Positions 1 to 64,000 of a DNA stretch of 64,000 nt are shown piece after piece. This DNA is from Streptomyces sp. B21-083. GTDB taxonomy: Bacteria > Actinomycetota > Actinomycetes > Streptomycetales > Streptomycetaceae. The stretch lies in contig NZ_JARUND010000002.1 in the NCBI RefSeq assembly GCF_036898825.1, forward strand, positions 2,790,001 to 2,854,000, written 5' to 3'. A program made the position numbers and the translations under genes. A model generated the notes under the pieces. The model made no database searches. It worked only from the letters and a program-made list of their open reading frames with translations, and was not told the origin of the DNA. Each line of letters opens with the position of its first letter. The first letter of the stretch is position 1.

Positions 1-2
1 AC

Positions 3-3000
3 GCCACCCTCTACAAGGTGCTGCGCCTGCTGATGATCACGCGCGGCAAGAAGGGCGAACGCGGCGGCTTCATCTCGTACGCCCAGCTCGGCATCAACCA
101 ACTCGGCGCCGTGTACGAGGGCTTGATGTCGTACAGCGGGTTCATCGCGGCCGACGACGAGGATCTGTACGAGGTCGCGAAGGGCGGCGATCCGAAGGAC
201 GGTTCCTGGCTGATCCCGAAGTCGAAGATCGACGACTACACGCGCGACGTGTTCGTGTACCGCCGCGACGAGGAGACCGGAGAGGACGTCCGCGTCACCT
301 ACACTCCCGGCTCGTTCGTCTACCGCCTCTCGGGCCGCGACCGCCAGACCTCCGCCTCGTACTACACCCCCGAGTCCCTCACCAAGGTCACGGTGCAACT
401 GGCCCTCCAGCACCGCCTGGATCAGGACGGTACGACGACCGAGGCGCGCGAGCTGCTCGACTGGAAGATCTGCGAGCCGGCGCTCGGCTCGGGCGCGTTC
501 CTCAACGAGGCCATCAACCAGGTCGCGGCGGAGTACCTGCGGCGCCGCCAGGAGGAACTGGGCACGCCGATCGACACGGAGAAGTACGCGGTCGAGCTCC
601 AGAAGGCCAAGGCGTACGTCGCCCTGCACAACTCCTACGGCGTCGACCTCAACGAGACGGCCGTGGAACTGGCGGAGGTGTCCCTCTGGCTCAACACCAT
701 GCACCCCGGCATGGAGGCCCCCTGGTTCGGCCTGCACCTGCGACGCGGCAACTCGCTGATCGGCGGCCGACGTGAGGTGTATCCGGCGGAGAAGCTGAAG
801 AAGGCGGCCTGGCTGGGGACCACGCCCGAGCGCTTCCCGTTGACGGAGGCCGCGAACGGCCTCCCGACGACGGTGACCGAGCGCACGACCCGGAGCGGGG
901 CGGTGCAGCGCGTCACGGAGAACGCCGTCCACCACTTCCTCCTCCCCGCGAAGGAGTGGGGCGCGGTCGCCGCCGAGAAGGAGGCGAAGGCACTCGCCCC
1001 GGAGGCGGCACGCACACTGGGCAACTGGCGCAAGATGATCACGCGCACGCCAACCGCCAAGCAGGCGGAGCGACTTCAGGCTGCGGCACGCCGGGTCGAG
1101 TTCCTGTGGGAGCTGGTCGTACGACGTCTGGAGATCTCCGAGCGCGACATCTCGCGCCGGATCGACGTGTGGGGCGCGGAAGGCGACTGGCTGCGCTCAC
1201 CGGAGGTCGCGGTACAACGGGAGAAGGTCGTCGCCGACCTGACGGCACCGGACACCCCGTACTGGCGCCTGAAGACCCTGATGGACGCGTGGTGCGCGCT
1301 GTGGTTCTGGCCGGTCCAGGAGGCCGGTTTGCTGGACGGTACGGCGGCGGTGTACGAGCGGGGGCTGGACCAACTCCCGTCCGGTGCCGTGGCGGAGGGG
1401 CTGCGAGCGTCGGACGACTCCGGCGTGCTGATGTCCTGGGAGACGGAGGATTTGTTCGGCGAGATCACAGGGGGCGGCGAGCTGACGGCGGCCTCGGTGG
1501 AGCGCCGACGGGCTGGGCGTCGCAAGGAGGCCATCGGGGGTGCGCGCAAGCGGGCGGTGGTTCCACTGGCGGGGCTGGACGACTGGCTGGAGTTCGCCGA
1601 GGCGTTGATCGGCACGGAGGATGTGCCGGCGGACTCACTGGTGGCGGAGTTCGGGTCGCTGGCGGAGCTGGAGCCTTATGAGGATGCGCTGCCGGATTTG
1701 ATGGGCATGGAGCATTTCCAGCAGCTGGAGCTGCGGTTTCCTTGGGCTTCGGTGGCGGGGGATGTGGCGCGGGCGCAGGGGTTCTTCCACTGGGAGCTGG
1801 ACTTTGCGCAGGTGTTTGCCGAGGGTGGGTATGACTTGCAGGTGGGGAATCCGCCTTGGTTCAGACCCCGATGGCAGGAGGACGTGGTCCTAGCGGAGCT
1901 GGAGCCATGGTTCATGCTGGCGGAGAAGCCTAGCGTCACAGAGTGGCGCCTCCGAAAAGAAGAGGCACTGGGTGCAGCGCCAGAGAACATCACATATTTG
2001 CTGACAGAACTCGGGGAAAACGTCGGCACAGTCAGCATGTTGAGCTCGCCGACCATCTACCCACTCATTAGCGGCACCCAGCCCAATCTCTACCGTTCCT
2101 TCATGTGTCAAGTATGGGAGCACACTGGAATTCGCGGAACAGTCGGATTGATTCATCCTGACACGCACCTAGAGGGCATGAGGGAAGGTGAACTTCGCGC
2201 TGCCACCTATCACCATTTGCGCCTTCATGCAACATTTGTAAATTCAGGCAACTGGGCCTTCGAGATCGGCCGAACAGTATCTTTTGGCCTGCACATCTAC
2301 AGTCAATCTCAACCTGAAATCGATTTTCTGACTCTGAGTCAACTTCATTCCGCACAGGTGCTGCCAGAATCACTCAGGCATGACGGTCGCGGCAGCATCC
2401 CGACACAGAAACATAACGGCTTCTGGGACGTGCGCCCCCATCGCTCGCGTGTCGTAAGGGTCACCTCCCCGCTACTCGCAGAATGGCAGAAACTCGGCGG
2501 CGACACGAAAAGACCGATCGAGCAAACACAACTCTTGCATCCCATCACCACGGACGAGCAAGGCGCAATCGCCTCCCTGGCCGGGGCAACAAGAAGACTT
2601 GCCGATGATAATCCTCTAATCAGTGCTGGCTACCACGAATCCGGGAGCAAGCAGGAAGGAATTATTCGATACGAAGTAGGACTTCCCGAAAATTGGGGAG
2701 AAGTAATCCTCCAGGGTACACATTTTGCGATCTCGACACCGTTCGCTAAACAGCCAAACTCACCTATGCGAAACGCGAAAGATTGGTCAGCTTGGGACAT
2801 CGTCCGCTTGCCAAAAAATAGCGTGCCTCGTACCACATACGTCCGTGCTTGCGATCGAGATCGCTATAAGAGGGCACAAGACCGCTGGGGAGATAATCCA
2901 TATAGCGAGCGATATCGCCTGGCCTGGCGACGAATGATTGACCCCAAGAACACGGAACGTAGTCTTTTTGCGTCCATCATCCCGCCGGGTCCAACGCACG

Positions 3001-3755
3001 TCCATACTGTAAATTCCATGGCCCTGGCCGACAACCGCCTTACCGTACTTAATGCGGGCTTCTGGGCTTCCCTGCCCATGGATTACCTATTGCGCATCAC
3101 TGGCCGATCTGACCTCCAAATTGCAGAGGCCCGCCGAATGCCCGCTCCGACCCCAGGCCACCCCCTAACCCACCCACTCCTCCTACGCACACTGCGACTC
3201 AATTGCCTAACTAGCGCCTATGGCGATCTATGGCGAGAACTATTCCAAGCCGCCTGGCTCGAATATGAGAAATGGGCTCACCAATGGCCCAATATTCCAA
3301 CACTCGCAACCCGACTTAACGCCGAATGGAGTGACGCCACACCGCTCCGTACCGAGTATGAGCGCCGCGCTGCCCTCGTCGAATTGGACGCACTCGTCTC
3401 AGTGTGGCTCGGTATCAGCGCCGATCAACTTGTTGCAATCTACAAATCTCGGTACGCCGTTCTTTCAGACCGGGAAGCACAGATGTACTTCGACGCTCAT
3501 GGGCGCCGGATCGCCGCCGACCCGTACGCCTTCGGATACGGCCAGAGCAAGGAAACTTATCCAGCCCTCCTTGACCATCTTGAAAGAACTGGTGCAGCAC
3601 CACCTCCCGATGGGTACTCCGCCCCGTTCTACAAGGCCGACCGCGAGGCCGAAATGCGCACCGCGCATGTCCACTTCCAGGCCCGCCTAAATGCCGAGAT
3701 CAGGGCCGGCCGCTGGTCACCACCCACGCGTCTGGCGTCGCAGGTTGATGGCTGA
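3..3755 (+). CDS. Large Eco57I/DrmMI-type DNA adenine methyltransferase, 5' end outside window
   Basis: The frame is open to the left edge, so the protein is N-terminally incomplete; at least 1250 residues are visible. Counting from the GTG at 18, a SAM-binding motif I (CEPALGSGAF) sits at residues 152-161 and the N6-adenine motif IV NPPW at 611-614, followed by a region of about 600 residues that should hold target recognition. The layout fits gamma-class methyltransferases of the Eco57I, PglX or DISARM DrmMI kind, which methylate host DNA in phage-defence systems. The base composition changes within the gene: up to about 1880 it is very G+C-rich, and from about 1920 to 3450 clearly more A+T-rich, as expected of exchanged specificity regions. 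Which system it belongs to cannot be decided because its upstream partners lie outside the window. Confidence 0.85.
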   Translation, partial: ATLYKVLRLLMITRGKKGERGGFISYAQLGINQLGAVYEGLMSYSGFIAADDEDLYEVAKGGDPKDGSWLIPKSKIDDYTRDVFVYRRDEETGEDVRVTYTPGSFVYRLSGRDRQTSASYYTPESLTKVTVQLALQHRLDQDGTTTEARELLDWKICEPALGSGAFLNEAINQVAAEYLRRRQEELGTPIDTEKYAVELQKAKAYVALHNSYGVDLNETAVELAEVSLWLNTMHPGMEAPWFGLHLRRGNSLIGGRREVYPAEKLKKAAWLGTTPERFPLTEAANGLPTTVTERTTRSGAVQRVTENAVHHFLLPAKEWGAVAAEKEAKALAPEAARTLGNWRKMITRTPTAKQAERLQAAARRVEFLWELVVRRLEISERDISRRIDVWGAEGDWLRSPEVAVQREKVVADLTAPDTPYWRLKTLMDAWCALWFWPVQEAGLLDGTAAVYERGLDQLPSGAVAEGLRASDDSGVLMSWETEDLFGEITGGGELTAASVERRRAGRRKEAIGGARKRAVVPLAGLDDWLEFAEALIGTEDVPADSLVAEFGSLAELEPYEDALPDLMGMEHFQQLELRFPWASVAGDVARAQGFFHWELDFAQVFAEGGYDLQVGNPPWFRPRWQEDVVLAELEPWFMLAEKPSVTEWRLRKEEALGAAPENITYLLTELGENVGTVSMLSSPTIYPLISGTQPNLYRSFMCQVWEHTGIRGTVGLIHPDTHLEGMREGELRAATYHHLRLHATFVNSGNWAFEIGRTVSFGLHIYSQSQPEIDFLTLSQLHSAQVLPESLRHDGRGSIPTQKHNGFWDVRPHRSRVVRVTSPLLAEWQKLGGDTKRPIEQTQLLHPITTDEQGAIASLAGATRRLADDNPLISAGYHESGSKQEGIIRYEVGLPENWGEVILQGTHFAISTPFAKQPNSPMRNAKDWSAWDIVRLPKNSVPRTTYVRACDRDRYKRAQDRWGDNPYSERYRLAWRRMIDPKNTERSLFASIIPPGPTHVHTVNSMALADNRLTVLNAGFWASLPMDYLLRITGRSDLQIAEARRMPAPTPGHPLTHPLLLRTLRLNCLTSAYGDLWRELFQAAWLEYEKWAHQWPNIPTLATRLNAEWSDATPLRTEYERRAALVELDALVSVWLGISADQLVAIYKSRYAVLSDREAQMYFDAHGRRIAADPYAFGYGQSKETYPALLDHLERTGAAPPPDGYSAPFYKADREAEMRTAHVHFQARLNAEIRAGRWSPPTRLASQVDG

Positions 3756-3887
3756 CACCGCAGCCGACCATCGTCCGCTCGATGATCGGTCCAACATCTG
3801 CGGTCGCCCGCACCGCAGGGCGTGCACTGCGGACTCTATGCGGTTGGACGACTACGGCACGGTGATTTGCCACACCGAGTGCCCAGG

Positions 3888-3907
3888 TACTACAGCCGTG
3901 ACTCGTG
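3888..3907 (+). repeat. Left terminal inverted repeat of the IS701-type element
   Basis: The sequence beginning TACTACAGCCG is the exact reverse complement of 5272-5291 over 20 bases. Confidence 0.85.
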
Positions 3908-3944
3908 TCCGTGTCCGGTAGCCGTGTGATGCGTTGACCTGCCT

Positions 3945-5289
3945 GTGAGTACGGAGCGGGCGGTGCAGGTCTGGGCGGGCTGGTTCGATGACTTCTTCGC
4001 CTCTTTGGCGGGGGTATTCGGTCGGGTCGAGCCACGCCGGATGGCGATGGCGTATGTGAAGGCGTTGATCGCGCCAGTCGAACGGAAGAACGGGTGGCAG
4101 ATTGCCGGGCATGTCGGGCACCCGAGTCCGGACCGGGTGCAGTGGTTCCTGGCCCGCTCGACCTGGTGCGCGGATCAACTCCGTGACACTCTGCCATCGT
4201 TCGTCGTCCAGTTCCCGGCCCGGCCGGATGGGGTGCTGGTGCTGGACGAGACGGCGTTCCTGAAGAAGGGCCGGATGTCGGCCGGGGTGGCCCCGCAGTA
4301 CGCCGGTATCACCAGCCAGATCGAGAACTGCCAGGTCGCGGTGTTCTGCGCCTACGCCACCGACACGGGGCGGGCGCTGATCGACCGTGAGTTGTATCTG
4401 CCCGCTGCCTGGTGCGACGACGCCGGCCACTGCCGCACCCAGCACATTCCCCGAGCGCGCGCGAAGGCGGTGGTGACCAAACCGGAACTGGGCCGGCGCA
4501 TGATCGAACGGTGTCGGCGGGCGAAGGTGCCCTTCGGCTGGGTGGCCGCCGACAGCGCCTATGGCCAGGACCGTAAATCCGCGCCGCTCTGGAGCGCCGC
4601 CGCATCCCGGATGTCATGGCCGTTCCCGTGGACGAGACGGTGCACACGCGCGGCACCGGAAACCTGCGGGTGGACGCGTTCGCCGCCGCCGTCCCGCTCC
4701 TCTTCGAGCGCCGCTCGTGCGGGGCGGGGGCCAAGGGCCTGCGTTCCTACGACTGGGCACTGGCCGAGGTGACCTGGCCAGGCGGAGCCGAGGGCGGCCC
4801 TCGACGCGGCTACCTCCATCTGCTGCTGGTGCGGCGCTCGATCGCCGATCCGACTCAGATCGCCTATTTCGCCGTCCACGCCAGGGCTGGCACCCCGATC
4901 GGCGAGATCGTCCGGGTGATGGGCCTGCGCTGGTCCATCGAGGACTGTTTTGAGACCGCGAAGTCCGACTGCGCACTGGACCACTACGAGGTCCGTACCT
5001 GGGACGCCTGGCACCGCCACATCACCCTGTCCATGGCCGCCCTGGCCTTCCTGACCATCACCGACACCCGCAGCCGCGACCTCCCACGCCCTGAAGAACC
5101 CGACCAACTGCCCACCCCGACAGCTCTGTTGGACGAGGCCGAAAAGGGGCATCGTCAGGCCGCGTCGAAAAGCTGATCCGCTACACCGCAGAGGAGATCC
5201 GCCGCCTGCTCAACCGGCTCGTCTGGGCCACCGCACCCCACTGCCACTACGCCACCCGCGACAGACGAGATCACGAGTCACGGCTGTAG
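3945..5289 (+). pseudogene. IS701-family DDE transposase, two frameshifts
   Basis: The product would be a DDE transposase of about 445 residues. The first frame (3945 to about 4577) carries the DDE_5 start with LVLDETAFLKKG, holding the first catalytic Asp, and ends in VAADSAYGQDRK. Homology then continues in the -1 frame (about 4577-5165) through ALERRRIPDVMAVPVDE and MGLRWSIEDCFETAK, and again in a third frame (VEKLIRYTAEEIRRLL) to the TAG at 5287-5289. The first shift is explained by one missing A in an AAA run near 4575. IS701 elements are not known to use programmed frameshifting, and there are two breaks, so this is decay. The start is a GTG that gives MSTERAVQVW. Confidence 0.85.
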
Positions 5290-5291
5290 TA
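5272..5291 (-). repeat. Right terminal inverted repeat of the IS701-type element
   Basis: Exact inverse match of 3888-3907. The transposase stop codon lies inside this repeat. Confidence 0.85.
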
Positions 5292-5315
5292 GGGAGCAGC
5301 CACGCACAACAACTG

Positions 5316-5537
5316 TCAGCCAACAAGTCGATGAGCTACTGGTAACGCTGCCCCGCCGGCAAGTAGTCCCGCAGCCAGAGCTGCAGGCCACGAACGCTCG
5401 GAGGCAAAGGCAAGCCCTCCCAGTACCAAGCCGGTTACTGCGGCAATCAATAGAACGAGGGCTGCATGCTGGCTTACCAGATGGGGACCCTCACCGTTGG
5501 CGCCATCGACATCTTGAGAATTCCCAGTCCCGCTCAC
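5316..5537 (-). CDS. Small two-helix membrane protein
   Basis: A 73-residue protein with a polar N-terminus of about 24 residues followed by two hydrophobic segments (ALVLLIAAVTGLVLGGLAF and AALAAGLLAGGAALPVA). The start chosen is the GTG whose GTGA overlaps the stop of the preceding gene and which follows AAAGGAGAG; an upstream GTG at 5570 has its purine run directly against the start codon and is less likely. Translation is probably coupled to the DUF4357-like gene. Such pairs may combine a sensor or nucleic-acid-binding protein with a membrane component, but no function can be assigned. Confidence 0.6.
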   Translation of the reverse strand: MSGTGNSQDVDGANGEGPHLVSQHAALVLLIAAVTGLVLGGLAFASERSWPAALAAGLLAGGAALPVAHRLVG

Positions 5538-6010
5538 TGCTCTCCTTTTCCTAGTTTCCCCGTCGGACACTCCTCGCGCAGCGACTGAAGCCGTGCGCCC
5601 GTTGCGTCGACGATCCAGAATGTCCAGCCATTTCGATGAGGATCAGCCTCAGGCTTGTACGCCCTCACTGCCGCAGTCGCGGCCCCGCTCGGAGACTTGT
5701 AACGCCCTTGCGCGAGCCCGGAAGAGATGACAAGGCTCCGTGACTCAGGGTTGAATTCACCACAAATCTTGTGCCCTGCGTAGCGCGCATGCACAGCGAC
5801 TACACCGCGTTTGATGGCTTCGACAGAGCGTTCACAACCGACCGCCTGAAAGTGATCCAGCAGTCGAAGCACAACTCCCTCGGCATCTACACCCCACGCC
5901 CGCGCTAGCAGGGAGACCTGCATGCTCGCCGCCTCACCGAGCCTGACGTCCACGTCAACATCCCTCCATCCGTCAGCCGAATGGGTGAACCATAGCACTC
6001 CCAGTGCCAA
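5534..6010 (-). CDS. DUF4357/RAMA-like C-terminal domain protein
   Basis: A 158-residue protein of unknown role. Its C-terminal third contains SPSGAATAAV followed by NGWTFWIVD, the pattern SPSxAA...NGWxxW found in DUF4357 and in restriction-associated RAMA-type domains. The N-terminal part is a mixed helical region without a motif I recognise. The TTG at 6010 is taken as start because GGGAG stands 7 bases upstream; GTG at 5998 or ATG at 5923 are alternatives. It overlaps the membrane gene by GTGA. Placed beside defence genes, a nucleic-acid-related role is likely, but this is inference. Confidence 0.65.
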   Translation of the reverse strand: MALGVLWFTHSADGWRDVDVDVRLGEAASMQVSLLARAWGVDAEGVVLRLLDHFQAVGCERSVEAIKRGVVAVHARYAGHKICGEFNPESRSLVISSGLAQGRYKSPSGAATAAVRAYKPEADPHRNGWTFWIVDATGARLQSLREECPTGKLGKGEQ

Positions 6011-6049
6011 CCCAGAACTCCCAGAGCTTTCCCTTCAACGACCCTCAGC

Positions 6050-6365
6050 ATGCGGCCGGAGTGATCAAACAGCACCACCCGAGCCTGAATGGCCTAAAAC
6101 GGCTACTGGTCCCGGACCTGCCGCCCCGCATCCGCACGATCATCGGCAAGCCGAAGAGCAAGGCACTCCGTGTGGCGGGCCCGTTGATCGGCCTGGTGGT
6201 ACAAAAGAACCTGGATGCGTACACCGACGCCCACTACGCCCGTATCCGCGTGAACGTCGCCAGAGCCCTCTCCTCTGTGAGAGCCCCCAGCAACTCGGCC
6301 TTGGCACTTGCCACTTGGGGGTCTAGAGCCTGGCCCAATGGTGGGCGCAAGGTCGGAGTGGATGC
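6050..6365 (+). pseudogene. Decayed partial copy of the DUF4276-type TOPRIM-like gene
   Basis: This stretch is a degraded duplicate of the gene at 7658-8335. IKQHHP, RIRTIIGK, ALRV-GPLIGLVV and NSALALATW are recognisable, but about 30 bases are lost after IKQHHP-SLNG, the KTATGP segment sits in another frame and an extra C near 6125 restores it. The acidic block HEDLD is replaced by QKNLD and ESEAW by GSRAW; similarity stops at about 6337. The next 25 bases resemble the 5' end of the intact gene (7671-7695), so pieces of at least two copies are joined. A readable 121-codon frame remains but cannot encode an active enzyme. Confidence 0.8.
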
Positions 6366-6431
6366 CTGACCATCAGCGACCCGCGCCAACATCAGCTACG
6401 CCGTACCCCCACCTCTCGATAGGTTCCGTCC

Positions 6432-7661
6432 ATGCCAGGACAGTTGCTCGAACTGCACGTGGAGAACTTCCGCAGTCTGCGGGACGTGACCATCCCGTTG
6501 GGGCCCCTGACGGTCCTCGTCGGTGCGAACGGCGTCGGCAAGTCGAACGTCCTCAAGGTCTTCGATCTGCTCGCCGACATCATCCGCACCGACCTCGAAC
6601 CCGCCCTCGAAACGCGGGGCGGGTTCGACGAGGTCGCGTTCTGGGGCGGGCCTAAGCCGCCGACGACCCTCCGTATCCGGCTCAAGGCAACCTGGACCAC
6701 CCACTCCAGTCCCAACGCCCCCGACGAGTACGACTTGAAGGTCCGGCGCTACTCAGCCCCCAGCAGCAAGGACAACGGCCAATACCGCCTTACCCGCAGC
6801 GAGAGTTTCCAGTTCAAGCGGACCAGGGGGCGCGGACGTCGAATCAGCGTCTCGGGCGAGCGCGCCACAGTCGTCGACACCCGGCCGAGCACCGAACTTG
6901 AGGACAGCAGCGAGTTCGGCATCCAACGGCTCAGTAGCGGCCTCTCCACCCTGCCCAGGCTGGCGAGCACGGAGGGCGGTTCCGAAGTCGCGCTGGTGGC
7001 GAAGCAGCTCTCCTCACTGCGCGTCTTTGACGTGAATGTCGAAGCGGCACGTGCACCTGCCCGACTCGATCGCGGTTGGTTCCACCTCTCGCACAACGCT
7101 GACAATCTGGCCGCGTTTCTCGAATGGCTCAGCCAGGACATCACTGCCTGGGAACACCTCGTCGAAGATGCCAAGTCGGTCCTTCCTCAACTGGACAACA
7201 TCGAGTTCGTTCGTGTGGGAGGTGGAGCTGAGCAGGTGACGCTCCTGCTGCGCGAGCGCGGCCTGCGCCGTGTCACCCCTCTTGCCGACGCTTCCTACGG
7301 AACCGTCCGTCTCCTCGGTCTCCTGGCCCTCCTCTACGACCCGGGCCTACCGGCCCTCACTTGCATCGAGGAAATCGACCACGGGCTCCACCCCCAGGCG
7401 CTGCAACTGATCGTCAATCGATTGCGCGAAGCCAGCAACCGCACCCAGTTCATCATCGCCACCCACTCCCCCGCTCTCACGGACCGGCTCCGACCCGAGG
7501 AGATCGTGATCTGCGAACGGGACGACGAGGGCGCCTCCCTCATCCCCGCCATCACCACTACCGAGGTGAGCGCAATCGTGGAGGAGAGTGGAGACCTGCC
7601 GCTCGGCGAGTTGTGGTTCTCCGGCGTGCTCGGAGGCGACCTCACCGGGGATGAGCTGTGA
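6432..7661 (+). CDS. RecF/SMC-like AAA ATPase (AAA_21 type), defence-pair ATPase
   Basis: A 409-residue ABC/SMC-fold ATPase that starts with the typical VENFRSLRDVTIPL strand. Walker A GANGVGKS spans residues 31-38, Walker B with the catalytic pair CIEEID is near 311-315, and the D-loop/switch ATHSP lies near residue 350. The segment between them is a charged insertion as in overcoming-lysogenization (OLD), RloA, AbiLi and PARIS AriA ATPases. The next gene overlaps by GTGA and encodes a TOPRIM-like protein, the usual effector partner of such ATPases. The ATPase is expected to sense a phage trigger and control the effector; that is inference from the family. Confidence 0.88.
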   Translation: MPGQLLELHVENFRSLRDVTIPLGPLTVLVGANGVGKSNVLKVFDLLADIIRTDLEPALETRGGFDEVAFWGGPKPPTTLRIRLKATWTTHSSPNAPDEYDLKVRRYSAPSSKDNGQYRLTRSESFQFKRTRGRGRRISVSGERATVVDTRPSTELEDSSEFGIQRLSSGLSTLPRLASTEGGSEVALVAKQLSSLRVFDVNVEAARAPARLDRGWFHLSHNADNLAAFLEWLSQDITAWEHLVEDAKSVLPQLDNIEFVRVGGGAEQVTLLLRERGLRRVTPLADASYGTVRLLGLLALLYDPGLPALTCIEEIDHGLHPQALQLIVNRLREASNRTQFIIATHSPALTDRLRPEEIVICERDDEGASLIPAITTTEVSAIVEESGDLPLGELWFSGVLGGDLTGDEL

Positions 7662-8335
7662 CCGCCAGGAACGGTGGGCCGCAAGGTCGCGGTGTCATCG
7701 TCCTCGCCGGCGAGGACTCCAACGACTGCCGGATCGTCGCCGAGATCATCAAGCAGCACCACCCCGCCCTCGGCAACGCCCGGCTCGTCGAGATCAGCGA
7801 CAAGACCAGGCTCAAGACAGCCACCGGTCCCGAACTCGCCGCCCGCATCCGCACGATCATCGGCAAGGCGAAGGCCCGGGCGCTCCGGGCGAAGGGCCCT
7901 CTGGTCGGCCTGGTGATCCACGAGGACCTGGACGGCTACACGGGGGCCGAGTACACCCGTATCCGCGCGAACGTCGCAGGGGCTCTCTCCCGCGAAAGCC
8001 CCTGCAACTCAGCGCTGGCGCTTGCCGCTTGGGAGTCGGAAGCCTGGCTCTTACTCTTCCCGGACGCCTTCCCTGCCGTCCGGCCCAACTGGAAGGTTCC
8101 CGCACAGATCCGGGGCCGTGACACCGGAAACCTCAAGAGTCCGAAGGAAGAACTGAAGCGCAGGCTCGGTTCCCCAGCCTTCCGGGAGAGCGACGGGCCC
8201 AAGGTGGCTGAGCAGGCCCGGTCGTTAGGCCTACTGGCCTCGGGCCCGACCGGTACCAACCGCTCCTACACGGACTTCGTCCACGAACTCGGTCAGTGGT
8301 CCGCAGCCTCCGGCCCAAGTCCCAGTCGGAGGTGA
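7658..8335 (+). CDS. DUF4276/RloB-type TOPRIM-like effector
   Basis: A 225-residue protein, start GTG overlapping the ATPase stop by GTGA, so translation is coupled. It has the features of the DUF4276/RloB group: an N-terminal strand ending in AGEDSND with E19, a second acidic block HEDLDG (E89, D90, D92), and ESEAWLL, equivalent to the conserved E-x-W of these families. In TOPRIM folds the first Glu and the DxD pair bind metal for strand cleavage. With the ATPase it forms a two-gene module comparable in layout to AbiL, PARIS or RloAB. A decayed copy lies at 6050-6365, so the gene has been duplicated at this place. Confidence 0.82.
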   Translation: MTARNGGPQGRGVIVLAGEDSNDCRIVAEIIKQHHPALGNARLVEISDKTRLKTATGPELAARIRTIIGKAKARALRAKGPLVGLVIHEDLDGYTGAEYTRIRANVAGALSRESPCNSALALAAWESEAWLLLFPDAFPAVRPNWKVPAQIRGRDTGNLKSPKEELKRRLGSPAFRESDGPKVAEQARSLGLLASGPTGTNRSYTDFVHELGQWSAASGPSPSRR

Positions 8336-8360
8336 ACCCTTCACGTTCCTGTCGTGCAGC

Positions 8361-8555
8361 TCAGACGATCTGGTCTACGGCGTGCCCAACGAACATCGTC
8401 CAGGCATCCGGGCCAACAGCCAGTCCAGGACGGGCCGTGTCCTTGGAGTCCCGTACATGGACAGCGTAAGAGCTGACAGCCACCTCGACGCACTGGCCAC
8501 CCTCACCGCTGCTGTAGGTGCTCTTGACCCAAGTCAGCTCCGTCACGCCCTTCAT
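8361..8555 (-). CDS. DUF397 protein
   Basis: A 64-residue DUF397 protein with the family signature WVKSTYSSGEGGQCVEVA near the N-terminus and VHVRDSK. In streptomycetes DUF397 proteins sit next to XRE/DUF5753 regulators and act with them in developmental or antibiotic regulation (the WhiJ-type pairs). The ATG overlaps the stop of the regulator upstream (ATGA), which supports joint expression. Confidence 0.9.
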   Translation of the reverse strand: MKGVTELTWVKSTYSSGEGGQCVEVAVSSYAVHVRDSKDTARPGLAVGPDAWTMFVGHAVDQIV

Positions 8556-9436
8556 AGCTCTCCCAGCAACTCTTCGACGAAGGCCTTCGACTCCCGTGGA
8601 GTGAGAGCCTGAGCCCGGATGATTCCATACTGCGCCTCAAGCTCCCGCACGGGAGTCCGCTCGGTGTAGAGGGAACTGCTCTTCTGGACCTCTGCGTACG
8701 CGATGCGCTGCCCCGTCGCGGTCTCGATCAGGGTGAACGGGCCCGCGAGCCCCGCATGATCCTCCCGCTGCAACGGCATGACCTGGATCTCGACGTTGCG
8801 GCTCTGCCCTGTGAGCAGGATCTGTTCCAACTGCCCGCGATGGATTTCAGCTCCGCCGATGGGACGGCGCAGCGCACCTTCTTCGATGACGAAACTCATC
8901 AGTGGAGCTGGCCATCGCGAGAAAATCTCCTGCCTGAGCAACCGAGCAGTTACCCGTTGCTCGATGGTCTCCTCGTCGAGGAGTGGGCGCCGCATCGTAA
9001 AGACTGCCCGCGCATACTCCTCTGTCTGCAAGAGCCCGTTGATCACGTGCGTGTCATAGACATGCAGCTCAACCGCCTCCGCCTCCAACCGAGCCGCGTC
9101 CCTGAAGAACACCGGGAACTGCGCCCGCGCGACCTCCTCCTTCATCTCCTGGAGGACCCCGCCCGCGTCCAGCACCTCGTCCGCCACGTCGATGAACCGG
9201 GGCGGCGGTACCCGTCTCCCCTGTTCGAACGCCGCGATCGTGGACGCCGAGTAGCCGGTCCGCGCCCCGAACTCTGCGCGTTCCAGACCCGCCCGCAGCC
9301 GGAACCGTTTCAGCTGGCGTCCGAAGACCCGGAGGATGCCCGACCCCGGTTCAGGTGGCCCCGAGGCATCCGTCTCGACGTCAGAGTCCATGTCCGCAGC
9401 CCCGGTTTCGTCCGGTTCTCGCACCAGTTCACGCAC
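8552..9436 (-). CDS. XRE-family regulator with DUF5753 domain
   Basis: About 294 residues. The N-terminal helix-turn-helix (GRQLKRFRLRAGLERAEFGARTG, then SASTIAAFEQGRRVPP) is followed by the long DUF5753 region with GLLQTEEYARAVF, the hallmark of the streptomycete XRE/DUF397 regulators. The start is uncertain: GTG at 9436 has GGAGG about 10 bases upstream; ATG at 9391 and GTG at 9499 are open alternatives and do not affect the domains. It forms a two-gene operon with the DUF397 gene. Confidence 0.88.
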   Translation of the reverse strand: MRELVREPDETGAADMDSDVETDASGPPEPGSGILRVFGRQLKRFRLRAGLERAEFGARTGYSASTIAAFEQGRRVPPPRFIDVADEVLDAGGVLQEMKEEVARAQFPVFFRDAARLEAEAVELHVYDTHVINGLLQTEEYARAVFTMRRPLLDEETIEQRVTARLLRQEIFSRWPAPLMSFVIEEGALRRPIGGAEIHRGQLEQILLTGQSRNVEIQVMPLQREDHAGLAGPFTLIETATGQRIAYAEVQKSSSLYTERTPVRELEAQYGIIRAQALTPRESKAFVEELLGEL

Positions 9437-9534
9437 CGCCCGCTCACCTCCACCGCCCGTACCGACCGATGCCCACGTTAGGAAGCACGCTCTCACCACA
9501 CCGCCGAACCCCGAAAGTTCACCGGAACAAGTGC

Positions 9535-10629
9535 TCAGGCAGCCGAGTGGACCGCTTCGACCTCAGGGCGGCCGGGGCGTTGCCTGCAATCCCGGCATCG
9601 TGCGCGTGGATCATGCGTGCGGAAGGCGCGTTCACAGCCGTCGCAGGTGACCAGCGGCACCAGTTGGGGTGGTCGGGACGTCGTCGTCGCCGTCGCCGTA
9701 GAGAAGGTCGTCACCGGCAAGGACGGCGGGAGGGAGGTGGTCAGGCGGTATGCGAGGAGGCTCGCCGGGTGGCGGATGGGCTCGGACTCGGGCGGCAGGC
9801 TCGCGGTGAGCGCGTGGGTGATCTGGTCCGACGTCGCGGCACGGGCCAGCCAGGTCTCGACGGCGGGCAGGAGCCGCTGGACGTCCCGTTCGGACAGCAA
9901 CAGCCGTGCATCGGCGAGCCGTAGACGCGCGAGCAGGTCGGCCGCCGGGCAAGTGGGCACTGGTCCGGGTACGGGTGCGGGTACAGGTTCGGGGGCAGGT
10001 CGCCTCGGACGTACGGACGTCGGCGCCGAGTCCGGCCGCGAGACCTCCGCTGACGCAGGAACAGCGACCGGTGCCAGTGCGGACAGAACCTCCGGCTCGT
10101 CCCCGGCCGTCACAAGAGCCGCGTCAGGGTGCGCAACGGAGGCCGCCACAGGGGCCGTCACAGGCGCCGTTACAGGTGACGCGACCGGGGCAACGGCCCC
10201 CAAGCCATGGCCCCGCACCGAGGCTCGTAAGGCTGCCCCCGGATGATCGAGGAAGAACGTACGCGTGGCGATACGGCCTGCCCCGAGCGGTACTCGGCGG
10301 CGTACGAGATATCCGGCCGTCTCCAGTTCGCGCAACGCCCTGCCGATCGTCACCTCGCCCTCGTGGAAGCGCACGGTCAGCGCCTTGATGGTCACCGAGG
10401 CGCCGTCCGGGAGGGACTGGTTGTGGACGCCGATGCCGATCGCCGTGGCGGAGAGGCGGGGGTGCTGGGCGAGATGGTTGCCGACGACCGTATAGCGCTC
10501 GGTGTGGCGGTGTCGTACGTGGAGAACTCCGGCGCGGGGCGCGTCCGGTGGGAGTTCCGGGGGCGCGGGCGGCGGGTGCTCGAGCGATGGGTACGCGGGC
10601 AGGGCCGCGTTAGACTGCGGGTCAGCCAT
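9535..10629 (-). CDS. Helix-turn-helix protein with C-terminal zinc ribbon
   Basis: A protein of 364 residues from the ATG at 10629. Residues about 40-130 form a winged helix-turn-helix resembling replication or plasmid initiator HTH domains (HPRLSATAIGIGVHNQSLPDG, FHEGEVTIGRALRELETAGYL). A long Pro/Ala/Val-rich linker follows, then a helical segment and a C-terminal CDGC...CRDC zinc ribbon. This composition is common in Streptomyces genomes as an orphan DNA-binding protein; its targets are unknown. Confidence 0.75.
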   Translation of the reverse strand: MADPQSNAALPAYPSLEHPPPAPPELPPDAPRAGVLHVRHRHTERYTVVGNHLAQHPRLSATAIGIGVHNQSLPDGASVTIKALTVRFHEGEVTIGRALRELETAGYLVRRRVPLGAGRIATRTFFLDHPGAALRASVRGHGLGAVAPVASPVTAPVTAPVAASVAHPDAALVTAGDEPEVLSALAPVAVPASAEVSRPDSAPTSVRPRRPAPEPVPAPVPGPVPTCPAADLLARLRLADARLLLSERDVQRLLPAVETWLARAATSDQITHALTASLPPESEPIRHPASLLAYRLTTSLPPSLPVTTFSTATATTTSRPPQLVPLVTCDGCERAFRTHDPRARCRDCRQRPGRPEVEAVHSAA

Positions 10630-11132
10630 TGGGAAGCGGATTTCTTCCTGTGTGGTCAGTCCCTCGCCGGGATTGCCGTCCTGCCGGGGGCCGTTCTCTG
10701 TTTTCGGTTGTGTGCGGCGACCGTACCTCACCCACCCGACCGGCCGACGCACCCATCACCCGAACGAGTGGCGCCCCAACTCGCGGACAGGCGGGTTTGG
10801 TTTGGTGCGGTGGGTAGTTTCCCCCAAGGCTTTAAAGAGCATCGCGCGCGACCGGGTCACGGAATGCCGCGTACCGGTGTCGAGCTGGGCGAATAACCGG
10901 TCACAGGGCCGTCCGACTTCCGTCTCGACCACCCGGGATCACACGAAGGCCCGCTCCTCTCCACCCGCTCACCGACAGGCGGCCCATGCCCCTCCGCGTC
11001 CTTCTTGGCCCCTTCTTCGGGCGTGGGACGGACCCCGCGGCTCACTACGATCCATCGACCCGCAAGCGGTCCGTCGGTCGTACGGATGACTGCCGTAGGG
11101 GTCAAATGCCGCTCTCCGAAAGGCTCCCGGCC
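10630..11132. other. 503-base divergent intergenic region
   Basis: It separates the minus-strand HTH gene from the plus-strand PASTA-like gene and must hold both promoters. I see no RNA gene, no strong palindrome and no credible small reading frame. A more A+T-rich patch (CTTTAAAGAGCATC) near 10830 is the most promoter-like piece. Confidence 0.4.
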
Positions 11133-12224
11133 ATGTCCCGCCCCGCACCCGTCCCAGGCCCTCCGCCGGCGCCGCCCTTCGGCCCGCCCCGCACACCCTG
11201 GTGGCGAACCGGGTGGGCACGCGTCGGCTTCGTCCTGGCCGTGCCGGTGCTCGGTTTCCTCAACGCGTTCCTCGGCCTTCTCATGCTGGTGGTCGCGCTC
11301 TTCCTCCTGTGGTGGGGCAACGCCTGGCCGAAGCGGTGGAAGGCAACGGGGACCGTCGCGGCCGTATTCCTGTTCGGGGCGGTCCTGCCACCGGCGCCCC
11401 AGGCCAGGACGTCGGGCACTGTGGCGGAGGCGGACGCGAAGGCCCGGAACGCCGGAGGACTCGTCACCTCTCCGTCCCCGAGGGGCACGGCGGAGGACGG
11501 ACAAGCACCTGAGCCGACGACGGACCCCGAGATCCCGGACTACCGAGGCCTGCGGCTCGACGAAGCCACGAAGAGGGCACAGACGGACGGGTTCGCCGTC
11601 GGCGACCACGACGCGTCCGACCAAGGCGACGGCATCTGGATGCGCTCCAACTGGACCGTCTGCTTCCAGCAGGCCGACGCTTCGCCGGGCAGCACGAGGA
11701 CGATCGACTTCGGAGCGGTGCACACCGGGGCTCCCTGCCCCGCGCGGGACGGCGGCCCCATCCCCTGGCCGAGGATGCCGGAGGTGATCGGTGCGACGTG
11801 GGCGGCGGCTCAGAAGAAGCTCGCCGCTCTCGACGTCCCGTCCAATCGCATGTACGCGGACACGATCTACGGAAACGACGCCCTCCCCGAGGAGGGCGAA
11901 TACGACGAGTGGAAGGTGTGTGCGCACGATCCGGGCCGAGGGGAACGGATCCCCGACGGCACCTCTGTGAGGCTCTGGCTGTCCGCGCCGGAGAACGACT
12001 GCCCTGCCCCGGCAGGGGAGGACAACGGATCCGCCCAGCTACCCGATCGCGACGACGACGGGGACCCTGACTACCACGACCCGTTCCCCGGTGACGGGAA
12101 CCGCAACAGCACCTTCCCGGACGGCCTGACCGGAAGTTCGGGTGGCTCGGGTGGCTCAGGCGGATCGTCGAACGGCTCGTCCGGTGGCGGTGGTTGGGGC
12201 GGCTGCCGCTCCCGCTGGTGCTGA
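11133..12224 (+). CDS. Membrane protein with PASTA-like domains and Gly/Ser-Trp-Cys tail
   Basis: About 363 residues from the ATG at 11133 (11106 is possible). After a Pro-rich N-terminus there are two hydrophobic stretches around residues 27-70 (GFVLAVPVLGFLNAFLGLL, LVVALFLLWWG) and a third at about 75-90. The outer part contains two PASTA-like repeats: IPDYRGLRLDEATKRAQTDG and MPEVIGATWAAAQKKLAALD. PASTA domains bind peptidoglycan fragments or beta-lactams in bacterial kinases. The C-terminus is Gly/Ser-rich and ends WGGCRSRWC. A Ser/Thr kinase gene follows 116 bases downstream, so a signalling partnership is plausible. A remnant of the same tail is at 15931-16001. Confidence 0.7.
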   Translation: MSRPAPVPGPPPAPPFGPPRTPWWRTGWARVGFVLAVPVLGFLNAFLGLLMLVVALFLLWWGNAWPKRWKATGTVAAVFLFGAVLPPAPQARTSGTVAEADAKARNAGGLVTSPSPRGTAEDGQAPEPTTDPEIPDYRGLRLDEATKRAQTDGFAVGDHDASDQGDGIWMRSNWTVCFQQADASPGSTRTIDFGAVHTGAPCPARDGGPIPWPRMPEVIGATWAAAQKKLAALDVPSNRMYADTIYGNDALPEEGEYDEWKVCAHDPGRGERIPDGTSVRLWLSAPENDCPAPAGEDNGSAQLPDRDDDGDPDYHDPFPGDGNRNSTFPDGLTGSSGGSGGSGGSSNGSSGGGGWGGCRSRWC

Positions 12225-12340
12225 GCCGAAGGTACGGGCCCTGGACAGCACCGCGCGTCAGGCGGTCGGCGAAACCGCCCCCGGTCGCAACCGGGGAAGA
12301 AACACTGTGCCCTCCATCGCTGATGTGGTTATGTGCATTC

Positions 12341-13834
12341 ATGGAGGACACAGACACGATTCCGGTCGTTGACACCAGGTATCGGCTGGAACGGCGCCTG
12401 GGGACAGGCGGCCAGGGGGAGGCGTGGCTGGCATACGACGCGCGCCTGCGCCGCCAGGTAGTGCTCAAGAAGTGCAGATTCCCTGAGGGAGTATCAGCCG
12501 AGGAGCGCGAGGTTCTCATCGCGCGGGCCGAGCGTGAGGCCCGGGCGGCTGCAAGGCTCAATCATTCCGGCATCGTCACCGTGCACGATCAGTTCTCCGA
12601 CCGCAACGGCCTGCCCTGGATGGTGATGGAGTACGTGGACGGGCCGTCTCTTCGGGAAGTCCTTGGCGAGGGGCCTCTGCCTGTCGCGGAGGCGGCGCGC
12701 ATCGGCACACAGATCGCGGAGGCTCTTGCCGCCGCGCACACGGCCGAAGTAGTCCACCGCGACATCAAGCCGGCCAACATCCTCCTCGCGGACGGCCGGG
12801 TGGTGATCGCCGATTTCGGGATCGCCACCATGGCGGGCGAGATCACTCTCACGCCCACGGGAACGGTGATCGGGACGCCGCAGTACATGTCCCCGGAGCA
12901 GATACTCTGCAGGTCGACTTCGTCGGCTTCGGACATGTGGTCGCTCGGAGCGACGCTGTACCGCGCAGTGGAGGGACGTTCTCCGTTTTCCGGTGACTCC
13001 ACCCCACAACTGATCCTGGCCGTCAGCCGCGGTGTTCCGGAGCCCATGCGCTCCGCCGGCGCCCTGCAGACCCTGATCGGTCAGCTCATGCGGTTCGAAC
13101 CTGCTGAGCGCCCCGCAGCAGCCGTCGCGGCAGCCACGATGGGGGAGGTCGTCGCATGCCTCCCACCGGCCGGTCCAGGGCCCGCCGATATCGACAGCCT
13201 GCTCGAACAGGCAACCAAGAAGCGCGACGAAGGCGCCCTCGACCAGGCCGAGGACCACTACCGATCGGATCTCGACCTCGCCATAGAGCATCGCGCCAGA
13301 CGGAAGGAGGGCTGGGCCTGGGACGGCCTCGGCTCCTGTCGCTGGCGAAGTGGCGACCCCAAGATGGCACTGAAGTTCTTCACCCGGGCCGATCGTCTCG
13401 CCGACGAGACCGACGACACACACCTGAAGGCCTGGAGCCTGTACAACCTCGGCGTGTACCGGCGCTCACGCGGTGAACTGGCGGCGGGCAAGGACTACTT
13501 GCAGCGGTCGTTGGCGGTGTCGGAAGCCCATCGGTGCCCCGCAGCCGCAGGCTGGACCCACCACCAGTTGGCCGAGTTGGCACAGCACGAGGGGGACGCC
13601 CGTCAGGAGCAGGAGCACTACGCAGCAGCCCTCCGTGTCGGCCTGGCTTCCGACGACGACGGGCTGACGGGCTGGAGTCTGATTCACGTCGCCAGGTGCG
13701 CAGAGGAATCCGGCGATCTCCCCCCGGCAGGCGAGCACTATGCGCGCGCCTTGGAGATCGGCAACCGAATCCACGACAAGTGGATGATCCGGGAAGCCAA
13801 GGATGGACTCGCGCGCATCGCCGACGCCAACTGA
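12341..13834 (+). CDS. Hanks-type Ser/Thr protein kinase with C-terminal TPR repeats
   Basis: A 497-residue cytosolic kinase. The glycine loop (GTGGQGEAW) begins the domain, the ATP-anchoring Lys is K43, the catalytic loop HRDIKPAN has D141 and the DFG Asp is D158; all key residues are present. From about residue 285 on come five to six TPR-like repeats (LDQAEDHYRSDLDLAIEHR and similar) instead of the membrane anchor and PASTA domains of PknB. The ATG at 12341 was chosen because the upstream frame has no domain content. Linked kinase and TPR modules usually report on protein complexes; some are anti-phage kinases (Stk2-like), but nothing specific shows that here. Confidence 0.88.
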   Translation: MEDTDTIPVVDTRYRLERRLGTGGQGEAWLAYDARLRRQVVLKKCRFPEGVSAEEREVLIARAEREARAAARLNHSGIVTVHDQFSDRNGLPWMVMEYVDGPSLREVLGEGPLPVAEAARIGTQIAEALAAAHTAEVVHRDIKPANILLADGRVVIADFGIATMAGEITLTPTGTVIGTPQYMSPEQILCRSTSSASDMWSLGATLYRAVEGRSPFSGDSTPQLILAVSRGVPEPMRSAGALQTLIGQLMRFEPAERPAAAVAAATMGEVVACLPPAGPGPADIDSLLEQATKKRDEGALDQAEDHYRSDLDLAIEHRARRKEGWAWDGLGSCRWRSGDPKMALKFFTRADRLADETDDTHLKAWSLYNLGVYRRSRGELAAGKDYLQRSLAVSEAHRCPAAAGWTHHQLAELAQHEGDARQEQEHYAAALRVGLASDDDGLTGWSLIHVARCAEESGDLPPAGEHYARALEIGNRIHDKWMIREAKDGLARIADAN

Positions 13835-13853
13835 ACAACCTCACCGTTTCGTG

Positions 13854-13885
13854 ACGGCCCGTCGGTTCTACCAACGGGCCGTTTC
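13854..13885 (+). terminator. Rho-independent terminator after the kinase gene
   Basis: A 9-bp stem (ACGGCCCGT at 13854-13862 and ACGGGCCGT at 13874-13882) with an 11-base loop, followed by TT. Confidence 0.75.
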
Positions 13886-14105
13886 TGCTGCTTGGGCTGA
13901 CGGTGGACAGTTCGATGATCCCGTTTGCGCTTCGGGGAGGCTCGGAAGCAGTTCCGCGCCGCCCAGCGCACTCATGCCTGGCACCAGCAAGTCCGCAACC
14001 CCAGCTTGGTGGATTCGGGCCGGACCGCAGCGTGTCGAACCGTAGAATTCGGCAGCGAATGCCGACGACGTCCGGCCGTTGCGCGCTCTTGGGGGAGGAA
14101 AACGC

Positions 14106-15875
14106 ATGCAGGACCCTTCGGACTCGATGGAGATCGCCGAGCCTGAGGAGAACGGCCGGAGCAATTCCGCCGACTCACCTGTTGTGGACGACCCGACACC
14201 CGACTCCGACATCGACTCGACGACGGTGTCGACGGTCCTGGTGGAGGTGCTTCCAGGGGTTGCTGTCGTCTGCGGTGAGGTTCCGGCGGAACTCAAGGCC
14301 GATTTGCTCGACTTCGGGATCGTGCCGGCTGCCGACCGCAAGCAGCTGTCCGCGGTCCTCGCCTCGATCGGGAACACGGCGACCGTGGCCGGCAACCTCG
14401 GAAACGCGTTCGCCAGTGTGCAGGGGCTCTACAGGCTCGGCGCCGGGACACAGGCCTGGCTGAATGCCGGCGCGACGCTCGCCGTGAAGGACGGCGCGAA
14501 CCTCGGAGCAGTGTTCTTCGGCGGAAAAATAGTCGGTCAGGCCCGCCTCCTCCCCGTGGCCGCGGTGAGCACGGCACAGACCGCGGCCTCGATCGGGCCG
14601 GCGCTGGCCATGGTCGGCCTTCAGATGCAGTTGAGCGAGGTCACGGGCCTTGTCAGGACGAACATCGCGCTGACCAGCCAGGTACTCGGAGCCATCCGTA
14701 ACGAGCAGTGGACCGAACTGACGGGGCTCGTCACCACCATCGATCGCGCGGTCGACCAGGCGCGGGAGGTCGAATCGGTCCCCACCTCCTTGTGGGACAA
14801 CGTCGCGGGTAGTGAGGCGTCGCTGCGTAAGCAGCTTGACCTGTACCGGCTGAACGTCCGTGGCCACGTCGGACAGATCGACGGGGCCGACGCGAGTCGC
14901 CGCCGTGAGTATCTCCAGACGAACGCCGAGGCAGTCGTCTTCGACGCCAACGCCCTCCTGTCATCCCTCAAGGCATGGACCGGGTATCAGGCGCTCCGCG
15001 CCGGGAGGGCAAGAGCCGCCGGTCGCGAAGACGCGCACGAGGCACGGCTCGTCGACGTCATCGCGCGCGACACCCGCGCGGAGTTCGACTCCGCGCTCGC
15101 CGAGACGGCGAGCCTCGTCGGCGCGCTGACGCGGGAGCTGCGGATCATCGCCGAGCTCCCCGGGCCCGACTCATGGCCGCTGCCGGGGAAACGGAAGGAC
15201 GTGAAGGCGGCCCGCGAAATCTCCGCCCGTCTTCTGGAGGCGATCGTGCCTCTTGCCGATGCCTTTCATCCACCGGCCCCTCCGCTCGAGGCTCCGAGCC
15301 TCGTCTGCGCACCCACATCGCTGGAACTCGAGCCGTACCTTCGCATCCTGCAATGGTTCCTCGAGGACGGTGAGACCGTACGTGTCCTCGGCTTCCCCGA
15401 GCAGCTCGATGCCCTCGATCCGATTTCCGCGATCGTCGGCGGAGCGAGGGAGATGTTGGCGGCAGCGAGGGACAAGGCCGCGGCCAAGACACTGGTCGCC
15501 GTCACGGATCGCCGCGTCATCACGGCCAAGACGAACGCGTTCCTCGAGCAAGGCTCGATTCGTCAAGTCATCCCGATCGACCAAGTGCGATACGTCCGGG
15601 CAGCGACCACGCAGGACAAGAGCGCGCGGTCGGCGATCGACCTCATCACGCGTGACGAGAACATCCGGTGGCACTTCCACTCTGACATCGGCAACGCTCA
15701 AGTGGACGCGCTCGCCGCCGTGCTCGCCGAGTCGATGGCGATCCCCGACGTCGAACGCGATGAGCTTCAGCGGCGGCGCCACGTCCCCATCGAAGCGGGC
15801 GAGAAGGACGAGAGCACCGACATGCGGGCTACGGAACCGACCGAGTCCGAAGCCACGAGCGGCGATGCCGAGTAG
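14106..15875 (+). CDS. Unknown protein with hydrophobic core and C-terminal PH-like domain
   Basis: A 589-residue protein. The ATG at 14106 is firm: GGGGGAGG stands 7 bases upstream. The first 45 residues are acidic and low-complexity. Residues about 135-185 are rich in Ala/Gly and hydrophobic (GAVFFGGKIVGQARLLPVAA) and could be a membrane-associated helical hairpin. A helical region follows. Near residues 455-500 the pattern LVAVTDRRVITAK then SIRQVIPIDQVRYV resembles bacterial PH-like (YokE/bPH) domains, which bind membranes or proteins. I do not recognise the family as a whole. Its place between a kinase and a DUF262 operon inside an accessory region makes a defence role possible but unproved. 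Confidence 0.7.
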   Translation: MQDPSDSMEIAEPEENGRSNSADSPVVDDPTPDSDIDSTTVSTVLVEVLPGVAVVCGEVPAELKADLLDFGIVPAADRKQLSAVLASIGNTATVAGNLGNAFASVQGLYRLGAGTQAWLNAGATLAVKDGANLGAVFFGGKIVGQARLLPVAAVSTAQTAASIGPALAMVGLQMQLSEVTGLVRTNIALTSQVLGAIRNEQWTELTGLVTTIDRAVDQAREVESVPTSLWDNVAGSEASLRKQLDLYRLNVRGHVGQIDGADASRRREYLQTNAEAVVFDANALLSSLKAWTGYQALRAGRARAAGREDAHEARLVDVIARDTRAEFDSALAETASLVGALTRELRIIAELPGPDSWPLPGKRKDVKAAREISARLLEAIVPLADAFHPPAPPLEAPSLVCAPTSLELEPYLRILQWFLEDGETVRVLGFPEQLDALDPISAIVGGAREMLAAARDKAAAKTLVAVTDRRVITAKTNAFLEQGSIRQVIPIDQVRYVRAATTQDKSARSAIDLITRDENIRWHFHSDIGNAQVDALAAVLAESMAIPDVERDELQRRRHVPIEAGEKDESTDMRATEPTESEATSGDAE

Positions 15876-15930
15876 GCCTCGAGCCGATTGACCGTGGTCG
15901 TGGCTGTTCGCGGCGACCGTACCCCTGTTC

Positions 15931-16001
15931 AAGCAGCTCAGGTGGCTCGTCGGAACGGCTCGTCCGGCTGGGGCGGCTGCCGCCGCTCCCGCTGGTGCTG
16001 A
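15931..16001 (+). pseudogene. Remnant of the Gly/Ser-Trp-Cys tail of a PASTA-like protein
   Basis: The sequence up to the TGA at 15999-16001 reads SGWGGCRRSRWC and stop, nearly identical to the last codons of the gene ending at 12224 (GWGGCRSRWC and stop). DNA identity continues leftward over AACGGCTCGTCCGG. Only the tail is present, so this is the relic of a second, otherwise lost copy. Confidence 0.6.
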
Positions 16002-16110
16002 CGTACGGCCGCGCGCAGCCTCCAGGTCCGAGGGTGCCTCCGGTAAGCGATCGGCTACTGTACGGACACGTTCGAGCTGTGTTGGGCACGCGTCTACGGA
16101 GGGGCACATC

Positions 16111-17337
16111 TTGGTCGGCAGCGCTCCGGTGCCGGAGCCGGAACAGTCGTCGGACACCACCTCCGCCGATCACGCGGTGCCCCCGCCGGACGAAGTAGCG
16201 GTCGAGTTCACCGATACCGGACGCAGTACCGGCATCGAGGTCGAGGACATCGGCGAAGCCGGCCGGATGCCGTTCGACCCTGAACTCATCGAGGTCCATC
16301 CTCGCAACCCCACCGTCGACCTCGTCGTCCAGCGGCTGAAGCGCGGACTGATCGACCTCCAGCCCGACTTCCAGCGAAAGTCCGGCATCTGGAACGAGAG
16401 GGCCCAGAGCCGACTGATCGAGTCGCTGCTGCTACGCATCGCGCTGCCCACGTTGTACGTAGCGGAGGAGAACGACGAGTCCTGGTCCGTGGTCGACGGG
16501 GTGCAGCGCCTCACCACAATCGTCCGGTTCGTCAAACCCGAGGTCGCCGGCCTGGATCCACTGCGGCTGGGAGACCTGGAGTACCTGACTCAGTACGACG
16601 GCAGCCGCTTCGAGGATCTGCCGGGGCGGATGCAAACCCGAATCCTGGAAACGGAACTCTCCGTCCTGCTCATCCGGCGGGGCACACCGGAGGAGGCCAG
16701 GTTCAACATCTTCGCGCGGATCAACACGGGCGGCCAACCGCTTACGCGGCAGGAACTGCGGCACGCTCTCATCCCGGGGACTGCGCGTGTGTTCCTGGCC
16801 GAGCTGGCCGAGAGCGGCTTCTTTCTTCAGGCTACGGGGTACAGCGTCAATCCCGCCCGTATGGCGGAGCGCGAACTCTGCCTGCGTTTCCTCGCGTTCG
16901 CCATGACTCCGCCGGAACGATACGTCACGCAGGACTTCGACGGTTTCCTCCGCGGGACCATGCACGACATCAATGCCCTTCCGGACGAGGCGCTGACCAA
17001 CCTGGCAAGGACCTTCTACCGTGCGATGCGGGCCTGTCGGCTGATCTTCGGGGACCACGCCTTCCGCAAGCAGTTCAGCGGGACCACCAGGCGCTACCCA
17101 ATCAACAAAGCTCTGTTTGAGGTGCAGGCGGTGACTGTAGCTCGGTGCACTGCCGATGAGCTCCGCACCCTGTGCGATCGCGCCCCGATTCTCGAAAAGA
17201 AGTTTCAGAAGCTGATGGATGACATCACCTTCTACGACTCCATCTCGTCCGGCACCAGTGACGCCGACAAGGTCAACTACCGCTTCCAGTCAATGAAGGA
17301 CCTGTTCCGCGAGGTGTTGGAGAACACGGATGCTTGA
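16111..17337 (+). CDS. DUF262 (GmrSD N-terminal-like) protein
   Basis: A 408-residue DUF262 protein. The TTG start is supported by GGAGGGG 6 bases upstream. It carries QPDFQRKSGIW (Q88, R89) and VVDGVQRLTTI (residues 128-138), corresponding to the family QR...W and DGQQRLTTL motifs; here the first Gln of DGQQR is Val. The later NTGGQPLTRQELRHA is also typical. DUF262 domains have a ParB/sulfiredoxin-like fold and supply the NTP-driven part of GmrSD, BrxU and SspE defence nucleases; an HNH DUF1524 domain is absent here. The protein overlaps the ATPase gene by 8 bases, so the two are translated together. Confidence 0.88.
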   Translation: MVGSAPVPEPEQSSDTTSADHAVPPPDEVAVEFTDTGRSTGIEVEDIGEAGRMPFDPELIEVHPRNPTVDLVVQRLKRGLIDLQPDFQRKSGIWNERAQSRLIESLLLRIALPTLYVAEENDESWSVVDGVQRLTTIVRFVKPEVAGLDPLRLGDLEYLTQYDGSRFEDLPGRMQTRILETELSVLLIRRGTPEEARFNIFARINTGGQPLTRQELRHALIPGTARVFLAELAESGFFLQATGYSVNPARMAERELCLRFLAFAMTPPERYVTQDFDGFLRGTMHDINALPDEALTNLARTFYRAMRACRLIFGDHAFRKQFSGTTRRYPINKALFEVQAVTVARCTADELRTLCDRAPILEKKFQKLMDDITFYDSISSGTSDADKVNYRFQSMKDLFREVLENTDA

Positions 17338-18469
17338 GTCGCTCACTCTTACCAACTTCAAGGCATTCGCCAGCCAAGAGCTGCGCCTGGCCCCCTTCAC
17401 CCTGCTGACCGGACTCAATTCGTCCGGCAAAAGCTCCGTACTGCAGTCTCTTGCCCTATTGCGGCAGTCGTACGAGTCGGGCGACCTCGCCCTCATCGGC
17501 GACCGGGATGCCGGGCTGCTCCTCAACGACGAACTGGTGCAACTCGGCACCGGTCAAGACGTACGGCACGAGTCGTACGACGACACGGGGCCGCACATCT
17601 CGCTCGCCGTGCAGGGCGATGGAGCGGCGGCACAGTGGACCGCGCTCTATGAGCGGGAGGCCGACCACCTCAAGCTGCTCCAGGACGACGACGGGGAGAA
17701 CACGTACGCCTCCGTCGAACCGGCGTCGTTGCTGCCGACTTTGTTCGGGGCAGGCTTCCAGTATCTGAAGGCCGACCGCGTTTCTCCGCAGGTCAGTTAT
17801 CCCCGCTCACACCACGCCGTCACCACGCGTGGTTTTCTGGGCCCGCACGGGGAACACACTGTCAACTACCTGCGAATTCACCAGGATGAACCAGTTGTGT
17901 CAGGCTCGCTCATTCTGCCGAACGTCTCCTCCACCAGCCTCCTTGGACAGACTCAGGCATGGATGCAGAAACTTTGCCCGGGAGTGAACCTGAAAGCGGA
18001 GGACATCGCCCGCACGGACACGGTTCGGCTCAGCTACAGCTTCGGCTCCGGTGCGTTCGCCTCCAACAGCTACCGACCCACCAACGTCGGGTTCGGACTC
18101 ACGTACGCACTGCCGATCGTCGTAGCTTGCCTGTCGGCCAAGCCAGGCACGCTGATCCTGCTGGAGAACCCTGAGGCCCACTTGCATCCGCAGGGCCAGA
18201 CGTGGATGGCGTACCTGGCGAGCGCGGCCGCTGCGAGCGGGGCGCAGATCGTCATGGAGACGCACAGTGACCACGTGCTCAACGGGCTGCGGATCTCCGT
18301 CAAGAACCAGCAAATCAGGGCCACCGACACCTCAGTGCACTTCTTCCGCCGCAAGGAACAGACCAGCGAGGTCCTCACCCCTGTCATGGGCGTGGACGGC
18401 ATGCTCTCCGACTGGCCTCGAGGCTTCTTCGACGAGTGGGAGAACTCGCTCGACCAACTATTGGACTGA
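17330..18469 (+). CDS. SMC/RecF-like ATPase with DUF3696-type C-terminus
   Basis: A 379-residue ATPase starting with LTNFKAFASQELRLAP. Walker A GLNSSGKS spans residues 28-35 with K34; Walker B LLENPEAHLHP has E279 and is followed by METHSDHVLNGLR, the pattern of DUF3696-containing ATPases. The central domain is the usual variable insertion. It lies between a DUF262 gene, which it overlaps, and a gene of unknown function 68 bases downstream. ATPases of this group accompany nucleases in phage-defence operons. The partner-effector here should be one of its two neighbours. Confidence 0.87.
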   Translation: MLESLTLTNFKAFASQELRLAPFTLLTGLNSSGKSSVLQSLALLRQSYESGDLALIGDRDAGLLLNDELVQLGTGQDVRHESYDDTGPHISLAVQGDGAAAQWTALYEREADHLKLLQDDDGENTYASVEPASLLPTLFGAGFQYLKADRVSPQVSYPRSHHAVTTRGFLGPHGEHTVNYLRIHQDEPVVSGSLILPNVSSTSLLGQTQAWMQKLCPGVNLKAEDIARTDTVRLSYSFGSGAFASNSYRPTNVGFGLTYALPIVVACLSAKPGTLILLENPEAHLHPQGQTWMAYLASAAAASGAQIVMETHSDHVLNGLRISVKNQQIRATDTSVHFFRRKEQTSEVLTPVMGVDGMLSDWPRGFFDEWENSLDQLLD

Positions 18470-18536
18470 CTGGGGACGCACTTCTCATTTCTTTCTCCAC
18501 CATTCCGTACGTGGCCATCACCTTGGGGGGCGACGC

Positions 18537-19457
18537 GTGCCATTGCTGCTGTTTCTCAACGAAAGATCGTGTGCGTCAAGCGCCTCGCCGACCGAAGTCG
18601 GCGAGGCCATGGCAGAGTTCGTGGCGGTCTTGCGCGCCGTCCGCAAATGGCGAGATATCTCGCTGGTGACGAAGCATCCCCTTCCGGAAGCCGAACTGGC
18701 GAGGGGCTACTACTACGGTCAGTGGGCCGCAGACAACCGCAATCGCAACCAGCGGCTGTTCATCAAGGCCCTGCGCAACACGGCTCCGTTCAAGGCGGTT
18801 CGCGCACCGTCCGCGGAGGCGGGGGACGACATCGAGTACCACTGCTCCGGTCAACCGGTCGAGGGAGTCGGCTGGGCTCACCTGATGGACGGCCTCGCGG
18901 TGAGCCTGCCGCTCTCCGCCACGTGGTCAGGCCCATGGCTGAACCTGAACATCCGTCGGCTTGTCGAGACCGACACAGGCGACCTCGCCATGGAGGAGGT
19001 CATGGAACAGGTGCGGCACAGCGCCCGCCGCGCCGACCTTTCCCTGCACGAGAAATGGGGCTGCGCGGCCGGTCTCGACGCGGTCGACTCGGCCTCACAA
19101 CTCTGGGAGCAATGGGACGACTTCTTTCCTCGGCTCCAGGTTCTTCCCGAGGTTCGAGATCAACTCACGGACTTGGAATTACGGTGGTTCATCCAGGTGC
19201 GTGGGCTTCTCGCGCGGCTACAGGCGTCCGCGGCACTGTGGGACGGGAGCGGCGTACCCGACTGGCAGGGCGCCAAGGTCACGCCCGAACACGCGCAGCG
19301 CAAGCAACTCTGTCTGTTCCGGGATCTGGACGGGGAGAAGCGCTTCTTCGACTGGCACGGACGCTTCACACCCGGTGCGGGGCGCCTGCACTTCCGGCTC
19401 GTAGGCGAGGACAAAGCACTGCGCATTGCCTACATCGGGCCGAAGATCGGGAAGTAG
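18537..19457 (+). CDS. Third gene of the DUF262/DUF3696 operon, unknown function
   Basis: A 306-residue protein starting at GTG 18537 after a GGGGGG stretch. It has no signal peptide and no motif I can name with certainty. The N-terminus LLLFLNERSCA followed by a helical region with WRDISLVTKHPLPE resembles a family repeatedly seen after DUF3696 ATPases. The C-terminal half contains RDLDGEKRFFDWHGRFTPGAGRLHF and ends in LRIAYIGPKI, which could be a compact beta domain. It is the obvious candidate effector or sensor of the operon; the absence of a recognisable catalytic motif is part of what makes the locus interesting. Confidence 0.72.
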   Translation: MPLLLFLNERSCASSASPTEVGEAMAEFVAVLRAVRKWRDISLVTKHPLPEAELARGYYYGQWAADNRNRNQRLFIKALRNTAPFKAVRAPSAEAGDDIEYHCSGQPVEGVGWAHLMDGLAVSLPLSATWSGPWLNLNIRRLVETDTGDLAMEEVMEQVRHSARRADLSLHEKWGCAAGLDAVDSASQLWEQWDDFFPRLQVLPEVRDQLTDLELRWFIQVRGLLARLQASAALWDGSGVPDWQGAKVTPEHAQRKQLCLFRDLDGEKRFFDWHGRFTPGAGRLHFRLVGEDKALRIAYIGPKIGK

Positions 19458-19662
19458 AGCGGCGAGAGGCGCCCGGTGACCGGCTCCTTCCCGATCCGGG
19501 CACCTGGTTGATTCCCCAGAGATCGCAGATGTCCAGTCGGTCACGAACGGCCCACACAGGCCACCGCACCTCGCACACAGCCACCGCACGAGCACCTACG
19601 GATGGCTGCTGTAGGCGCGTCATAACTGGTCAACGGCTCGCCACAGACACGACCGTAGGACC

Positions 19663-20166
19663 GTGAACAACAAGCCCACCACGCCCGTCGGAACCACAGA
19701 GCACGTTCCGTTGTCCACTGCCCGGCAAGAATTCACGATGCGTTTCAGTTCCACCCCCCGCGGCGCCCGCCTCGCTCGCCGACTCGTCTCTGGCCGACTC
19801 GACGAGTGGGGTTATCCGTACACGTCCCCCACCAACGAGACGCTGGCACTCCTGACTGCTGAGCTGGCTGCCAACGCCGTACGCCACGGCCGCGTGCCCG
19901 GACGGGACTTCGAGGTCCGGCTCTTCGCCGGCGAAGGGACGACTTTTCGGGTCGAGGTCTCCGACACTCGCGCGGAACGCGTACCGGAGCTGTCCCTCAA
20001 CGAAGCGCCCAGCGAGGCGGAGTCCGGCCGAGGCCTGATGCTGGTCGCGGCGCTGGCCGACGAATGGGGGACCGCACCACGCCACGGCGCTCCCGGCAAA
20101 ACAGTCTGGGCCACGCTGCAATACCCTCTCGCCGGCCATTCACCCACACGCGAGGACCCGCGATGA
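19663..20166 (+). CDS. HATPase_c_2 (anti-sigma-factor-like) ATP-binding protein
   Basis: A 167-residue single-domain ATP-binding protein of the RsbW/SpoIIAB-like streptomycete group. The N-box is ELAANAVRHG, the G1 box VSDTRAE and the G2 box SGRGLMLVAALAD. Such proteins phosphorylate or bind partner proteins, often regulating sigma factors, but many copies in Streptomyces are orphans. The start is GTG at 19663; ATG at 19738 would remove a non-conserved leader. The next gene begins 18 bases downstream, so both may form one operon. Confidence 0.85.
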   Translation: MNNKPTTPVGTTEHVPLSTARQEFTMRFSSTPRGARLARRLVSGRLDEWGYPYTSPTNETLALLTAELAANAVRHGRVPGRDFEVRLFAGEGTTFRVEVSDTRAERVPELSLNEAPSEAESGRGLMLVAALADEWGTAPRHGAPGKTVWATLQYPLAGHSPTREDPR

Positions 20167-20184
20167 CTCGCGTACTGTCCGTGC

Positions 20185-21645
20185 ATGGTTTACGTCGTGG
20201 CGCTCAGTGAAGACCAACTCGACCGAATAGATATGGAGTTACGACTGAAGCAGGTTTTTACGAAAACCGTCGCCGCCGCCTCGTTGCCACGCGATCCTCG
20301 ACCTCAGATCACTCTGCTGGTCCGACGGCCGTCCGCAGCCGACCAGGCGTCCCCACTGGTCTGGCTGGGAGTTGTACGACAGCCACGCGGAGAGAAGGTG
20401 GCGGTGGTCGACTCCCGAGTGACAGTGGACCTGTTGCGGGAATGTCCGGTTCCGGTGTCGATGCACTCCGTCGGGGAGCAACTGCCGCTCTCTATACGGG
20501 ATGCGCTTTCCGCGGCTTCGAGAAGAGAAGTCACCATCCTGGATGACACGGTCTCCGAAGCTCTTCTCACGGCTCTCTCCCAGCAACACGAGAGACTGCG
20601 CCTACTGCTCGAATTCCTCGGCGAAGCGGCCACGCCGGAACGTCTCGATCCGCTTGGTCGGCCCGAGGACGCGTCATGGCAGGAGCAGCTCGAAGCCGCC
20701 CGGCTGGCTCTGGCCACCGGCGGAATTCCGCCGGCGCGGCTCGCCGCCTGGCGACGCCCAGTTGGCCGTCACGAACCAGTCCTGGCCGGCTTGATCGCAG
20801 AACCCTACGAGCCATCGCTGATCGACCACGACATGCACCACTTCTTCGACGGAGACGATGTCTTCCAGTCCATGGGGCCCCCGTACGAGGGGAACTCCCT
20901 GGGCTCCTCGTTCCGATGCGACATCCGCGTCTTCGAGCACCTCGGCCGCCGTATCGAGATCGCGAATGTGAACGCGACCGACGTCGAAACCCGCCTCGGC
21001 ACAGACATGATCTATTACCACGAGGCGACGCAAAGCTTCGTGCTGGTGCAGTACAAGCGCCTGCCGCAAGAGGCAAAAGAACGATGGATCCGTGTCGACA
21101 AACGACTGATGAGTCAACTGGACCGGCTGGAACGGGTGGCCGCCCTCAGCCGCCCAGCGGGTCTGCCGCACGAATGGCGCCTCGGCCCCGACCCGTGCTT
21201 CGTGAAACTCGCCTACTGGCCTCTGACGGAAACCATCGATCCAGGCCCCGCGCCGGGTATGTACCTGCCCGTGCCGTACGTACGGCTACTGCTGAACGAC
21301 GAAGCGACACGTGGTCCCAATGGTGGGCGACGGCTCGGATATCCACAGGTCGACCGTTATCTGACCAACACCGAGTTCACCGCGCTCATCAAGAACGGAC
21401 TGGTCGGCACCGTCGGCACGACGATCGAACAGCTCGCGGCACTCGGAGCGCAACGGGCCGAGGAGGACAAGATGTCCGTCGTCCTCGCCGTCGAGCGGGC
21501 CACCGACCCATTGCGCGAGACGGTGAAGGAGCGGCACAAGCGCAACCATTCTCAGGGCTACGACAAAACGCTCGCCAACCGCCTGCGCAGGCAGCGCCGG
21601 ACCACTCCGCCCATTCCCGGCCAGCAGACATTCCCCGAGTTCTGA
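20185..21645 (+). CDS. Unknown protein with PD-(D/E)xK-like nuclease pattern
   Basis: A 486-residue protein without an assignable family. The middle shows the sequence ETRLGTDMIYY followed 14 residues later by FVLVQYKRL: D274 and Q289-Y-K291 fit the D...(D/E/Q)xK arrangement of restriction-endonuclease-like folds, with predicted strands at both places. The flanking helices (LRETVKERHKRNHSQGYDKT) are basic and could bind nucleic acid. The N-terminal 180 residues form an alpha/beta domain of unknown type. It follows the HATPase gene by 18 bases. The nuclease assignment is my reading of the pattern, not an established family match. Confidence 0.62.
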   Translation: MVYVVALSEDQLDRIDMELRLKQVFTKTVAAASLPRDPRPQITLLVRRPSAADQASPLVWLGVVRQPRGEKVAVVDSRVTVDLLRECPVPVSMHSVGEQLPLSIRDALSAASRREVTILDDTVSEALLTALSQQHERLRLLLEFLGEAATPERLDPLGRPEDASWQEQLEAARLALATGGIPPARLAAWRRPVGRHEPVLAGLIAEPYEPSLIDHDMHHFFDGDDVFQSMGPPYEGNSLGSSFRCDIRVFEHLGRRIEIANVNATDVETRLGTDMIYYHEATQSFVLVQYKRLPQEAKERWIRVDKRLMSQLDRLERVAALSRPAGLPHEWRLGPDPCFVKLAYWPLTETIDPGPAPGMYLPVPYVRLLLNDEATRGPNGGRRLGYPQVDRYLTNTEFTALIKNGLVGTVGTTIEQLAALGAQRAEEDKMSVVLAVERATDPLRETVKERHKRNHSQGYDKTLANRLRRQRRTTPPIPGQQTFPEF

Positions 21646-21683
21646 TCCGGTAAAGGCCGGTCTTGTGAATCGGCGCAAACCAC

Positions 21684-22721
21684 TCAGCCCTCGATGCTCC
21701 GCACCACGAACGTCATGTGCTGGACGTTGCCCACCCAGTTCCACGTCGAGTGGTTGCCGGTGCTGACGGCGCCCTCGGCCCGGTCGCGCAACCACCTCTC
21801 CCCCGCCCCCGCGTCCACGCCCCGGAAGTCCGCGAGGCCGGTGAGGCAGCGCGCGGCCTGCCGGTTGGCGTCGTCGTACTGCCTGCCGTGCGGCACCTTG
21901 GACAGGTGGTAGGAGCGGGCGGTGGTGTAACGGAGGATGCCCCACGGCGGGCCCCCGTCGCGCGAGGGCGGGGGCTGGGTGACGTAGAGGGCGGGATGGA
22001 TCCCGTAGTCGCCGTAGCGCAGTCGGGGCAGGTACGGGCGTTCATGCCGGATCTCGTGCCAGGTCTCCCAGTCCGTGCGCGGGGCCTCGTACGGAACCCC
22101 CTCCCGGAAGTCGTCGGGCGGTTCGGGGAAGCCGCCGGCCATGACGGTCACCGTGTGCCAGGAAGTGAGCGGGATCAGGGTGTCCAGGGCGCGCACAGCC
22201 TCCTTGGCGGCGTCGGGGCGGTCGGGCAGCGCGGTGGCGAGGTCGAGGAACAGGTCGGCGGGGTGGCCTGTGGGCATCCGGTCGAGCAACGCGGCGACGT
22301 CCGAGGCCGTGCGGTCGTTCCAGTCGCCGGGGAGCCGCACACGGATGCCGAGTCCGTCCTCTCGCCGACGGGCCGCGGCGAGTGCGAGTGCCTGTTGGGC
22401 GCCGGGGCGGCCGGGTCCGGTGACCGGCCGCAGGTTGCGGTGGTCCCACCACCCGGGGGTAAGGACGTCGGCCAGTGCCGCCGCTTCGTCCTCGTCGGCG
22501 AAGGGCGCGTCCAGCCACCCGGAGCCGCGGCGCTGTGCCGTGGAGATGTCACCGGCCTCCTTGGTCAGACGTTCGGCCAGTGGTTTCGGCAGCATGCCGG
22601 GGCGGGGCGGCAGCGTCCACAGCGGAGCGACCTGACGCAGTATGTCCGGCGCCAGCGCGCGGTAAGCGGCTGCCGCGTGCGGCCGGGTCGGCAGGACGGG
22701 AACGTACAGCGGTACGGACAT
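21684..22721 (-). CDS. Phage T4 beta-family protein
   Basis: About 345 residues from the ATG at 21719-22721 side (start 22721), preceded by GAGGGGG. The opening VPLYVPVLPTRPHAAAAYRAL and the ending NVQHMTFVVRSIEG are the start and end patterns of the T4 beta protein family (Beta_protein). The molecular function is unknown. Members occur widely in bacterial defence islands near helicases and nucleases. The gene is divergent from the giant helicase gene with 245 bases between the starts, so the two promoters are shared in that gap. Confidence 0.82.
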   Translation of the reverse strand: MSVPLYVPVLPTRPHAAAAYRALAPDILRQVAPLWTLPPRPGMLPKPLAERLTKEAGDISTAQRRGSGWLDAPFADEDEAAALADVLTPGWWDHRNLRPVTGPGRPGAQQALALAAARRREDGLGIRVRLPGDWNDRTASDVAALLDRMPTGHPADLFLDLATALPDRPDAAKEAVRALDTLIPLTSWHTVTVMAGGFPEPPDDFREGVPYEAPRTDWETWHEIRHERPYLPRLRYGDYGIHPALYVTQPPPSRDGGPPWGILRYTTARSYHLSKVPHGRQYDDANRQAARCLTGLADFRGVDAGAGERWLRDRAEGAVSTGNHSTWNWVGNVQHMTFVVRSIEG

Positions 22722-22966
22722 GGCGTTCCCCCTCGGCGCTGCCCGTGCTCGGTTCTTCCTTCGCTCTCGTGCGCTTCTCTCGTTCGCCTTCAGGGTGAAA
22801 CCAGTGAAGAAAGCCCGAAAGGGCGCCAACCAGCCATGGGCGGAAAGGGAACCTGTACCCGCCCCGTCACACACTGTCCGACCTGCCCTATACGGTTGAT
22901 CCGCAACACACGGGGCGCCCACTGCCGCGCGAGCGCCTCGGGATCAGCAGATGTAAGGGGAGCGTC
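22722..22966. promoter_or_regulatory. Divergent promoter region of beta-protein and giant helicase genes
   Basis: Two starts face away from each other over 245 bases. The helicase ribosome-binding site is GGGGAG just before GTG 22967. I could not assign -10/-35 elements or an operator palindrome. Confidence 0.5.
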
Positions 22967-25900
22967 GTGAAACCCACTCTGGCCGCCGCGCAGCTGCGGG
23001 GCAGTCTGACGCAGTACCTCACGACGACCTACGCGCTGGCCGACGACGACACCCGGAGGGCCCTGGAGCGGTTCCTGGGGGACCCCGAGTCGGGGATTTT
23101 CCGGGGGCCGTACCTGCGGATCAGGACACCGTTCCACAAGGCTGACGACGGGTGGGAGCGGCATCTGGAGTGGCGGCCCGGGTTCACGCCGTGGCGGCAC
23201 CAGGCCAAAGCGTGGCAGCGGCTCAGCACGCTGGGCGGCAGGGACGCCGAGCCGACGCTCGTGACGACCGGCACGGGCTCCGGCAAGACGGAGTCGTTCC
23301 TGGTGCCGGTGCTGGACCACTGTCGGCGGCAGAAGGCTCTGGGTCGGCGCGGTGTGAAGGCCGTACTGCTGTATCCGATGAACGCGCTCGCCACCGATCA
23401 GGCGGGCCGCATCAGCGACTACCTGACCGCGCCCGACCTCGCCCAGGTGACCGCGGGTCTGTACATCGGCGATCGGCCGGACACCGACTTCCGGCGGGTC
23501 ATGACACGGCGTGAGGAGATGCGCGTCTCCCCGCCGGACGTACTGATCACCAACTACAAGATGCTGGACCTGCTGCTGCAGCGCGGTGAGGACCGGGCCC
23601 TGTGGGAGGGGGCGGACGTCGCGTACGTGGTGCTGGACGAGTTCCACACCTACGACGGCGCTCAGGGCACCGACGTGGCCATGCTGCTGCGCCGGCTGGC
23701 TACGGCGGTCGGCGCGACACGGCCGGACCGGCCGCTGGGGCGGATCTGCCCCGTGGCGACCTCCGCGACACTCGGGGCGGGGCGGGCGGGCGCGTCAGCC
23801 GGGGGCATCCTGGACGTGGCGGCGCAGGTGTTCGGCATGCCGTTCACGGCGGACGCGGTGATCGGCGAGGAGCGGATGACCGCCGAGGAGTTCACCGGCG
23901 AGGTCGACTACGCGCTTCCTGAACCGCCCACTCCGCAGGAGATCATCGCGGCGTCGGGTGGCATCGGCGTGGAGGCGAAGCCGGATCTGTTGGACCTGGA
24001 CGGGCTCGCCGCACAACTGCTGGGTCGGCAGGGCCTCGACGCGTTCCGTATCGGCCGTCTGCTGAAACGGCACGACTTCACCCAGGGCATCCTCGCGCTA
24101 CTCGACGGCGAGCCGTTGGACGAGTGGGGTCTGCGGGACCGGCTCGCGCGTTTCGGCTACGCCTGGGGACGCACCGCCCGGGAGAATCCACAGCTGGTGC
24201 TGCAAGCCCTGGCCCGTTTCGTGGCCCTGCTGTCCGCCGCCCGGGACCCGGACTCCGACGAACGACGTCCGCGTCCCCTGCTGCACGTCGAAGCGCATCT
24301 CTGGGTGCGGCCCGTGACACGCGTGCTGCGTGGGGTCGGCCGGACACCGGAGTTCCGCTGGTACGAGGACGACCGCACGCAGGCCCGGCGCGCCGCCCTG
24401 GCCGCGGCTCCCCCCTCCGACGAGGAGGACGGTCCCGCCGCGGGCAATGGGTCCTCGGGCAGGGCGAACCGGCCGCAGCCCCTGGCGGGCACGGATACGG
24501 CGGTGCGGCCCGCGCAGGCGCATCTGCCCGCCGTGTACTGCCGCGCGTGTGGGCGCTCCGGCTGGGCCGCGCTGTCCCCGGAGTCCGATCCGCAGCAGCT
24601 CGTCATGGCGCAGGACCGGATCTGGCGGGCCGGCGTCGGCCGTGACAAGCGCCGCATCCGCTACTTCATCTCCGCGACCGACCCGGAGCGGCGCCAGGCA
24701 CTCGACGCGCTGGCCGGGCGACTGCCCGCGGGCAGCGGGGTGGATCCGCTCTCCGTGGTGGTACTCGACGGGGCGCAGGGCACCTATCGGCTGCCGACAG
24801 CGGGAGACGACGGGGACCTGGTGGACGTCTGGTTCGCGCTCGCGCTGCTCGACAAGAAGACCGCCGACAAGGCGGCCAGGGACGACCGCTGTCCGGCGTG
24901 CAACACCGACAACAGCATCCGGTTCCTCGGTACGGCGCAGGCGGCGCTGGCCTCGGCCACCGTCACCCAGCTCTTCACCGGCGGGGACATCGCGCTGGTT
25001 CCGGAGGAACGCAAGACACTGCTGTTCAACGACTCCACGCAGGACGCCGCGCACCGCGCCGGATACGTCGCCAACGCCTCGTACAAGTTCTCGCTGAGGT
25101 CGCTGCTCGCGCACAACCTCGACGAGTCCGGGGCGGCGACCGCGCTCAACGACCTGATCGGCAACGTCCTCGACTCGGTGGACGATCCCGAGGCGCTGGC
25201 CGCTGTGGTCCCGCCGGATCTGCACGACGAGCCGGGCATCGACCGGGTGTTGTCGGGCCGCGGCACCGGAGACGCCCGTACCTGGCGGCTGATCGGTGAA
25301 CGGCTGGCCTTCGCCACGGTGATGGAGTTCGGGCTGCGGTCACGGCTCGGCCGCACCCTGGAGCTCACGCGGACAGCCGCCGCCGAGGTCGTCGTCGAGA
25401 ACCCCGATCGGGTCACCGACCTTGCCCGTGATCTGCACCTCGCACTGCCGGGGCAGCTGGTGATGACGGGCGGGCTCCCGACACCCGAGCGGTATCTCGC
25501 CTATGTGCGGGGCATTCTGGAACGGCTGCGGTTGCGGGGCGCGGTCCGGCACCGGTGGCTGGAGCAGTGGATGCGGGAGGCCGGCGCCGACCGGTTCCTC
25601 ATCAGCGGACGGCGGCCCGACGGCATGCCCGCCTTCCCCGAGGGGGTGGCCCCGCCGCGGTTCCTGCTGGACGGGCAGAAGGACAGGACCGAGTTCGACG
25701 TGATCACCGGCCGGCAGGCCTGGTTCCAGGACTGGACCCGCCGCTGCCTCGGGCTGGACGCCGCCGGCGCCACCGAATACCTCCGCCGGCTTCTGCCCGC
25801 CCTAGCTGACGAGCACGTACTCAGCGTGCGAACGGCGAAGGACCGCACCACGCGCGTCTACGGTCTCCAGCCCGGCCACATCCAGGTACGGCTGCTGGAC

Positions 25901-28900
25901 GACTCGATCGTCAACAAGGCGTTCGTGGCGTGCGAGGACTGCGGCTGGCAGCAGGTCGTGCCACCGGAGCGACGCACCCGCTGGTACGGCCATCCGTGCC
26001 CGCGCTACCGGTGCAAGGGATACCTGACGCCACCGCAACCGGGTGTACACCGCTCGGCGCCGCCCGACCCGCACGGCGGCAGAGGCGTCACCGGCGCGGG
26101 CTTCGGCGTGCTCCAGGAGCGCGACTACACGAACGACTACTACCGGCGGCTGTACCTGACCGGCGGCACCTTCCGTGTCGTGACGGCCGAGCACACCGGC
26201 ATGCTGACCCGTGCACAGCGGGAGCGGGTCGAACGGACCTTCCGCGCCGGCGCGCACTACACCGACCCGAACGTGCTGTCCTGCACCCCCACGCTGGAAC
26301 TCGGCATCGACATCGGTGACCTGTCGGCCGTGCTGATCGGCTCGCTGCCGAAGGGCCCCGCGAATTATGTGCAGCAGGCGGGACGCGCGGGACGCAAGAC
26401 GGGCAACGCGCTGGTCGTCGCCTTCGGCGGACGCCGTGCCCGGGACCTGTACTACCTGGACCAGCCGCGGGAGATGATCGCGGGCGACATCGTGCCCCCT
26501 GGCTGCTACCTGTCGGCGGTGGAGATCCTGCGCCGCCAGTACACCGCGTGGCTGCTGGATCTCGCCGCGCGCGGCGAGCTCTCGACCTCGGACGGCGAAC
26601 GCTTGCAGCCGGTGCCCCGGCTCGCCTCCGCACTCTTCGGTACGACGGGATGGTGCCAGGACCTCGCGGACGCGGCACAGACACACGGGGCGACGCTCGT
26701 CGAGCGGTTCCTGGCCCTGTTTCCCGGGAGCGACACGCCCATGTTGACCGCGGACGGCCTCGCCACACCGGACGGCGACGACGCCGGAGTGTCCGCGCAC
26801 GCCGCCGACGAACTCCGGAAGTACGCGAGCGGCGGCATCGTACGAACTCTCCAGGAGGCGGAGGAGGACTGGACGGGGCGGCAGGAGGAACTGCGGCGCA
26901 GGATCGCAGCGATCGACGAGGCCGTCGACTCCCTGGCCCGTACCGACGAGGTCCAGGACCGGGAACGGCGGGAACTGCTCGCCGAGCGCCGCAGCACCGG
27001 GGACCTGCTGCGGGAGTTGAGCCGGACCAGCGCGCACGGCACACTCGTCGAACTGGGGCTCCTGCCGAACTACAGCCTGGCCGACACCACGACCCAGCTG
27101 GAGGCCACCCTGTACTGGTCCGAGGTTCACTCGGACACCGAGGACCCGTCCGAGACAGGAGCTCCGGGGAAAGCCAGGCCACCTGCCGGTACGGAACGCA
27201 TTTACCGCAGTGAGACCCGCGACTACGAACGCTCCCGCAAAACGGCCCTCACCGAACTGGCCCCTGGCAACAGCTTCTACGTCAACGGCTACAAGCATGT
27301 GGTGCGCGCCCTCGACATCGGCAGTCCGGAGCGCCGCGCCTGGTCCGTATGGCGGCTCTGTCCCTCCTGCGGATACGTCCGCACGCGGGACGCGCAGACC
27401 GACACCTCGCCCTGCCCGCGCTGCGACGGTCGGGAGATCGCCGACGCGGGCTGCGTCCAGTACGTGCTTCAGCCGCGCCGGGTCGTCGCCCGCGACAAGC
27501 GCGACGATGCCCGGGTGCGGGACGACCGCGACGAGCGGGCCCGCCGACAGTACGCGGTGCTCACCACCGTGGACATCGACCCCGACCATCTCGCCATCGA
27601 CTCCTGGCGGCACGACACGGCGACCTTCGGCGTGGACTTCTCCCGCAGAGCCGTCATCAGAACGCTGAATCTGGGACTCGACCGGCAGGACGGCAGCTCC
27701 ACGGTGCCGCTGGCCGGCGAGGACGTGCGGATCAACCCGTTCTACGTCTGCACGACCTGCGGTGGCGCGACGGCGGAGGGCAGGCCGGTCGTCGACCAGC
27801 CGCAGCACGCACTGACCGACTCGGGGGCCGCCGCCACCAAGGCGAGTTTGCACCATCTGCTGTGGTGCCCCCGGCGGCGTACTCAGGGCTCTGCACGCGG
27901 GCAGGGACAACGGGCGGGCCAGGACGTGCCCCTGCTGCTGGCCCACGAACTAACCACGGAAGCCGTACGAATCCTGCTGCCCGCCTCGGTGACAAGGGCC
28001 CGGGAACGGCTCGCGTCGTTCACCGCGGCGCTGTTCGCCGGTATCGCGGCGCGCTACGGCGGCGACCCCGACCACATCGACATCGCCGCGGCCTCGATGC
28101 CTGACAGTCCGGACCAGCTCGGCTCCGACTTCCCGCGGCGCTTCCTCGTCGTCTACGACCGGTTGCCCGGCGGCACCGGCTATCTGCACCGGCTGGCATC
28201 CGCGGACGGTTTCCGCGAGGTGCTCCTCAAGGCGCGCGAGGTCATCGACAACTGTTCATGCCAGCAGAAAGAGCTGGACGGCTGTCACCAGTGCCTGCTG
28301 CGCAGGGTGCCCCCGTCGGACTACGACCGGGTCTCCCGCCGGGAAGTGCAGTCGATGCTGGACGAGCTCCTCGGAGCCCACGGCGAACGCTGGCAGACTT
28401 CGTCGGTCTCCACGACCCGTCAGATCCCGCTGGAGCGACAGGCGGAGAGCGACCTGGAGGTCATGTTCGTCGACACCCTGGAGGAGTGGGCCAAGCAGCC
28501 CGACTCCCGGGCGACGGCGGACACGTACACCACACCGGCGGGCACCCGTGCGCTGGATCTGCGACTGACCACCGGCGAGGGAACCACCGTGAGCTGGCGT
28601 GTCTCGCAGCAGCGCGTCCTCGACGGCACCCGGCCCGACGTACTCTTCGAGCGGCTCGACGCGCCGGGCCCACGGCTCGCCGTCTACCTGGACGGATACC
28701 GCTACCACGCGAGCACCGAGCACAACCGTCTCGCGGACGACGCGACGAAACGCGCCCGGCTCCGGGCGGACGGGCTGCGGGTGTTCCAACTGACCTACCC
28801 CGATATCAAGGAGTGGCAGAACCGGGTCCGGGACACGGGGTACGCGGGAGTCGCTCCGGCAGACCCCGTGTGGCTGCCTTACGACCAGGAAGCACAGAAG

Positions 28901-29998
28901 CGGGCACGCGCCTATTACGAGCGCACACGCGGCGGTCTGCCCGGCGAACTGTCGGAGACCGTGTGGGTCAACCCGGCCGAACTGCTGCTCGCCTACCTCC
29001 GCACCCCCGACGCCGGGCGGTGGCACCACCGGGCCGAGGCCGCCGTCGCCGGATTCATCGGGACACCTGGCCTGCGGGATACACCGGTGCGGGCGGACAC
29101 GGTCGGACGGGCCGTCGAAGCGGCGCTGCGCGGCGAACTCTCCGACGCCCCGAAAGGGCCGCTCCGCGTCCTGACGGCGACTGACCGGTCCGGATGCCGG
29201 CTCGTCCTGGTCGCCGACGTACGGCACCGGCCACCGGCCTGGACGGGACTCACGCTCCTGGACGACAGCGCCCATGCCGTCGCGGACGAGAAGACCCACA
29301 AGCGGCGTTGGCAGGCCTGGCTGTACTGGAGCAACGTGCTGCAGTTCCTGGAGCACGGCGGAGGGGACAGCGCTCAGCTCACCACGGCGCTGCTGAGCGG
29401 CTTCACCGCTGACGCGCTCACCGTGACCGGCGGAGCGGGGTGGCTGTCCTCAACCCGGATCGCTTCTGCCACCGCCGTCGGCTCAGAGCGGGAACCGGTC
29501 AGTCTGCCACCGGTAGCTGTGACCGCCGGATTGCCGGCGGTACCGGCGAGAACGGCCGAGGTAGTGCCTTCCGAGTCCCGGCCGAAGCGCGACGGCGCCT
29601 GGGACGCGGTCCTCGAGTACGTCGACCCTGACGAGGCGGGTCTGACCGAACTGGCCCACGCGCTCGCCGAACTGGGCGTTCCCGCACCCGAGGACGGCTT
29701 CGAACTCGACGAACACGGCTGGCAGGCCGAACTGGCGTGGCCGCACGCCCGGCTGGGTGTGGTTCTGGCGCCACAGGGCACGCCCGAGGAACCGCCGGAC
29801 ATCGAGGCACAGGACCGCGACCGGGCCTTCACCGCCGCCCATTGGGACGTACGGCCGGCGGGTGCGTGGACGGCGAAGGAGATCGCCGGACGTCTCGGCG
29901 TCAGTGCCGAGCGGGCGTCGAACACCACTGCAGATCACGCTCGGCCGGGCAGCGGCACGACCGGGCATGAAGAGAACGAGAACGGGGAGTCGGAATGA
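22967..29998 (+). CDS. Giant DEAD/DEAH helicase with DUF1998/MrfA zinc region and nuclease-like domain
   Basis: A 2343-residue protein. The first helicase half has Walker A TGTGSGKT (residues 101-108, K107), the box VVLDEFH (224-227) and SATLG near 266. After a large insertion with CxxC pairs the second half has QQAGRAGRK at 1136. Further Cys clusters (CEDC, CPSC...CPRC, CTTC) lead to the DUF1998/MrfA signature NCSCQQKELDGCHQCLL near 1765. Beyond it, DVLFER (D1891) and AVYLDGYRYH then KRARLRADGLRVFQLTY resemble a Vsr/DUF559-type nuclease fold. The N-terminal scheme is shared with YprA/MrfA and with Druantia DruE and DISARM DUF1998 proteins. It overlaps the next gene by ATGA. Likely a DNA-translocating restriction enzyme. 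Confidence 0.85.
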   Translation: MKPTLAAAQLRGSLTQYLTTTYALADDDTRRALERFLGDPESGIFRGPYLRIRTPFHKADDGWERHLEWRPGFTPWRHQAKAWQRLSTLGGRDAEPTLVTTGTGSGKTESFLVPVLDHCRRQKALGRRGVKAVLLYPMNALATDQAGRISDYLTAPDLAQVTAGLYIGDRPDTDFRRVMTRREEMRVSPPDVLITNYKMLDLLLQRGEDRALWEGADVAYVVLDEFHTYDGAQGTDVAMLLRRLATAVGATRPDRPLGRICPVATSATLGAGRAGASAGGILDVAAQVFGMPFTADAVIGEERMTAEEFTGEVDYALPEPPTPQEIIAASGGIGVEAKPDLLDLDGLAAQLLGRQGLDAFRIGRLLKRHDFTQGILALLDGEPLDEWGLRDRLARFGYAWGRTARENPQLVLQALARFVALLSAARDPDSDERRPRPLLHVEAHLWVRPVTRVLRGVGRTPEFRWYEDDRTQARRAALAAAPPSDEEDGPAAGNGSSGRANRPQPLAGTDTAVRPAQAHLPAVYCRACGRSGWAALSPESDPQQLVMAQDRIWRAGVGRDKRRIRYFISATDPERRQALDALAGRLPAGSGVDPLSVVVLDGAQGTYRLPTAGDDGDLVDVWFALALLDKKTADKAARDDRCPACNTDNSIRFLGTAQAALASATVTQLFTGGDIALVPEERKTLLFNDSTQDAAHRAGYVANASYKFSLRSLLAHNLDESGAATALNDLIGNVLDSVDDPEALAAVVPPDLHDEPGIDRVLSGRGTGDARTWRLIGERLAFATVMEFGLRSRLGRTLELTRTAAAEVVVENPDRVTDLARDLHLALPGQLVMTGGLPTPERYLAYVRGILERLRLRGAVRHRWLEQWMREAGADRFLISGRRPDGMPAFPEGVAPPRFLLDGQKDRTEFDVITGRQAWFQDWTRRCLGLDAAGATEYLRRLLPALADEHVLSVRTAKDRTTRVYGLQPGHIQVRLLDDSIVNKAFVACEDCGWQQVVPPERRTRWYGHPCPRYRCKGYLTPPQPGVHRSAPPDPHGGRGVTGAGFGVLQERDYTNDYYRRLYLTGGTFRVVTAEHTGMLTRAQRERVERTFRAGAHYTDPNVLSCTPTLELGIDIGDLSAVLIGSLPKGPANYVQQAGRAGRKTGNALVVAFGGRRARDLYYLDQPREMIAGDIVPPGCYLSAVEILRRQYTAWLLDLAARGELSTSDGERLQPVPRLASALFGTTGWCQDLADAAQTHGATLVERFLALFPGSDTPMLTADGLATPDGDDAGVSAHAADELRKYASGGIVRTLQEAEEDWTGRQEELRRRIAAIDEAVDSLARTDEVQDRERRELLAERRSTGDLLRELSRTSAHGTLVELGLLPNYSLADTTTQLEATLYWSEVHSDTEDPSETGAPGKARPPAGTERIYRSETRDYERSRKTALTELAPGNSFYVNGYKHVVRALDIGSPERRAWSVWRLCPSCGYVRTRDAQTDTSPCPRCDGREIADAGCVQYVLQPRRVVARDKRDDARVRDDRDERARRQYAVLTTVDIDPDHLAIDSWRHDTATFGVDFSRRAVIRTLNLGLDRQDGSSTVPLAGEDVRINPFYVCTTCGGATAEGRPVVDQPQHALTDSGAAATKASLHHLLWCPRRRTQGSARGQGQRAGQDVPLLLAHELTTEAVRILLPASVTRARERLASFTAALFAGIAARYGGDPDHIDIAAASMPDSPDQLGSDFPRRFLVVYDRLPGGTGYLHRLASADGFREVLLKAREVIDNCSCQQKELDGCHQCLLRRVPPSDYDRVSRREVQSMLDELLGAHGERWQTSSVSTTRQIPLERQAESDLEVMFVDTLEEWAKQPDSRATADTYTTPAGTRALDLRLTTGEGTTVSWRVSQQRVLDGTRPDVLFERLDAPGPRLAVYLDGYRYHASTEHNRLADDATKRARLRADGLRVFQLTYPDIKEWQNRVRDTGYAGVAPADPVWLPYDQEAQKRARAYYERTRGGLPGELSETVWVNPAELLLAYLRTPDAGRWHHRAEAAVAGFIGTPGLRDTPVRADTVGRAVEAALRGELSDAPKGPLRVLTATDRSGCRLVLVADVRHRPPAWTGLTLLDDSAHAVADEKTHKRRWQAWLYWSNVLQFLEHGGGDSAQLTTALLSGFTADALTVTGGAGWLSSTRIASATAVGSEREPVSLPPVAVTAGLPAVPARTAEVVPSESRPKRDGAWDAVLEYVDPDEAGLTELAHALAELGVPAPEDGFELDEHGWQAELAWPHARLGVVLAPQGTPEEPPDIEAQDRDRAFTAAHWDVRPAGAWTAKEIAGRLGVSAERASNTTADHARPGSGTTGHEENENGESE

Positions 29999-32247
29999 CG
30001 AAGACCGGGGGCGTGACGCTGCGCCTGCTCGACAAGGCGGACAAGGAGATCCTCCGGCTGCCGCGCACGGTCAAGGGTGCTCTCTTCGACTTCCAGCACA
30101 AGTTCAAGGACAACCCGCGCACACCAGGGCTCAAGCTCAAGCAGCTCAAGGGCGACAGCAGAATCTGGTCCGCGCGCATCAACGACGAGTACCGGGCTCT
30201 GCTGCTCCGGCTGGCCGAGGACGACTGGCTCATCGTCTCGGTCAAGCACCGGAAGGAGGTCTACGACCGGCTGGCCTACGGGATCAACCACGTCACCGGT
30301 GGCATCGAGTACGTCGACCTCCAGGTGGTGGAGGACAGTGTCCTTAGACGCATTCCGCCGCAGGAACCGTCGACCACCGCCCCGGCCACGCCGGCCGAAG
30401 CGCCGCCTCCCTCCGCCCAGCCGCTGTTCGCCGCCTGGAGTGACGCCCAGTTGAGCGAACTGGGTGTGGCGGAGCCCCTGGTGCCGGTCATCCGTACCCT
30501 CACCACCGAGGAACAGCTTCTCGGGCTGATCGAGTACGCGCCCCAGCTCACCGGTGAGGTTCTGCTCGCGCTCTACGACGGAAAGCCGTTCGAAGAGGTT
30601 CGGGAAGAGGTCACCTCACCCGTCGCCGCTCCGGAACCCGTCGACACAGAGGACTTCCGGACGGCCGCCGAGCGGCCCGCCACGGTCGTCACCACTTCCG
30701 ACGACGCGCTGCGCGAGGCGCTGGAGGCTGGGGACTTCGGTCGCTGGAAGGTCTTCCTGCACCCCGCCCAGTCCAAGCTGGTCGATCGCCACTACTCCGG
30801 CCCGGCTCGCGTGGGGGGCGGGCCCGGTACCGGCAAGACCATCGTCGCCCTGCACCGTGTCCGGCACCTGGTGTCCCAACTGCCGCCCGGTCACACCAAG
30901 CCCGTGCTGCTGACCACTTACAACAAGAACCTCGCCGCCGACCTGCGCTCCCGCCTCCTGGAACTGGGCGGCGAGCAACTTCTGTCGCGGGTGGAGGTGA
31001 GCCACGTCGACCAGCTCGCGCTACGTGTCGTACGGGAAGCCGAGCCCGGCAGCCGAAAGCAAACCATCGACGACAGTCAGGCCGTACGGGAATGGCGGGC
31101 AATGCTCGACGAACTCGGCGAGAGCGGCTGGGATGCGGAGTTCCTCCACGACGAGTGGACGCAGGTCATCCTCGGGCAGGCCGTCGGTACCCGCACCGAC
31201 TACTTCCGGGCCCGCCGCGCCGGACGCGGCAAGAACGTAGGCCGGTCGGAACGGGCCGCCATCTGGCAGCTCGCCGAACGTTTCGCCCAGCGCCTGGACC
31301 GGCTCGGACGCCAGACGTGGGACCAAGTGGCCGAGCGCGCCGCCCGCCTAGAGATAGGGCGGGAGCAGCGCATCCGCGCCATTGAACGACAGCGAGAGGA
31401 AGCGGGCGGACTGGACAACATCCACCTCCAGGACGGCTCAGGTGGCTGGTTGCGCTACCGGTATCGGCACATCGTCGTCGACGAGGCGCAGGACCTGCGC
31501 CCCGCGCACTGGAAGATGCTGCGCGCCATGACGGCCCGCGACACGGATGACGTGTTCCTGGTCGGCGACACCCACCAGCGCATCTACAAGAACCAGGTGA
31601 CGCTCGGAAGCCTCGGCATCCACATCCGCGGCCGGTCCGCGAAGCTCAGCCTCAGCTACCGCACCACCCGCCAGATCCTCCGGTCCGCGCTCGACGTACT
31701 GGGCGAGGAGACCTACGACGACCTCGACGGCAGTGACGAGACCCTCGCCGGCTACCGCTCCGTGCTGAGCGGCGGGACACCAGGCATGCATGCCCACACC
31801 GACTGGTCGACGGAACGCGAAGCGATCGCCGAACTCATCCAGGCCTGGGACGCGCATCCGGACGAGCGAATTTCGCATGAGCAGATCGCCATTTGCGTTC
31901 CCACCAATCAGATGGTGAGCGAGGTGGCGTACACGCTCGCAGAACATGGGATCAGGGCTCTGGAAATTGGAGCGGAAGGCGCCCGGGGAGGGGTCGGAGT
32001 CCATGTCGGGACCATGTTCCGGTTCAAGGGACTCGAATACCAGCGCATGATCATTTCCGGGGTGAGCGACGGCTTGGTGCCCCGTGAATCGGTCAACCAG
32101 CTGCGCCGTTCCGACCCTGCCCGCCATCGCCGGGAAGTACAGCGAGCCAGGTCCCTGCTGTTTGTGGCGGCAACCCGAGCCCGTGACAGCCTCGACATCT
32201 TCTGGCACGGGGCTCCGAGCCCGTTCCTGGGCCGACTGCTCTTGTGA
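29995..32247 (+). CDS. RelE-like domain fused to UvrD/PcrA-type helicase
   Basis: A 750-residue fusion. Residues 1 to about 95 have the ParE/RelE-toxin fold pattern (ILRLPRTVKGALFDFQ, LKQLKGDSRIWSARINDEYR, LIVSVKHRKEVYDRL). A linker of about 150 residues follows, then a superfamily I helicase: Walker A GGPGTGKT (275-282, K281), VVDEAQDL (D496), GDTHQRIYK, FRFKGLEYQRM and the motif VI LFVAATRARDSLDI. Helicases of this domain order are known from genomes as UvrD-type proteins with a RelE-like head; whether the head is a toxin, an RNA binder or a structural piece is unknown. The ATG overlaps the stop of the giant helicase-nuclease (ATGA), so the two are made together. Confidence 0.85.
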   Translation: MTKTGGVTLRLLDKADKEILRLPRTVKGALFDFQHKFKDNPRTPGLKLKQLKGDSRIWSARINDEYRALLLRLAEDDWLIVSVKHRKEVYDRLAYGINHVTGGIEYVDLQVVEDSVLRRIPPQEPSTTAPATPAEAPPPSAQPLFAAWSDAQLSELGVAEPLVPVIRTLTTEEQLLGLIEYAPQLTGEVLLALYDGKPFEEVREEVTSPVAAPEPVDTEDFRTAAERPATVVTTSDDALREALEAGDFGRWKVFLHPAQSKLVDRHYSGPARVGGGPGTGKTIVALHRVRHLVSQLPPGHTKPVLLTTYNKNLAADLRSRLLELGGEQLLSRVEVSHVDQLALRVVREAEPGSRKQTIDDSQAVREWRAMLDELGESGWDAEFLHDEWTQVILGQAVGTRTDYFRARRAGRGKNVGRSERAAIWQLAERFAQRLDRLGRQTWDQVAERAARLEIGREQRIRAIERQREEAGGLDNIHLQDGSGGWLRYRYRHIVVDEAQDLRPAHWKMLRAMTARDTDDVFLVGDTHQRIYKNQVTLGSLGIHIRGRSAKLSLSYRTTRQILRSALDVLGEETYDDLDGSDETLAGYRSVLSGGTPGMHAHTDWSTEREAIAELIQAWDAHPDERISHEQIAICVPTNQMVSEVAYTLAEHGIRALEIGAEGARGGVGVHVGTMFRFKGLEYQRMIISGVSDGLVPRESVNQLRRSDPARHRREVQRARSLLFVAATRARDSLDIFWHGAPSPFLGRLLL

Positions 32248-32269
32248 GCTGGTCTTAGAGGGCCTCGGT

Positions 32270-32573
32270 GGGCGTCGGTGGGCATGCCGTGGAGTTCGTG
32301 TAGTTCGCGGACCTGGAATGCCTGGTCCGCGTGCTGGTTGAAGGCGTTCACGATGGCCTGATAGGCGGTGGCCTGCTCTGGCGGGTCGGGTCCGGTTCCG
32401 GTCGGCGCGAGTTCGGCGATGACCTTCCGGGCGGTGGTCAGCTCTGCGAGACGTGCTTCGGTCTTGACCAGGGCCGTGATGAGATGTCCGATCTGGTCGC
32501 GTAGTTCGCCGGCCCGGGCGGTGGTTTGGTCCTGCTGGGCCTGGAGAGCAGCCAGGAGTTCGGTGCTGTTCAC
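32270..32573 (-). pseudogene. 5' fragment of a mobile-element-associated helical/HTH protein, C-terminus lost
   Basis: From GTG 32573 the minus strand encodes a helical protein (NSTELLAALQAQQDQTTA, DQIGHLITALVKTE, AYQAIVNAFNQHADQAFQV, RELHELHGMPTDAH) of the sort found near integrated elements in Streptomyces. After MPTDAH the expected C-terminal DNA-binding part (RxRLxRLxRxG) is missing; the frame instead runs into the end of the helicase on the other strand. The break at about 32270 is the probable right border of the island. The frame is open upstream of 32573 to an ATG at 32681. Confidence 0.6.
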
Positions 32574-32644
32574 GCGACCGCCTGGAGGGTGTCGCGCCAT
32601 GCGGGGCTGGGCGTGGTGAGGCGGCGGGTCATGTTCGCGGTGGA

Positions 32645-32680
32645 TGGCTACCTTCGTGGCTACCTTGGTGGCTACGTTCA
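32645..32680. repeat. Three tandem 12-bp units
   Basis: TGGCTACCTTCG, TGGCTACCTTGG and TGGCTACGTTCA follow each other without gaps at 32645, 32657 and 32669. On the minus strand they would read VATKVATKVA. Confidence 0.7.
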
Positions 32681-32744
32681 TAACCGTGAGGTCCGGTTTT
32701 GAACCGGTACGGACCGGGGTTCGACCAAGCTCATAACCCGCCAG

Positions 32745-32779
32745 AAAAGGACCCCTGACCAGTATGTTCCCTGGTCGGA
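32745..32779 (-). terminator. Terminator of rnpB
   Basis: On the minus strand GACCAG (32771-32776 complement) pairs with CTGGTC (32757-32762 complement), the stem being extendable by neighbouring G/C bases, and is followed by CCTTTT. It lies 10 to 45 bases after the mature 3' end of RNase P RNA. Confidence 0.6.
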
Positions 32780-32789
32780 GGCCCTTGGG

Positions 32790-33204
32790 GGCAGACGAGT
32801 CGGGCTGTACGCCGGGTTCTGTCGCCCGGTCGCCTCGCGGCGGCCGGGGAGACGGCCATCCATCTAGGGCCGGCGTTGCCGCCGGCCTCGTGCGGTCTAC
32901 CCGCGGACTTGGGCGGGCAGCCCTCGAACGTCCGCGCAGAGCGCGTTTTACGGCGCTCCTTTTGACCTTGCTCCAGGTGGGGTTTACCTAGCTGCCCAGG
33001 TCGCCCTGGGCACTGGTGGTCTCTTACACCACCGTTTCACCCTTACCCAGCGCCGAAGCACCGGGCGGTTTGTTTTCTGTGGCACTGTCCCGCGGGTCAC
33101 CCCGGGTGGCCGTTAGCCATCACCCTGCCCTGTGGAGCCCGGACGTTCCTCGGGGAGCGCCCCCGAAGGGGAGTCCACGCGGCCGTCCGCCCGGCTCGTC
33201 TGCC
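32790..33204 (-). ncRNA. rnpB: RNase P RNA, bacterial type A
   Basis: The minus strand carries the conserved catalytic RNA of about 415 nt that trims tRNA 5' leaders. Recognisable parts are the P1 helix (5' GGCAGACGAGCC pairing with GACTCGTCTGCC at the 3' end), GAGGAACGTCCGGGCTCC, the P4 strand, AGGGTGAAACGGTGGTGTAAGAG with the tRNA-binding context, and AGGTAAACCCCACC-type and GGTAGACCGC-type loops near the 3' half. The P1 pairing sets the ends. The 5' 92 bases are overlapped by the end of the EamA transporter gene on the same strand. The defence island ends about 500 bases beyond its 3' end. Confidence 0.95.
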
Positions 33205-34096
33205 GTGCCGACCATGCTACCGGGCGTCCGCCCCGCCTCGGTCCAGTGGCCGTCGCCAGGACGGAACCCGCCAGGATCAGGGCGAAGGCGGCGAGGATGC
33301 CGGCGGTCAGGGGTTCGTCCAGGAACACGGCGCCCGCCGCCACCGCGACCGCCGGATTGACGTATGTGAACACCGTCGCCCGGGTCGGCCCGACCTCCTT
33401 GATCAGCTCCAGGAACGCCACGAAGGCGAGGGCCGTGCAGACCACGCCCAGGACAGCGAGGGCTGCCAGTACGTGCGCGGACGGAAGCGCGGCCGGGCGG
33501 GTGGCCACCGCCGCCGGCGCGTAGACCAGGGCCGCCAGCGCCAGGCAGGGCGCCGTGAGGTGCAGCGAGGGGACGTCCTTCAGATGGCGCGCCGCTATCA
33601 GCGGGGCCGTGGCGTAGCCGATCACCGTCAGCAGGACCTCGGCGAGCGACCGGGCGTCGCCGCCTGTCAGGTGCGGGACGGTGAGGACCGCGACGCCCGC
33701 CAGGCCCAGGGTCAGGCCCGTGAGCCGGCGGGCCCCCAGCCTTTCCGTACCGCCGAAGAAGCGGGCCAGCGCGAGCCCGACTATCGGTACCCCTGCGATC
33801 AGGAGGCCCGCGGTGGAGCTGGACAGGTGGCGTTCCGCGTCCGTCAGGGTCCACCACGGGCCGATGATCTCGATGACCGCGAAGGCCAGCATCGGGCGCC
33901 AGTACGTGCGTACCGTGCGCGGGAGGCCGCCTTGCCGGATCGCGAAGGGGAGGAGGATCGCCGCGCCCAGCAGGCACCGCGTGAACACCACGGTTGACGG
34001 CGACAGGTCCGCCTCCACCGCGACCTTGATCAGCAGATACGGGATACCCCAGACCACTCCCATCAGGGAGAACAACAACCAGCCGCGTGCAGTCAT
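33113..34096 (-). CDS. EamA-family (DMT) transporter
   Basis: A 327-residue inner-membrane transporter with about ten transmembrane helices in two EamA repeats (first repeat from FSLMGVVWGIPYLLIK; second from LLTVIGYATAPLIAARHL to AAGAVFLDEPLTAGILAAFALILAGS). The family exports small metabolites or amino acids. The last 30 codons, rich in Arg/Ser/Gly, run into rnpB and are probably not functional protein. An AraC regulator gene lies 20 bases upstream on the same strand and may control it. Confidence 0.9.
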   Translation of the reverse strand: MTARGWLLFSLMGVVWGIPYLLIKVAVEADLSPSTVVFTRCLLGAAILLPFAIRQGGLPRTVRTYWRPMLAFAVIEIIGPWWTLTDAERHLSSSTAGLLIAGVPIVGLALARFFGGTERLGARRLTGLTLGLAGVAVLTVPHLTGGDARSLAEVLLTVIGYATAPLIAARHLKDVPSLHLTAPCLALAALVYAPAAVATRPAALPSAHVLAALAVLGVVCTALAFVAFLELIKEVGPTRATVFTYVNPAVAVAAGAVFLDEPLTAGILAAFALILAGSVLATATGPRRGGRPVAWSARQTSRADGRVDSPSGALPEERPGSTGQGDG

Positions 34097-34115
34097 GCGG
34101 GCAGTGTCGGCCGGC

Positions 34116-34955
34116 TCAGCGTCCGCCGTCTTGAACGCTGTTGCGGTACGCCGCCGGCGTCACCCCCAGTACCCGCCGGAACCAGCGGGTCAGGTGCGCC
34201 TGGTCGGCGAAGCCGACGAGGGACGCGACTTCGGCGGGGCGTAGGCCGGCGTCCAGCAGGCCGCGGGCCCGGGTCACCCGGTGCTGTGCCAGCCAGGCGT
34301 ACGGGGGTATCCCGACCGTCGTACGGAAGGCGCGCAGAAGTTGGTAGCGGGACAGCCCCAGGTCGGTGGCGAGGTCGGCGAGGGAGGGCGGGGTGGTCAG
34401 TTCGTCGGCCAGGCGGGTTCGTACGGCGTGGGCTATGTGGTCCGCGCCGGGGAGGTTGTCGGGTGTCGGGCGGGCCGTGGAGTGGCGGCGGGCCAAGGCG
34501 GTGAGCAGCCAGGGGAGGCGGGACTCGGCTTCCAGGGGGTCCGGGCAGGTGCTCAGGTCGGTGTGTGCGGCGCGGAAGGCGGCGGCCAGTTCGGGGTCGT
34601 CGAGGAGGGGCTCGCGGAAGTGGGGGAGGCCGCCGGTGGTGCCGTCGGTGAGGAGGGAAACGTCGGCGTACAGGGCCCGGTAGGCGTAGCCGTCGGCCGT
34701 GTCCGGGCCGCCCGTGTGCATCTCTCCGGGGTCCAGTACGACGATCGAGCCGGGCCTGGGGTGGAGTCGGCCGCCCCGGTAGTCGATGACCTCGGAGCCG
34801 TCGACGCACAGCCCGACCGTGAACTCGTCGTGGGCGTGCGGGGCGTAGACGTGCCGGTCGAAGCGGGCGGTGAGCAGGTCCAGGGCGGGGCCCCGGTGGC
34901 CGAGTCTCGCTCTGGTCCACAGTGCCTGTTCCCGTGTGCCGCCGCCTGCGTTCAC
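34116..34955 (-). CDS. AraC-family transcriptional regulator
   Basis: A 279-residue regulator. The N-terminal half is a cupin-like ligand-binding domain (YAPHAHDEFTVGLCVDG, VLDPGEMHTGGP); the C-terminal 100 residues hold the two AraC helix-turn-helices (SLADLATDLGLSRYQLLRAF and AEVASLVGFADQAHLTRWF, ending LGVTPAAYR). It is 20 bases before the EamA gene on the same strand, a common pairing in which the regulator controls export of a metabolite. Confidence 0.92.
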   Translation of the reverse strand: MNAGGGTREQALWTRARLGHRGPALDLLTARFDRHVYAPHAHDEFTVGLCVDGSEVIDYRGGRLHPRPGSIVVLDPGEMHTGGPDTADGYAYRALYADVSLLTDGTTGGLPHFREPLLDDPELAAAFRAAHTDLSTCPDPLEAESRLPWLLTALARRHSTARPTPDNLPGADHIAHAVRTRLADELTTPPSLADLATDLGLSRYQLLRAFRTTVGIPPYAWLAQHRVTRARGLLDAGLRPAEVASLVGFADQAHLTRWFRRVLGVTPAAYRNSVQDGGR

Positions 34956-34978
34956 GGTTCCACGTTACTTCGCGGGCG

Positions 34979-35557
34979 TCAGAGAAACTCCGACGTGTCC
35001 AGTTCGAAGGCGAAGGGCTCAGGGAGGGACACCGGTTTGCCCAGCGGGAGGGTGCAGTGCTGGCGGTAGTCGTCCTTCACCGGGTCGCTGAACAGGGTGA
35101 TCGAGGAGGCTTCGCGGTCGACCAGCAGGTAGAGGGGAATAGCGCCGCGGGCATAGCAACGGCGTTTGGCCTCGCGGTCGGCCCTGGGTTTCGACGAGGT
35201 CACTTCGAGCACCATGGCCACGCCGTCGCAGGGCATCCAGGAGCCCTTGCCCCTGTAGAGCCGCAGTTCCTTGGGAGCGAAGGTGCCGTCCGGAATTACG
35301 TGGTCTTTCGGACTGTCGCCTACGCTCGGCACCTTCAGGCCCTTGGTGCCGGAGAACTGCATCTTGGTCCGAGAATTCCCGTACACCTGGTCCAGGACCA
35401 GCTCGATGTAGTCCTCGTGGTCCCCGTCCGGCGGCGGTGTCACGACGATCTCCCCCTCGATCAGTTCTGCCCGGAAGCCCTCCGGGGTGTCGAGGGACAG
35501 GAAAATCTCCAGCAGGCCCTCAGCCATGGTGGTGGGCTCATGAGCCACGGCAGTCAT
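34979..35557 (-). CDS. Uma2-family (DUF820) nuclease-fold protein
   Basis: A 192-residue protein from ATG 35557, preceded by GGAGGGG. The pattern AELIEGEIVVTPPP near residue 30, then PDGTFAP and MVLEVTSSKPRADREAKRR matches the Uma2 group, which has a PD-(D/E)xK fold with D...ExxS. Members are very abundant in Streptomyces and cyanobacteria; a cellular role is not established. Confidence 0.9.
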   Translation of the reverse strand: MTAVAHEPTTMAEGLLEIFLSLDTPEGFRAELIEGEIVVTPPPDGDHEDYIELVLDQVYGNSRTKMQFSGTKGLKVPSVGDSPKDHVIPDGTFAPKELRLYRGKGSWMPCDGVAMVLEVTSSKPRADREAKRRCYARGAIPLYLLVDREASSITLFSDPVKDDYRQHCTLPLGKPVSLPEPFAFELDTSEFL

Positions 35558-35669
35558 GTCACGCCCCTCCTTCGGTCGCTCGCCAGACTGGGACATCGGC
35601 TGATCACCTGTCCATGAGATCGGGAACCGTTCCCTCGATCGTGGCACACGATCACGTCGGAAGTCCGGC

Positions 35670-37112
35670 TCACGCGGGAGCGAACCGCACCCCCGCCGCC
35701 CCCAGCTCGGCCCGGGTGAGCCGGACCCGCAACCGCTCCCCCAGGGGCAACGGAACCCCGTCGCCCTCGATGCGTGCCACCACCGCCGGAGTCTCCAACT
35801 GGACCGTCCCGATCGTGGGTCTGTGTTCCTCCACGTCCACCACGCAACCCTCGAAGACCTCCCCCACCCGGTCCTTGAGCAGTGCCGCCTCGACGATGTC
35901 CACGCAGCCGCGTTCCACCGCCCCCGCTCGTCGGCCGCCCTCTGTCATCTCCTTTGGGAGGGCGTCCAGTGCCGCCAGCACCCAGTCGGGCGTGGGCTGT
36001 TGGGCGACGGCGGCGAGGCAGATCTCCGAGGCGTACCGGTCTGCGAGACGGCGCAGGGGGGCCGTGCAGTGGGCGTAGGGGGCGGCTACGGCCGAGTGGG
36101 TCGTGATCTCCGGGAGGTGGCCGTCCCGGAAGACCGTGTAGCCGGCGCCTCTCAGCAGGGTCGTGCACTCCTGGAGGAACGCCGCGTGGGCGGGGAGGTG
36201 CGGGTCGAGGGAGCGGATCAGGGCCGCGTACGAGACATGGTGCGGCCAGTCGATGTGCAGAGCGTGCGCGGTGCGGCGCAGGCGGCCGACGGCGCCGTCC
36301 GGGGCGGCGGGGAGGGTGCGGAGCACTCCCGTGCCGTGCGTCAGCATCAGGTCGGCCGCCGCCATGCCCGTCAGGAGGGAGATCTGGGCGTTCCAGCCCT
36401 CGGCGGGCAGGGTTGCGCGACAGGTGAGTGAGTACGTGTGGTCCTGCTCGACGATCTCCTGCTCGGGGACGTTGAGGGAGATGCCACCGCGTTCGACCTC
36501 CAGGCGTTCCCGCGCCTCACCGATCTCCTTGAGGAGGGCCAGCGGCTCCTCCGCCGTACCGGCGTCCAGTTCGCGCTGCACACCCGCGTAGTCGAGTTTG
36601 GCGCGGCTGCGGACGAGGGCCCGGTGGACGTCCACGGCGACGGTACGGCCGTCCGCGTCGAGGTCGAGCGTCCAGAGGGCGGCCGGACGGGTCCGGCCCG
36701 GGAGGAGGCTCGCCGCGTCCTCGCTGAGCACCGGCGGGTGCAGCGGGGTCTTCTCGTCCGGGAAGTAGAGGGTGGTGACTCTGCGGTGCGTCTCCGTGTC
36801 CAGGGGGCCGCCGGGTACGACGAAGGCGGCGACGTCCGCGATGGCGTACCGGACGCGGAAGCCGCCGTCGGGACGGCGGGACAGGTGCATCGCCTGGTCC
36901 AGGTCCGTGGACGTGGGCGGGTCGATGGTGAGGAACGGGATGTCCGTGGCGTCCGTCGCCGGGAGCACGGGGGCCTTCGCCGCCCGGTCCGCTTCCGCCA
37001 GTACCGGGGGCGGGAAGCTGTCGGGGACGCCTAGTTCGGTGCGCAGCGCGGTGAGGGCGGCCCGGAGGGGGGCTTCGGGGGCGCCGGTCACGCGTATGTG
37101 GCGGCGGGGCAT
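35670..37112 (-). CDS. RNB-domain ribonuclease (RNase II/R-like)
   Basis: A 480-residue enzyme consisting mainly of the RNB exoribonuclease domain, without the flanking cold-shock domains of RNase R. The metal-binding motif is TIDPPTSTDLDQAM; the fourth Asp of the classical D-x5-DxDD is Gln. Other family patterns are AIADVAAFVVPGGPLD, LYFPDEKTPLHPPVLSEDAASLLPG (split here) and YAHCTAPLRRLADRY near residue 390. It likely degrades single-stranded RNA 3' to 5'. No ribosome-binding site is obvious before ATG 37112. Confidence 0.88.
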   Translation of the reverse strand: MPRRHIRVTGAPEAPLRAALTALRTELGVPDSFPPPVLAEADRAAKAPVLPATDATDIPFLTIDPPTSTDLDQAMHLSRRPDGGFRVRYAIADVAAFVVPGGPLDTETHRRVTTLYFPDEKTPLHPPVLSEDAASLLPGRTRPAALWTLDLDADGRTVAVDVHRALVRSRAKLDYAGVQRELDAGTAEEPLALLKEIGEARERLEVERGGISLNVPEQEIVEQDHTYSLTCRATLPAEGWNAQISLLTGMAAADLMLTHGTGVLRTLPAAPDGAVGRLRRTAHALHIDWPHHVSYAALIRSLDPHLPAHAAFLQECTTLLRGAGYTVFRDGHLPEITTHSAVAAPYAHCTAPLRRLADRYASEICLAAVAQQPTPDWVLAALDALPKEMTEGGRRAGAVERGCVDIVEAALLKDRVGEVFEGCVVDVEEHRPTIGTVQLETPAVVARIEGDGVPLPLGERLRVRLTRAELGAAGVRFAPA

Positions 37113-37209
37113 GAAACGAGCGTAGGCACAATCCGGCGGGCCCGCCTCACCACGGATTCCACGTAATCTGACGCGCGTCGTCCGCTGCGTACCCGTTTGG
37201 AGAACCACC

Positions 37210-37995
37210 GTGCTTGTCCTGCTGCCTCCCTCCGAAGGCAAGGCCGCTTCGGGGCGTGGCGCCCCGTTGAAGCTGGAGTCGCTGTCCCTGCCGGGGCTCA
37301 CGGCTGCTCGGGAGGCCGTTCTCGGGGAGCTCGTCGAGTTGTGTGTCGGTGACGAGGACAAGGCGCGTGAGGTGCTCGGGCTCAGTGAGGGGCTGCGGGG
37401 GGAGGTCGCCAAGAACGTCGACCTGCTGACGGCCGGGGCGCGGCCCGCCGGGCAGGTCTACACGGGGGTGCTGTACGACGCCCTCGACCTCGCCTCTCTC
37501 GACGCGGCCGCGAAGAGGCGGGCCGCGCGTTCGCTGCTGGTCTTCTCGGGGCTGTGGGGCGCCGTCCGGGTCACGGACCGCATCCCCTCGTACCGCTGTT
37601 CGATGGGCGTGAAGCTGCCCGGGCTCGGCGCGCTGACCGGGCACTGGCGTGCGCCGATGGCCGCCGTCCTTCCCGACGTGGCCGGTGACGGGCTGGTCCT
37701 CGATCTGCGGTCCTCCGCCTATGCGGCGGCCTGGAAGCCGAAGGGGGAGGTGGCTGGGCGGACGGCCACTGTGCGCGTCCTGCATGCGCCGACCCGGAAG
37801 GTCGTCAGCCACTTCAACAAGGCGACCAAGGGGCGGATCGTACGGAGTCTGGTGAGCGCGGGTGCGGTGCCCTCCGGGCCGGGGGAGCTGGTGGAGGCGT
37901 TGCGGGATCTCGGGTATGTGGTGGAAGTGGAGGCTCCGCCGAGGGGGGCGGGGGCTGCGTGGGCGTTGGATGTGCTGGTGGACGAGATTCACTGA
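37210..37995 (+). CDS. yaaA: Peroxide-stress protein YaaA (DUF328/UPF0246)
   Basis: A 261-residue protein with a GTG start and the family opening LVLLPPSEGKA; further marks are FSGLWGAVRVTDRIPSYR and the C-terminal HFNKATKGRIVRSL. In Escherichia coli YaaA protects DNA and proteins under peroxide stress by lowering free iron. It has a helix-hairpin-helix-like DNA-binding cleft in known structures. It is transcribed away from the RNB gene, with about 100 bases between the starts. Confidence 0.9.
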   Translation: MLVLLPPSEGKAASGRGAPLKLESLSLPGLTAAREAVLGELVELCVGDEDKAREVLGLSEGLRGEVAKNVDLLTAGARPAGQVYTGVLYDALDLASLDAAAKRRAARSLLVFSGLWGAVRVTDRIPSYRCSMGVKLPGLGALTGHWRAPMAAVLPDVAGDGLVLDLRSSAYAAAWKPKGEVAGRTATVRVLHAPTRKVVSHFNKATKGRIVRSLVSAGAVPSGPGELVEALRDLGYVVEVEAPPRGAGAAWALDVLVDEIH

Positions 37996-38155
37996 GTCAC
38001 GGGTAGTTGGTTGTCTGCAGCGCCCTACCCGGCGGTGCTGGCCACGGGGTTCCTTCTTTGGCCGCACGGCATGCGGCGCACCTCCTCCCGCCAGCCCTAC
38101 CCGCACATTCCCGGAGTCACGAACTCACGGGACATACTCGAGAAGGCATTGCCGC

Positions 38156-38575
38156 ATGAGCCGACCGACGCACGGCACGTTGCATCATGTCGAGCTGTGG
38201 GTTCCGGACCTCCACCGCGCGCTCGCCTCGCTCGGCTGGCTGCTGGAGGCGCTGGGTTACGCCCTCTTCCAGAGCTGGGACGGCGGCCGCAGCTGGCGGC
38301 TCGGGCCGACCTACCTGGTCATCGAGCAGTCCCCGGCCCTCACCGCCGAACAGCACGACCGCCGCCGCCCAGGCCTCAACCACCTGGCGTTCCACATCGA
38401 AGATGCCGCCACCGTCGAGAAATTGACCGCCGACGCCGCTCAGCACGGCTGGCACCTGTTGTTCCCCGAGCGGCATCCGTACGCCGGCGGCGCACAGCAC
38501 TACGCCGCCTACCTGGAGAACGACGACGGCTTCGAAGTCGAACTCGTCGCGATCAAGTCACCCGAACGAAACTGA
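38156..38575 (+). CDS. VOC-family (glyoxalase-fold) protein
   Basis: A 139-residue single VOC domain: LHHVELWVPDLHRAL at the start, LNHLAFHIEDAATVEKL in the middle and YAAYLENDDGFEVELVA at the end give the His and Glu metal ligands expected for the vicinal-oxygen-chelate fold. Substrate unknown. The ATG at 38156 is the last one before the domain. Confidence 0.88.
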   Translation: MSRPTHGTLHHVELWVPDLHRALASLGWLLEALGYALFQSWDGGRSWRLGPTYLVIEQSPALTAEQHDRRRPGLNHLAFHIEDAATVEKLTADAAQHGWHLLFPERHPYAGGAQHYAAYLENDDGFEVELVAIKSPERN

Positions 38576-39045
38576 GCTCAACCGATCCACAGGTCTTGAC
38601 GATTACTCTGCCGTTGCCGGGTCGGCGGGTGTTCTGGTCGACGAGGGTCAGGACGGGCGCTCGCCCCTTTTCGGGAACGGACGCAACGCAGGGGCACGAG
38701 GCCGCTTCCAGCGTGCAAAAAATAGAAAAGCGCTGTGGCAAACGTGCTCTCCCTCCTGGGCATCGACGTGGCCGGTCGACGCGATCGGTGGACTGACCCA
38801 TCGCGCTCTTCTGGTACGCAGGTCCGCTTCGCTGACGCAACCTCAACGTGCTCGGCCGCTACGGCTTTTCCGCTTCCACTCCAGCCGCTGGCGCACTGCG
38901 GCCACTGACCGACGCGGAAGCACCGGAACTCTACGGCGAGGACGGCGCGGGTTCACAGGCGTGCAGCCCGGCAGGAGTCGCAGGAGCGAGCTGGGGTGCT
39001 CGGGTTGTCGCACCCCGAGCCCCCCAACCGGTTCCTGTCTCCGGG
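38576..39045. other. 470-base region with transposon debris
   Basis: No intact gene. The right half includes a Tn3-family transposase remnant (38840-38970, listed separately). The left half (38580-38760) shows no frame I can assign on either strand. Confidence 0.5.
38840..38970 (+). pseudogene. C-terminal remnant of a Tn3-family transposase
   Basis: The frame reads NLNVLGRYGFSASTPAAGAL followed by RPLTDAEAPE and a Glu/Asp/Gly-rich end. This resembles the end of Tn3-family transposases (NVLGRYxF...LRPLRDPxAP). Nothing upstream belongs to the rest of the enzyme, so only about 40 codons survive. Confidence 0.6.
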
Positions 39046-39948
39046 TCAGATCAAATCGATGCGTTCCTGGGCGATGGGGTAGCCGGCCCTCGCGAAGTGG
39101 GCGGCCATCGGCACGTTGGTCTGGTCAGTCCCGGCCACGATGCGGTCCACGCCCTCGTCAGCGAGCTTGTGCGTAGCCTCGACGAGCAGGTCATAGGCGT
39201 ATCCGTGGCCGCGATGCTCGGGCACGACGCCGATGTAGCCGATGAGAGGGTCTCCGTAGTTGCGGGCGGGGACGCTCAGTCCGACGAGTTCCCCGGCGGG
39301 GTTGTAGGCAAGGCGCCACCATTCGCGTGGGCTCGGCAACCAGCGTAGAAAGTCCAGTTCTTCCTGAGCGGCCGCATCCAGCCCGGACGCGGCGATGGTG
39401 CGGCGCACATGACCGTCGAGGCTGCCCTGGTGAATACGACGGAATACGTCGAAGATCGCCGCGTCGTCTGGCTCGGGACGGAATTCGAGGCGGCCCGGGC
39501 GCGCGGGCACGCCGCAGTCCGGTGTCCAGCGGTAGCGGAACCGCTCGACCAGAGGAGCCATTCCTGCGGCGATTGCCGCGTCGATCCGGGCCTGGGCCTG
39601 CTCCCTGACTGCGGGGACGTCGCGCCAGCCGGGCGGCAGTTTGAGTGAGTACTCGGCCTGCAGCGGTGAGGCGCGGAGGAGTTGTACGGCCGCACTGACG
39701 TCCGTGAAGTCGAACCAGTCCAGAGCGACCGGCTTGTCGTCCTTCGGCCCGGCCCACCAGGCTGCCCGCGCGACGACGACGCCTTTACGCAGGGCCACCC
39801 AGGTCCACTCAGGGCGGTACTCACCGGCGGCAGCCATCCCCGTATAGCTATCACCGAAGGCGGCAAAGCCGACCACACCTGGATCGGGCAGGGATTCGAA
39901 AAGTGCCTCTTCGCCTGCGGCGAGGGGGCGGATGACCAGATCGGTCAT
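39046..39948 (-). CDS. GNAT-family N-acetyltransferase
   Basis: A 300-residue two-lobed GNAT protein. The C-terminal domain has the acetyl-CoA loop VVPEHRGHGYAYDLL (motif A, R/Q-x-x-G-x-G/A) followed by the helix LVEATHKLADEGVDRIVAGTD and NVPMAAHFARAGYP. The N-terminal lobe (ALFESLPDPGVVGFAAFGD) is typical of streptomycete fusions of this type. The ATG at 39948 is chosen as the first start close to the domain. Substrate unknown. Confidence 0.88.
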   Translation of the reverse strand: MTDLVIRPLAAGEEALFESLPDPGVVGFAAFGDSYTGMAAAGEYRPEWTWVALRKGVVVARAAWWAGPKDDKPVALDWFDFTDVSAAVQLLRASPLQAEYSLKLPPGWRDVPAVREQAQARIDAAIAAGMAPLVERFRYRWTPDCGVPARPGRLEFRPEPDDAAIFDVFRRIHQGSLDGHVRRTIAASGLDAAAQEELDFLRWLPSPREWWRLAYNPAGELVGLSVPARNYGDPLIGYIGVVPEHRGHGYAYDLLVEATHKLADEGVDRIVAGTDQTNVPMAAHFARAGYPIAQERIDLI

Positions 39949-40297
39949 GTGAGGGGTCCTTCCGGGTAGCGACGTGCTCCCCTTCAGATCCTCGGCGTCC
40001 TCGGAACGGGGTGGGAGCACATGAGAGTCAGCTGGCTCACGGTTCCCACCTCCTTTCTGCGGTCGAGGACGCGAGCGGAGCGTAACAGCGTGATCGAATA
40101 TCCGGCAACGGCATTAGGCCCGCCGAAACAACCTGCTATTCATCGGAACGAAATCCGGCGCCACCGGCGACCTCAGGGCCACGGGTGTCGCGCACGCCCG
40201 CATCCCGGCCCTCGGCGAGCAGGCCGCCACGGCAGTCCTGTTGCAACATGTGCAACCCACTTTGCGTATGTTGCAGCCCGGCGGCAGGATGAGGCGC
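39949..40297. other. 349-base divergent intergenic region before eda
   Basis: Apart from the palindrome at 40240-40256 it holds no gene I can support. A plus-strand frame (about 40138-40260) reads FIGTKSGATGDLRATGVAHA and may be a relic, but I cannot place it. Confidence 0.4.
40240..40256. promoter_or_regulatory. Palindromic operator upstream of eda
   Basis: GTTGCA-ACATG-TGCAAC is a perfect 6+6 inverted repeat about 42 bases before the eda start; a third half-site (GTTGCA) follows at 40270. Palindromes of this kind fit IclR- or GntR-type regulators of sugar-acid genes. Confidence 0.55.
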
Positions 40298-40927
40298 ATG
40301 GCTCCTCTCCCCGTTTCCTCCGTTCTTGATCTCGCGCCCGTTGTTCCCGTGGTCGTGGTCGAGGAGCTGGTCGATGCCGTGCCGCTTGCTCGGGCGCTCG
40401 TCGCCGGGGGGCTGCCCGCCATCGAGGTCACCCTGCGTACGCCCGTCGCGCTGGACGCCATCCGGGCCGTCGCCGATGCCGTGCCGGACGCGGTGGTCGG
40501 TGCGGGGACCCTCATCTCGCCGGCGCAGGTGTCCGACGCGCTCGCCGCCGGGGCCCGCTTTCTTGTCAGCCCGGGCTGGACCGACGTACTGCTGGAGTCC
40601 ATGAGGGCGTCCGGTGTGCCGTTTCTGCCGGGGGTGTCGACGACGTCGGAGGTCGTGGCTCTGTTGGAGCGTGGGGTGCGGGAGATGAAGTTCTTCCCGG
40701 CGGAGGCGGCGGGCGGCACCGCGTATCTGAAGTCGCTGTCCGGGCCGCTCCCTCAGGCCCGGTTCTGTCCGACCGGGGGGATCGGCCCCGCGAACGCGCC
40801 CGAGTATCTCGCGCTGCCCAACGTCAGCTGTGTGGGCGGTAGTTGGATGCTTCCGGCGGATGCGATCGCCGCACGCGACTGGGACCGGGTCGAGGCGCTG
40901 GCCCGTCAGGCGTCCACTCTCAAATAA
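40298..40927 (+). CDS. eda: 2-dehydro-3-deoxy-phosphogluconate/4-hydroxy-2-oxoglutarate aldolase
   Basis: A 209-residue class I aldolase of the Entner-Doudoroff pathway, which splits KDPG into pyruvate and glyceraldehyde 3-phosphate. The TIM barrel is complete: VVPVVVVEELVDAVPLARAL, EVTLRT, VVGAGTLISPAQV, FLVSPGWTD and KFFPAEAAGG, where the Lys forms the Schiff base, then FCPTGGIGPANAPEYL. The ATG at 40298 (MAPLPVSS) is used; ATG at 40289 is also possible. A palindromic operator precedes it. Confidence 0.92.
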   Translation: MAPLPVSSVLDLAPVVPVVVVEELVDAVPLARALVAGGLPAIEVTLRTPVALDAIRAVADAVPDAVVGAGTLISPAQVSDALAAGARFLVSPGWTDVLLESMRASGVPFLPGVSTTSEVVALLERGVREMKFFPAEAAGGTAYLKSLSGPLPQARFCPTGGIGPANAPEYLALPNVSCVGGSWMLPADAIAARDWDRVEALARQASTLK

Positions 40928-40937
40928 GCAACAGGGC

Positions 40938-42098
40938 TCAGCGCAGGTGAGACGTGTCGTTGAAGAGCCGTACGCTCGCGTTGCCGTCCGTGTAGTAGGC
41001 GATCGCTGACAGCGAGGCCGCCGAGAGTTCCATGCGGAACAGGGACTCGGGCGGGGCGCCCAGGGCCAGGCGGACGAGGGTCTTGATGGGGGTCACGTGG
41101 GTGACCAGCAGGACCGTACGGCCGGCGTGGGCCGCGATCAGCTTGTCGCGGGTGACGGCCATCCGGCGTGCGGTGGCCGCGAAGCTCTCGCCGCCGCCCG
41201 TCGGTTCGGCCTTCGGGGAGGCCAACCAGGCGTTCATGTCGTCCGGGTAGCGCTCGCGCACCTCGCCGAACGTCAGCCCCTCCCACGCGCCGAAGTCCGT
41301 CTCGCGCAGGCCGTCGTCGATGGTGACGTCGAGGCCGAGGCGGGTCGCCACGGCTGCGGCGGTCTGCCGGGTGCGGGCCAGCGGGGAGGCGACGATCGCC
41401 TCGATCGTGCCGCGCCGGGCCAGCGAGTCGGCGACCCGCTCGGCCTGGTCCCGGCCCACGTCCGAGAGGGACGGATCGGTACCGCCGCTGCCCGAGAAGC
41501 GCTTCTGGGGGGTGAGGAGGGTCTCGCCGTGGCGCAGGAGTACGAAGGTCGCGGGCGGGCCGAGATCGGCGGGCGCGGACCAGCCGGCGGCCACCTTCGT
41601 GGCGGCCCCGGTGTCGGCGTCGGCGGCCGAGGAGCTGACGCCCGCGTCCAGTTCCGCCGTCGACGTGGACGCCGACCACTGTTCGCCGCGCTTGCCCGCG
41701 TCCATCGCCTCGTTCGCCAAGCGGTCCGCGTGCTTGTTCTTACCGCGCGGGATCCACTCGTACGTCACCTGTCCGACGACCGAGAACACCCGGGCCGCCT
41801 CCGCCGCCAGGGGCTTCATGTCCGGGTGCTTGATCTTCCAGCGGCCGGACATCTGCTCGACGACCAGCTTGGAGTCCATACGGACGTTGACGGTGGCGTT
41901 CGGGTCCAGCTGGTGGGCCGCGCGCAGGCCGGCGACCAGGCCCCGGTACTCGGCGACGTTGTTCGTGGCGATGCCGATGTACTCGGCCGCCTCCACCAGC
42001 GTCTCGCCCGTGGCCGCGTCGATGACGACGGAGCCGTAGCCCGCGGGCCCCGGGTTGCCCCGGGAACCGCCGTCGGCCTCGACGATGAACTCCCGCAC
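40938..42098 (-). CDS. Bifunctional RNase H/acid phosphatase (RNase HI-like plus CobC-like)
   Basis: A 386-residue two-domain protein of the actinobacterial Rv2228c type. Residues 1-130 are an RNase HI-like domain (VEADGGSRGNPGPAGYGSVV, NNVAEYRGLVAGL, VRMDSKLVVEQMSG, IPRGKNKHADRLANEA) with the catalytic acidic residues. A Ser/Ala linker leads to a histidine-phosphatase domain (LLRHGETLLTPQKRFSG, ASPLARTRQTA, THVTPIK). It can remove RNA from RNA-DNA hybrids and in mycobacteria also acts in alpha-ribazole phosphate hydrolysis. The genes downstream on the strand, a zinc-ribbon protein and a Nif3-like protein, are its usual actinobacterial neighbours. Confidence 0.93.
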   Translation of the reverse strand: MREFIVEADGGSRGNPGPAGYGSVVIDAATGETLVEAAEYIGIATNNVAEYRGLVAGLRAAHQLDPNATVNVRMDSKLVVEQMSGRWKIKHPDMKPLAAEAARVFSVVGQVTYEWIPRGKNKHADRLANEAMDAGKRGEQWSASTSTAELDAGVSSSAADADTGAATKVAAGWSAPADLGPPATFVLLRHGETLLTPQKRFSGSGGTDPSLSDVGRDQAERVADSLARRGTIEAIVASPLARTRQTAAAVATRLGLDVTIDDGLRETDFGAWEGLTFGEVRERYPDDMNAWLASPKAEPTGGGESFAATARRMAVTRDKLIAAHAGRTVLLVTHVTPIKTLVRLALGAPPESLFRMELSAASLSAIAYYTDGNASVRLFNDTSHLR

Positions 42099-42114
42099 GC
42101 CGTACGCCCCTTAC

Positions 42115-42164
42115 CGACCTGTACGGGTCTGTACAGACCTGTACTGACCTGTCCCGACCTGTTT
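42115..42164. repeat. Five imperfect 10-bp direct repeats
   Basis: Units of the form nGACCTGTnn (CGACCTGTAC, GGGTCTGTAC, AGACCTGTAC, TGACCTGTCC, CGACCTGTTT) follow each other from 42115 to 42164, in the gap between the RNase H/phosphatase and zinc-ribbon genes. Confidence 0.75.
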
Positions 42165-42170
42165 GCTTGC

Positions 42171-42914
42171 TTACAGTCCCGATTCCGACGTGCGCACCAG
42201 GATGCGGCGGCAGTTCTCGCAGCGCAGTACGGCGTCGCGGGGGGCGGCCTTCACCTCGTTGACCTCGGTGATGTTCAGCTCCAGGCGGCAGCCCTCGCAG
42301 CGGCGCTGGAAGAGACGGGCGGCGCCGACTCCGCCCTGCTGCTGGCGCAGCTTGTCGTACAGCTTGAGGAGGTCGTCTGGCACCGAACCCGAGATGACCT
42401 CGCGCTCCTTCGTCGCCGTGCCGACCTCACCGGCGAGGGACTCGTAGGCCGCCTCGCGCCGGGCGGTCGCGTCGTCGATCTTGCCCTGGACGGCACCGAC
42501 CCGCTCGGTCAGTTCCGCGACCCGCTCCTGCGCGGACTCACGGCGCTCCATGACCTCCAGGACGATGTCCTCCAGGTCGCCCTGCCGCTTGGCGAGGGAG
42601 ACGATCTCGCGCTGGAGGTTCTCCAGGTCCTTCGAGGAGCTGACGGCGCCGGAGTCCAGGCGCTGCTGGTCGCGGGTGGCGCGCTGCCGCACCTGGTCCA
42701 CGTCCTGCTCGGCCTTGGTCTGCTCGCGGGCGCAGTCGCTCTCCTCGGTCGTCGCGGCCACCAGCAGGTCGCGCAGCTGCGTGAGGTCCTTGGTCAGCGA
42801 CTCGATCTCGGCGTGCTCCGGCAGCGACTTGCGCTTGTGCGCGAGCTGCTGGAGGCGTACGTCGAGGGCCTGGACGTCGAGAAGGCGGATCTGGTCGGCG
42901 GGCTCGGCGTTCAG
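42171..42914 (-). CDS. C4 zinc-ribbon coiled-coil protein with apparent CTG start
   Basis: A 247-residue protein: a long coiled coil (residues about 10-170, from NAEPADQIRLLDVQALDVRL on) followed by a C-terminal zinc ribbon CEGCRLEL...CENCRRIL. The family is conserved in actinobacteria between nif3-like and RNase H genes, role unknown, possibly nucleic-acid binding. The conserved N-terminus begins at CTG 42914: GGGAG stands 6 bases upstream and the CTGA overlaps the stop of the Nif3-like gene, while no ATG, GTG or TTG occurs at that point in frame. The next in-frame GTG (42761) would remove about 51 conserved residues. Confidence 0.88.
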   Translation of the reverse strand: MNAEPADQIRLLDVQALDVRLQQLAHKRKSLPEHAEIESLTKDLTQLRDLLVAATTEESDCAREQTKAEQDVDQVRQRATRDQQRLDSGAVSSSKDLENLQREIVSLAKRQGDLEDIVLEVMERRESAQERVAELTERVGAVQGKIDDATARREAAYESLAGEVGTATKEREVISGSVPDDLLKLYDKLRQQQGGVGAARLFQRRCEGCRLELNITEVNEVKAAPRDAVLRCENCRRILVRTSESGL

Positions 42915-43816
42915 TTGGGGGCTCCCAGTGCTTCAGAGGTGGCGGTGGACGCCGCGTGGGCGGTCCAGGGGTCGGTGACCGTGGCGGAGACATGGACCCG
43001 AAGGCCCCATCCGTTCCGGTCGGAGATCTCGTCGAGCTGGGCGGCGGCCAGCTCGCACCAGGGCCACTCGGTGGCCCAGTGCGCCGCGTCGAGCAGCGCG
43101 AGGGGGTTGTGGGTGCCGCTGCCAGAGCCGGTGCTGGCGCCAGCGCCGTGGGCACTGTGGGCGCGGGCCTCCGACGCCGGGTGGTGGCGCAGGTCCGCGG
43201 TGAGGAAGGCGTCGACACCGGCCGCGCGTACGTCGTCGAAGAGGCTGTCGCCGGAGCCGCCGCTGACGGCGACCGTACGGATGAGGGCCTCGGGGTCTCC
43301 GGCGACCCGGATGCCCTGCGCCGTCGCGGGCAGCCGTTCGGCGGCGCGGGCGGCGAACTCGCGGACGGTCAGCGGGTGGTCCAGCTCGCAGACCCGGCCG
43401 AGGCCGCGCCGGCCGGCGGGGTCGGAGGGGTCCGGTACGAGCGGTCGTACGACCCTCAGGTCGAGGGCGCCGGCGAGGGCGTCGCTGACTCCGGGGTCGG
43501 CGCGGTCGGCGTTGGTGTGGGCGACGTGGAGGGCGATGTCGTGCTTGATGAGGGTGTGCACGACCCGGCCCTTGAAGGTGTCCGCCGCGACCGTGGTCGT
43601 CCCGCGCAGATAGAGCGGATGGTGGGTGACCAGCAGGTCGGCGCCCAGCTTCACGGCCTCGTCGACGATGCCCTGGACGGGGTCCACGGCGAACAGGACC
43701 CTGGAGATCTCCTGGTCGGGGTCGCCCACGACCGTGCCGACCGCGTCCCAGGACTCGGCCCGCCCGGGGGGCCAGAGGGCGTCCAGCGCGGCGATGACTT
43801 CAGACAGACGGGGCAC
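42911..43816 (-). CDS. Nif3-like dinuclear metal-centre hexameric protein
   Basis: A 301-residue Nif3/DUF34 (GTP cyclohydrolase I type 2-like) protein. The metal ligands lie in LLVTHHPLYLRG, HTNADRADPGVSDALA and, near the C-terminus, the segment DAFLTADLRHHPASEA and HWATEWPWCE. The exact reaction is not settled in the family. The gene is the first of the conserved row Nif3, zinc ribbon, RNase H/phosphatase, and its stop overlaps the next start. Confidence 0.93.
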   Translation of the reverse strand: MPRLSEVIAALDALWPPGRAESWDAVGTVVGDPDQEISRVLFAVDPVQGIVDEAVKLGADLLVTHHPLYLRGTTTVAADTFKGRVVHTLIKHDIALHVAHTNADRADPGVSDALAGALDLRVVRPLVPDPSDPAGRRGLGRVCELDHPLTVREFAARAAERLPATAQGIRVAGDPEALIRTVAVSGGSGDSLFDDVRAAGVDAFLTADLRHHPASEARAHSAHGAGASTGSGSGTHNPLALLDAAHWATEWPWCELAAAQLDEISDRNGWGLRVHVSATVTDPWTAHAASTATSEALGAPN

Positions 43817-44035
43817 GCCGCTAGGCTACCTGGCTGTTCCGTACGGCCGAACCGGTGCGTCCGCCCCAGCGCCGCCGCCCTGCCGTCCCGGCCGTCGCCC
43901 CGGACTCGGTCAGCACACGCGCCACCGTTTCCTCAGGCGAATCGTTACTTGGCCATCCTTATGTGTGAAACGGCCGCCACCCGGTCCCACGTCTGCACGT
44001 GCGAAACTACCTTCGTCGCCGGAGGTGACCGATCG

Positions 44036-45289
44036 ATGACGGTCTGTGCGATCGAAGCGATCGAGCCCATGATCGAACCAACGGCGAAGGACGGATCTCG
44101 TCCCGGGGCGGAGTTGGCGATCACGGCTGACGGGGGCTACGCGGCCCGGCTCGCACGCAGTGGTGACTCCTGGTTCCCGGAGCGCTGGACACTCGACGGG
44201 CCCGAGCCGTACGCCGTACCGCTGCCCGGCAACCAGCCGGAGGAGCCGGGCACACAGGTGCTGCCGATGGGCGACGGGCGGGTCCTCATCCACCGTCCGC
44301 TCGACGGCCGCCACGCCTTCGCGCTTCTCTATCCGACCGGCCCCGGTACCGGCGAACTCCCCCTCGGCGCGGTCGAGTGCCCGGACCCCGGGACCCCGCT
44401 GCGGCTGCTGCCCCCGGCTCCGGGCGGCGACCGCGCGTACGCCCTCGCCCTGGGCGAGCGTTCGACGACCGTGTGGCTGGTCGCGGGTGGCGCTTTCGGG
44501 CCCGAGTACGTCACGGAGGTCCCCGGCCGCTGCTCGGGCGGGGTCTGGCTGGACCGCACGGGACGACTGCTCGCGCTGGACCGGGAGATCGGGGGGCGCA
44601 CGAAGGCGGTCGTGGTCGATCTGGAGCGCGACGGCGAGGTGTCGCCGCTGCTCCAGATCTCGGCGGAGAGCGACGACCGGCTGCTGCTCGCGGACGCGGA
44701 CAGCGGACTGCTGCTGATCGGCTCGGACGCGCCCTCGCCCGGCGGACGGCAACGGCTCGGCTGGGGAGTGCTCGGCAGCACGCTTCCGGTGCGTTTCCCG
44801 GAGTGCCTGCGGATCGAGGGGTGCACGCTCACGCCGTTCGCGATCCAGCCGGGGCAGATGCTGACGCCGGAGAGCTGCGGGGTGGCGCTGCGCGTGGACG
44901 GTTCGGCGGGGAGCTGGGTGGGGGTGTGGCGGCCGTCGGAGCGGCAGGTACGGCATCTTCCGGCGCCGGAGGGGTGGTTGCCGGGGGCCGGGCTGTGGAG
45001 CAGGGACGGGGAGCTTCAACTCCCGTACGTGACGGGGGAGATGCCGTGCGGGGTCGCTCGGGTACGGGCCGAGACGTCCGTGGGGCCCGAGGTGTGCGGG
45101 ACGCCGGGGTCGGGGGTGGGGGTGGAGTCGGGCGTAGATCCTGCCGTTCGCGCGCCTGTCGCGCCTGTCGCGCCTGTCGCGCCTGTCGCGGTGGCTCGGC
45201 CGGTGCCGTTGCAGCAGGCTCCGCTGGGGCGGCTCGTGACGAAGGTCGGGAAGCCCGGTAACGAAGTGACGAAGCTTGTAACGAACTAG
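44036..45289 (+). CDS. Beta-propeller-like hypothetical protein
   Basis: About 417 residues from ATG 44036, which has GGAGG 10 bases upstream. The repeated short beta-strand segments with Trp/Gly (GDSWFPERWTLDG, GRVLIHRPLDGRHAFALLYP, GGVWLDRTGRLLALDRE) look like propeller blades. No signal peptide. The C-terminal tail contains APVAPVAPVAPVA from a 9-bp DNA repeat and ends in a basic stretch. The family occurs throughout Streptomyces next to the nif3-like gene; its role is unknown. Confidence 0.78.
   Translation: MTVCAIEAIEPMIEPTAKDGSRPGAELAITADGGYAARLARSGDSWFPERWTLDGPEPYAVPLPGNQPEEPGTQVLPMGDGRVLIHRPLDGRHAFALLYPTGPGTGELPLGAVECPDPGTPLRLLPPAPGGDRAYALALGERSTTVWLVAGGAFGPEYVTEVPGRCSGGVWLDRTGRLLALDREIGGRTKAVVVDLERDGEVSPLLQISAESDDRLLLADADSGLLLIGSDAPSPGGRQRLGWGVLGSTLPVRFPECLRIEGCTLTPFAIQPGQMLTPESCGVALRVDGSAGSWVGVWRPSERQVRHLPAPEGWLPGAGLWSRDGELQLPYVTGEMPCGVARVRAETSVGPEVCGTPGSGVGVESGVDPAVRAPVAPVAPVAPVAVARPVPLQQAPLGRLVTKVGKPGNEVTKLVTN
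45152..45187. repeat. Four tandem 9-bp units inside the propeller gene
   Basis: GCGCCTGTC is repeated exactly four times (45152, 45161, 45170, 45179) and encodes an Ala-Pro-Val array. The copy number may vary by slippage without shifting the frame. Confidence 0.85.
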
Positions 45290-45386
45290 TCCCGGTCGGC
45301 GTGTGCGGCTCGTGTCACCTTGAGGTGCGTTGGTTAAGATCATCCGGCTGTTAGAAGGATCATGTTGACGGGGTGAAGACTTTCCG

Positions 45387-45554
45387 ATGAACGACGCAAG
45401 CACCATGCAGCCGCTGTCCGCCGATGCCCACGAGGCCTCGGGCCACAGCTACGGCCAGGGCAAGCACCGAGGTCCTGTCTCGGCCCACAACGACGAGGCG
45501 ACCCCGCACGGCCGTCACCGCAAACCGTCCGAGCAGGCCGACAACAGGGCCTGA
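45387..45554 (+). CDS. Small 55-residue streptomycete protein
   Basis: ATG to TGA, MNDASTMQPLSADAHEASGH to the end KPSEQADNRA. It is hydrophilic, rich in His and Gly, and looks intrinsically disordered. It is followed 18 bases later by a strong terminator, which supports a real short transcript. Similar small genes are conserved in Streptomyces without known function. Confidence 0.72.
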   Translation: MNDASTMQPLSADAHEASGHSYGQGKHRGPVSAHNDEATPHGRHRKPSEQADNRA

Positions 45555-45572
45555 CGGAACGTCAAATAATGT

Positions 45573-45610
45573 GCGGCCCCGCCCGGTTGGCTACGGGCGG
45601 GGCCGCTTTT
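45573..45610 (+). terminator. Strong rho-independent terminator
   Basis: GCGGCCCCGCCCG (45573-45585) pairs over 13 bases with CGGGCGGGGCCGC (45594-45606), loop of 8, followed by TTTT. It can stop transcription of the small gene and, in reverse, of the converging SDR operon. Confidence 0.88.
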
Positions 45611-45627
45611 CTCTGCTCCGGCAACTG

Positions 45628-46575
45628 TCAGCCGTGCTTGAGGCCGAGCACCTCCGCCGCCGCGAACGTCTCCCCGGTGGGCCGCCCCGCGTAGTGCGGG
45701 GTGAGGAGCGCGTCCAGTTCGTCGTAGGTGAAGGTGTCCTGCTTGCTGTCGAACTTGGCGGCGACCCTGGGGCGTTCGACGACGGCGACCATCCCGCCGT
45801 GGACGACCAGCAGCTGTCCGTTGACGTGTGCGGCGGCCGGCGAGGCCAAGTAGCCGACGAGCGGGGCGACATGCTCGGGGGCAAGGGGGTCGAGGCCGCC
45901 GTCGCCGTTCTCCGGCTGCTCGAAGTCCCGGAAGACGTCCTCGGTCATACGGGTCCTGGCGCGCGGGCAGATCGCGTTCGCCGTCACGCCGTACTTGGCG
46001 AGGGCCAGGGCGGTTGAGGTGGTCAGCCCGACGATTCCGCCCTTCGCCGCCGCGTAGTTGGGCTGTCCCGCCGACCCGGCGAGAAACGCCTCCGAGGACG
46101 TGTTCACGATCCGCCCGTACACCGGTGCGCCGGTCGCCTTGGCGCGCCCCCGCCAGTGCGCGGCGGCGAAGTGGGTCGTGTTGAAGTGTCCCTTGAGGTG
46201 GACCCGTATGACGGCGTCCCACTCCCCCTCCGTCATGGAGAAGACCATGCGGTCGCGCAGGATGCCCGCGTTGTTGACGAGGACGTCCAGCCTGCCGAAC
46301 TCGGCGATGGCCAACTCGACGAGTTCACGGGCCTGTTGGTGATCGGCGACATCTCCGGTGTGGGCGGTCGCCGTGCCGCCCGCCGCGCGGATCTCGGCGG
46401 CGACCTCCTCGGCGGGCGTGGCCGACGCCTCGCCGGAGCCGTCCCGGCCGCTCTGTCCGTAGTCGTTGACGACGACGGCCGCGCCGAGCCGGGCCAGCTC
46501 CAGCGCCTCGACCCGGCCCAGACCACGCCCCGCGCCCGTGACGATCGCGGCGAGCCCCTCAAGTGGCAGTGACAT
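45628..46575 (-). CDS. Short-chain dehydrogenase, Hsd4A/3-oxoacyl reductase type
   Basis: A 315-residue SDR. The NAD(P) loop is VTGAGRGLGR (residue 13 onward), VLVNNAGILRD follows, the catalytic Ser is in IVNTSSEA and the YxxxK motif is NYAAAKGG at about 165. Length and the extra C-terminal segment with LLTPHYAGRPTGETF fit the peroxisomal multifunctional-protein/Hsd4A type that oxidises 3-hydroxyacyl-CoA in steroid side-chain or branched fatty acid degradation. It is last in the minus-strand set MaoC, ADH, SDR, preceded by a KstR-type operator at 48761. Confidence 0.9.
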   Translation of the reverse strand: MSLPLEGLAAIVTGAGRGLGRVEALELARLGAAVVVNDYGQSGRDGSGEASATPAEEVAAEIRAAGGTATAHTGDVADHQQARELVELAIAEFGRLDVLVNNAGILRDRMVFSMTEGEWDAVIRVHLKGHFNTTHFAAAHWRGRAKATGAPVYGRIVNTSSEAFLAGSAGQPNYAAAKGGIVGLTTSTALALAKYGVTANAICPRARTRMTEDVFRDFEQPENGDGGLDPLAPEHVAPLVGYLASPAAAHVNGQLLVVHGGMVAVVERPRVAAKFDSKQDTFTYDELDALLTPHYAGRPTGETFAAAEVLGLKHG

Positions 46576-46618
46576 CAGCGCTCCCAACCCTCAGCTCTCG
46601 GATCTCGGATCTCGGCTC

Positions 46619-47695
46619 TCAGATCTCGATGCACGTACGCAGCGCGGTTCCCGTGCGCATCTGGTCGAGGGCCTCGTTGATGCCGGCGAGCGGCACGCGG
46701 TGGGTGATGAGGCCCGCGAGGTCGACGCGTCCGGCGCGCCAGAGGGCGATCGTCCGCTCGTAGGACCGCAGGACGTCGCCGCCGCCGTACATGGACGGCA
46801 GGATGCGCTTCTCGTCGAAGAACAGCTCGAACATGTTGAGTTGGAGGTTGTCGTCCATGGCGCCCGCGCCGACGACGACCATGGTGCCGCCGCGCCGGGT
46901 GGTGTCGTAGGCGGTGCGGGCGGTGGCGGAGCGGCCGACGACCTCGAAGACGTAGTCGAACCCCTCGCCGGCGGTGACCTGTTGCTTGGCTTCGGCCAGC
47001 TCCTCCGGCGAAACCGCCCTCGTGGCACCGAACTTGAGCGCTGACTCCCGGCGCGAGAGCACCGGGTCCACGGCGACGATCTCGGCGGCGCCCTGGAGCC
47101 GCGCTCCCTGTATCGCGGAGATGCCGACGCCTCCGCAGCCGATGACGGCGACCGACGAACCAGCCTGTACGTCAGCGGTGTTGAGGGCGGCGCCGAGTCC
47201 GGTGGTGACCCCGCAGCCGATGAGGGCGGCGATGTCGAAGGGCACGTCGTCGGGGATGGGCACGGCGCAGCCGGCGCCGACGACGACCTCCTCGGCGAAG
47301 GTGCCGGTGCCCGCCATGCCGAAGACATCGCCGCCGGGGCGCCTGAAGTTGGGGGTGCCCGCGTTCATGAAGCCGGCGAGACACAGTTCGGTCTGGCCGC
47401 GCTTGCACGCCGGGCACGCGCCGCAGGCGGGCAGCCAGCAGACGACGACCCGGTCACCGACCTTCACATGGCTTACGCCCTCCCCGACTTCGAGGATCTC
47501 CCCGGCGCCCTCGTGGCCGGGGACGAATGGCGCGGGCTGCGGCAGTACGCCGTTCATCGCGGAGAGGTCCGAGTGGCACAGCCCGGTGGCCCGTACCCGG
47601 ATCCTCACCTTGCCGGGGCCGAAGCCCACGGCCTCGACGTCGTCGAGGACGTCGAGCTTGTCCTGCCCGATCTCGTGCAGTACGGCTGCGCGCAT
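46619..47695 (-). CDS. Zinc-dependent alcohol dehydrogenase (MDR)
   Basis: A 358-residue medium-chain dehydrogenase. The catalytic zinc ligands C40 (GLCHSD) and H61/E62 (GHEGAG) are present, as are four structural-zinc cysteines (CGACPACKRGQTELC) and the NAD site GCGGVG. Length and sequence place it with the class of actinobacterial ADHs used for alcohols and aldehydes derived from lipids. It stands between the MaoC pseudogene and the SDR with gaps of 57 and 43 bases. Confidence 0.9.
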   Translation of the reverse strand: MRAAVLHEIGQDKLDVLDDVEAVGFGPGKVRIRVRATGLCHSDLSAMNGVLPQPAPFVPGHEGAGEILEVGEGVSHVKVGDRVVVCWLPACGACPACKRGQTELCLAGFMNAGTPNFRRPGGDVFGMAGTGTFAEEVVVGAGCAVPIPDDVPFDIAALIGCGVTTGLGAALNTADVQAGSSVAVIGCGGVGISAIQGARLQGAAEIVAVDPVLSRRESALKFGATRAVSPEELAEAKQQVTAGEGFDYVFEVVGRSATARTAYDTTRRGGTMVVVGAGAMDDNLQLNMFELFFDEKRILPSMYGGGDVLRSYERTIALWRAGRVDLAGLITHRVPLAGINEALDQMRTGTALRTCIEI

Positions 47696-47752
47696 GGTGC
47701 GGCTCCCCTCAGGAACATGCTTGGTACGAAGCTCAACCCACGTGTTTGCGGC

Positions 47753-48612
47753 TCATGAGTGTTCGACGACGGTGTCCGCCAGTACGGGCGCGTCGTCCCG
47801 CTCGACGGCGGTGACCTGCACCTGGACGCGGTCCGGCTCGGGCGTCCACATCCGGATGCGCAGGGTCTCCCCGGGGAACACGACCCCGGCGAAGCGGGTG
47901 CGGTACGCGCGGACCCGGCCGACGTCGCCGCCGAGCACCGTGTCGACGACCGCCTTGAGTGTCATGCCGTAGGTGCACAGCCCGTGCAGGATGGGCCGCT
48001 CGAACCCGGCGCGTGCGGCGAACTCGGGATCGGCGTGCAGCGGGTTCCAGTCGCCGGAGAGCCGGTAGAGCAGCGCCTGGTCCTCCCGGACGGTCCGCTC
48101 GACGACCTTCGCGGGCTCGACGTCGGGCTTCGGGAGCCGGCTGGAGGGCCCCGGTCACCGCCCCAGCCGCCCTCTCCGCGTACGAAGATCTGCGCGTCGC
48201 TCGTCCACAACGGGCCCTCGGCGTCCGCGACTTCGGTGCGCATGACGAGGATCGCCGCGCTGCCCTTGTCGTACACGGCGGCGATGCTCCCGGTGGCGCG
48301 TGCCGTGCCCTCGACCGGGATCGGGCGGTGCAGCTCGATGCTCTGGCCGCCGTGCAGGACGTGGGCGAGGTCGACGTCTACGCCGGGCATGGAGAGGCCG
48401 CTGATCACGTCCGGGGAGTCGTTGCCTGCGACGGTGGCGAAGCTGGGCAGGACGTGCAGCCGGGATTCGAGGGTGTAGCGCAGCTCGCCGGGATCGATGG
48501 CGGGGACACCGGCGCCGATGCCGAGGTGGTAGAGCTGGACGTCCTTGCGACCCCAGGCGATCTCTGCGGACCGGGGTTCGGCGGCGACGGCCTTGGCGGC
48601 GTCAATGGGCAT
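47753..48612 (-). pseudogene. MaoC-type enoyl-CoA hydratase, single-base frameshift
   Basis: An intact member would have about 286 residues, two hot-dog domains as in Hsd4B. The N-terminal part (ATG 48612) is in one frame to GGWGGDRGP; then, at about 48146-48152, the frame fails and the second half continues in another frame: PSSRLPKPDVEPAKVVERTV, DWNPLHADPEFAARAGFERP (the catalytic hydratase-2 motif), LHGLCTYGMTL. The change fits one missing C in a run that reads GGCCCT where GGCCCCT would keep the frame. It is either a real inactivation or a sequencing error in a homopolymer. It is the first gene of the set and closest to the KstR box. Confidence 0.85.
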
Positions 48613-48704
48613 GGGTCTCCTGATCGACTGACGGAACGGGCAACTCATAGGACGGGCAACTCGTTTGGCGGGCGACTCGCGTGGCGGGCGACTCGCGGGA
48701 CTGA

Positions 48705-48746
48705 GACCTCGGTACGACCGTCCGCACCGTCGGCCGTACCGAGGTC
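48705..48746. repeat. 12-bp inverted repeat in the maoC leader
   Basis: GACCTCGGTACG (48705-48716) and CGTACCGAGGTC (48735-48746) are perfect inverse copies with 18 bases between. It lies between the KstR-like box and maoC, i.e. inside a likely 5' leader on the minus strand. Confidence 0.7.
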
Positions 48747-48760
48747 GATACGGGCCGATC

Positions 48761-48774
48761 TAGAACGCGTTCCA
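48761..48774. promoter_or_regulatory. KstR-type operator
   Basis: TAGAACGCGTTCCA matches the KstR consensus TnnAACnnGTTnnA at every fixed base. It lies 149 bases before the maoC start and 174 before the divergent sensor-kinase gene. Confidence 0.75.
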
Positions 48775-48947
48775 GTCCGGCGCCCCCTGTTGTATAGCCG
48801 AGCGGTCCCGAGTTGTGAATACTCCTGACGATGCGTCAGCTATGCGGTACCGGGCCGCGTGGCGCGCCGGGCCGGGACATTTGTCCTGCCGAAGTCCGTA
48901 CATCGGCATCTGCCCCAGCACGACGATCGCTTCGTACGCTGTCGTCC

Positions 48948-50657
48948 ATGTTCTGGATGCGAAAGACCGCCTGCCAGGTGGGCGAGTGGCGGGCCGAACG
49001 GGTGCGCTGGCGGGCGGACATGGAGCGGTACAAGGCCGCCCGGCGTGCCGCACGGAAGTCGGGTGTGCCGGAACCGGAGAACCCGGGGCCGCCACCCACC
49101 GGCTTCGCCCTGCTGCCCTGGCTGCTGATGGGTCTGGGCTCCTTCTCCAACCTCCTCCAGGGCCGGACCCCGCTGCCCTGGATCGGCGCGGTGGGTCTCC
49201 TCACCTTCAACTCCCTCTACATCTACGTCACGTTCCGCGCCTTCGTGAAGGAGACCCGGGACGCCCGGTCGACGCGGGTGGCGCTCCTGGTGATGGGCGC
49301 GGTGACGTGTGCGCTGGCGGTCGTGTACGGCGGCAGCTGGCTGTACTTCTTCCCGCTGCTCGGCCTGGCCACCGGCGCGGTGATGCGCGGCCCGTGGCTG
49401 GGCCGCACCGGACTCACGCTCACCGCCCTCGCGGCGGGCGTCTCCGCGGTGCGGGCCGGCTGGGACGCGCTGAACGTGGCGTACGGGACCTTCCTGTCGA
49501 CGATGGTGACTGCGGCGATCCTGTCCCTGAGCGAGGCGGTACGTGAACTGCGGGCAGCGCGCGAGGAGTTGGCGCAGCGGGCGGTCGAGGAGGAACGGCT
49601 CCGTTTCTCCCGCGACCTGCACGATCTGCTGGGCCACACCCTGTCGGTGATCGTCGTGAAGTCGGAGGCGGCCCGTCGTCTGGCGCCCCGGAACATGGAC
49701 GCCGCCCTGCTCCAGATCACGGACATCGAGTCGGTGGGCCGCCAGGCCCTGACGGAGATCCGCGAGGCGGTGACCGGCTATAGGCAGGGCAGCCTGGCCA
49801 TGGAACTGGACCGGGCGGACTCGGCCCTGACGGCTGCGGCCATCACTCCGGCGATCCACCGCTCGGGCCCGCCCCTGTCGTCGGCGGCGGAGGCGCTGTT
49901 GGGGTGGGTGGTACGGGAGGCGGTCACGAACGTCCTACGGCACAGCGGCGCCACCCGCTGCGAGATCACGGTGGAGGGGGCTGGTACGGAGGGGGTCGGT
50001 GCGGTGGGTGTGGGTGTGAGCGGCGCGGGTGCGGAGGGCACGGGTGTGAGCGGCGCGGCTGCGGAGGGCACGGGTGGAGGCGACGCGGGGATGGGCGGCA
50101 CAAGGGCGGGCGGCGCAGGCGCAGGCACGAGCGGCAACGCGGGCGGCGCAGGCACAGGCGGCGCAGGCGCAGGCACGAGCGCCAACGCGGGCGGCGCAGG
50201 CACAGGCGGCACAGGCGGCAGCGCAAACGCGGGCGGCACGAGCGCGGACGGCGCAGGCACAGGCGCGAGCCTGAACGCGGGCGGCGCAGGCACAGGCGGC
50301 ACGAGCGGGGGCGGCGCAGGCACAGGCACGAGCGGCAACGCGGGCGGCGCAGGCACAGGCGGCACAGGCGGCCTAGGCGCGAGCGTGACCGCGGGCGGCA
50401 CGGGCAAAGGGGTGCGCCTGAGAGTCGCCGACAACGGGACGGGCATGGCGGCGCCCATCGCGTCCACGCGGCCGGGTGTCGGCGGTACGGGGCTCAAGGG
50501 GCTGACGGAACGCCTCGCTGCAGTCGGAGGCTCGCTGTCGGCGGGCCCGATGCCGCAGGGCGGGTTCCTGGTGACGGCCGAACTGCCCGACCTGACGGTC
50601 GGGTCCCCGTCTCTCTCCCAGCTCAGCCCCCCTGTCCGCCCTACCCTTACCCCGTGA
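48948..50657 (+). CDS. DesK/NarX-type sensor histidine kinase with Gly/Ala insertion in the ATPase domain
   Basis: A 569-residue membrane kinase. The N-terminus has four to five hydrophobic segments (FALLPWLLMGLGSF, WIGAVGLLTFNSLYIYV, VALLVMGAVTCALAVVYGG, WLYFFPLLGLATGAVM). The HisKA_3 box has FSRDLHDLLGHTLSVIVVK with H225 as phosphate acceptor. The HATPase N-box is VREAVTNVLRHSGA. After RCEITVEG a Gly/Ala/Thr repeat of about 144 residues interrupts the domain before VRLRVADNGTGM (G1 box) and GVGGTGLKGLTERL (G2). The repeat should be a loop between two strands. The response-regulator gene overlaps by GTGA. Confidence 0.92.
   Translation: MFWMRKTACQVGEWRAERVRWRADMERYKAARRAARKSGVPEPENPGPPPTGFALLPWLLMGLGSFSNLLQGRTPLPWIGAVGLLTFNSLYIYVTFRAFVKETRDARSTRVALLVMGAVTCALAVVYGGSWLYFFPLLGLATGAVMRGPWLGRTGLTLTALAAGVSAVRAGWDALNVAYGTFLSTMVTAAILSLSEAVRELRAAREELAQRAVEEERLRFSRDLHDLLGHTLSVIVVKSEAARRLAPRNMDAALLQITDIESVGRQALTEIREAVTGYRQGSLAMELDRADSALTAAAITPAIHRSGPPLSSAAEALLGWVVREAVTNVLRHSGATRCEITVEGAGTEGVGAVGVGVSGAGAEGTGVSGAAAEGTGGGDAGMGGTRAGGAGAGTSGNAGGAGTGGAGAGTSANAGGAGTGGTGGSANAGGTSADGAGTGASLNAGGAGTGGTSGGGAGTGTSGNAGGAGTGGTGGLGASVTAGGTGKGVRLRVADNGTGMAAPIASTRPGVGGTGLKGLTERLAAVGGSLSAGPMPQGGFLVTAELPDLTVGSPSLSQLSPPVRPTLTP
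49975..50408 (+). repeat. Degenerate Gly/Ala-Thr coding repeat within the kinase gene
   Basis: Imperfect units built on GGCGGCGCAGGCACAGGCGG (about 20 bases) and ACGAGCGGCAACGCGGG recur at least eight times. All variation keeps the frame. Confidence 0.85.
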
Positions 50658-51295
50658 ACGAGATGCCCCGGGATCACCGTCCCGCGAAGTCCATCAGAGT
50701 CCTCCTCGCCGAGGACCAGCAAATGATGCGAGGCGCTCTCGCCCTGCTGCTCGGGATGGAGCCGGACATCGAGGTCGTCGCCCAGGTCGGGGCCGGTGAC
50801 GCGATCGTCGACGCGGCACTGCTCCACCGCCCTGACGTGGCCCTCCTCGACATCGAGCTGCCCGGCATCAGCGGCCTGGACGCCGCCGCCCTTCTCCGCG
50901 ACCAGGCCCCCGACTGCCGGGTCCTGATCCTGACCACCTTCGGCCGCCCCGGCTACCTACGCCGGGCCATGGAGGCGGGCGCCGCCGGGTTCCTCGTCAA
51001 GGACGGCCCCGTGGAGGAGCTGGCCGCGGCCATCCGACGCGCGCTGACCGGGGAGACGGTCATCGACCCCGCCCTTGCCGCCGCCGCGCTCAGCGCCGGG
51101 CCCAATCCGCTCACGGGGCGGGAGTGCGACGTGCTGAACGCCTCGGTGGACGGGGCGACGGTCGCCGACGTCGCCGTCAAGCTGCACCTCTCCGAGTCGA
51201 CGGTCCGCAACTACCTCTCGGCCGCCATCGGCAAGACCGGGACCCGCAACCGGACGGAGGCGGTGCGGGAGGCCCGGCAGCAGGGGTGGCTCTAG
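50654..51295 (+). CDS. NarL/DesR-type response regulator
   Basis: A 213-residue response regulator. The receiver domain has the acidic pair in LLAEDQQ, the phosphorylated Asp D66 in ALLDIELPG and the Lys in FLVKDGP. The C-terminal LuxR-type HTH is complete (NPLTGRECDVLNA, TVADVAVKLHLSESTVRNYLS). The GTG overlaps the kinase stop (GTGA); ATG 50663 is an alternative. It is coupled to the sensor kinase upstream. Confidence 0.95.
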   Translation: MNEMPRDHRPAKSIRVLLAEDQQMMRGALALLLGMEPDIEVVAQVGAGDAIVDAALLHRPDVALLDIELPGISGLDAAALLRDQAPDCRVLILTTFGRPGYLRRAMEAGAAGFLVKDGPVEELAAAIRRALTGETVIDPALAAAALSAGPNPLTGRECDVLNASVDGATVADVAVKLHLSESTVRNYLSAAIGKTGTRNRTEAVREARQQGWL

Positions 51296-51350
51296 TGCGC
51301 GTCGGGCGCTCACGGCGGCCGGCAGTGCGATTTCGCCCCCGCCGCCCCTA

Positions 51351-51393
51351 CCCGTCCCATCCTGGGGGCTCCGCCCCCGAACCCCCGGACGGG
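51351..51393. terminator. Bidirectional terminator-like hairpin
   Basis: Outer arms CCCGTCC/GGACGGG and inner arms GGGGGC/GCCCCC (51364-51378) form a stable stem between two converging genes. Similar hairpins recur between Streptomyces genes. There is no T-run. Confidence 0.6.
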
Positions 51394-51442
51394 CTGGATG
51401 TGCAGCCCTCCCCTGCTACCTGTCCGCCGTCGTCCTGCCACC

Positions 51443-52282
51443 TCACTCAGTGACCTTCACCGACTTGGACCCCTTCCCTTCTGCCGCGAGGCAGACGAAC
51501 CAGGCCGCCTGTGAACCCGCGACCGGCCTGATCACCGGGTCCGTACTGTTCCGCGCATAGTTCGCCGGGACCTTGCGGGCGACCGAGGTCGTGCCGTCGT
51601 CCCAGGTGCAGGTGACCGTCCGGGCCGTGGGGGCCACCCTGCCGATGACCAGGCGGTTCAGCGCGCCGGACTGGCCGGAGGTGTCCGGTTCCAGTGGGAC
51701 CGCGGCCGACTCCAGATCCGTACCGGACATGCCGTCGGTCCTGTCGATCTCGCCCTGCATCACCGGCCTCTTCACGTCGTCGACGACCAGGTTGACGGCG
51801 AAGAAGCCCCTGCCCACCAGGTTCTTGGGGATCTTCGCGTACGGCGGCTTCACTCCGGACTCGGTCATGGCGTTGAACTGCCGCACTGCCTCCACCTCAC
51901 TCCTCGGCGCTCCCCAGACGTCGATCGTGACCCACCACTCCCTCCTCCGGTCCGTGCCTTCCGCGACAGTGCTCCGCTGAGGCTCGTACACATGCCGTTC
52001 CTCCGCCGTCGGGGGCTGGATCGCCAACTGGACGACCTCGTCGCCGTTGCCGATGCCCGCGAGGGCCAGGGTTCCGGTCGACACGGCGATCACCAGGGCC
52101 GCCGCCGAGGCCACCGCCCAGCGGCGCGCCCTGCGGCGTCGGCCGCCTCGGACCACCGCCTGGTAGGGGGCTATGCCGATCTCCACCTCGTCCGCCGCGC
52201 CCGCCAGCAGAAAGGCGATGTCCGTGTGCGTGGTGTCCCCGTGTGCCATGTCCTGGTTCGTCTCCCGGTCCGCGCTCATCAC
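51443..52282 (-). CDS. Single-span membrane protein partner of SigE-type factor
   Basis: A 279-residue protein with a cytosolic leader of about 50 residues, one transmembrane helix (AVASAAALVIAVSTGTLALAG, residues about 56-77) and an extracellular domain of about 200 residues. The arrangement resembles the genes that follow SigE-family sigma factors in Streptomyces, probably acting as anti-sigma or cell-wall sensing protein. No HxxxCxxC zinc motif is present, so it is not a classical ZAS anti-sigma. Start GTG overlaps the sigma stop (GTGA). Confidence 0.78.
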   Translation of the reverse strand: MMSADRETNQDMAHGDTTHTDIAFLLAGAADEVEIGIAPYQAVVRGGRRRRARRWAVASAAALVIAVSTGTLALAGIGNGDEVVQLAIQPPTAEERHVYEPQRSTVAEGTDRRREWWVTIDVWGAPRSEVEAVRQFNAMTESGVKPPYAKIPKNLVGRGFFAVNLVVDDVKRPVMQGEIDRTDGMSGTDLESAAVPLEPDTSGQSGALNRLVIGRVAPTARTVTCTWDDGTTSVARKVPANYARNSTDPVIRPVAGSQAAWFVCLAAEGKGSKSVKVTE

Positions 52283-52830
52283 TTCCGCCCTCCGTGTGTC
52301 ACTGTCTCGGCCAGGCCCGGTATGGCGCGCAGCTTCGCGATCCCCTTGGCCGCGTTGCTCTTCACCGCGCCCACCGAGCAGCCCATCGCCTGCGCGGTCT
52401 GCGTCTCGGTCAGGTCCTCCCAGTACCGCAGCACCACCGCCTGCCGCTGCCGGGGCGGCAACAGGGCCAGCGCCGTGAGCAGCGCCCCGCGGTCGTCGGC
52501 CCGGGCGATGTGGTCGCCGGTGTCGGGCAGCTCGTGCGCCAGCCCCTCGTCGTCCTTCGGCGCCAGGAACTCCTTGAGTCGCCTGCGGTGCTTACGGGCA
52601 TGCGCGTTGATCATCACGCGCCGCACATACGCCTCCGGGTCGTCGGCCGAACCGACCCTCCGCCAGGCCACATAGACCCGTTCCAGCGTCGACTGGACCA
52701 GGTCCTCCGCCCCGTGCTGCTCCCCCGTGAGCAGAAACGCCGTACGCATCAGCCGTGGCCAGCGGCCGATGACGAAGCTCTGGAACTCCTCGTCCCGGTC
52801 CGCTTTTCGATCCCGTTCCCCCATGAGCAC
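52279..52830 (-). CDS. SigE-family (ECF) RNA polymerase sigma factor
   Basis: A 183-residue ECF sigma factor. Region 2 includes FVIGRWPRLMRTAFLLTG and AEDLVQSTLERVYVAW; region 4 has ALALLPPRQRQAVVLRYWED and LTETQTAQAMGCSVGAVKS, the helix-turn-helix for the -35 element. The SigE-family label follows from length and these motifs. It is read first, then the membrane partner gene, and faces the MFS exporter gene 219 bases away. Confidence 0.93.
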   Translation of the reverse strand: MLMGERDRKADRDEEFQSFVIGRWPRLMRTAFLLTGEQHGAEDLVQSTLERVYVAWRRVGSADDPEAYVRRVMINAHARKHRRRLKEFLAPKDDEGLAHELPDTGDHIARADDRGALLTALALLPPRQRQAVVLRYWEDLTETQTAQAMGCSVGAVKSNAAKGIAKLRAIPGLAETVTHGGRK

Positions 52831-53049
52831 CTCCTAGATGTTCAAAGGAGTCCACGAGCCGCCCGAACCGTTGCCCCGATCCCACAACATTTTCCGCGGC
52901 CGCCCCAGGACGACGGACGTGACGGCGGATCAGATCCCCATGAGCAGGTCAAGGATTAGTTAGTACGCCAAAACATCGGAATAGTTGCCCAGGCACACGG
53001 GTTCATCACCCACGTACCCCCGCTCGGATCCGCCTGGAGGCTCCACCCC

Positions 53050-54801
53050 ATGACGCACACGACGACCGGCCGGCCCGCCGGTGAAACCGGCAGAACGGGC
53101 GGGGCCATCGTCCCGGTGCTCGCCTTCGCGGGCATTGTTGTCGCGGTCATGCAGACCCTGCTCGTCCCCGTCATCAAGGACCTGCCCCAGCTGCTGAGCA
53201 CCTCGCCCAGCAACGCCACCTGGGTGCTGACCTCGACGCTCCTCTCCGGGGCCGTGGCCACGCCGATCATGGGCCGGCTCGGTGACCTGTACGGCAAGCG
53301 GCGCCTGCTGATCGCCAGCCTGTCCGTGATGGTGGTCGGCGCCCTGATCAGCGCGCTCACCAGCGACCTGCTGATCATGATCGTGGGACGCGCGCTCCAG
53401 GGCTTCGCCATGGGTGCCATCCCCCTCGGCATCGGTCTGATGCGCGACATGCTGCCCCGCGAGAAGCTCCCCTCGGCCATGGCCCTGATGAGTTCCTCCG
53501 TCGGCGTCGGCGGCGGTCTCGCCCTCCCCATCGCCGCGCTGATCGCCCAGCACTCCGACTGGCACGCCCTCTTCTACGGCGCCGCCGGCATCGGCGCCGT
53601 AGCGATCATCCTGACCCTGGTCGTCGTACCCGAGTCGCAGATGCGCGCCGAGGGCACCTTCGACGTGCTCGGAGCCATCGGTCTGTCCGCCGGTCTCGTC
53701 CTCTTCCTCCTGCCGATCACCAAGGGCAGCGACTGGGGCTGGACCTCCGGCACCACGCTCGGCCTGTTCGGCGCCTCCGCACTCGTACTCCTCCTGTGGG
53801 GCGTGCTGGAGCTGCGCCTGAAGGCCCCGCTGGTGGACCTGCGGACCACCGCCCGGCCCGCCGTCCTCTTCACCAACCTCGCCTCGATCATGGTCGGCGT
53901 CTCCTTCTACGTCGTCTCACTGGTCCTGCCCCAGCTCCTCCAGCTGCCGACCTCCACCGGCTACGGCCTCGGCCAGTCGATGGTCATGGCGGGCCTGATC
54001 GTGGCGCCGCTCGGCCTGACGATGATGTTCACGGCCCCCGTCTACGCCCGCCTCTCCGCCAAGTACGGGCCCAAGGTCACCCTGATCCTGGGCCTGCTGA
54101 TCATCGCGATCGGCTACGGCGCCGGCCTCGGCCTGATGAGCGCCGCCTGGCAGTCCCTCGTCATCGCCGTGGTTCTGGGCGCGGGCATCGGCCTCGCCTA
54201 CTCCTCGCTCCCCGCCCTGATCGTGGGCGCGGTCCCGGCCTCCGAGACCGGCGCGGCCAACGGCCTCAACACCCTCATGCGCTCCATCGGTACGTCGGTG
54301 TCCAGCGCCGTCATCGGCATGGTGCTCGCCAACACCGCGGACCATGTGGGCGGCGTCGCCATCCCCACCATGCACGGCTTCCGCGTCTCCTTCCTCATCG
54401 CCACGGGCGCGGTGGCGGTCGGCCTCCTGCTGGCCCTGTTCCTGCCGGGCCGGCGCCCTGCGAACAAGCCGCAACTGCGGGCCAGCAGCGAGGAGGACGC
54501 CGTCCTCGCGCGGGCCAACGAGGTACTCGACGCCGGGTTCCGTGGGCGCGTTCTGGACGCGGACGGCAGCCCTGTCGCGCGCGCCAAGGTCACGTTGATC
54601 GACCAGCGCGGTCGCCAGGCGGGGGCGACGCTCTCCGCGGACGACGGCAGCTATGCGCTCGCCGTGCCGACGCAGGGCGCGTACGTGCTCGCCGCGCGGG
54701 CCTCCGGCCATGGGCCGCTTGCCTCGTCCGCCACGCATGCGGGGGCGGAGGGAGCGGTCGACCTGGACCTGTCCCTGCCTGGAGAGACGGTCAGCGCGTA
54801 G
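53050..54801 (+). CDS. MFS exporter (DHA2-like) with C-terminal carboxypeptidase-regulatory-like domain
   Basis: A 583-residue protein. Residues 1 to about 475 have twelve to fourteen transmembrane helices with the MFS motif GRLGDLYGKRRLL and the second-half helices typical of drug/H+ antiporters (DHA2). From about 497 a beta domain follows: RGRVLDADGSPVARAKVTLID, GSYALAVPTQGAYVLAARASG, EGAVDLDLSLPG, i.e. a CarboxypepD_reg-like fold, normally attached to secreted enzymes and rarely to transporters. The ATG at 53050 follows GGAGG by 9 bases. Confidence 0.88.
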   Translation: MTHTTTGRPAGETGRTGGAIVPVLAFAGIVVAVMQTLLVPVIKDLPQLLSTSPSNATWVLTSTLLSGAVATPIMGRLGDLYGKRRLLIASLSVMVVGALISALTSDLLIMIVGRALQGFAMGAIPLGIGLMRDMLPREKLPSAMALMSSSVGVGGGLALPIAALIAQHSDWHALFYGAAGIGAVAIILTLVVVPESQMRAEGTFDVLGAIGLSAGLVLFLLPITKGSDWGWTSGTTLGLFGASALVLLLWGVLELRLKAPLVDLRTTARPAVLFTNLASIMVGVSFYVVSLVLPQLLQLPTSTGYGLGQSMVMAGLIVAPLGLTMMFTAPVYARLSAKYGPKVTLILGLLIIAIGYGAGLGLMSAAWQSLVIAVVLGAGIGLAYSSLPALIVGAVPASETGAANGLNTLMRSIGTSVSSAVIGMVLANTADHVGGVAIPTMHGFRVSFLIATGAVAVGLLLALFLPGRRPANKPQLRASSEEDAVLARANEVLDAGFRGRVLDADGSPVARAKVTLIDQRGRQAGATLSADDGSYALAVPTQGAYVLAARASGHGPLASSATHAGAEGAVDLDLSLPGETVSA

Positions 54802-54853
54802 GCGCTGCGCTCGCTTGGGGGGTGCGGGGTGCGTTTTTGACCGCGGGCCCGCT

Positions 54854-54883
54854 GTGGCTGGTCGCGCAGTTCCCCGCGCCCCT
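54854..54883 (-). repeat. Streptomyces dispersed intergenic repeat, copy 1
   Basis: GTGGCTGGTCGCGCAGTTCC...CCCCT, the inverse of 59083-59112 over 30 bases. The motif GGGGCGCGGGGAACTGCGCG is known to be abundant between Streptomyces genes. Confidence 0.85.
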
Positions 54884-54969
54884 GGGTGCGTGCCCCCTGT
54901 CGTCCCCGCACCCGGGGCTGTAGGGCAACATGAGGGCCTCCGCACACCCGTACGACCGAGAGGAACCCC

Positions 54970-55623
54970 ATGTCCGTGGCAGCGCCCAAGCCCGAGGTTC
55001 TGGCTGCTTTCGAAGCCGCCAAGGGGTTCATGCCCGTCGGGGAGGGGCTCGCCCTGTACGGGGCCGCCGTCGAGGCGGGGGTGCTCGGGTTGCCGTTGCT
55101 GGAGGTCGGGACGTACTGCGGGCGTTCCACGATTCTGCTCGCCGACGCGGCCCGCGCGGCCGGGGTCACCGCCGTCACCGTCGATCACCACCGGGGCAGC
55201 GAGGAGCAGCAGCCGGGCTGGGACTACCACGACCCGGAGACCGTAGACCCGGCACTCGGCGTCATGGACACCCTTCCGCTCTTCCGGCGCACGCTCCACA
55301 CCGCCGGCCTGGAGGACCACGTCATCGCGGTCGTCGGGCGTTCGCCGCAGGTGGCGCGGATCTGGAACTCGCCGCTCGGCCTCGTCTTCATCGACGGCGG
55401 CCACACCGACGAGCACGCCACCGCCGACTACGAGGGCTGGGCCCCGCACCTCGCCGAAGGCGGCCTCCTGCTCATCCACGACGTCTTCCCCGACCCCGAG
55501 GACGAGTTCACCGGCCAGGCCCCCTACCGCGTCTACCTCCGCGCCCTCGCCTCCGGCGCCTTCACGGAGATCTCGGCGACCGACTCGCTGCGCGTCCTGC
55601 GGCGAACGGGCGCCGGGATCTGA
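54970..55623 (+). CDS. Class I SAM-dependent methyltransferase
   Basis: A 217-residue methyltransferase of the Methyltransf_24 (O-methyltransferase-like) group: LLEVGTYCGRSTILLADAAR near 42 is motif I, AVTVDHH follows, VFIDGGHTDEHATADYEGW near 140 carries the metal-binding Asp/His context, and GGLLLIHDVF closes the Rossmann core. Substrate unknown. It precedes the amidase gene by 22 bases. Confidence 0.88.
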   Translation: MSVAAPKPEVLAAFEAAKGFMPVGEGLALYGAAVEAGVLGLPLLEVGTYCGRSTILLADAARAAGVTAVTVDHHRGSEEQQPGWDYHDPETVDPALGVMDTLPLFRRTLHTAGLEDHVIAVVGRSPQVARIWNSPLGLVFIDGGHTDEHATADYEGWAPHLAEGGLLLIHDVFPDPEDEFTGQAPYRVYLRALASGAFTEISATDSLRVLRRTGAGI

Positions 55624-55645
55624 GGCCACGGTTAGAGTCGCTGTC

Positions 55646-56578
55646 GTGTCGTACGCAGGCCCCGGCTTCGAGCCGTCCCAGCCCTCTCGTTCCTCTCGCG
55701 CCTCTCTGCGCCGTCCGCTGGCCGTCGCCCTCGCCGTGGTGGTGCTGGGCGGGGCGGGCGGGTGGTTCGTCTGGGAGGCCTTCGCCGACGGCGGCGGTGG
55801 TGACGGCAAGGGCAATTCGCTGTCCAGTGGCGACTACCAACCCCTGTCGCCGATCGGACCGCCCGGCCTCAGCACGCCCAGCGGACCCGCGGCTTCCCTG
55901 GCGGGCAAGGTCGTCGTCATCGACCCCGGGCACAACCCCGGGAACTTCAAGCACGCCGCCGAAATCGCCCGCAAGGTGAACATCGGTACGAACTCGAAGG
56001 AATGCGACACCACCGGTACCGCCACCAACAGCGGTTACACGGAGGCCGAGTTCACTCTCGATGTCGCGCGGCGGCTGCGGACGGTTCTCGAACAGCAGGG
56101 CGCGACCGTGAAGTTCACCCAGGACGGTGACCGGTCCGACTACGCCTTCGGGCCCTGCGTGGACGAGCGCGCCCGGATCGGGAACGCCGCGCACGCCGAC
56201 GCCGTCGTCTCCGTCCACGCGGACGGGAGCGCGCAGGGCAACCGCGGGTTCCATGTGATCCTCCCGGGATCCGTGCACCAAGGGGCCGCGGACACCCGGC
56301 CGATCGTGGGCCCCTCCCGGTTGCTCGGCGAGCGCGTCAAGGCTGGTTTCGCCGACGAGACCGGCTCCGCGCCCTCCAACTACATCGGCGACGGCACCGG
56401 TCTCGACACCCGCACGGACCTGGGCGGTCTCAATCTGTCAACGGTTCCGAAGGTGTTCATCGAGTGTGGCAACATGCGCGACAGCAAGGACGCGGACCTG
56501 CTGACCAGCGGCACCTGGCGGCAGAAGGCCGCGCAGGGTATCTCTGAGGGAATCGTGAGTTTCCTGCGCGGGTCGTGA
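55646..56578 (+). CDS. N-acetylmuramoyl-L-alanine amidase (Amidase_3)
   Basis: A 310-residue cell-wall hydrolase. An N-terminal membrane anchor (LAVALAVVVLGGAGGWFVWEAF, residues about 27-48) is followed by a Gly/Ser linker and the zinc amidase domain: VVIDPGHNPG (His), AEFTLDVARRL (Glu) , DAVVSVHADG (second His) and FIECGNMRDSKD (catalytic Glu). It splits the bond between muramic acid and the peptide stem. Start is GTG 55646. Confidence 0.92.
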   Translation: MSYAGPGFEPSQPSRSSRASLRRPLAVALAVVVLGGAGGWFVWEAFADGGGGDGKGNSLSSGDYQPLSPIGPPGLSTPSGPAASLAGKVVVIDPGHNPGNFKHAAEIARKVNIGTNSKECDTTGTATNSGYTEAEFTLDVARRLRTVLEQQGATVKFTQDGDRSDYAFGPCVDERARIGNAAHADAVVSVHADGSAQGNRGFHVILPGSVHQGAADTRPIVGPSRLLGERVKAGFADETGSAPSNYIGDGTGLDTRTDLGGLNLSTVPKVFIECGNMRDSKDADLLTSGTWRQKAAQGISEGIVSFLRGS

Positions 56579-56727
56579 TCAACGCGTGCATCCCGGCGGA
56601 CAGTCCACATGAGCGGACGATAATGTCGTGCCCCTACGCACGATCGATTGTCGGCCGCCCGAGTACGGACGGCCGACCGACCGAATGACGACGTCGACAC
56701 GACCTACGAAGGACCTGAGGACCTGAA

Positions 56728-57576
56728 GTGAATATCCGCTCCCTCACTCGAGGCGACGGCGTGGTGATCGGAGCAGCGGTGTTGCTGTTCATCGCGTCGT
56801 TCCTCGACATCTTCTCCGTCGACGGCGCCACGGGCCTCGACATGCCGAGCGCCTGGGCCAGTGGGCCGGTTCTGATGGGCGTGGTCCTCGCGGGCCTCAT
56901 CGGTGCCGCGCTCGTCGTGGTGTCGCACGGTCTGCCGCAGGTGCCGAAGGTCGCGGGCATCGAGCTCGGCCAGTTCGGTGTCGCCTTCACCGTGTTCGCC
57001 GCCTGGAGCGCGCTCGGCAACGTCTTCGACCCGGCGGGCGGCATCGACAACGTCGGCAATAACGCCGGTTCGGGCCCGGACGCCGGCACCGGCCTGATCC
57101 TCGCCCTCGTCGCCACGGTCGTCATGGCGGGCGCCGCCGTGGCCACCCCCCTGGTTCCGGCCCTCAAGGGCGCCCTGATCGGCGCCCCCAAGCCGGCCGC
57201 CCCGCAGCCCTACGGCGGCCAGCCCTACCCCGGCGGCCAGCCCCAGGGCGGCTACGGCTACCCGGGTGCCGGCGCGCAGCAGCAGCCGTACGGCGGCCAG
57301 CCGCAGACCGGTCAGCCCTTCGGCGCCGGTGCCGGTGCGGGCGCCGGTCAGCCGCAGCAGGCGCAGCCGCCGGCTGCCGACTTCTCGCCGTTCTGGTTCG
57401 CCGTGCCGGTGCCGCGTGCGCTGTTCGCGGAGGACGGTTCGCCGACGCCGATCGCCGAACTGGCCCCCGGTACCTGGTACCTGGCCGTCGAGCAGCGCGG
57501 CCAGGGCCTCATCGCCCAGACGCAGGACGGCCGTCGGGGCGTTCTGCAGGACACCTCCGGCATCCAGCGCGGATAA
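56728..57576 (+). CDS. DUF5336 membrane protein with Gly/Pro/Gln-rich linker
   Basis: A 282-residue protein from GTG 56728. Four hydrophobic segments (VVIGAAVLLFIASFLDIF, GPVLMGVVLAGLIGAALVVV, LGQFGVAFTVFAAWSALG, GLILALVATVVMAGAAVA) fit DUF5336. A linker of QPYGGQP and AGAGAGAG repeats follows, then a C-terminal beta domain with FWFAVPVPRALFAEDGS and WYLAVEQRGQGLIAQTQDGRRG. Function unknown; conserved in Streptomyces beside the amidase. Confidence 0.82.
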   Translation: MNIRSLTRGDGVVIGAAVLLFIASFLDIFSVDGATGLDMPSAWASGPVLMGVVLAGLIGAALVVVSHGLPQVPKVAGIELGQFGVAFTVFAAWSALGNVFDPAGGIDNVGNNAGSGPDAGTGLILALVATVVMAGAAVATPLVPALKGALIGAPKPAAPQPYGGQPYPGGQPQGGYGYPGAGAQQQPYGGQPQTGQPFGAGAGAGAGQPQQAQPPAADFSPFWFAVPVPRALFAEDGSPTPIAELAPGTWYLAVEQRGQGLIAQTQDGRRGVLQDTSGIQRG

Positions 57577-57619
57577 CGCCGTCGGACGGACAACACCGTC
57601 CGCGGGATACGTCGGCTCC

Positions 57620-57649
57620 GGCCCCTTGCCCTTCCGGGCGAGGGGCCGT
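57620..57649 (+). terminator. Rho-independent-like hairpin
   Basis: GGCCCCTTGCCC (57620-57631) pairs with GGGCGAGGGGCC (57636-57647), loop of 4, followed by GTTGT. Placed 44 bases after the DUF5336 gene. Confidence 0.7.
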
Positions 57650-57680
57650 TGTCGTACAGTCGCCGCCAGCGTCACCATAA

Positions 57681-57695
57681 CTGACGGACCGTCAG
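57681..57695. promoter_or_regulatory. TetR-type palindromic operator before the LLM oxidoreductase gene
   Basis: CTGACGG-A-CCGTCAG is a perfect 15-base palindrome, and its right arm runs into the ribosome-binding site AGGAGG of the gene at 57705. Sites of the form TGACGGnCCGTCA are typical for TetR repressors in actinobacteria. Confidence 0.65.
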
Positions 57696-57704
57696 GAGGC
57701 AGGC

Positions 57705-58715
57705 ATGCGGCTCGGTCTCGCGCTCGGCTACTGGGGTCGTGGTCCCTCGCCGGACCATGTACCGCTCGCTCAGGAGGCCGAACGGCTCGGCTACGACTCG
57801 GTGTGGACCGCCGAGTCGTGGGGGTCGGACGCGTTCACCCCGCTGACCTGGATCGCGGCGCAGACGTCAAGGATCAAGCTGGGTACGGCGGTTGCCCAGA
57901 TGGCGGCCCGCTCGCCGACGACCACCGCGATGCACGCCCTCACCCTCGACCATCTCTCCGGCGGACGCGTCATGCTCGGGCTGGGACTGTCCGGCCCGCA
58001 GGTCGTCGAGGGCTGGTACGGGCGTCCGTTCCCGAAGTCGCCGCTGACCGCCACCCGGGAGTACGTGGATGTCGTACGCCAAGTCCTCAGGCGCGAGGCT
58101 CCCGTTGAGCTGAGCGGGCGCTACCACCCCCTGCCGTACGACGGTCCGGACGGCACCGGTGTCGGCAAGCCGCTGAAGTCGATCACCCATCCCCTGCGCG
58201 CCGAACTCCCCGTGCTGCTCGGTGCGGAGGGGCCCAAGAACATCGCCCAGACCGCCCGTATCGCCGATGGCTGGCTGCCCCTGTACTGGTCCCCGCTGCG
58301 GGCCGGGGTGTACGAGGAGCCGCTGAGCGGTGCCGGGGAGGGGTTTCTCGTCGCGCCGATGGCGCAGGCCCGCGTCTGTGCCGACGTCTCCGAGGGGCTG
58401 TTGCCCGTGAAGACGATGCTCGGCTTCTACATCGGCGGGATGGGACACGCGGCCCGCAACTTCCACGCCGATCTGATGGCGCGCATGGGATACGAGGAGG
58501 AGGCCCGGCGGATCCAGGAGCTGTTCCTCGCCGGGCGGCGGGAGGAGGCCGTGCTCGCCGTGCCGGATGCCTTCGCCGACGAGATCTCCCTCGTCGGACC
58601 GCGTGAACGCATCGCGGAACGGCTGGAGTTGTGGCGCAAGGGGCCGGTGACCGACCTTCTCGTCCTCTCCCCCGACCCGCACACCCTGCGGGTGCTCGCC
58701 GAGCTCAACTCCTGA
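57705..58715 (+). CDS. LLM-class F420-dependent oxidoreductase
   Basis: A 336-residue TIM-barrel oxidoreductase of the luciferase-like family in its F420 branch: RLGLALGYWGRGPSP at the start, DSVWTAESWGSDAFTPLTWIAAQTS, KLGTAVAQMAARSPTTTAM, LDHLSGGRVMLGLGLSGPQV and the C-terminal DEISLVGPRERIAERLELW. Cofactor F420 as electron donor is inferred from this subfamily; the substrate is unknown. The start ATG is 9 bases after AGGAGG, which overlaps a palindromic operator. Confidence 0.9.
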   Translation: MRLGLALGYWGRGPSPDHVPLAQEAERLGYDSVWTAESWGSDAFTPLTWIAAQTSRIKLGTAVAQMAARSPTTTAMHALTLDHLSGGRVMLGLGLSGPQVVEGWYGRPFPKSPLTATREYVDVVRQVLRREAPVELSGRYHPLPYDGPDGTGVGKPLKSITHPLRAELPVLLGAEGPKNIAQTARIADGWLPLYWSPLRAGVYEEPLSGAGEGFLVAPMAQARVCADVSEGLLPVKTMLGFYIGGMGHAARNFHADLMARMGYEEEARRIQELFLAGRREEAVLAVPDAFADEISLVGPRERIAERLELWRKGPVTDLLVLSPDPHTLRVLAELNS

Positions 58716-58769
58716 CGGCAGGCTGACGGCGTTTGGTTTCGTCCTGGATTCCGGGGCAATCCGAAGGAC

Positions 58770-59063
58770 ATGTCCCCCGCATATCACCGTGGTGCCAATC
58801 AGGCCGGGACGATCATCGCGATCGTCGCCGACATCATGGCCGTCATCCTCGGCCTCTGGATCCTGATGTACCTGTTGGACGCCAACCGCGCGAACGACTT
58901 CGTGCAGGTCGTCCATGACGCGGCCGCCTGGCTGGCAGGCTGGTCGCACGATCTCTTCACCTTCGACGAGCAGTGGGCCCGGGTCGTCGCCGGCTACGGA
59001 CTGGCTGCCGTCGTCTACCTGTTCGTGGGCCACGCCATCGCCAACCGCATCAACCGCCACTGA
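58770..59063 (+). CDS. Small two-helix membrane protein
   Basis: A 97-residue protein with two membrane segments (TIIAIVADIMAVILGLWILMYLL and VVAGYGLAAVVYLFVGHAIA). Between them lies an amphipathic stretch. It is common in Streptomyces as a hypothetical membrane protein; role unknown. It ends 20 bases before a dispersed repeat. Confidence 0.82.
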   Translation: MSPAYHRGANQAGTIIAIVADIMAVILGLWILMYLLDANRANDFVQVVHDAAAWLAGWSHDLFTFDEQWARVVAGYGLAAVVYLFVGHAIANRINRH

Positions 59064-59082
59064 GAGGCCGGCCCGCACCCAA

Positions 59083-59112
59083 AGGGGCGCGGGGAACTGC
59101 GCGACCAGCCAC
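59083..59112 (+). repeat. Streptomyces dispersed intergenic repeat, copy 2
   Basis: Identical over 30 bases to the inverse of 54854-54883, followed by a CACCCG tandem run (59117-59140). Confidence 0.85.
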
Positions 59113-59164
59113 AACGCACCCGCACCCGCACCCGCACCCGAAAAGTACAACTCCCGCCGGGCGG

Positions 59165-60235
59165 TCAGCTGCAGCAGTCGGGGTCCAGTCCCGTCGGCAG
59201 CAGCTCGCCGCCGAACACCGCGCAGGTCGCCTCGTGGCCGCCGAGCGCGGCGACCGCGAGGAGCAGTGAACCCGCCGTCCAGGTGGTGAGTTCGCGCGGC
59301 CAGATCGCCTCGGCGTCGAACACGTAGCCCGTCCAGTACAGGCCGCTCTCCTCGTCGCGCAGGTGCTGGATCGACTGCAGGATCTCCAGGGCACGGTCGG
59401 ACTCACCCACCGCCCAGAGCGCCAGGGCGAGTTCGGCCGACTCGCCGCCGGTCACCCACGGGTTGGGCACGACGCAGCGCACCCCGAGGTCGGGGACGAC
59501 GAAGCGGTCCCAGCCCTCCTCGATACGGGACTTGGACTCCGGAGCCGTCAACGCGCCGCCCAGGACCGGGTAGTACCAGTCCATCGAGTAGCGGTCCTTG
59601 TCGAGGAACCGCTCGGGGTGCCGGCGGATCGCGTGGCGCAGCGCGCCCACCGCCAACTCCCAGTCGGGCTGCGGCTCTTCGCGCTCCTCGGCGATGGCGA
59701 GGGCGCAGCGCAGCGCGTGGTGGACGGACGAACTGCCCGTCAGCAGACCGTCCTTGACCTCGGTGCCGTCGTCCTCGCGCTTCCACCCGATCTCACCGCC
59801 GGGCTGCTGCAGCTGGAGGACGAACTCGACGGCCGCGAAGACCGTCGGCCACATCCGGTCCAGGAAGTTGTCGTCGCCGGTGGAGAGATAGTGGTGCCAG
59901 ACGCCGACCGCTATGTAGGCGACGAAGTTGGTCTCCCGCCCCCGGTCGGTGACGGCGTCCGCGTCCCCGTCGGAGTACGCGGCGTACCAGGAGCCGTCCT
60001 GGACCTGGTGGGCGGCCAGCCACAGGTACGCCCGCTCGGCGGCCTCGTGCTCGCCGGCCGCGTCCAGGGCCATCGCCGCCTCGGTGTGGTCCCACGGGTC
60101 GAGGTGGTGTCCCCGGAACCACGGTATGGCCCCGTCGTCCCGCTGCTCCGCGAGGATCCCGCGAACGGTGAGGGCGGCCTGCTCGGCGGTGAGGACCCCG
60201 GGCAGGACGAGGTGTTCTGTCCGGGGGGTCGTCAC
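59165..60235 (-). CDS. Prenyltransferase/squalene-cyclase-repeat (alpha-toroid) protein
   Basis: A 356-residue protein of squalene-cyclase-like repeats: ALTVRGILAEQRDDGAIPWF, AYLWLAAHQVQDGSWYAAYSDG and later QLQQPGGEIGW show the QxxDGSW-type units of an (alpha/alpha) barrel. The catalytic DxDD of true cyclases is not evident, so a glycoside-processing or carbohydrate-related barrel is possible. The GTG overlaps the stop of the methyltransferase upstream (GTGA), so this is the last gene of the operon glycosyltransferase, methyltransferase, alpha-toroid. Confidence 0.86.
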   Translation of the reverse strand: MTTPRTEHLVLPGVLTAEQAALTVRGILAEQRDDGAIPWFRGHHLDPWDHTEAAMALDAAGEHEAAERAYLWLAAHQVQDGSWYAAYSDGDADAVTDRGRETNFVAYIAVGVWHHYLSTGDDNFLDRMWPTVFAAVEFVLQLQQPGGEIGWKREDDGTEVKDGLLTGSSSVHHALRCALAIAEEREEPQPDWELAVGALRHAIRRHPERFLDKDRYSMDWYYPVLGGALTAPESKSRIEEGWDRFVVPDLGVRCVVPNPWVTGGESAELALALWAVGESDRALEILQSIQHLRDEESGLYWTGYVFDAEAIWPRELTTWTAGSLLLAVAALGGHEATCAVFGGELLPTGLDPDCCS

Positions 60236-60987
60236 TTGGCGGCCACCTCGGCTTCGGACTCGGAGAGGCTCGGGAGGTGCGGCTTGGTCGCGTAGGCCAC
60301 GAAGCTCTTGCCGATCAGCGGGTTCAGCGCCTGCTCGGCGACCCGGGTGGCCAGCGGTTTCTTCATGATGTCCCAGACCAGCAGCTTGTGGTAGGCGCGC
60401 ACCGGCAGCACCTTGTCGTTGTCCACCCCGAACGCGCACTTCAGCCACCAGTACGGGGAGTGGAGGGCGTGGGCGTGGTGGGTGCCGTAGGGCGTCAGTC
60501 CCGCTTCCCGGATCTTCGCGAGCAGTTCGTCCGCCTTGTAGATGCGGATGTGGCCGCCCTCGACCTCGTGATAGGCGTCGGAGAGGGACCAGCAGATCTT
60601 CTCGGGCCCGTAGCGCGGCACGGTGATCGCGATCCGGCCGCCGGGCTTCAGCACCCGGACCATCTCCGCGAGTACGCCCTTGTCGTCCGGGATGTGCTCC
60701 ATGACCTCGGAGATGATCACGACGTCGAAGGACTCGTCGGGGAACGGCAGGGCCAGGGCGTTGCCCTCCATGGCCGTCGCGGTGGCCCCGGCGGGCGCCT
60801 CGCCCGCCTCCTTCATCGCCGCGAACCACTTGGCGACCTCGCGGATCTCGTCACCGTTCTGGTCGAGCGCCACGACCTGGGCACCACGCCGGTAGCACTC
60901 GAACGCGTGCCGCCCGGCTCCGCAGCCGAGGTCCAGAACGCGGTCGCCCGGCGCCAACGGGAACCGGGTGAAGTCGACGGTCAGCAC
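60232..60987 (-). CDS. Class I SAM-dependent methyltransferase of the glycosyltransferase operon
   Basis: A 251-residue methyltransferase. Motif I is VLDLGCGAGRHAFECYRRG, then VVALDQNGDEIREVAKW, NALALPFPDESFDVVIISEVMEHIPD and EMVRVLKPGGRIAITVPRYGPE (UbiE/COQ5-like). The GTG at 60987 overlaps the end of the glycosyltransferase by 7 bases, and its own stop overlaps the next start. It probably methylates a glycolipid or sugar made in the same operon. Confidence 0.9.
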   Translation of the reverse strand: MLTVDFTRFPLAPGDRVLDLGCGAGRHAFECYRRGAQVVALDQNGDEIREVAKWFAAMKEAGEAPAGATATAMEGNALALPFPDESFDVVIISEVMEHIPDDKGVLAEMVRVLKPGGRIAITVPRYGPEKICWSLSDAYHEVEGGHIRIYKADELLAKIREAGLTPYGTHHAHALHSPYWWLKCAFGVDNDKVLPVRAYHKLLVWDIMKKPLATRVAEQALNPLIGKSFVAYATKPHLPSLSESEAEVAAK

Positions 60988-62513
60988 GAAGTCCTGCTTT
61001 CGCGGTCGGGGAATTCGAGTGGGGGAACGGCGGAAACCGTGGTCACGGAGACGGGCCCTGCGACGGTGCCGTCGGCGGGGCCGGGCGCGGCCTCGGAGCG
61101 GGCCGGAGCCGGGGACGCCGAGCCGGCCGGAGCCGCGGGCGCGGAGCGGCGAGGAGGCCTCGGCGGCGTCTGCCCGGCCGCGGAGCGGGCTACGGCCTCG
61201 CGGTAGTGGGCTGCTGTGCCCTCCGCCGCTCGGGCCCAGGTGAAGCGGGACAGTACGCGTTCGCGGCCGGCTCGGCCCAGGCGTGCTCTCAGGTCCGGGT
61301 CGGCGAGGAGGGTGGCCAGGGCGGTGGCCAGGGCTCCGGGGTCGCCCGGTGGGACCGCCAGGCAGGTTTCGCCGTCGGGGCCGGCCACCTCCGGGATCGC
61401 TCCGCCGGTGGTGGCGACCAGGGGTGTCCCGGTGGCCATCGCCTCGGCCGCCGGAAGCGAGAAGCCCTCGTACAGGGACGGTACGCAGGCGATCTCCGCC
61501 GAGCGCACCAGGTCGACGAGTTCGGCGTCGGAGATGCCCTTCACGAACTCGACGGCGCCTTCGAGGCCGTACCGCTCGATGGCCTGGGCGACGGGCCCGT
61601 CCTCGGCGCGCTTGCCGACGACCACGAGGTGGGCGGCGGGATGTTCCGTACGTACCTTCGCGAGCGCCTCGACGAGGAACACCAGCCCCTTGAGGGGAAC
61701 GTCCGCGCTGGACGTGGTCACGATGCGGCCCGGCACCTGGCGTACCGCCGGGTCGGGTGAGAAGAGGTCGGTGTCCGCGCCGATGTGCACGACGTGGATG
61801 CGCTCGTCCCGTACGCCGAGATGGTCGACGATCTCCTGACGCGAGGTGCCCGAGACGGTCAGTACCGACGGCAGGCGGCGCGCCACCCGCTTCTGCATGC
61901 GGGTGAAGCCGTACCAGCGCCGTACGGACATCCGTCGGCGCCTGCTGTCGGCCGCGTCCAGGTCCAACTGCCGGTCCACGGTGATGGGGTGGTGGATGGT
62001 GGTGACGAGCGGCGCGCCGATGTCGCCCAACAGGCCGTATCCGAGCGTCTGGTTGTCGTGCACGACGTCGAACTCGCCGCTGCGGGCGCGCAGTTGGCGG
62101 CGAACACGCAGGGAGAACGTGAGCGGTTCGGGAAAGCCGCCGGTCCACATCGTGGCGACTTCGAGCGCGTCGATCCAGTCGCGGTACTCGCCGCGCCCCG
62201 GAGTGCGGAAGGGGTCCGGCTGGCGGTACAGGTCGAGGCTGGGCAGCTCGGTGAGGACGGGGTCGGGGCCGGCTGCGAACCCCGCACGCCCGTCGCGGCC
62301 GTCGAGCACGTCCAGCACCGGGTACGGCTGGGAGCCGATGACCTCGACGCGGTGACCGAGCCGGGCCAGTTCGCGGGACAGATGGCGTACGTAGACGCCC
62401 TGTCCGCCGCAGAACGGGTTCCCTTTATAGGTCAGAAGTGCGATGTTGAGCGGTCGCTCGCCGTCCGCCGCAGGATCCCCCGGAGGGCCTGCCTCGCTGG
62501 CCTCGGCCGTCAC
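60981..62513 (-). CDS. GT4-family glycosyltransferase
   Basis: A 510-residue GT-B enzyme. The N-terminal domain opens with LNIALLTYKGNPFCGGQGVYVRHLSREL; the donor-binding C-terminal domain has VPLKGLVFLVEAL, LVVVGK and the E-x7-E motif in VPSLYEGFSLPAAEAMATGTPLV. A Pro/Ala/Ser tail of about 70 residues is added. It likely transfers a sugar to a lipid or peptide acceptor at the membrane. Start GTG 62513 follows a purine-rich GGGCCGGGA. A KstR-like box lies 55 bases upstream. Confidence 0.9.
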   Translation of the reverse strand: MTAEASEAGPPGDPAADGERPLNIALLTYKGNPFCGGQGVYVRHLSRELARLGHRVEVIGSQPYPVLDVLDGRDGRAGFAAGPDPVLTELPSLDLYRQPDPFRTPGRGEYRDWIDALEVATMWTGGFPEPLTFSLRVRRQLRARSGEFDVVHDNQTLGYGLLGDIGAPLVTTIHHPITVDRQLDLDAADSRRRRMSVRRWYGFTRMQKRVARRLPSVLTVSGTSRQEIVDHLGVRDERIHVVHIGADTDLFSPDPAVRQVPGRIVTTSSADVPLKGLVFLVEALAKVRTEHPAAHLVVVGKRAEDGPVAQAIERYGLEGAVEFVKGISDAELVDLVRSAEIACVPSLYEGFSLPAAEAMATGTPLVATTGGAIPEVAGPDGETCLAVPPGDPGALATALATLLADPDLRARLGRAGRERVLSRFTWARAAEGTAAHYREAVARSAAGQTPPRPPRRSAPAAPAGSASPAPARSEAAPGPADGTVAGPVSVTTVSAVPPLEFPDRESRTSC

Positions 62514-62567
62514 TCCCGGCCCCCTTCTCCCCACGGTTTCCCGCGAGACTACGACGGGACGCTAATC

Positions 62568-62581
62568 TAGAACAAGTTTCA
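62568..62581. promoter_or_regulatory. KstR-type operator between glycosyltransferase and tetR genes
   Basis: TAGAACAAGTTTCA matches TnnAACnnGTTnnA at every fixed base. It lies between the divergent glycosyltransferase (start 62513) and TetR (start 62768) genes, as expected for autoregulation of KstR. Confidence 0.75.
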
Positions 62582-62767
62582 GACTTGATCGTTCAGGAGG
62601 CTCCGAATCTACCGGCAGGTACGTCGGCTGTGAGCGGTGGATCAGGTGATTCGCGCCACGGCGGACGCACAACACGAAGTGCCATGCTGCCGACTGTTTG
62701 CTGACACACGACTGACCGATCGCCGCATGACGACCGAGCGATCACCGACTGTCACGGAACGGGACCC

Positions 62768-63448
62768 ATGCCTGCCGACGCGAAGGTGGAAGCTCATACG
62801 GCGCGACCGAGTTCGCCGCCGCACTCCGCTCCGCTCACGGAGCGGCAGGAGGCCCGTCGGCGCCGGATCCTGCACGCGAGCGCGCAGTTGGCGAGCCGGG
62901 GCGGGTTCGACGCGGTGCAGATGCGGGAGGTCGCGGAGTCCTCGCAGGTCGCGCTCGGCACGCTCTACCGGTACTTCCCGTCCAAAATCCATCTGCTGGT
63001 CGCCACGATGCAGGACCAGTTGGAACACATGCACGGCACGCTGCGCAAGAAACCCCCGACCGGCGAGACGGCGGCGGAGCGGGTGGCGGAGACCCTGATG
63101 CGCGCCTTCCGCGCCCTCCAGCGCGAGCCGCATCTGGCGGACGCGATGGTGCGTGCTCTGACCTTCGCGGACCGCAGTGTCTCGCCGGAGGTCGACCAGG
63201 TCTCCCGCCAGACGACGGCGATCATCCTGGACTCGATGGGCCTGGGAGAAGGCGAACCCGGCCGGGGCCAGGGTCAGACTCAGGGCCACCCGACCCCCGA
63301 GCAGCTCTCGGCGGTGCGCGTCATCGAGCACACCTGGCACTCGGCCCTGGTCACCTGGCTGTCCGGCCGCGCCTCGATCGCCCAGGTGAAGATCGACATC
63401 GAGACGGTGTGCCGGCTGATCGACCTGACGGATCCCGAGCGGGACTGA
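62768..63448 (+). CDS. kstR: KstR-type TetR-family transcriptional repressor
   Basis: A 226-residue TetR protein. The HTH is EARRRRILHASAQLASRGGF, DAVQMREVAESSQVALGTLYRYFPSK. The ligand-binding domain with MQDQLEHMHGTLRKK and LIDLTDP is of the KstR kind, the repressor of steroid catabolism in actinobacteria, relieved by steroid CoA-thioesters. The KstR-type box at 62568 lies 187 bases before it. A Gly/Gln-rich loop (EGEPGRGQGQTQG, residues 160-175) is unusual. KstR identity is inferred from sequence and operator together. Confidence 0.8.
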   Translation: MPADAKVEAHTARPSSPPHSAPLTERQEARRRRILHASAQLASRGGFDAVQMREVAESSQVALGTLYRYFPSKIHLLVATMQDQLEHMHGTLRKKPPTGETAAERVAETLMRAFRALQREPHLADAMVRALTFADRSVSPEVDQVSRQTTAIILDSMGLGEGEPGRGQGQTQGHPTPEQLSAVRVIEHTWHSALVTWLSGRASIAQVKIDIETVCRLIDLTDPERD

Positions 63449-63551
63449 ACAGGTCCCGGAGCGGGACCGAACAGGTTCCAGGGGACTTGGGGCGGTCCCG
63501 GCGCGCCCGTCCCGCCGCACTCGCGCACGCGAAAGGGACCTACGAGACGGG

Positions 63552-63648
63552 TTTCCCCGCTCCGGTGTTACCCGGATCGGGTCCCGAGGTCGCCTTCCGG
63601 CCCGCCAACTGCCGTCCAGCCTCTCAGCCCTACCGTCAATGTCGGCCC
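63552..63648 (-). ncRNA. TPP-riboswitch-like element without downstream gene
   Basis: Read on the minus strand, GGGCTGAGAGG (the invariant CUGAGA of TPP riboswitches, 63622-63628) is followed about 40 bases later by ACCCGATCCGGGTAACACC, GGAGCGGGGA, matching the 3' consensus ACCUGAUCCGGGUAAUACC-GGCGnAGGGA (63553-63582). The P1 pairing is weak. No minus-strand gene begins after it; the RNA would run into the 3' end of the tetR gene. Confidence 0.55.
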
Positions 63649-63724
63649 CAGCGGATGCCGAAGCGTCTCGCCGAAGTCGGCTACGACGGTTGAACTCCCT
63701 CACTCGTCCCGTAGGCCTGTTTCC

Positions 63725-63752
63725 ATAATATGGCTTATGTCACGATATGGAA
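63725..63752 (-). promoter_or_regulatory. Possible promoter of the riboswitch-like RNA
   Basis: On the minus strand TTCCAT, 16 bases, TATTAT resembles a -35/-10 pair. The same bases also form the dyad TTCCATA...TATGGAA (63721-63752). It is the most A+T-rich spot of the last 10 kb. Confidence 0.35.
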
Positions 63753-63769
63753 CCCCTCGTTGAAGATTC

Positions 63770-64000
63770 TTAGTCCTCCGGCGGAAACACCGCCTCCCCG
63801 CCCTCCAGCAGCGTGATCATGATCGCCTCCACCGGGCAGTTCTCCGCCGCCGCCAGCACCTTCTCGTTGGCGTCCCTGTCCGGTTCGACCGGGTGGGACT
63901 GCATCCCGGTGTCGAGGCGGAACCCGCCCGGGGCCCGGTGGACGCACTGGGCCGAGCCGATGCACAGCGAGCGGTCCACCTCCACGTGCCAGCGATCACC
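63770..64000 (-). CDS. 3Fe-4S/4Fe-4S ferredoxin, 5' end outside window
   Basis: About 77 codons are visible on the minus strand, open to the edge. The cluster ligands are in CIGSAQCVHRAPGGF and NCPVEAI: Cys-x5-Cys and a third Cys-Pro, the pattern of 3Fe-4S ferredoxins that serve cytochrome P450 and acyl/steroid oxygenases. GTG 63985 (EVDRSLC) is a possible start, but residues GDRWH upstream look conserved, so the true start is probably just beyond the edge. The P450 or hydroxylase partner is not in the window. Confidence 0.85.
   Translation of the reverse strand, partial: GDRWHVEVDRSLCIGSAQCVHRAPGGFRLDTGMQSHPVEPDRDANEKVLAAAENCPVEAIMITLLEGGEAVFPPED

Follow-up and report, generated by a model that had tools for sequence, protein, structure and literature searches.

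The three-gene operon in the window, the 64,000-nucleotide stretch of Streptomyces sp. B21-083 DNA analysed here, is, judged by profile matches, a complete chromosomal Menshen system, NsnA-NsnB-NsnC, which is already known. The assignment is mainly attributed to the PADLOC matches, since all three proteins had a Menshen model as their best match over nearly the whole model: NsnA matched PDLC03877 (431.8 bits, E 6.6e-130, profile 13-384 of 385), NsnB matched PDLC03878 (389.5 bits, profile 1-343 of 345), and NsnC matched PDLC03879 (317.1 bits, profile 1-304 of 305, protein residues 1-305). The original prediction had proposed a new three-gene defence system with no named system of exactly these three parts. 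The defence-type operon stood, but the novelty did not, because a system of these three parts has already been named, as Menshen in PADLOC and as ptuXYZ in Gerdes 2025 (PMC11980606); the question was thereby settled in favour of a named system. For Menshen, PMC10952713 cites Millman et al. 2022, and a 2026 review is seen to place it still among the systems of unknown mechanism (PMC12926258). We consider it probable that NsnA and NsnB of this locus form a sensor and switch and that NsnC is an mRNA-cutting effector, acting by abortive infection.

The TTG start behind a ribosome-binding site and the 8-base overlap of the DUF262 gene with the ATPase gene were both found as predicted (Table 1), and nsnC lies downstream of nsnB at a distance of 67 bases rather than the 68 given before. 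No RNA structure was found around this gap (z +1.45). The GC contents at the three codon positions were 0.65/0.43/0.83 for nsnA, 0.64/0.44/0.81 for nsnB and 0.69/0.46/0.79 for nsnC, as expected for real high-GC genes.

Table 1. Positions in the window of the Menshen genes, domains and conserved residues
Feature	Position	Strand	Basis
nsnA ribosome-binding site GGAGGGG	16098..16104	+	read from sequence
nsnA, DUF262 (ParB-like NTPase) protein, 408 aa, TTG start	16111..17337	+	PADLOC + Pfam
DGVQR nucleotide-pocket motif, NsnA residues 129-133	16495..16509	+	D129, G130, Q132, R133 in 32/32 NsnA
nsnB, ABC/SMC-type ATPase, C-terminal DUF3696, 379 aa, ATG start	17330..18469	+	PADLOC + Pfam
nsnC, candidate effector, 306 aa, GTG start	18537..19457	+	PADLOC NsnC model
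NsnC N-terminal alpha/beta domain, residues 1-195	18537..19121	+	N8, E9 invariant in 58/58; fold assignment weak
NsnC C-terminal RelE/YoeB/ParE-fold domain, residues 196-306	19122..19454	+	predicted structure
NsnC E251	19287..19289	+	57/58 NsnC alignment, 16/16 divergent-set alignment
NsnC H274	19356..19358	+	58/58 NsnC alignment, 16/16 divergent-set alignment
NsnC R283, proposed RelE R61 / YoeB R65 counterpart	19383..19385	+	58/58 and 16/16
NsnC K303, proposed RelE R81 / YoeB H83 counterpart	19443..19445	+	K or H in 58/58 and 16/16

The NTPase pair and conservation of the trio

The nucleotide-binding motifs of NsnA and NsnB appeared intact in the alignments. Residues R89, D129, G130, Q132, R133, F201, and N205 were invariant in all 32 aligned NsnA sequences, and F87 and Q88 were kept in 31 of them. 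In Pfam at E <= 0.1, NsnA matched GmrSD_N (DUF262) alone (78.7 bits) and none of the three proteins matched DUF1524/HNH, which agreed with the prediction of a DUF262 protein without an HNH part; a Type IV restriction enzyme of the GmrSD/BrxU/SspE kind was ruled out on the same result. The further statement that DUF262 always comes with a nuclease domain was contradicted by PD-T4-2, Menshen, and Dazbog, which PMC10952713 describes as lacking DUF1524. The comparison of NsnA with the PDB by sequence gave no significant match. PMC10952713 also states that Menshen no longer protects once its DUF262 gene is mutated or deleted.

NsnB was correctly recognised as an SMC-like ATPase with DUF3696, with Pfam matches (E <= 0.1) to AAA_15, AAA_21, DUF3696 (50.2 bits), and weaker AAA/SMC models. 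Its sequence contained Walker A, Walker B (LENPEAHLHP), and ETHSDH segments, and G28, G33, K34, and S35 of Walker A, together with E279-E282, E310, and H312-H315, were invariant in 32/32 aligned NsnB. In addition to its own model, the 25 of 119 PADLOC matches listed for NsnB included AriA (79.2 bits), GajA (48.2 bits), and PtuA (45.6 and 42 bits), the PtuA scores being far below that of the NsnB model.

Our results also showed that the trio is kept together in other genomes. An alignment-based scan of genome contigs yielded 59 loci with an NsnC relative, while the scan with the single NsnC sequence as query confirmed 0 loci. A trio was counted as complete when each gene exceeded 80% cover of the window-seeded profiles, which drew on the loci collected up to that point, and by this measure 45 of the 59 loci were complete, with A, B, and C following one another on the same strand. 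Of the remaining 14, five held just a piece of NsnC, two had no B, and two, one of which lay at a contig end, had no A; in the last five, one or more genes were partial, split, or under the 80% limit. Among the complete trios, nsnA and nsnB overlapped in 39 of 45 by their predicted starts (median -4 bases), and nsnC followed nsnB at a median of 31 bases. Since order and strand were kept in 45/59 loci and the first two genes overlapped in 39/45, the arrangement is far from chance. NsnC had 106 protein relatives at E <= 0.001, the first being the window's own and the closest named ones being from Streptomyces; NsnC as an orphan was ruled out by this number. A search for a further gene conserved with the trio (tblastn, E 1e-5, in the 59 loci as fetched) gave no relative of the protein at 14109-15872 or of that at 20185-21645. 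At the same threshold, the HATPase protein at 19663 had a relative in 16/59 loci and the kinase at 12194 in 6/59, which probably reflects the breadth of both families, and neither was counted as a gene of the system.

The distribution was patchy, as expected for defence genes. In the host's genus, 16 genomes out of 199 (the host among them) contained NsnC; in the phylum, NsnA passed E <= 1e-30 in 10 out of 396, a count that takes in weaker DUF262 relatives. The host genome (10.5 Mb in 5 contigs) contained one NsnB at E <= 1e-10. NsnA relatives were found in 85 plasmid records, and in each of the three records inspected, a DUF262 gene was followed by a DUF3696 gene and then by a hypothetical gene. 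One viral-contig locus (L100), with PADLOC scores of 408.7 bits for NsnA, 403.7 bits for NsnB, and 298.7 bits for NsnC, and with 37% (NsnB) and 24% (NsnC) identity to the window, matched chromosomal DNA in 17 of 5426 E. coli genomes, with identity reaching 99% or more in 16. One of these 17 is the laboratory strain E. coli W, whose operon (1511973-1515176 of NC_017635.1) keeps the three genes in the A-B-C order and is surrounded by genes of prophage type, among them kilR, ydaT, and holins; this copy provides a ready model for Menshen.

The C-terminal domain of NsnC

The third protein was predicted to have 306 residues and no assignable domain, and NsnC indeed gave 0 Pfam matches at E <= 0.1; NCBIfam gave no match at this threshold either, and no RelE/ParE family model was matched. 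In the predicted structure, NsnC ends in a toxin fold of the RelE/YoeB type, and the polar set in this domain is almost invariant. The predicted structure of a divergent NsnC also gave the RelE-type toxin fold, and its best structural matches, apart from two S. pneumoniae toxin-antitoxin entries, were HigB1 and then ribosome-bound RelE. Because of this fold, NsnC is the likely effector, as had been suspected. ParE toxins were also among the structural matches of both NsnC and the divergent NsnC, and Cami1, whose PDB title describes it as cA4-bound on the 70S ribosome, stood at rows 44 and 50 of those of the divergent NsnC. A PIN row was absent among the 50 structural matches listed for NsnC, by which a PIN-like domain is not excluded.

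By sequence, the likeness was much fainter. The C-terminal profile of NsnC against E. coli RelE was not significant in hhalign (probability 0.1%), and neither NsnC nor the divergent NsnC had a significant sequence match in the PDB. TIGR02683 was matched by 20 of 22 divergent NsnC at E <= 1 (best 3e-6), the matches to it and to Gp49 being weak, with 15.3 bits for the first member against a curated cut-off of 62.85; this member had no Pfam match. In hhalign, the NsnC family of the window and the divergent kind were collinear over 253 columns, with a weak score (probability 10.7%, E 0.0029), and the C-terminal set alone gave a probability of 31% (E 5e-4).

The residues of the polar set could be related to those of known toxins through sequence patterns and the alignment to the PDLC03897 kind of NsnC, in which R260 and K278, aligned with R283 and K303, are both invariant. 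In this pairing, R283 would stand for RelE R61/YoeB R65, and K/H303 for R81/H83. The residues given as essential in PMC12620021 are R61, R81, and Y87 of RelE and E46, R65, H83, and Y84 of YoeB. NsnC of the window ends three residues after K303, with no counterpart for RelE Y87 / YoeB Y84. The polar set varies within NsnC, since nothing in the PDLC03897 kind corresponds to H274.

Proposed mechanism and its alternatives

RelE, YoeB, and HigB are ribosome-dependent mRNases (PMC11980606). In the mechanism that we propose, NsnA, a ParB-like NTPase, and NsnB, an ABC ATPase that is probably a dimer or a ring, would together serve as the sensor and switch. In the uninfected cell, the N-terminal domain of NsnC would keep the protein inactive. 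Upon infection, an NTP-dependent change would free or activate NsnC, which would then cleave mRNA; the ribosomal A site, where RelE, YoeB, and HigB cut, is the probable place. The cleavage would stop translation, and without it the phage could not multiply. Menshen would thus be an abortive-infection system in which the sensor pair replaces the antitoxin. On the fold evidence the mechanism can be tested directly, NsnC being expected to behave as a conditional RelE-type RNase.

The shared RelE-type fold is no proof of RNase activity, because ParE toxins have the same fold and inhibit gyrase. The C-terminal domain of NsnC may accordingly act like ParE as a DNA gyrase poison, or hit another target such as tRNA or rRNA, which is conceivable given the ParE toxins among its structural matches, the rRNA cutter RelE1 that PMC12620021 includes in the family, and the missing tyrosine counterpart. 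We regard this as rather unlikely, since ParE is described in PMC11980606 as devoid of the BECR RNase catalytic residues while NsnC keeps E251, H274, R283, and K/H303, and the divergent NsnC resembled HigB1 and ribosome-bound RelE best, apart from the two S. pneumoniae entries.

Still less probable is modification-dependent restriction, in which NsnA would recognise modified phage DNA, an OLD-type NsnB or NsnA itself would cut, and NsnC would be a DNA-binding or structural helper. PtuX is termed a putative nuclease in PMC11980606, and the Menshen partner of the DUF262 protein is called a predicted OLD nuclease by Mariano and Blower (PMC10952713), which would place a nuclease elsewhere; NsnB also resembled the solved OLD-family protein 6p74_A by sequence (E 4.9e-06), over the short stretch of residues 267-317 alone. 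However, neither NsnA nor NsnB matched TOPRIM or DUF1524 (Pfam, E <= 0.1), NsnB had just 365-398 aa in the 45 full trios, and NsnC has both the predicted toxin fold and a polar set that is strongly conserved. An unnamed new defence system, for which a third protein without a Pfam domain and the absence of an exact description known to the author of the prediction had spoken, is scarcely credible and was ruled out by the Menshen matches of all three proteins in PADLOC, the same architecture being already published as ptuXYZ. The mRNA-cutting effector under NsnA-NsnB control is the reading that we prefer.

Comparison with known systems

The locus resembles Menshen in the near full-length best model matches of all three proteins and in a DUF262 protein without DUF1524. 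No distinguishing feature was found, the ATPase of the window without a TOPRIM match being set against the predicted OLD nuclease of PMC10952713.

By published description, the Menshen operon is the same thing as ptuXYZ, for which PMC11980606 reports 17 operons with a DUF262 protein without HNH, a PtuA-like ATPase, and PtuZ. The two agree in the first protein, in a PtuA-like P-loop ATPase encoded second, as seen in the PtuA model matches of NsnB, in a third protein with a C-terminal YoeB/HigB-like BECR fold (predicted in NsnC), and in gene order. They differ in that Gerdes describes the N-terminal domain of PtuZ as PIN-like without catalytic residues, whereas the N-terminal alpha/beta domain of NsnC is weakly assigned. 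The text of Gerdes never uses the word Menshen, yet Millman et al. 2022 is among its references. The literature searched consisted of openly licensed papers, and Li et al. 2025 may already contain both the assignment of NsnC to RelE and the link to ptuXYZ. Joining ptuXYZ to Menshen would avoid parallel work under two names.

NsnA also matched PD-T4-2_A of PD-T4-2 (113.8 bits), but its own model scored 431.8 bits, and all seven matches of NsnC were NsnC models (for NsnB, 25 of 119 matches were listed). PARIS, Gabija, and Septu share a related ABC ATPase with the locus, as the AriA, GajA, and PtuA matches of NsnB indicate, whereas neither the 6 matches of NsnA nor the 7 of NsnC, both listed in full, included AriB, GajB, or PtuB. 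The RelE/HigB/YoeB modules and Cami1 resemble NsnC in its C-terminal fold. The broader proposition, that Menshen is ptuXYZ and that every NsnC, the divergent ones included, is a RelE-fold RNase that stops translation and is silenced by an NTP-driven NsnA-NsnB, seems to us evenly poised between right and wrong; if true, it would describe a toxin-antitoxin module whose antitoxin became a two-protein infection sensor. Compared with the RelE/HigB/YoeB modules, NsnC has an extra N-terminal domain of 195 residues and two NTPase partners instead of a small antitoxin gene.

Genes flanking the Menshen operon in the window

Several genes close to nsnABC also drew attention (Table), among them a 486-aa protein, which had no relative in the 59 Menshen loci. 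Its FVLVQYKR stretch looks like a putative PD-(D/E)XK nuclease motif. The product of the neighbouring Beta_protein gene showed a weak likeness to PD-Lambda-2_C (50.2 bits). Further downstream, the genes of the DruE-like and UvrD-type helicases overlapped by 4 bases, and no named system matched this pair in a literature search.

Defence-type genes were also found at the start of the window. The HEC-01A and HEC-01B genes shared a 4-base overlap and form a further candidate defence pair (6432-8335). The start of the Type IIG gene probably lies upstream of the window, since its best-matching stretch runs from model position 407 on.

Table. Features beside the Menshen operon and the plasmid trio (bits, match scores)
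Feature	Position	Strand	Matches or source
Type IIG restriction enzyme-methyltransferase	18-3755	+	789 bits
HEC-01A	6432-7661	+	644 bits
HEC-01B	7658-8335	+	288 bits
Ser/Thr protein kinase with TPR repeats	12194-13834	+	PD-T4-6 and mad6 kinase models
486-aa protein	20185-21645	+	no match among PADLOC, Pfam and NCBIfam models
Beta_protein PF14350	21684-22922	-	182.9 bits
DruE-like helicase, 2343 aa	22967-29998	+	DEAD, Helicase_C, MZB; PADLOC DruE3 290.9 bits
UvrD-type helicase, 750 aa	29995-32247	+	
DUF262-DUF3696-hypothetical trio	L155 1480-5498		plasmid pBspH4, Acinetobacter sp. NEB 394

NsnC pieces, a Menshen operon and a plasmid trio in other genomes

At five compared loci (L048, L049, L055, L061, and L064), four of which came from named Streptomyces records, NsnC was present as a C-terminal piece only, and neither nsnA nor nsnB was detected there. 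These loci represent either decayed systems or stand-alone remnants.

On pBspH4, the DUF262-DUF3696-hypothetical trio was immediately preceded by a BrnT/BrnA toxin-antitoxin pair. In the chromosome of E. coli W (locus L153, 6013-9216), a Menshen operon was surrounded by prophage-type genes. Among 5426 complete genomes of this species, 17 carried the same operon.
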